Of a DNA stretch of 15,035 bases, positions 1 to 15,035 are shown piece after piece. The DNA comes from Nitrospirota bacterium (lineage in GTDB: Bacteria > Nitrospirota_A > Leptospirillia > Leptospirillales > Leptospirillaceae): assembly GCA_021795275.1 (NCBI GenBank), contig JAJYPO010000039.1, forward strand, positions 1-15,035. The letters run 5' to 3'. The position numbers and the translations under genes were made by a program. A model generated the notes under the pieces. The model did no database searches, was not told the DNA's origin, and saw nothing but the letters and a program-made list of their open reading frames with translations. Numbering within the stretch: the first letter of the stretch is position 1; each line of letters opens with the position of its first letter.

Positions 1-671
1 ATCTCGTCGAAGAGATAGACAGTGGCCGGACGGGTCAGGGAAAAACGGAGATGCATCGTCTCTCCGTCCCGGATCACTCCTGTCTTCCCGATTCCGAAGG
101 ACCGGATCGAAAATGCGGGGTCCCCCCGGAGGCGCCTCACCGTTCCCTCGATCACGACCTGGCAGGATCGCCTCTCCCCTTCCTCCCGGCAGGATTCCCA
201 GACGACCCGGAAACGGGGGCGGAGGTCCAGGGCCCTCTTAATTTTCCGGACGACCCTTCGTCTGTCGCCAGGGTCCGGAACATGGGTGGCGTCATAGAAT
301 CCCGAAAGCGTCCTTTCGATCCCGGTGCACCGGGAGAGGCGGGCGATGGCCTCTCTCTCCGCAAAGCCCAGGACGGTTCGGTCAGATGCGGTCTTTCCCA
401 TGACCCCCTGCCCGGCCATAAGAAATTCCACCCGTCTTTTGGATGAGGAGAGGGTCAGCGACCCGCAGGGCGGAAGCACTGGGGAGGCGGGAGAAACCAT
501 CGGGGGAGCCTGATTCCTTGGCGGCCCCACCGGTCCTTTTGCCGGGGCCGGGAGGGCCTGAGGAGGGGGGCTTAGGGTCGGTCCCGGTAATTTTTGGCCG
601 GGTCCGCCATGGGTTGCGCACCCCGGAAGGAGGAGGAGTATCGGCAGAAGGAAGGAGAGGCCGGCTGGACA
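1..671 (-). CDS. Probable lipoprotein, partial, start codon not resolved (DUF4384-like C-terminal part)
   Basis: This minus-strand frame has no stop from about position 816 to the left edge, so the C-terminus lies outside the window. Near the start it shows a lipoprotein signal: basic residues KR, a hydrophobic run LSFLLPILLLL and a lipobox LPGC, whose Cys codon is at 620-618. A Pro-rich linker follows, typical of an outer-membrane lipoprotein tether. The last visible part (FGIGKTGVIRDGETMHLRF, then ATVYLFDE) resembles the beta-strand pattern of DUF4384-type lipoproteins, which is a weak family match. There is no ATG, GTG or TTG in frame before the lipobox. The nearby ATG at 672-670 is one base out of frame, and the first in-frame ATG (500-498) would lose the signal peptide. 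The gene may therefore carry a frameshift or a sequence error, or use a shifted start. The function is unknown. Confidence 0.6.
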
Positions 672-948
672 TCCTCTCTTAAATCCCGCCTCCGGGAGCC
701 TTCCGGAGCGTGGTCCTTCCCGCTCGCCCGGGGGGGGGTCCCAATACCGTGCGCCAGAGCCGATCCGGAATTTCCTGTCTGTTGGACATTTAAAAATATT
801 GGTGTATCCTTTTCATTGAAAGAGTTAAGGTGGAAAAAATTAGCAGAACAAAAAGAATTTGTCTGGCAAAGTCTTATTATTTGATTTGAAAGAATTCTTC
901 TTAAAGATCATTAAAATTTATTGATTTAAAAAAGAAATGGAGAGATCG
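672..948. promoter_or_regulatory. AT-rich divergent intergenic region
   Basis: This spacer separates the leftward lipoprotein from the rightward decapeptide-repeat gene. From about 780 to 936 it is strikingly AT-rich, while all flanking coding sequence is GC-rich, as expected of a promoter region. Visible elements are a TATTAT box (875-880, 5 of 6 to the -10 consensus but with no good -35), a TTGAAA box (886-891) with only weak -10 matches downstream, and a 10-bp palindrome AAGAATTCTT (890-899). There is also a direct repeat TTGATTT at 881-887 and 921-927, exactly 40 bp apart. A run of nine G (730-738; nine C on the lipoprotein sense strand) lies on the lipoprotein side. No single promoter can be assigned with confidence. 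Confidence 0.4.
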
Positions 949-1317
949 ATGGAACCCGGAAAGACCACCTCGACCCTGGAAAAGTTCCGCGCCTTCATGA
1001 CCGAACTGACCTACGTCCGCCCCTCCATGTCAGACCTCGACCGCTTCAAGGCCCTGACGGTCGAGATGGAGCGGTTCCGCACCTTCATGGGGGAAGTGGA
1101 AAAGTTCAAGCTTCTCCTGGCGGAAATGGACCGGTTCCGGGCCGTGTTCGCCTCCGAACAGGACCGCATGAAGAGCCTCATGGCCGAAATGGAACGTTTC
1201 CGGTCCTTCATGGAGGAGATGGAAAAGATCCGGCCCTTCATGAGCGATCTCGAAGAGTTCCAGAGCGCCCTGGAGGAGCTCGGGCGCTTCAAGGCCTTCA
1301 TGGCGGAGAAACGATAG
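949..1317 (+). CDS. Decapeptide-repeat helical protein, no recognised family
   Basis: I do not recognise this 122-residue protein. After nine N-terminal residues it consists of eleven tandem 10-residue units and a final KR. The consensus is [LM]-[ED]-[RK]-F-[RK]-x-F-M-x-[ED]; example units are LEKFRAFMTE, MERFRTFMGE, MERFRSFMEE and LGRFKAFMAE. One extra residue follows the sixth unit. Hydrophobic residues recur at unit positions 1, 4, 7 and 8 with charges between, which predicts a continuous amphipathic helix, probably a coiled coil. It has no Cys, no Trp, no signal peptide and no membrane segment, so it is probably cytoplasmic. I chose the ATG at 949 because GGAG lies 6 nt upstream (939-942). 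An in-frame ATG at 937 has no ribosome site and would add four residues. It is the only plus-strand gene and converges on the branching enzyme. It could be a scaffold, filament or granule-binding protein, but nothing here decides that. Confidence 0.75.
   Translation: MEPGKTTSTLEKFRAFMTELTYVRPSMSDLDRFKALTVEMERFRTFMGEVEKFKLLLAEMDRFRAVFASEQDRMKSLMAEMERFRSFMEEMEKIRPFMSDLEEFQSALEELGRFKAFMAEKR
976..1308 (+). repeat. Eleven tandem 30-bp coding repeats (10 residues each)
   Basis: The units start at 976, 1006, 1036, 1066, 1096 and 1126. After a 3-bp insertion they resume at 1159, 1189, 1219, 1249 and 1279. The period is clear in the protein, but the DNA units differ at many codon positions. They therefore look like an old duplication series held together by protein-level selection, not a recent slippage repeat. 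Confidence 0.85.
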
Positions 1318-1383
1318 GCCAGGCCAGGACCTGGCCCCCCCGGTTCCATGCCCTCCGTCACCGGGCCCTGTCCCCTCCTCCTG
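1318..1383. other. Convergent 3' junction with a small hairpin
   Basis: This 66-bp gap lies between the stop of the repeat gene and the stop of the branching enzyme. It holds a 6-bp stem GGCCAG (1322-1327) and CTGGCC (1331-1336) with a 3-nt loop, followed by a C run on the plus strand. There is no U-tract on either strand, so it is not a canonical intrinsic terminator, although both genes must end transcription near here. Confidence 0.4.
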
Positions 1384-2973
1384 TCAGTTGAGGGGCAGAA
1401 AGACCGAAATGTCAAGGTCCGGAAACAGTGCATCCCGGCCCCGGACCTCCTGAAAAACATCCTCCCGGAACCGGCCTGAAACCAGCATCTCCCGGAGGGC
1501 CCAGAACTGATAGAGGTGTCCTTTCAGACGGTCGACGGCATACTCCACCATGGTTTTGGTGGTCATGATGAAGGGCCAGTCGGAACTCTGGGCCAGAAGA
1601 AGCTCCCGGCCCATCTGGTTTGCGATCTCGCGCTCGCGCCCCCGGTATTTCCCGGCGTGCTCCGACAGACGGACCATCTCCCGGGCCGCCTCGAACAGGG
1701 GTGGATAGATCCAGTCGTTGGTCCCGTTCATCCAGAATTCATAATACCCGTTCTCCCCCCACGACGACGGCTCGGGATCCCCCGACGACGCCGGAATTCC
1801 CGCCCGCACAAGCTCGACCGGCGTGTGGACTTCGACCGTGTTCTGGCGGGCCACCTCCCGGAAAACCTCCTCGAGGAAGTTCACCCCCTCGAACCACCAG
1901 TGGCCGAAAAGCTCGGCATCGTAGGGACAGACCACCGTCGGAGAAATCCCTAAGGTTCCGGATAGGCCCCGGATCTGGGCGGTCCTCCGTTCCACGAAAT
2001 CCCGGGCATGTTCCCGGACGCGGTTCTGGGCCCATGCCGGATTGTAGACCTCCTTCTGGTCCGTGGGACCGGTGATCCGGTGGTATTTGAGCCCGGTCAT
2101 GCCCCGGGGACCATCGGTATGGAGATAGGGGCGAATATAGGCGTAGTCGAGGTCGTAGCCGATGTCGCGGTAGAAGTCCCGGTAGTCGAAGTCCCCGGGA
2201 TAGCCTTCCTTGGCGCTCCAGACCTGCCGTGAGGATTCGGGGTCGCGAGCGAAGGCCCAGACCCCGGCCGGGGTGACAAGCGGGGCGTAGACCCCGGCCG
2301 GAGGCCTCGGGTCGGCATAGAGGAGACCATGGGCCTCCATGAAAAAGAACCGGAGCCCCTCTTTTTTGAGGATCCGGTCGAGCCCCTCGTAATAGGCGCA
2401 CTCCGGGAGCCAGATGCCTTGGGGAGCCCGTCCGAAGACGCGGCGGAAGGTCGAGACGCCGACCCGGACCTGGGCCTCGGCCGATCCCGGAACTTCCTGG
2501 AGAAAGGGCAGGAATCCGTGGGTCGCCCCGCAGGTGATCCCCTCGAGGGACCCCGATTCCATGTGGCGGCGGAAGGCCCGGGTCAGATTTCTTCCCAGAT
2601 CCTGCCGGTAGACCCGGTCGAGGAATTCGAGATGGTCTCGGTAGAAACGCGCCACGCCATCGAACTCCGTCCCCCGGGTCCGGACCACCTCCCTCTCGGA
2701 CAGCTCCCGGAGCAGGGAGAGGCGTTTCTCGAACCGGCCCATCAGGAGGGGATCCTCCATCATGGAGACCAGGGTGGGAGAGAGTGTCATGGTGATCCGG
2801 AATCTCACCCCATCCCTGTTCAGCCGGTCGAACATGGCCAGAAGGGGAAGGTAGGTTTCGATCAGTCCCTCGAAAAACCAGTTCTCCTCAAGGAAAATCT
2901 CATGTTCCGGATGACGGACGTAGGGGAGGTGCGCGTGAAGAACAAAAACGAGATTTCCCTGATTATCGGCCAT
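1384..2973 (-). CDS. GH57 1,4-alpha-glucan branching enzyme with DUF1957-type C-terminus
   Basis: This cytoplasmic enzyme should transfer alpha-1,4-glucan segments to alpha-1,6 positions in glycogen. The 529-residue product matches the usual length of GH57 branching enzymes. Motif 1 is HAHLPY (13-18) and motif 2 is GITCGATHGFLP (145-156). Motif 3 is GIWLPECAY with the expected nucleophile Glu191, and motif 4 is CPYDAELFGHWWFEG with the expected acid/base Asp352. The C-terminal helical part carries SSDWPFIMTTKTMVEYA, characteristic of the DUF1957 region of this subfamily. I chose the ATG at 2973 because AAGGGAGG lies 6 nt upstream and motif 1 then starts close to the N-terminus. A longer reading from 3117 would add 48 residues of atypical sequence that contain hairpins. 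It follows the aldolase in the same direction after a long leader, so it may have its own control. The older label alpha-amylase would be less precise. The call is firm on family and strong on activity. Confidence 0.9.
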   Translation of the reverse strand: MADNQGNLVFVLHAHLPYVRHPEHEIFLEENWFFEGLIETYLPLLAMFDRLNRDGVRFRITMTLSPTLVSMMEDPLLMGRFEKRLSLLRELSEREVVRTRGTEFDGVARFYRDHLEFLDRVYRQDLGRNLTRAFRRHMESGSLEGITCGATHGFLPFLQEVPGSAEAQVRVGVSTFRRVFGRAPQGIWLPECAYYEGLDRILKKEGLRFFFMEAHGLLYADPRPPAGVYAPLVTPAGVWAFARDPESSRQVWSAKEGYPGDFDYRDFYRDIGYDLDYAYIRPYLHTDGPRGMTGLKYHRITGPTDQKEVYNPAWAQNRVREHARDFVERRTAQIRGLSGTLGISPTVVCPYDAELFGHWWFEGVNFLEEVFREVARQNTVEVHTPVELVRAGIPASSGDPEPSSWGENGYYEFWMNGTNDWIYPPLFEAAREMVRLSEHAGKYRGREREIANQMGRELLLAQSSDWPFIMTTKTMVEYAVDRLKGHLYQFWALREMLVSGRFREDVFQEVRGRDALFPDLDISVFLPLN

Positions 2974-3028
2974 GTCATGCCTCCCTTGGTCATCCACCCG
3001 ACGGATCCGGATCAGGCGGTTTTTCTTT

Positions 3029-3053
3029 AAAAAAGTCTGCCGGGCCGGTGACT
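3029..3053 (-). terminator. Putative intrinsic terminator or attenuator before the branching enzyme
   Basis: Read on the minus strand, AGTC pairs with GACT, and an inner CCG pairs with CGG around a GCC loop, with a small internal asymmetry. Six T follow immediately (A run at 3029-3034 on the plus strand). It lies about 55 nt upstream of the branching-enzyme start. It could stop read-through from the aldolase or act as an attenuator. Confidence 0.4.
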
Positions 3054-3064
3054 CCCCGATGAAA

Positions 3065-3097
3065 GGCTCAGCCCCCGTGGGTCTTCGTGGCTGAGCC
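3065..3097 (-). repeat. 9-bp perfect inverted repeat in the branching-enzyme leader
   Basis: GGCTCAGCC (3065-3073) and GGCTGAGCC (3089-3097) are exact reverse complements with a 15-nt loop. On the minus strand the stem is followed by TTTC only, so it is a weak terminator on its own. It lies just before the next hairpin (3053-3029), an arrangement that could form a two-stem leader structure. Confidence 0.5.
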
Positions 3098-3258
3098 CCG
3101 CCTGAATCTTTCCCCAAAATGAAAGCTGCCCCTCACACACAAGGCGGCCGGATGAGGAGGTCGCCCCCCGCCCCCGGGGCTCCCTTCCTCGATGGGATTT
3201 CTGAGGTCCTTCCTTCTCCGGGGAGCGCTGACCTTTCCGCCTTTGGGACCCTCAGCCG

Positions 3259-3289
3259 AAAAGAGGACGTTTCATATTCTCCGGTCCTC
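3259..3289 (-). terminator. Weak intrinsic terminator candidate after the aldolase
   Basis: On the minus strand GAGGAC (3289-3284) pairs with GTCCTC (3268-3263) across a 15-nt loop, followed by TTTT. It starts about 43 nt after the aldolase stop. The stem is short, so termination would be partial at best. Confidence 0.35.
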
Positions 3290-3331
3290 CCGAAACAGGC
3301 CTCCCATGGATCGGGGGCCGTTCGGGGATCA

Positions 3332-4699
3332 CTATCGGTTAACTCCGAAGTATTTTTCCAAAAGCCCCGAGGTCCCCGAGAGTCCGAGTTTCGAAAAGAG
3401 CGTGACGAAGCGTTTCTCGAGATCCTCCATGATCGGATCGAGGACGGTCTCCGGAAGGGAGGAGAGCTGCCTTTTGAAGGGACCGTAGGTCCGCTTCCGG
3501 TTCTTGTAGAAGAACTGCTCCTCCGTCTCACCCGCCTTCCGCTCCCCGGCAAACTCCTTCGTCATGAAGGCTTCCATCTCCTTTTTGAGGCCCGCCGGAA
3601 AGGCCGGGTGATCGAAGACGGCGTTCTGGAAACCGGTCGCGAGGTGGATTTCCAGAGTCTTCACCCTGGGAAAGTGGTCGAAGAGGTCCTCCGGAAGGGT
3701 CGAGGCCCCGTGCTGGACCGCCCCCCCCATGTGGTAACGGCTCCGGGCCCGCTCTCCTAAAGCCTCCAGAGTCGAAAAGTCGAGGCTCACGGGGGCGATG
3801 CGTCCATCGGGAAGCGGAACTCCCCCATGGGAGGTCCCGGTCTGGACGCTGATCTTGCTGATCGGCACATCCCGGGAATCCAGACGCGCGAGTTCATCGC
3901 CGTAGACCTCCATGAAGGCCTCGAGTTCCTCGGGAGAGGAGTTCTCCTTGCCCACCTCCCCGATCTCCCCCCCCACCGAGACCGGAAATTTCTCTTGGGC
4001 AGGGGTTATCTGCCGGATGAAATGGGTCAGAAGGGCCGTCATCTTTCCGTTTTCCCTCTGCTGGTCGCGAAGGTCCGGGGGGTCGAGGGTCACCAGGGTC
4101 GAGGCGTCGATGTCGATGTTCCGGTAGCCGGCATCGATCGATTCCTGGATGAGTTTCTTGAGGCTCTCGATTTCCCCGGCGGAATCCCGGGCGTAGTTCT
4201 TTGCGTTGAACTGGTAATGATCTCCCTGAATGAAAATCGGCCCGGTGTGGTTTTCTGCCAGGGCTCCGGCCATGACGAGGCCCGCGTATTCCATCGGACG
4301 CTGGAAGGAATACCCGATTTCGCTCTTGGCGAGCTCGAAGATGACCGGCCCTCCCTTGATGGATCGCATGGCCCGGAGAACGCGTCGCACGGTCAGAAAG
4401 GTGAGTCCCCGGATATTGATGGCCGGAACGGTGAATCCCCCGGCCTCTCCGCGGCCGATGGCCCGGTAGAGGGGTTCGATGGAGGCCAGGGTGGCCCCTG
4501 ATTTCAAAAAGGACGAACGGAGAAGGCGAAAGGACTGTCCCCGGATTCCCGCCTCCGGATGGAAGACGAGATCCTCCACTAGGGACTCAAGATAGTCCTT
4601 CCGGAGCCGGGGAAGGTCGGTCACCTCGGGCCACCCCCCGGAAAATTCGGCGACATACCGGTATTTTTTCTGCCAGTCGTTCACGGTCTCCTGGGTCAT
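3332..4699 (-). CDS. Class II (metal-dependent) ketose-bisphosphate aldolase, fructose-bisphosphate type
   Basis: The family cleaves or forms fructose 1,6-bisphosphate or tagatose 1,6-bisphosphate with a divalent metal, in glycolysis or gluconeogenesis. The protein has 455 residues. The TIM-barrel signals are FTVPAINIRG (from about 89), a catalytic Asp-His pair in IQGDHYQF (160-161), Glu245 in GGEIGEVG, metal-ligand His291 in QTGTSHGG, and His330 in GGAVQHGAS, where phosphate is bound. It is longer than most family members (about 280-360 residues): roughly 90 residues precede the barrel and a charged tail of about 80 follows it. The ATG at 4699 has AGGAGG 7 nt upstream; the ATG at 4729 has none. 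It follows the GalT-like gene after 85 nt and may share its transcript. Substrate (fructose or tagatose) cannot be fixed from sequence. In this setting it would feed triose phosphates toward hexose and glycogen. Confidence 0.85.
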   Translation of the reverse strand: MTQETVNDWQKKYRYVAEFSGGWPEVTDLPRLRKDYLESLVEDLVFHPEAGIRGQSFRLLRSSFLKSGATLASIEPLYRAIGRGEAGGFTVPAINIRGLTFLTVRRVLRAMRSIKGGPVIFELAKSEIGYSFQRPMEYAGLVMAGALAENHTGPIFIQGDHYQFNAKNYARDSAGEIESLKKLIQESIDAGYRNIDIDASTLVTLDPPDLRDQQRENGKMTALLTHFIRQITPAQEKFPVSVGGEIGEVGKENSSPEELEAFMEVYGDELARLDSRDVPISKISVQTGTSHGGVPLPDGRIAPVSLDFSTLEALGERARSRYHMGGAVQHGASTLPEDLFDHFPRVKTLEIHLATGFQNAVFDHPAFPAGLKKEMEAFMTKEFAGERKAGETEEQFFYKNRKRTYGPFKRQLSSLPETVLDPIMEDLEKRFVTLFSKLGLSGTSGLLEKYFGVNR

Positions 4700-4740
4700 G
4701 CCTGGTCCTCCTGGGGTAAGAATGGTCATATTTTGTCTTG

Positions 4741-4762
4741 CGGCCGGAAGTCCGGCCGTTTT
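4741..4762. repeat. Stem-loop between the galT-like and aldolase genes
   Basis: CGGCCGG (4741-4747) and CCGGCCG (4752-4758) form a 7-bp GC stem with a 4-nt loop. Four T follow on the plus strand only. For the minus-strand genes there is no U-tract, so it is more likely a transcript-processing or stability element than a terminator. Confidence 0.5.
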
Positions 4763-4784
4763 GCGGAACCTTTTCTCAGGGCGC

Positions 4785-5789
4785 TCAGGGAAGCGAAATC
4801 TCTCGAAGAAACTGGGCCGCCTCTTCCGGAGGGGTGGGATTGATGTAGAACCCGGTTCCCCATTCGAATCCGGCCACCTGCGTGAGCGTCGGCATGATCT
4901 CGAAATGCCAGTGGTAATAATCCTCGGACCCCTTGTCCTGGAGCGGGGCGGTATGGAGGATGAAGTTGTACGGCGGATTCATGAGGGCCTTGTTGAGACG
5001 CCTTAAAACATCGAGAAAGATCTTGGCCAGAGCCTCGTATTGGGACTTCTGGCCTTCCTGGAATGAGGCGGCGTGACGCTTCGGCAGGATCCAGACCTCG
5101 AAGGGAAAGCGGGAGGCGAAGGGAGTGATCGCCACAAACTCCTGGTTCTCCGCGACGAGCCGGGAGCCGTCCATGACCTCCTGCCGGATGATGTCGCAGA
5201 AAATGCAGCGTTCCTTCTCCTCGAAATGGGTCTTGGCCCCGACCATCTCCTCGATCACCACCGTCGGGATGACGGGAAGGGCGATAAGCTGGCTATGGCT
5301 GTGTTCGAGGGAGGCTCCGGCCGGTTCCCCGTAGTTCTTGAAAATCATGATGTACCGAAACCGGGCGTCCTTCTTGAGATCGAGAATCCGGTCACGGTAG
5401 GCCCAGAGGACATCCTCGAACTCCTTCCCAGAAAAGGTCGCCAGGGTCTTCCGGTGTTCGGGGGTTTCTATGATCACCTCGTGCGCCCCGATCCCGTTCA
5501 TCTTGTCATAGAGACCCACCCCTTCCCGGTCAAGACTCCCCTCGACCATCAGCGCAGGAAACTTGTTGGGAACGACCCGGAGGGTCCAGCCAGGAGTGTT
5601 GGGGAGGCTTCCCTGGACCCGGTAGGCCAGGACCTCGGGCGGAGTCTTGTCCTCCTGGCCCGCACAGAGGGGACAGACCTGATAGCGGTATTCGTTCTTG
5701 AAGGTCTTGTAGTCCACAGGTCGTCGGCTCCGGGCCGTGGAGATGATCACCCAGCGACCGACGATGGGATCCTTTCTGAGATCAGGCAT
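4785..5789 (-). CDS. galT: GalT-family nucleotidyltransferase (hexose-1-phosphate uridylyltransferase-like)
   Basis: GalT enzymes swap a nucleotidyl group between a sugar 1-phosphate and a nucleotide sugar through a His-NMP intermediate. The 334-residue protein begins with MPDLRKDPIVGRWVIIS, the family N-terminus. The first zinc site is C39-x-x-C42 (CPLC), His103 in GAHEVIIE and His163. The active site is H-S-H-S-Q (163-167) with nucleophile His165. A second CxxC (CIFC, 195-198) and HWHFE (293-297) lie in the C-terminal HIT-like half. The ATG at 5789 overlaps the end of the upstream GH57 gene by 8 bp (ATGCCTGA) and has AAGGAG 8 nt upstream, so translation is probably coupled. No galK, galE or galM lies nearby, so a Leloir galactose role is not supported by context. 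Work on ADP- or UDP-glucose linked to glycogen is a reasonable alternative. The family call is firm; the substrate is open. Confidence 0.85.
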   Translation of the reverse strand: MPDLRKDPIVGRWVIISTARSRRPVDYKTFKNEYRYQVCPLCAGQEDKTPPEVLAYRVQGSLPNTPGWTLRVVPNKFPALMVEGSLDREGVGLYDKMNGIGAHEVIIETPEHRKTLATFSGKEFEDVLWAYRDRILDLKKDARFRYIMIFKNYGEPAGASLEHSHSQLIALPVIPTVVIEEMVGAKTHFEEKERCIFCDIIRQEVMDGSRLVAENQEFVAITPFASRFPFEVWILPKRHAASFQEGQKSQYEALAKIFLDVLRRLNKALMNPPYNFILHTAPLQDKGSEDYYHWHFEIMPTLTQVAGFEWGTGFYINPTPPEEAAQFLREISLP

Positions 5790-7944
5790 GGGGCTGGCTC
5801 CTTGAATCAGGTCCCGTAAATATCGTGATTCTGGCCTCTCCTCCCAGGAGGAAGGCGATTGGAATCGCATGGATGAAAAGGGTTCCCTGAAAAATCCGTT
5901 CAAGGCCCGATTCCGACAGGGAGACCGTTTCGATCGGAGCGTGGATCAGGCGGACGATACCGGAAAGCCGGGCCAGAAAGGCGGTCTTCGACCAGGAATC
6001 CTCCCCCCTGTACCAGCCGACCTCCCCGTGTTCCCAGGGCTCGTCCCAGAGAAAGGGGTCCTTCCGGCCGTCCACATGGATCGTGCGTCCGGAATCATGC
6101 CCGGCCAGAAGGGTGAGGGGGAGCTCCGCAAAGAGGGCCCATTCCTTCCATGAATCGGGCAGTTCCGTCACTCCGGGGGAGGACAGGGTCCATGTGACCG
6201 AAAAATGGTCCTCGAAGAAGCGGTAGCCCTTCGACAGGAGGAAGGGAATTCCCGCCACTTCGCCCGCTCCTTCCATCTGGAGCCGGCCGTCCGGTCCGGA
6301 GACGACGCGGTAGGGAGTCCGGCCCATGTCGGGGGACAGGGCCGATCCGTCGAGAAGTCCCGGGGCAGGAGTTCCTATGGGAGCAAAGCCTTCGGAAAAG
6401 GCCCGGCGGGGACGGCGGTCGTAGATGATCCCCTCCAGGGCATGGCCTGTGTCGCCGACCGGTCGGTCATGGATCGAGGCGATTCCCCCTTCGCTGGCTG
6501 TCGCTCCCTCCATTTTCTTCCGGTCCTCCCGGTGGCGGATGTGGTAGGCCTCCTCCTGGCGGGTCAGGGTGTTGGTCAGATGAAATCCTGTGATCCGGTC
6601 GTCCCATTCGAGAACGCTTCCGCCATAACGGGGGGTGATCCAGAGATTGTAAGAGCGTTGCCGGACAAAAAATTCCCTCGTTCCGTCCGCGTCGAAATCC
6701 CCTTCGAGAAAGGCCGGCACAGGAAGCTTTCCTTCGGATTCCATGCGCTGTTCGGCCATGAGAAGGTTGGCGGAGGCTTCGTGCCGGAGATTGGACAAAT
6801 AGATTCCCCCGAAAAGGCCGTGCCAGTAAACGTCGTTTCCCTGGGCCTTGAGGTAGGGGGACAAAACGCCCTCCGGAGGCTCCGAGGAGGGCCAGGCCTC
6901 CCGCAGGAAGGCTCCCGTCAGGAGCATCCGGTGGTAGAGACGGTGGACATCAGGATACTTGACCAGGAAGTTTTCGAAGATCCCCCCCCGGAAGAGGACC
7001 CTGAGGTCGGGATCGGCCCCTTCCCGCTCCCACTTCAGGGACCACTCGTGAAAGGAGTGGCTGATCCGGGCCGGCAGGGCCCATTCCATCATTTCGGTGT
7101 AGGAGGCATTGGGAAGGACGGCGATGCCGGTGGGAGTCCGGTCGGCCACCACCTCCCCCATGGAGGCCACCCGGAGCCATCCCGACTGGGCCGAAAGCAT
7201 AGAAAAGAGATGCTCGAGGTATTTCTCTTCCCAGACCCAGCGGTAGGTCTCAGGCCAGATGCCAAACTTTTCCCCGTCGTCGGCATAGGTCAGGACCCGC
7301 CCTCCCCGCGCCCGCCTGTCGAGGAAGGACAGGAGCTGGTCGACCTGGCGGAAGGGAATCAGGTACCGAAGCTCCTTGGATATCGGAAAGATCCGGAGGG
7401 GTGACCCCTCCCAGGAGACGGTGTAGTAACCGTGAAGGTCTTCGTCGTCGATACCGGCCAGGTGAAAATGATGGTCGTCCAGGGGCGCATAGGTCAGCCC
7501 CAGGGGAAAAAGTCTCGCCGGCAGATCCGTCTCCCACACCCGTTCCGCCAGCCAGAATCCCTCCCCCGAACTTCCGAGCCTCGTCTCGAGGTGGCGCCGC
7601 ATGAGGTCGACCTGGCGCCGCTGGTCGGCCGACCGGAGCCAGCAGAAGATCGGCTCGTAGAATCCTCCCCCGATGACCTCCGCCTGACCGCGCTCCACCA
7701 TTTTTTTGAGCCGGTCCAGGAAGGACGGCTCGTTCGACTCGATCCACTCGAGAAGGGGTCCGGTATAGTGGAGGGAGGCATGGAGGGTCTCGTACTGCCA
7801 CAGAAGATCAAGGGTGGGCCGGTAGCACCGGTCGAAGGATTCCCGGAAGACATGGGAAAAATTTCCTGCCGGCTGGTGGTTGTGCAGGACAAAGACCATC
7901 GTTGCGCGATGGTCCCCGTCCGGACCGGCCTTTTGCAATTCCAT
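5782..7944 (-). CDS. GH57 4-alpha-glucanotransferase / alpha-amylase type, with DUF1925 and DUF1926 regions
   Basis: The 720-residue protein fits the 4-alpha-glucanotransferase subgroup of GH57 (Thermococcus type), which disproportionates alpha-1,4-glucans. Motifs are HNHQP (21-25), GGGFYEPI (92-99), WLAERVWE with expected nucleophile Glu134, DDHHF (156-160) and TYADDGEKFGIWP with the acid/base Asp of the pair 222-223. The middle region with NDVYWHGLFGGIYL is typical of DUF1925. The C-terminal beta-sandwich part (ITPRYGGSVLEWD onward) is typical of DUF1926. There is no signal peptide, so it acts in the cytoplasm on storage glucan or maltodextrin. The ATG at 7944 has GGAGG 7 nt upstream and starts one base after the stop of the preceding gene (TGAGATG). 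An ATG at 7980 would overlap that gene and has a poor ribosome site. Sequence alone does not separate transferase from hydrolase activity. Confidence 0.88.
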   Translation of the reverse strand: MELQKAGPDGDHRATMVFVLHNHQPAGNFSHVFRESFDRCYRPTLDLLWQYETLHASLHYTGPLLEWIESNEPSFLDRLKKMVERGQAEVIGGGFYEPIFCWLRSADQRRQVDLMRRHLETRLGSSGEGFWLAERVWETDLPARLFPLGLTYAPLDDHHFHLAGIDDEDLHGYYTVSWEGSPLRIFPISKELRYLIPFRQVDQLLSFLDRRARGGRVLTYADDGEKFGIWPETYRWVWEEKYLEHLFSMLSAQSGWLRVASMGEVVADRTPTGIAVLPNASYTEMMEWALPARISHSFHEWSLKWEREGADPDLRVLFRGGIFENFLVKYPDVHRLYHRMLLTGAFLREAWPSSEPPEGVLSPYLKAQGNDVYWHGLFGGIYLSNLRHEASANLLMAEQRMESEGKLPVPAFLEGDFDADGTREFFVRQRSYNLWITPRYGGSVLEWDDRITGFHLTNTLTRQEEAYHIRHREDRKKMEGATASEGGIASIHDRPVGDTGHALEGIIYDRRPRRAFSEGFAPIGTPAPGLLDGSALSPDMGRTPYRVVSGPDGRLQMEGAGEVAGIPFLLSKGYRFFEDHFSVTWTLSSPGVTELPDSWKEWALFAELPLTLLAGHDSGRTIHVDGRKDPFLWDEPWEHGEVGWYRGEDSWSKTAFLARLSGIVRLIHAPIETVSLSESGLERIFQGTLFIHAIPIAFLLGGEARITIFTGPDSRSQPHA

Positions 7945-7945
7945 C

Positions 7946-10105
7946 TCACAGCCTCCAGATCGATTTGACAAACTGTTCATCGGGAACCTGAATCGACAGG
8001 GTGTGGCCCCGGGGACACTGGTCGACCATCGTCTCTCCCTCGTAGAGCTCGAACAGGGCTCCGAGCCACTCCCCGGGTTCGAGACCTAAACTCCGGTAAG
8101 GGATGGCGATTTCCCCGATCTTCCGGAACCCCCATCGGGCCTTTCCCCCCTCCGTTCCTTCGAGCGGGATCTCCCCCGTTCCCGGAACCAGCGGACAGAG
8201 GATCTTCGTTTCGTGGTGGTCGAGAAACCTGAGGGCAAGCGTGGGATCGTGCCGCTCTTCAGGTCGGTAGTTGTCGTCGAAGTCCACCCGGATGTAAAGA
8301 GTCTCCTCGTCAAAGCCGTAGTAGATTGCCGCCAGGGGGGTCTCCCGGAGATACATGGATCCCTGGAGCTTGTGGTTGTCAAAGAATCCGGCCCCGGTCC
8401 ATTCGAAATAATGGGTGACCTCTCCGTCGATGATCGGCCTTATGAAGTCCACCGGAAGGATGACCCCCGTCCCCATGTCCGTCTCCCGGATGGGCTCGTT
8501 CAAGAGAATGGGGGGAGACAGTCCCAGAATCCGGTAGACATTCTGCTGGTGGACACGGAAAAGGCGGTCGAACTCGGGGGACTGGAGGCTCTTGAAATCG
8601 TCCCCGTACCACCAGAACCAATCGGAGCCTTCGGCGGCGAAGAGTTCCCGGCGGGCCCGCTCGACCGCGTCCGCGGGTATCTTTTTCCCCGGGTCCCCCT
8701 TCGTCGCCTCCGCAAAGGCCATCCGGGTCTCCCGGAGGAAATTCCAACCCTTGTTGTCCTCGGGGTGGCCGATCCAGATTTTGAAGTCGTGGTTGATCCA
8801 TGATCCCGTGGCAAGCCTGTCGATCGACCGGGCAGGCGTTTGCGAAAGGCTTCCCGAGACGGTCTCTGTCCGGAGGAAGGGGTGGGCCGAAAGTCTTTCG
8901 AAGACCGTTTTCAGGAAGTGGAACCCTCCATCGGCATAGGCTTCCCAGGGATTTTCCCCATCGAGGATGATCGGGATCGTGGCATTTCTTCCTGCGGACT
9001 CTTCCCGCTTCGCGATCTGTTCCATGTGTCCCAGAAGGTCTGAAGCCGCCTCCGTCCCGTTGTACCGGGCATAGGCGAATCCGATCCGGTCCGACAGGTT
9101 TCGGTCCCGGAAGACCATCCTGACCTTCGCCCCGTCGATGGTGACCTCGTAGGGTTCGTACAGGCTCCCCTCCTTGAGGTTGGCCATTTCCCGGGAGATG
9201 AAAAGAATGTCCTCGTCGGAGGCCATCCACTGGAGACCCGCACCCTGGGCGATCCGAACCACCTCCGGAGAGACCGACCCCTCGGACGGCCACATTCCCT
9301 TCGGACGAAGACCGAAGACCTCCTCGTGGCGTCTCAAGGCACTTTCGACCTGGAGGGCGGCATCTTCCGGCCAGACGAATTCATCGGGAAGGGAGAGGTT
9401 GGGGTGGGCCCTTCGGGCTGTCTTGGACGAGATCAGAAGGGGAAGGATGGGATGGAAATAGGGGGAGGTCGAGATCTCGATCCGCCCTTCCTGCGCCAGG
9501 GAGCGGTAGAGAGGGACCAGTTCCTTCAGGATCGTCCTCTGGAGATCGAACAGGGCCTTCTTGTCGGTCTCGGTGAAGTTTGCTCCCTGACTGATCCACT
9601 GTTCGACCTCCGGATGGCGGGCCCGGGCTGCATAACCGAACCAGGTGAGATTGAACCACATCTGGAGGTCCAGAAAGTCCTGGGCATTCATCTGGGAGAC
9701 CACCCGCCCGAAATCGGCATCCTTCACCGGCTGCTTCGACTGGACCTTCTGCCACAGGAAAAGGTATCGCGGGTAAGGCTTGATCATGGTTTCGTAGGCG
9801 CAGGAGAAGAAGTTCCGGGCCAGGAAGATCTTGTCCCCGTTGTCGAGGTCGGTGGAGGACTTGAGGGAGAGCTCCTGGTAGGAGTCCACCACCTGTCCCT
9901 CCCCCAGGGCCAGGATCTGGTCGAGCAGAATCGGTACGATGTTCACCGTCTGGCGGATTTTCGGGAAGAGGCCGGCCATGTGGGGAATGTCGTAGTACCC
10001 CCGGACGCCGTGGAGACGGACCCATGGCAGGACCATTTCGTTGGTCAGGGGATCGAAATAAGAGGGCTGGTGCATGTGCCAGACAAACAGAACATTCGCG
10101 TTCAA
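7946..10105 (-). CDS. GH57 glycoside hydrolase (amylopullulanase-like) with C-terminal beta-rich domain, TTG start
   Basis: This 719-residue enzyme belongs to the large amylopullulanase-like branch of GH57. It shows HMHQP (10-14), SPYFHPILPLL (214-224), GMWPSEGSV with expected nucleophile Glu275, and ILDGENPWEAY with expected acid/base Asp382. EGSDWFWWYGDD (492-503) is typical of the helical part of this branch. Residues from about 548 (YFEWTGAGFFD, then YGFDEETLYIRVDFD) look like a DOMON/CBM9-type beta-sandwich seen at the end of related proteins, probably a glucan-binding module. There is no signal peptide, so it should work in the cytoplasm on glycogen or similar glucan. The start must be the TTG at 10105: a TGA lies five codons upstream in frame, and the next in-frame ATG falls inside motif 1. 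AGGGA lies 6 nt before it. glgC ends 22 nt upstream. The precise bond specificity is unknown. Confidence 0.85.
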   Translation of the reverse strand: MNANVLFVWHMHQPSYFDPLTNEMVLPWVRLHGVRGYYDIPHMAGLFPKIRQTVNIVPILLDQILALGEGQVVDSYQELSLKSSTDLDNGDKIFLARNFFSCAYETMIKPYPRYLFLWQKVQSKQPVKDADFGRVVSQMNAQDFLDLQMWFNLTWFGYAARARHPEVEQWISQGANFTETDKKALFDLQRTILKELVPLYRSLAQEGRIEISTSPYFHPILPLLISSKTARRAHPNLSLPDEFVWPEDAALQVESALRRHEEVFGLRPKGMWPSEGSVSPEVVRIAQGAGLQWMASDEDILFISREMANLKEGSLYEPYEVTIDGAKVRMVFRDRNLSDRIGFAYARYNGTEAASDLLGHMEQIAKREESAGRNATIPIILDGENPWEAYADGGFHFLKTVFERLSAHPFLRTETVSGSLSQTPARSIDRLATGSWINHDFKIWIGHPEDNKGWNFLRETRMAFAEATKGDPGKKIPADAVERARRELFAAEGSDWFWWYGDDFKSLQSPEFDRLFRVHQQNVYRILGLSPPILLNEPIRETDMGTGVILPVDFIRPIIDGEVTHYFEWTGAGFFDNHKLQGSMYLRETPLAAIYYGFDEETLYIRVDFDDNYRPEERHDPTLALRFLDHHETKILCPLVPGTGEIPLEGTEGGKARWGFRKIGEIAIPYRSLGLEPGEWLGALFELYEGETMVDQCPRGHTLSIQVPDEQFVKSIWRL

Positions 10106-10121
10106 AAGGAGTCCCTTTCAG
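10103..10121 (-). promoter_or_regulatory. Ribosome site and TTG start of the first GH57 gene
   Basis: On the minus strand AAAGGGA is followed by CTCCTT and the TTG start. An in-frame TGA just upstream excludes any earlier start. The weak start codon could lower output relative to glgC on the same message. Confidence 0.6.
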
Positions 10122-10127
10122 CGGGTC

Positions 10128-11390
10128 TTATTCCCGGTTCTCCCGGATCCACCGTTCGATTCCCTCCTGGGTCACCACCACGATTCCCCCTGTGGAGACA
10201 AAAAAGAATTTTTTGTCCTCCTCATGGTTGAATCCGACCCGGAGGTCGGGGGGAATTCGCACGTCCTTTTCGACAATGCACCGGTTCAGTCGAGCGTACC
10301 GGCCAATGTCGACCCCGTTGAAGATCACCGACTCGGAGACGTGGGAATAGCTGTTGACCCGTACGCTATGTGAGAGGATCGACCGGTCGATCTGTCCCCC
10401 CGAGATGATCGAGCCCCCGCAGACGATCGAATCGGTCGCCACCCCCACCCTTTTGTTCTTCTCGTCGGCGAAGACGAATTTGGCCGGGGGAACCTGCGGA
10501 CGGTAGGTCCGGAGGGTCCAGTAGGGATTGTAGAGATTGAAGGAAGGGGTCACCGCGACCAGATCCATGTTGGCTCTCCAGTAGGCATCGATGTTCCCGA
10601 TATCCCGCCAGTAGCCCTTCTCAAGGTCTTCCATCCCAGGAATGGTGTTTTTGCTGAAATCGTAGACATTGGCCTTCCCCTCGGAGGCGAGGTGGGGAAG
10701 GATGTTGTGCCCGAAGTCGTGCTTGGAGGAGGAGATCTCCGAATCCTCCCTTAAGACATCGATCAGATCCTTCGTCCGGAAGATGTAATTTCCCATGGAG
10801 GCCAGGGCGGTCGTCCCACCGGGAACGGTCGGCTCGGGGTCATGGGGCTTCTCCACGAAATCACGGATTCTCCCGTCATCCGTCCGGATCACCCCGAACT
10901 CCCGGGCTTCAGCAAGAGAAACAGGAATCGCCGCGACGGTGACTGACGCTCCCGTCTCGACGTGATGGTCGAGCATCTGCCGGATGTTCATCTTGAAGAT
11001 GTGGTCCCCGCCAAAGATGCAGACATGATCGGGCATTTCGTCAAGAATCAGGTTCATGTTCTGGAAGACGGCGTCGGCGGTTCCCTGGAACCAGTGGGGG
11101 CCTGTCCGCATCTGGGCAGGGACAGGATCGATGTACTGGTCGAGAAGGGGCGAGAGACGCCATCCCCGGGAGAGATGGGTGTTGAGGGAGTGGGACTTGT
11201 ACTGGGTCAGGACCTTGATCTTCGTGAATCCCGAGTTGACGAAGTTCGACAGGACAAAATCAATGATCCGGTAGGCGCCACCGAAGGGCACCGCAGATTT
11301 GACCCGGTCGGTCGTCAGGGGAAAAAGGCGTTTCCCCTCCCCTCCGGCCAGGATGATTGCCAGAATGTTTTCCCGGTCCCGATGATCCAT
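10128..11390 (-). CDS. glgC: Glucose-1-phosphate adenylyltransferase (ADP-glucose pyrophosphorylase)
   Basis: GlgC makes ADP-glucose from glucose 1-phosphate and ATP, the committed step of bacterial glycogen synthesis, in the cytoplasm. The 420 residues match the family length. Visible motifs are the nucleotide loop LAGGEGKRLFPLT (14-26), HWFQGTADAV (99-108), FGGDHIFKM (126-134), the glucose 1-phosphate motif FVEKP (178-182) and GYWRDIGNIDAYW (259-271). The C-terminal part (about 300-400) has the hexapeptide pattern of the left-handed beta-helix domain that carries allosteric sites. The ATG at 11390 has GGAGG 6 nt upstream. It stands between a small membrane protein (21-nt gap) and the GH57 gene (22-nt gap), so it is probably the main enzyme of this operon. 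ADP-glucose specificity fits the family motifs. No glgA is seen in the window. Confidence 0.95.
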   Translation of the reverse strand: MDHRDRENILAIILAGGEGKRLFPLTTDRVKSAVPFGGAYRIIDFVLSNFVNSGFTKIKVLTQYKSHSLNTHLSRGWRLSPLLDQYIDPVPAQMRTGPHWFQGTADAVFQNMNLILDEMPDHVCIFGGDHIFKMNIRQMLDHHVETGASVTVAAIPVSLAEAREFGVIRTDDGRIRDFVEKPHDPEPTVPGGTTALASMGNYIFRTKDLIDVLREDSEISSSKHDFGHNILPHLASEGKANVYDFSKNTIPGMEDLEKGYWRDIGNIDAYWRANMDLVAVTPSFNLYNPYWTLRTYRPQVPPAKFVFADEKNKRVGVATDSIVCGGSIISGGQIDRSILSHSVRVNSYSHVSESVIFNGVDIGRYARLNRCIVEKDVRIPPDLRVGFNHEEDKKFFFVSTGGIVVVTQEGIERWIRENRE

Positions 11391-11411
11391 CGACAGCCTC
11401 CAGCAAGAGGT

Positions 11412-11618
11412 TCAGGAATTTCCGAGAAAAGTGCGGTTTAAAATGCGCAGGATTCCGGTCCGGGCGGGAGAAAGGGAAAAAAGACCCCAGAAAAAGAGGA
11501 GGAGGGAGGAAAAAAGGTAGGCCACCCATTTTTCTCTTCGCTCATGGCGAAGGAGGAGGCGCACAGAGTAGACCGCCCCGAATCCCCCCACGATCAGAAA
11601 TATCCAGTCGTACACCAT
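11412..11618 (-). CDS. Small two-helix membrane protein upstream of glgC
   Basis: The 68-residue product has two hydrophobic segments, WIFLIVGGFGAVYSVRLLL (about 5-23) and WVAYLFSSLLLFFWGLFSL (about 31-49). A short basic loop RHERREK lies between them and a polar tail follows. A purine-rich AAAGGGG lies 7 nt before the ATG, and a promoter-like element lies just upstream (11671-11643). It ends 21 nt before glgC and so is likely co-transcribed with it. I recognise no family. Its coding status rests on hydrophobic pattern, ribosome site and spacing, so it remains moderately supported. Confidence 0.5.
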   Translation of the reverse strand: MVYDWIFLIVGGFGAVYSVRLLLRHERREKWVAYLFSSLLLFFWGLFSLSPARTGILRILNRTFLGNS

Positions 11619-11642
11619 TCTCCGGCCCCTTTCCCACGATTC

Positions 11643-11671
11643 ATCCTACCAGAATCGAAGGAAAAGGCCAA
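11643..11671 (-). promoter_or_regulatory. Sigma70-like promoter with extended -10
   Basis: On the minus strand TTGGCC (11671-11666, 4 of 6 to the -35 consensus) is followed by a 17-bp spacer and TAGGAT (11648-11643, 4 of 6). A TGG just before the -10 gives an extended -10. It lies 25-50 bp upstream of the small membrane protein start and would drive that gene and glgC. Confidence 0.45.
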
Positions 11672-11817
11672 TTGTCCGAAGCTCCCGGCCTCCGAAGGCT
11701 GGGAGGAAGGCACCGTCATGGGGGGCAGAAATCCGGGCGGAAAGCGGACCCCGTGGGTCTCGTGGTGCGACAGGGATTCCGAAGGGCGTTTTCAAGGGGA
11801 GATTTTCACCGGACAAT

Positions 11818-11844
11818 TAAGGAAGAGCCCGGAAGAAGCCGGGC
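11818..11844 (-). terminator. Intrinsic terminator of the atp operon
   Basis: On the minus strand GCCCGG (11844-11839) and CCGGGC (11832-11827) form a stem with a 6-nt loop, followed by a T-rich tract (TCTTCCTTAATT). It begins within 10 nt of the atpC stop and fits the end of the ATP synthase message. Confidence 0.65.
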
Positions 11845-11852
11845 CCCGACGG

Positions 11853-12287
11853 CTATTCTTCGGTCACCTGACCCGGATGCCGGGTGGAGCGGCGGCGCGC
11901 CACGATGGAAAGCCGAACCGACTCGCGCTTGAGTTCCAGGAGATAGGTGCGGCGCTCGATTTCGGAAATGGGCCGCTTCAAGGCCTCCTCGGCATTTTCG
12001 CGGGCCCTCCGGGCCAGCTGTTCGTCAATTTCGTCGGCGCGTTCGACGGTATTGGCCAGGATGATCACCGACTTGGGAAGGACCTCAGCCACGCCTCCGC
12101 TCACGTAATAGGAATAAAGGGCTTCCCCCTTCCGGACCACGAGCTCCCCAGGATCAAGCAGAGAGATGAAGGGACAGTGGCCGGTCAGGACGCCAAACTC
12201 TCCGTCCACCCCCTTGGCCTTGACGAAATCCACCTCTTCGGAGATGAGCTCCCGCTCCTGAGTCACCAGAGTCAGCATGAAGGACAT
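11853..12287 (-). CDS. atpC: ATP synthase F1 epsilon subunit
   Basis: Epsilon belongs to the central stalk of F1 and can inhibit ATP hydrolysis. The 144 residues show the N-terminal beta-sandwich (FMLTLVTQERELISEEVDFV, GEFGVLTGHCPFISLL, VSGGVAEVLP). Two C-terminal helices follow, with charged residues around ERADEIDEQLARRARENAEEA. The ATG at 12287 lies 3 nt after the atpD stop, with AAGG about 8 nt upstream. A second ATG three codons on (12278) is also possible. The last dozen residues (RSTRHPGQVTEE) extend beyond the usual helix. It is the final gene of the operon, followed by a terminator. Confidence 0.93.
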   Translation of the reverse strand: MSFMLTLVTQERELISEEVDFVKAKGVDGEFGVLTGHCPFISLLDPGELVVRKGEALYSYYVSGGVAEVLPKSVIILANTVERADEIDEQLARRARENAEEALKRPISEIERRTYLLELKRESVRLSIVARRRSTRHPGQVTEE

Positions 12288-12290
12288 GGC

Positions 12291-13744
<1,454 letters not shown>

Positions 13745-13790
13745 TCACATATCTCACTGGTCGACCTGATTTGGCTGGCCTCGTCGGCCC

Positions 13791-14669
13791 TTATCCCTGG
13801 CTCACCGCATCGGCACCCGAGGCGATTTCCGAGATTTCCCGGGTGATCGCCGCCTGCCGGAGTTTGTTGTAGATCAGGGTCATCTGGTAAATCACTTCCT
13901 TCGCATTGGAGGTGGCGTTTCTCATCGCCATCATCCGGGCGCTGTACTCGCTTGCGAAATTTTCCATGACCCGCTGGAAAACAACGGATTCAAAGTAGCG
14001 GGGAATCAGGACATCCAGGATCTCCGTCGTATCGGGTTCGTAGAGATACTCTCCAAGAAAGGGGGAGGCTCCCTTGGCTCCTCCCTCCACCACATCCGCA
14101 CCGATCGGAAGGAGCTTTTCCATCTTGGGCTTCTGGGAGAGGGTCGAGACGAATTGGGTATAGAAGACCCACACCTCGTCCCAGCGTCCCTCCTGAAATT
14201 CCTCGATCGCGACCTGGGTGGCCGGAAGAATCTCCTCGATCTGCCCCCGGTCCTTGACTCCCGAAATGGCGCCGACCCCCTTGAGTTCGCTCCGACGGAC
14301 AAAATCCTGTCCCTTCTTGCCGATAACCACGAACTCGAAGCGGGCGCCGGGCCGATCGGCCATGAACTTGTTGACCTGGCGAAAGAGATTGGCATTGATC
14401 GGACCACAGAGACCCCGGTCGGTCGAGACAAGAATGATGCCGATCGTCGTGACGGGCCTGATCTTGAAAAAGATGTTCGGCCGGTGGGATTCGATGGCCG
14501 ATAGCCGGCCCATGAGTTCGAGGATTTTCTCGGCATAGGGCCGGGTATCCCGGACGCGCATCTGGGCTTTGCGCATCTTGGCCGAAGCCACCATCTCCAT
14601 GGCCTTGGTGATCTGTCTGGTATTCTTGACCGACTTGATTCGGCCCCGGATCGAACGAAGTGAGGGCAT
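13791..14669 (-). CDS. atpG: ATP synthase F1 gamma subunit
   Basis: Gamma is the rotating central stalk of F1. The 292-residue product begins with MPSLRSIRGRIKSVKNTRQI and TKAMEMVASAKMRKAQ, the conserved N-terminal helix. It has the STDRGLCGPINANLFR strand region and ends with the conserved C-terminal helix (TSNAKEVIYQMTLIYNKLRQ, then ITREISEIASGADA). The start lies 4 nt after the atpA stop; the ribosome site is weak (GGA), so coupling to atpA is likely. The order atpA-atpG-atpD-atpC is the standard F1 order. Confidence 0.96.
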   Translation of the reverse strand: MPSLRSIRGRIKSVKNTRQITKAMEMVASAKMRKAQMRVRDTRPYAEKILELMGRLSAIESHRPNIFFKIRPVTTIGIILVSTDRGLCGPINANLFRQVNKFMADRPGARFEFVVIGKKGQDFVRRSELKGVGAISGVKDRGQIEEILPATQVAIEEFQEGRWDEVWVFYTQFVSTLSQKPKMEKLLPIGADVVEGGAKGASPFLGEYLYEPDTTEILDVLIPRYFESVVFQRVMENFASEYSARMMAMRNATSNAKEVIYQMTLIYNKLRQAAITREISEIASGADAVSQG

Positions 14670-14673
14670 GGGG

Positions 14674-15035
14674 CTATCCGTTGAAAGAGGCAGTGAATTC
14701 GGTCAAACCGGCCTTCAGGGAGGCAATCGTTGCCTCCGACAGAGCTTTCTCCCCCCGGATCGTCACGAGCAGATCGGCCTTCCGGCTGTCGAGATAGAGA
14801 AAGAATTCCTTTTCGAAAGCCGCGATGCGGTCCGGCTTGATTCCGTCGAGGAAGCCGTTGGTCACCGCAAAGATGATCGCGATCTGCTTTTCGACAGGCA
14901 GGGGCGAATAGTGCCCCTGCTTCAGGATCTCCGTCAGCCTGAGACCCCGCTCGATCTGATCGCGGGTGGTCTTGTCGAGATCCGAGGCAAACTGGGCAAA
15001 GGCCGCCAGTTCCCGGTACTGGGCCATTTCTAGCC
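14674..15035 (-). CDS. atpA: ATP synthase F1 alpha subunit, C-terminal part only
   Basis: The last 119 or so residues of alpha are present and the frame stays open to the right edge (LEMAQYREL at the edge). The conserved AQYRELAAFAQFASDLD and LKQGHYSPLPVEKQIAI of the C-terminal helical domain are clear. The nucleotide-binding domain and the start lie outside the window. An ATG at 15027 is internal and is not the start. Confidence 0.95.
   Translation of the reverse strand, partial: LEMAQYRELAAFAQFASDLDKTTRDQIERGLRLTEILKQGHYSPLPVEKQIAIIFAVTNGFLDGIKPDRIAAFEKEFFLYLDSRKADLLVTIRGEKALSEATIASLKAGLTEFTASFNG

Follow-up and report, generated by a model that had tools for sequence, protein, structure and literature searches.

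A protein of eleven consecutive decad repeats and the supercoiled helical rod that it may form

Of all protein folds, the coiled coil is described as the best understood. A short gene in the window analysed here (the whole stretch of DNA, 15,035 nucleotides) raises the question of what a chain can build when its residues recur every ten positions, or three helical turns, from one end almost to the other. According to the available text of PMC4786415, 10/3 = 3.33 is the assumed lower limit of coiled-coil periodicity.

The gene and its upstream region

The features discussed below are the following, with the basis of each in brackets:

949-1317, plus strand: gene of the decad-repeat protein, 122 residues, with stop codon TAG at 1315-1317 (ORF, orthologues, dN/dS)
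976-1155, plus strand: decad units 1-6, residues 10-69 (all 13 aligned sequences have a hydrophobic period of 3.33-3.34 here)
1156-1158, plus strand: codon of E70, one 11-residue step near the middle of the predicted helix (invariant in 13 of 13)
1159-1308, plus strand: decad units 7-11, residues 71-120 (all 13 aligned sequences have a hydrophobic period of 3.35-3.36 here)
1060-1200, plus strand: most conserved stretch, residues 38-84 (35 of 47 columns invariant in 13 sequences)
782-811, plus strand: promoter-like element TTGGACATTTAAAAATATTGGTGTATCCTT (conservation across the nearer subgroup, 8 sequences aligned)
812-948, plus strand: AT-rich leader ending in a GGAG ribosome-binding site (composition, alignment)
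1316-1337, minus strand: weak terminator-like hairpin between convergent genes (hairpin search)
L017:6720-7820 and L023:5386-7740, minus strand: copies of the divergent neighbour that were scanned (Pfam, one copy of each kind)

The ORF at 949-1317, noted earlier, is present in the window. Its frame is free of stops in all 14 sequences compared, which is true of no other frame, and the dN/dS values of orthologous pairs range from 0.03 to 0.29 (17 pairs computed). At all 13 aligned loci (the window and 12 others) the 949-type start is preceded by a GGAG ribosome-binding site. Judged by these features of the sequence, the decad-repeat ORF is a real gene. An alternative in-frame ATG at 937 would yield a protein of 126 residues, and a start of this kind is found in 4 of the 13 fetched loci; as it overlaps the GGAG in the window it was rejected, and 949 is the likely translation start.

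A spurious ORF, with the repeat arising from sequence bias and the real gene lying opposite at 1011-1460, would account for the presence of a 149-codon ORF on the other strand. The opposite frame is indeed nearly open, with 0-2 stops across the gene in each of the 14 sequences, and for this reason the absence of stops cannot by itself settle the matter. That frame is clean, however, in 5 of the 14 sequences, as against 14 for the sense frame, and neither the dN/dS of the sense frame nor the conservation of the GGAG and of a promoter-like element further upstream fits a chance ORF. The opposite-strand ORF was rejected on the dN/dS, the GGAG and the distribution of stops, and we regard it as hardly credible. 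Another frame of the plus strand is open across the gene in 8 of the 14 sequences; such additional open frames over 949-1317 are a by-product of codon make-up and can mislead automatic gene calling. The third-position G+C is 85% in the decad gene and 79% in the single neighbouring gene compared with it, which gives no sign of a recent foreign origin.

The initial annotation had assigned the gene an AT-rich promoter region of its own. This is borne out by a G+C content of 27% over bases 800-948, against 60% for the whole window, and by the conserved promoter-like element at 782-811. When up to 3 mismatches were allowed, this element was found once in each of the 8 genomes of the nearer subgroup and in none of the 5 genomes of the other, in which the five sequences carry a related GGTGTATAAT upstream of the decad gene. 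Part of the spacer of the element is also conserved (AATATTGGTGTATCC, with one mismatch in L008), which exceeds the needs of an ordinary sigma-70 site. From its sequence the element may also be a regulator's binding site; further copies that could point to co-regulated genes were absent from the 13 genomes, so that no functional link was obtained. The hairpin between the convergent genes has little standing, since shuffles of the region give on average 1.6 such sites against the 1 found.

Repeat architecture, distribution and neighbourhood

Residues 10-120 consist of eleven 10-residue units and one additional residue, E70, which lies between units 6 and 7. Units 1-6 are LEKFRAFMTE, LTYVRPSMSD, LDRFKALTVE, MERFRTFMGE, VEKFKLLLAE and MDRFRAVFAS, and after the extra E units 7-11 are QDRMKSLMAE, MERFRSFMEE, MEKIRPFMSD, LEEFQSALEE and LGRFKAFMAE. 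The BLOSUM self-similarity of the chain reaches z values of 8.6, 8.5 and 6.0 at lags 10, 20 and 30, whereas the best z at any lag in 2000 shuffles was 4.5; a further peak at lag 41 (z 4.9) is expected because that comparison crosses E70. The eleven tandem decads of the initial annotation are therefore recovered, although the step at E70 means that they are not perfectly regular. Its consensus can be refined over 13 sequences to [LM]-[ED]-[RK]-F-[RK]-[small]-[FL]-[ML]-A-[E], in which small residues predominate at position 6 and Ala at position 9, the least conserved of the ten. The units had also been said to diverge at the DNA level while selection kept the protein pattern. The divergence is confirmed, with means of 33% of residues and 57% of bases shared between units (range for bases 40-80%), and suggests that the array is probably old; the evidence of selection comes instead from the dN/dS of the orthologues. 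For 8 of the 11 window units, the unit of the same number is among the best matches in the distant L011 copy. Both P25 and P96 are invariant in the 13 aligned sequences, and the invariant columns of residues 38-84 include exposed charges in addition to core positions.

A single-sequence search of 41 genomes (E<=0.01) gave 13 matches, all among the 14 genomes of the nearest genus, and profile searches returned the same 13 from 21 genomes of the family (E<=0.01) and from 395 genomes of the phylum (E<=1e-4). The one genome of the genus that was missed, G011, cannot be counted as a true absence because its contig ends inside the adjacent branching-enzyme gene (match at bases 3-461). The orthologues are 58-100% identical to the window protein and span 122-124 residues from the 949-type start, with length variation only at the C-terminal end. 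The alignment used throughout has 13 rows, for the window protein and all but one of the 13 fetched loci. L001 was omitted, its protein being identical to that of the window over the 121 codons compared, and so was the fragment P0002 (see below). Orthologues with differing repeat counts, which had been proposed as something to look for, were not found, as all 13 aligned sequences have eleven units; nor was any loss of the decad, the hydrophobic period of 3.33-3.36 being kept in both halves of every one. Unit number and period are thus maintained across the genus despite up to about 42% residue change.

Beyond the genus, the profile search found no decad gene in 7 sister-genus genomes or in 374 further genomes of the phylum. 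The ORFs of at least 40 codons in the sister-genus flanks (L034-L038) gave no convincing profile match (best E 0.37). The branching-enzyme gene was recovered in 5 of these 7 genomes, and in L036 it lies about 140 bases from the next gene, presumably, by its position, the membrane-fusion partner of the RND gene, leaving no room for a decad gene. Given these flanks, the decad gene is probably either an innovation of this single genus or a gene that other lineages have lost. A scan with two peptide patterns of one genome for each of 84,980 species yielded 51 stretches, of which 13 encode a relative, all in Nitrospirae bacterium MAGs. Among viral contigs 20 stretches matched the patterns with no confirmed relative, and plasmid and phage searches gave none at their limits. 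Of 5.8 billion proteins, searched by a method that requires shared 5-residue words and can therefore miss distant relatives, 29 were candidates with P0001 as query, none at E<=0.01; with the alignment as query, 1 of 2175 candidates passed E<=0.01, and it was still the only one at E<=10. This sequence, P0002, is an 87-residue piece on a 1102-base contig, and its first residues are unlike the decad family. This protein search gave no full-length relative; the full-length copies come from MAG contigs and genome DNA.

The genes flanking the decad gene on both sides are on the minus strand, in agreement with the earlier remark that it stands alone on its own. Downstream and convergent is the gene for a GH57 1,4-alpha-glucan branching enzyme, in the window and in 13 of 13 named loci (the family was named by Pfam on the window's copy and the other loci were assigned by ORF clusters); in L022 about 0.8 kb with two short ORFs separates the two. 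The divergent gene upstream is lipoprotein-like in the window and 8 loci (a single copy, from L017, was scanned and gave DUF4384) and encodes a GH15/glucodextranase in 4 others (again a single copy scanned, from L023), the contig of L025 ending before this position. This neighbour differs by subgroup, the lipoprotein-like gene belonging to the nearer and the GH15/glucodextranase gene to the other. Next comes an RND-type efflux gene, present in 9 of the 13 loci (family from L017); L016, L020 and L025 end earlier and L022 has other ORFs. In the window, Pfam matches over 1384-11390 on the minus strand delineate a polyglucan-metabolism cluster composed of the GH57 branching enzyme, a class-II aldolase-like protein, a galactose-1-phosphate uridylyltransferase-like protein, two more GH57 proteins and a GlgC-like nucleotidyltransferase. 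It is followed by what we take to be ATP synthase genes. The ORF table of the loci, which keeps the longest non-overlapping ORFs, shows 7 copies of the decad gene, since a longer ORF at the same place displaces it in the remaining loci; the gene counts given here come from other searches.

The hydrophobic stripe and models of the predicted helix

The spacing of the hydrophobic residues had been read from the window as decad and not heptad, and the spectra uphold this. In all 13 aligned sequences the strongest period is 3.33-3.36 in each half of the chain, with peak powers of 11.8-17.0, whereas the power at 3.5 is 0.0-0.2 over residues 10-69 and 2.7-4.1 over residues 71-120. The canonical heptad coiled coil, with a period near 3.5 along the chain, is not seen; only 40-residue windows that cross E70 approach it, at 3.44-3.46. 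Over the whole chain the strongest of the periods tested is 3.4 (power 4.45, against 2.16 at 3.333 and 0.11 at 3.667), because E70 adds one 11-residue step. A hendecad or right-handed periodicity near 11/3 is equally lacking, given the power of 0.11 at 3.667 and the single step of eleven. What the chain does show is ten residues over three turns, with E70 raising the mean to 101/30. Spectra of the same kind give 3.50 for E. coli Lpp and 3.52 for ZapB. As a control of the method, and not a survey of rarity, 48 E. coli proteins from three regions chosen for known coiled coils were examined in the 3.27-3.40 band. None matches the power of the window protein, the best being MukB, at 10.6 for windows of 50 residues (window protein 16.9) and 11.7 for windows of 60 (window protein 16.5). 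MukB itself (L039, E. coli mukB from residue 890) has a stretch of 50-60 residues with a period of 3.40-3.42, below the heptad value.

A helical wheel of 108 degrees per residue yields a hydrophobic resultant of 0.36, which rises to 0.62 once the phase is reset at E70; by comparison with the latter, wheels of 100 or 102.9 degrees give 0.10-0.14. Drawn on a straight alpha-helix, the hydrophobic face would shift from one unit to the next by -59 to -101 degrees at nine of the ten steps and stand nearly still, at +1 degree, where E70 is crossed, so that it would go round the helix about twice in all. Position 5 of the unit (88% basic in 13 sequences) lies at about +88 degrees from the centre of the core and position 10 (85% acidic) at about -92 degrees. 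The acidic position 2 (94%) adjoins basic position 5 and the basic position 3 (78%) adjoins acidic position 10, and taken as classes both acidic and basic charges point away from the core. The highest Kyte-Doolittle mean of any 19 residues is 0.43, which indicates no transmembrane stretch.

The chain is predicted to be helical almost throughout. AlphaFold2 models of the window protein (residues 9-121, mean pLDDT 84, pTM 0.38) and of the divergent L011 copy (residues 8-123, mean pLDDT 87, pTM 0.40) each show one helix, of 113-116 residues across the two; both are monomers built from 13 close sequences and, with pTM of 0.38-0.40, are silent on assembly. The proposal that the protein belongs to no known family is supported by all the searches. 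The 20 Pfam and 5 NCBIfam matches listed at E<=1 are under their curated cut-offs, including those to Spectrin, ASD2 and SpiroCoCo_C; the best Pfam match, to HMMR_C, has an E of 0.00033 and 21.3 bits against a cut-off of 28.6. Halo_GVPC reaches E 0.59 and 10.9 bits (cut-off 22.4), and no phasin model is among the 20 Pfam matches listed. PHROGs and PADLOC gave nothing at E<=0.01, the PDB sequence search gave 6 weak rows at E<=1 (best E 0.26), and Foldseek found no PDB match.

From the computed periodicity and conservation we infer oligomerisation, a parallel order of the chains, a supercoil and a cellular role. The gene product would be a cytoplasmic, almost wholly alpha-helical rod, in which several identical chains might lie side by side and in parallel, wound in a steep left-handed supercoil that would keep the stripe L/M1-F4-F/L7-M/L8 buried. 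Basic position 5 on one flank would meet acidic position 10 of the neighbouring chain, a pairing that would favour parallel over antiparallel packing. The invariant E70 might act as a relaxed joint, a single 11/3 step between two overwound halves, and the whole could serve as a rod or spacer with a fixed length of about 15 nm, in which the conserved middle (residues 38-84) could be a docking site to itself or a partner, or a nucleation site. The constant number of units in 13 of 13 aligned sequences speaks for such a rod. We prefer this self-assembling rod with a decad core, tentatively and at somewhat less than an even chance; a scaffold, filament or coat role for it is a guess.

The chief difficulty of the supercoiled rod is strain. 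With an unstrained helix of 3.63 residues per turn, a mean period of 101/30 and assumed radii of 4.9-7.4 Angstrom, a Crick estimate requires supercoil angles of 26-42 degrees, in comparison with 12-18 for heptads, and these angles are worst for more than two chains, the case to which the breadth of the hydrophobic arc (four positions in ten) points; if the helix were overwound to 3.5 residues per turn, the angle needed would fall to 13-21 degrees. The lower limit of 10/3 assumed in the available text of PMC4786415 also counts against the rod, as does the finding there that the stammers examined strain into a short 3-10 helix. Furthermore, acidic position 2 and basic position 3 blur the complementary flanks formed by positions 5 and 10, and the invariant P25 and P96 could kink the helix.

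The strongest rival is free of this strain. If the helix stays straight, its hydrophobic stripe winds around it like a screw, by about 80 degrees per 15 Angstrom or one turn in 4.5 decads, and each decad could dock a separate partner, the protein being a ruler or hub for a left-handed spiral. An unstrained alpha-helix is then allowed, and the regular turn per unit, the fixed number of units (13 of 13 aligned sequences) and the conservation of exposed charges together with the core in the middle 47 residues would all be accommodated. A linked partner gene is missing, however, as the conserved neighbours, on the other strand, encode metabolic enzymes, a lipoprotein and an efflux pump, and self-packing is the simpler account of the charges at positions 5 and 10. 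Such spiral docking is unlikely in our estimate.

With turns at P25, around S69-E70 and at P96, the chain might instead fold back to form a helical hairpin or a small bundle, either as a monomer or as a dimer. The invariance of both prolines would suit this, E70 with its jump in phase could be one of the turns, and the low pTM does not fix the tertiary arrangement. Against this, a face drifting by about 80 degrees every ten residues would give inconsistent bundle faces over helices of 25-40 residues, both models run the helix through E70 with a mean pLDDT of 94-96 for residues 61-80, and the segment S69-E70-Q71-D72-R73 is without glycine or proline. Folding back therefore appears rather improbable. 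An amphipathic coat on a membrane or a storage granule, for instance of polyglucan made by the adjacent branching-enzyme cluster, might be suggested by the branching-enzyme gene, which in the window and 13 of 13 loci is the first conserved gene beyond the decad gene and convergent with it, although adjacency across strands is possibly synteny alone. At 100 degrees per residue the chain is amphipathic over short lengths, with a mean moment of 0.37 for 18 residues; over 36 residues, however, this moment drops to 0.20 while that at 108 degrees stays at 0.42, so that the chain could not lie flat as one straight helix. As no granule or gas-vesicle coat family of Pfam reaches its cut-off (Halo_GVPC included), a coat is the least plausible of these structural alternatives and quite improbable.

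Comparison with known systems

The decad protein resembles the stammers and decads of heptad coiled coils in placing ten residues over three turns, with the strong left-handedness expected of that spacing (available texts of PMC4786415 and PMC9369452). Those stammers, however, as described there, are three-residue insertions in a heptad coil, whereas here eleven decads are joined by one 11-residue step with no heptads. The available text of PMC9369452 gives a decad example in PDB 3aqb, decomposed as [4,3,3], and for period lengths above 15 states that no 'demanding' decomposition, with neighbouring stammers or stutters, was identified. No report of a consecutive-decad protein was found in the literature searched, the scope of which leaves most subscription journals outside.

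Bacterial alpha/beta coiled coils of the Tcar0761 type share with the decad protein a short non-heptad tandem unit, and Tcar0761 has 14 repeats (available text of PMC4786415). Their unit is a nonad, in contrast to the unit of ten here, whose models are helical throughout, and the beta-layer consensus given in that text, [aliphatic]-A-T-K-[polar]-[DE] recurring every 9 or 6 residues, is absent, there being no A-T-K in the 122 residues. E. coli Lpp and ZapB are likewise small and mainly helical with a strong hydrophobic period, which in them is the 3.50-3.52 of the heptad range and not the 3.33-3.36 of the decad protein, and their families are not among the 20 Pfam matches listed for it. Crescentin and other bacterial intermediate-filament-like proteins offer a conceivable parallel as cytoplasmic, all-helical scaffolds. 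Crescentin, however, is a long protein built on heptads, and its stutter breaks the pattern in the opposite sense (available text of PMC10873595); it is absent from the 6 PDB sequence rows at E<=1.

If the decad protein is a coil, it extends the periodicity known from stammers, and if it is not, it is an unexplained repeat helix. The most specific form of the first view is a naturally occurring coiled coil in which decad follows decad over nearly the whole chain, and which would form a stable homotypic supercoil at 10/3 with E70 as a strain-relief joint. This is doubtful but possible; if true, the assumed limit of periodicity would mark a regular architecture and no longer just an isolated defect. 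With its eleven decads and a mass of about 14.5 kDa, the protein makes the 10/3 limit directly testable. The gain might be a steep left-handed rod for designers, or another use of a winding stripe, such as spiral docking.
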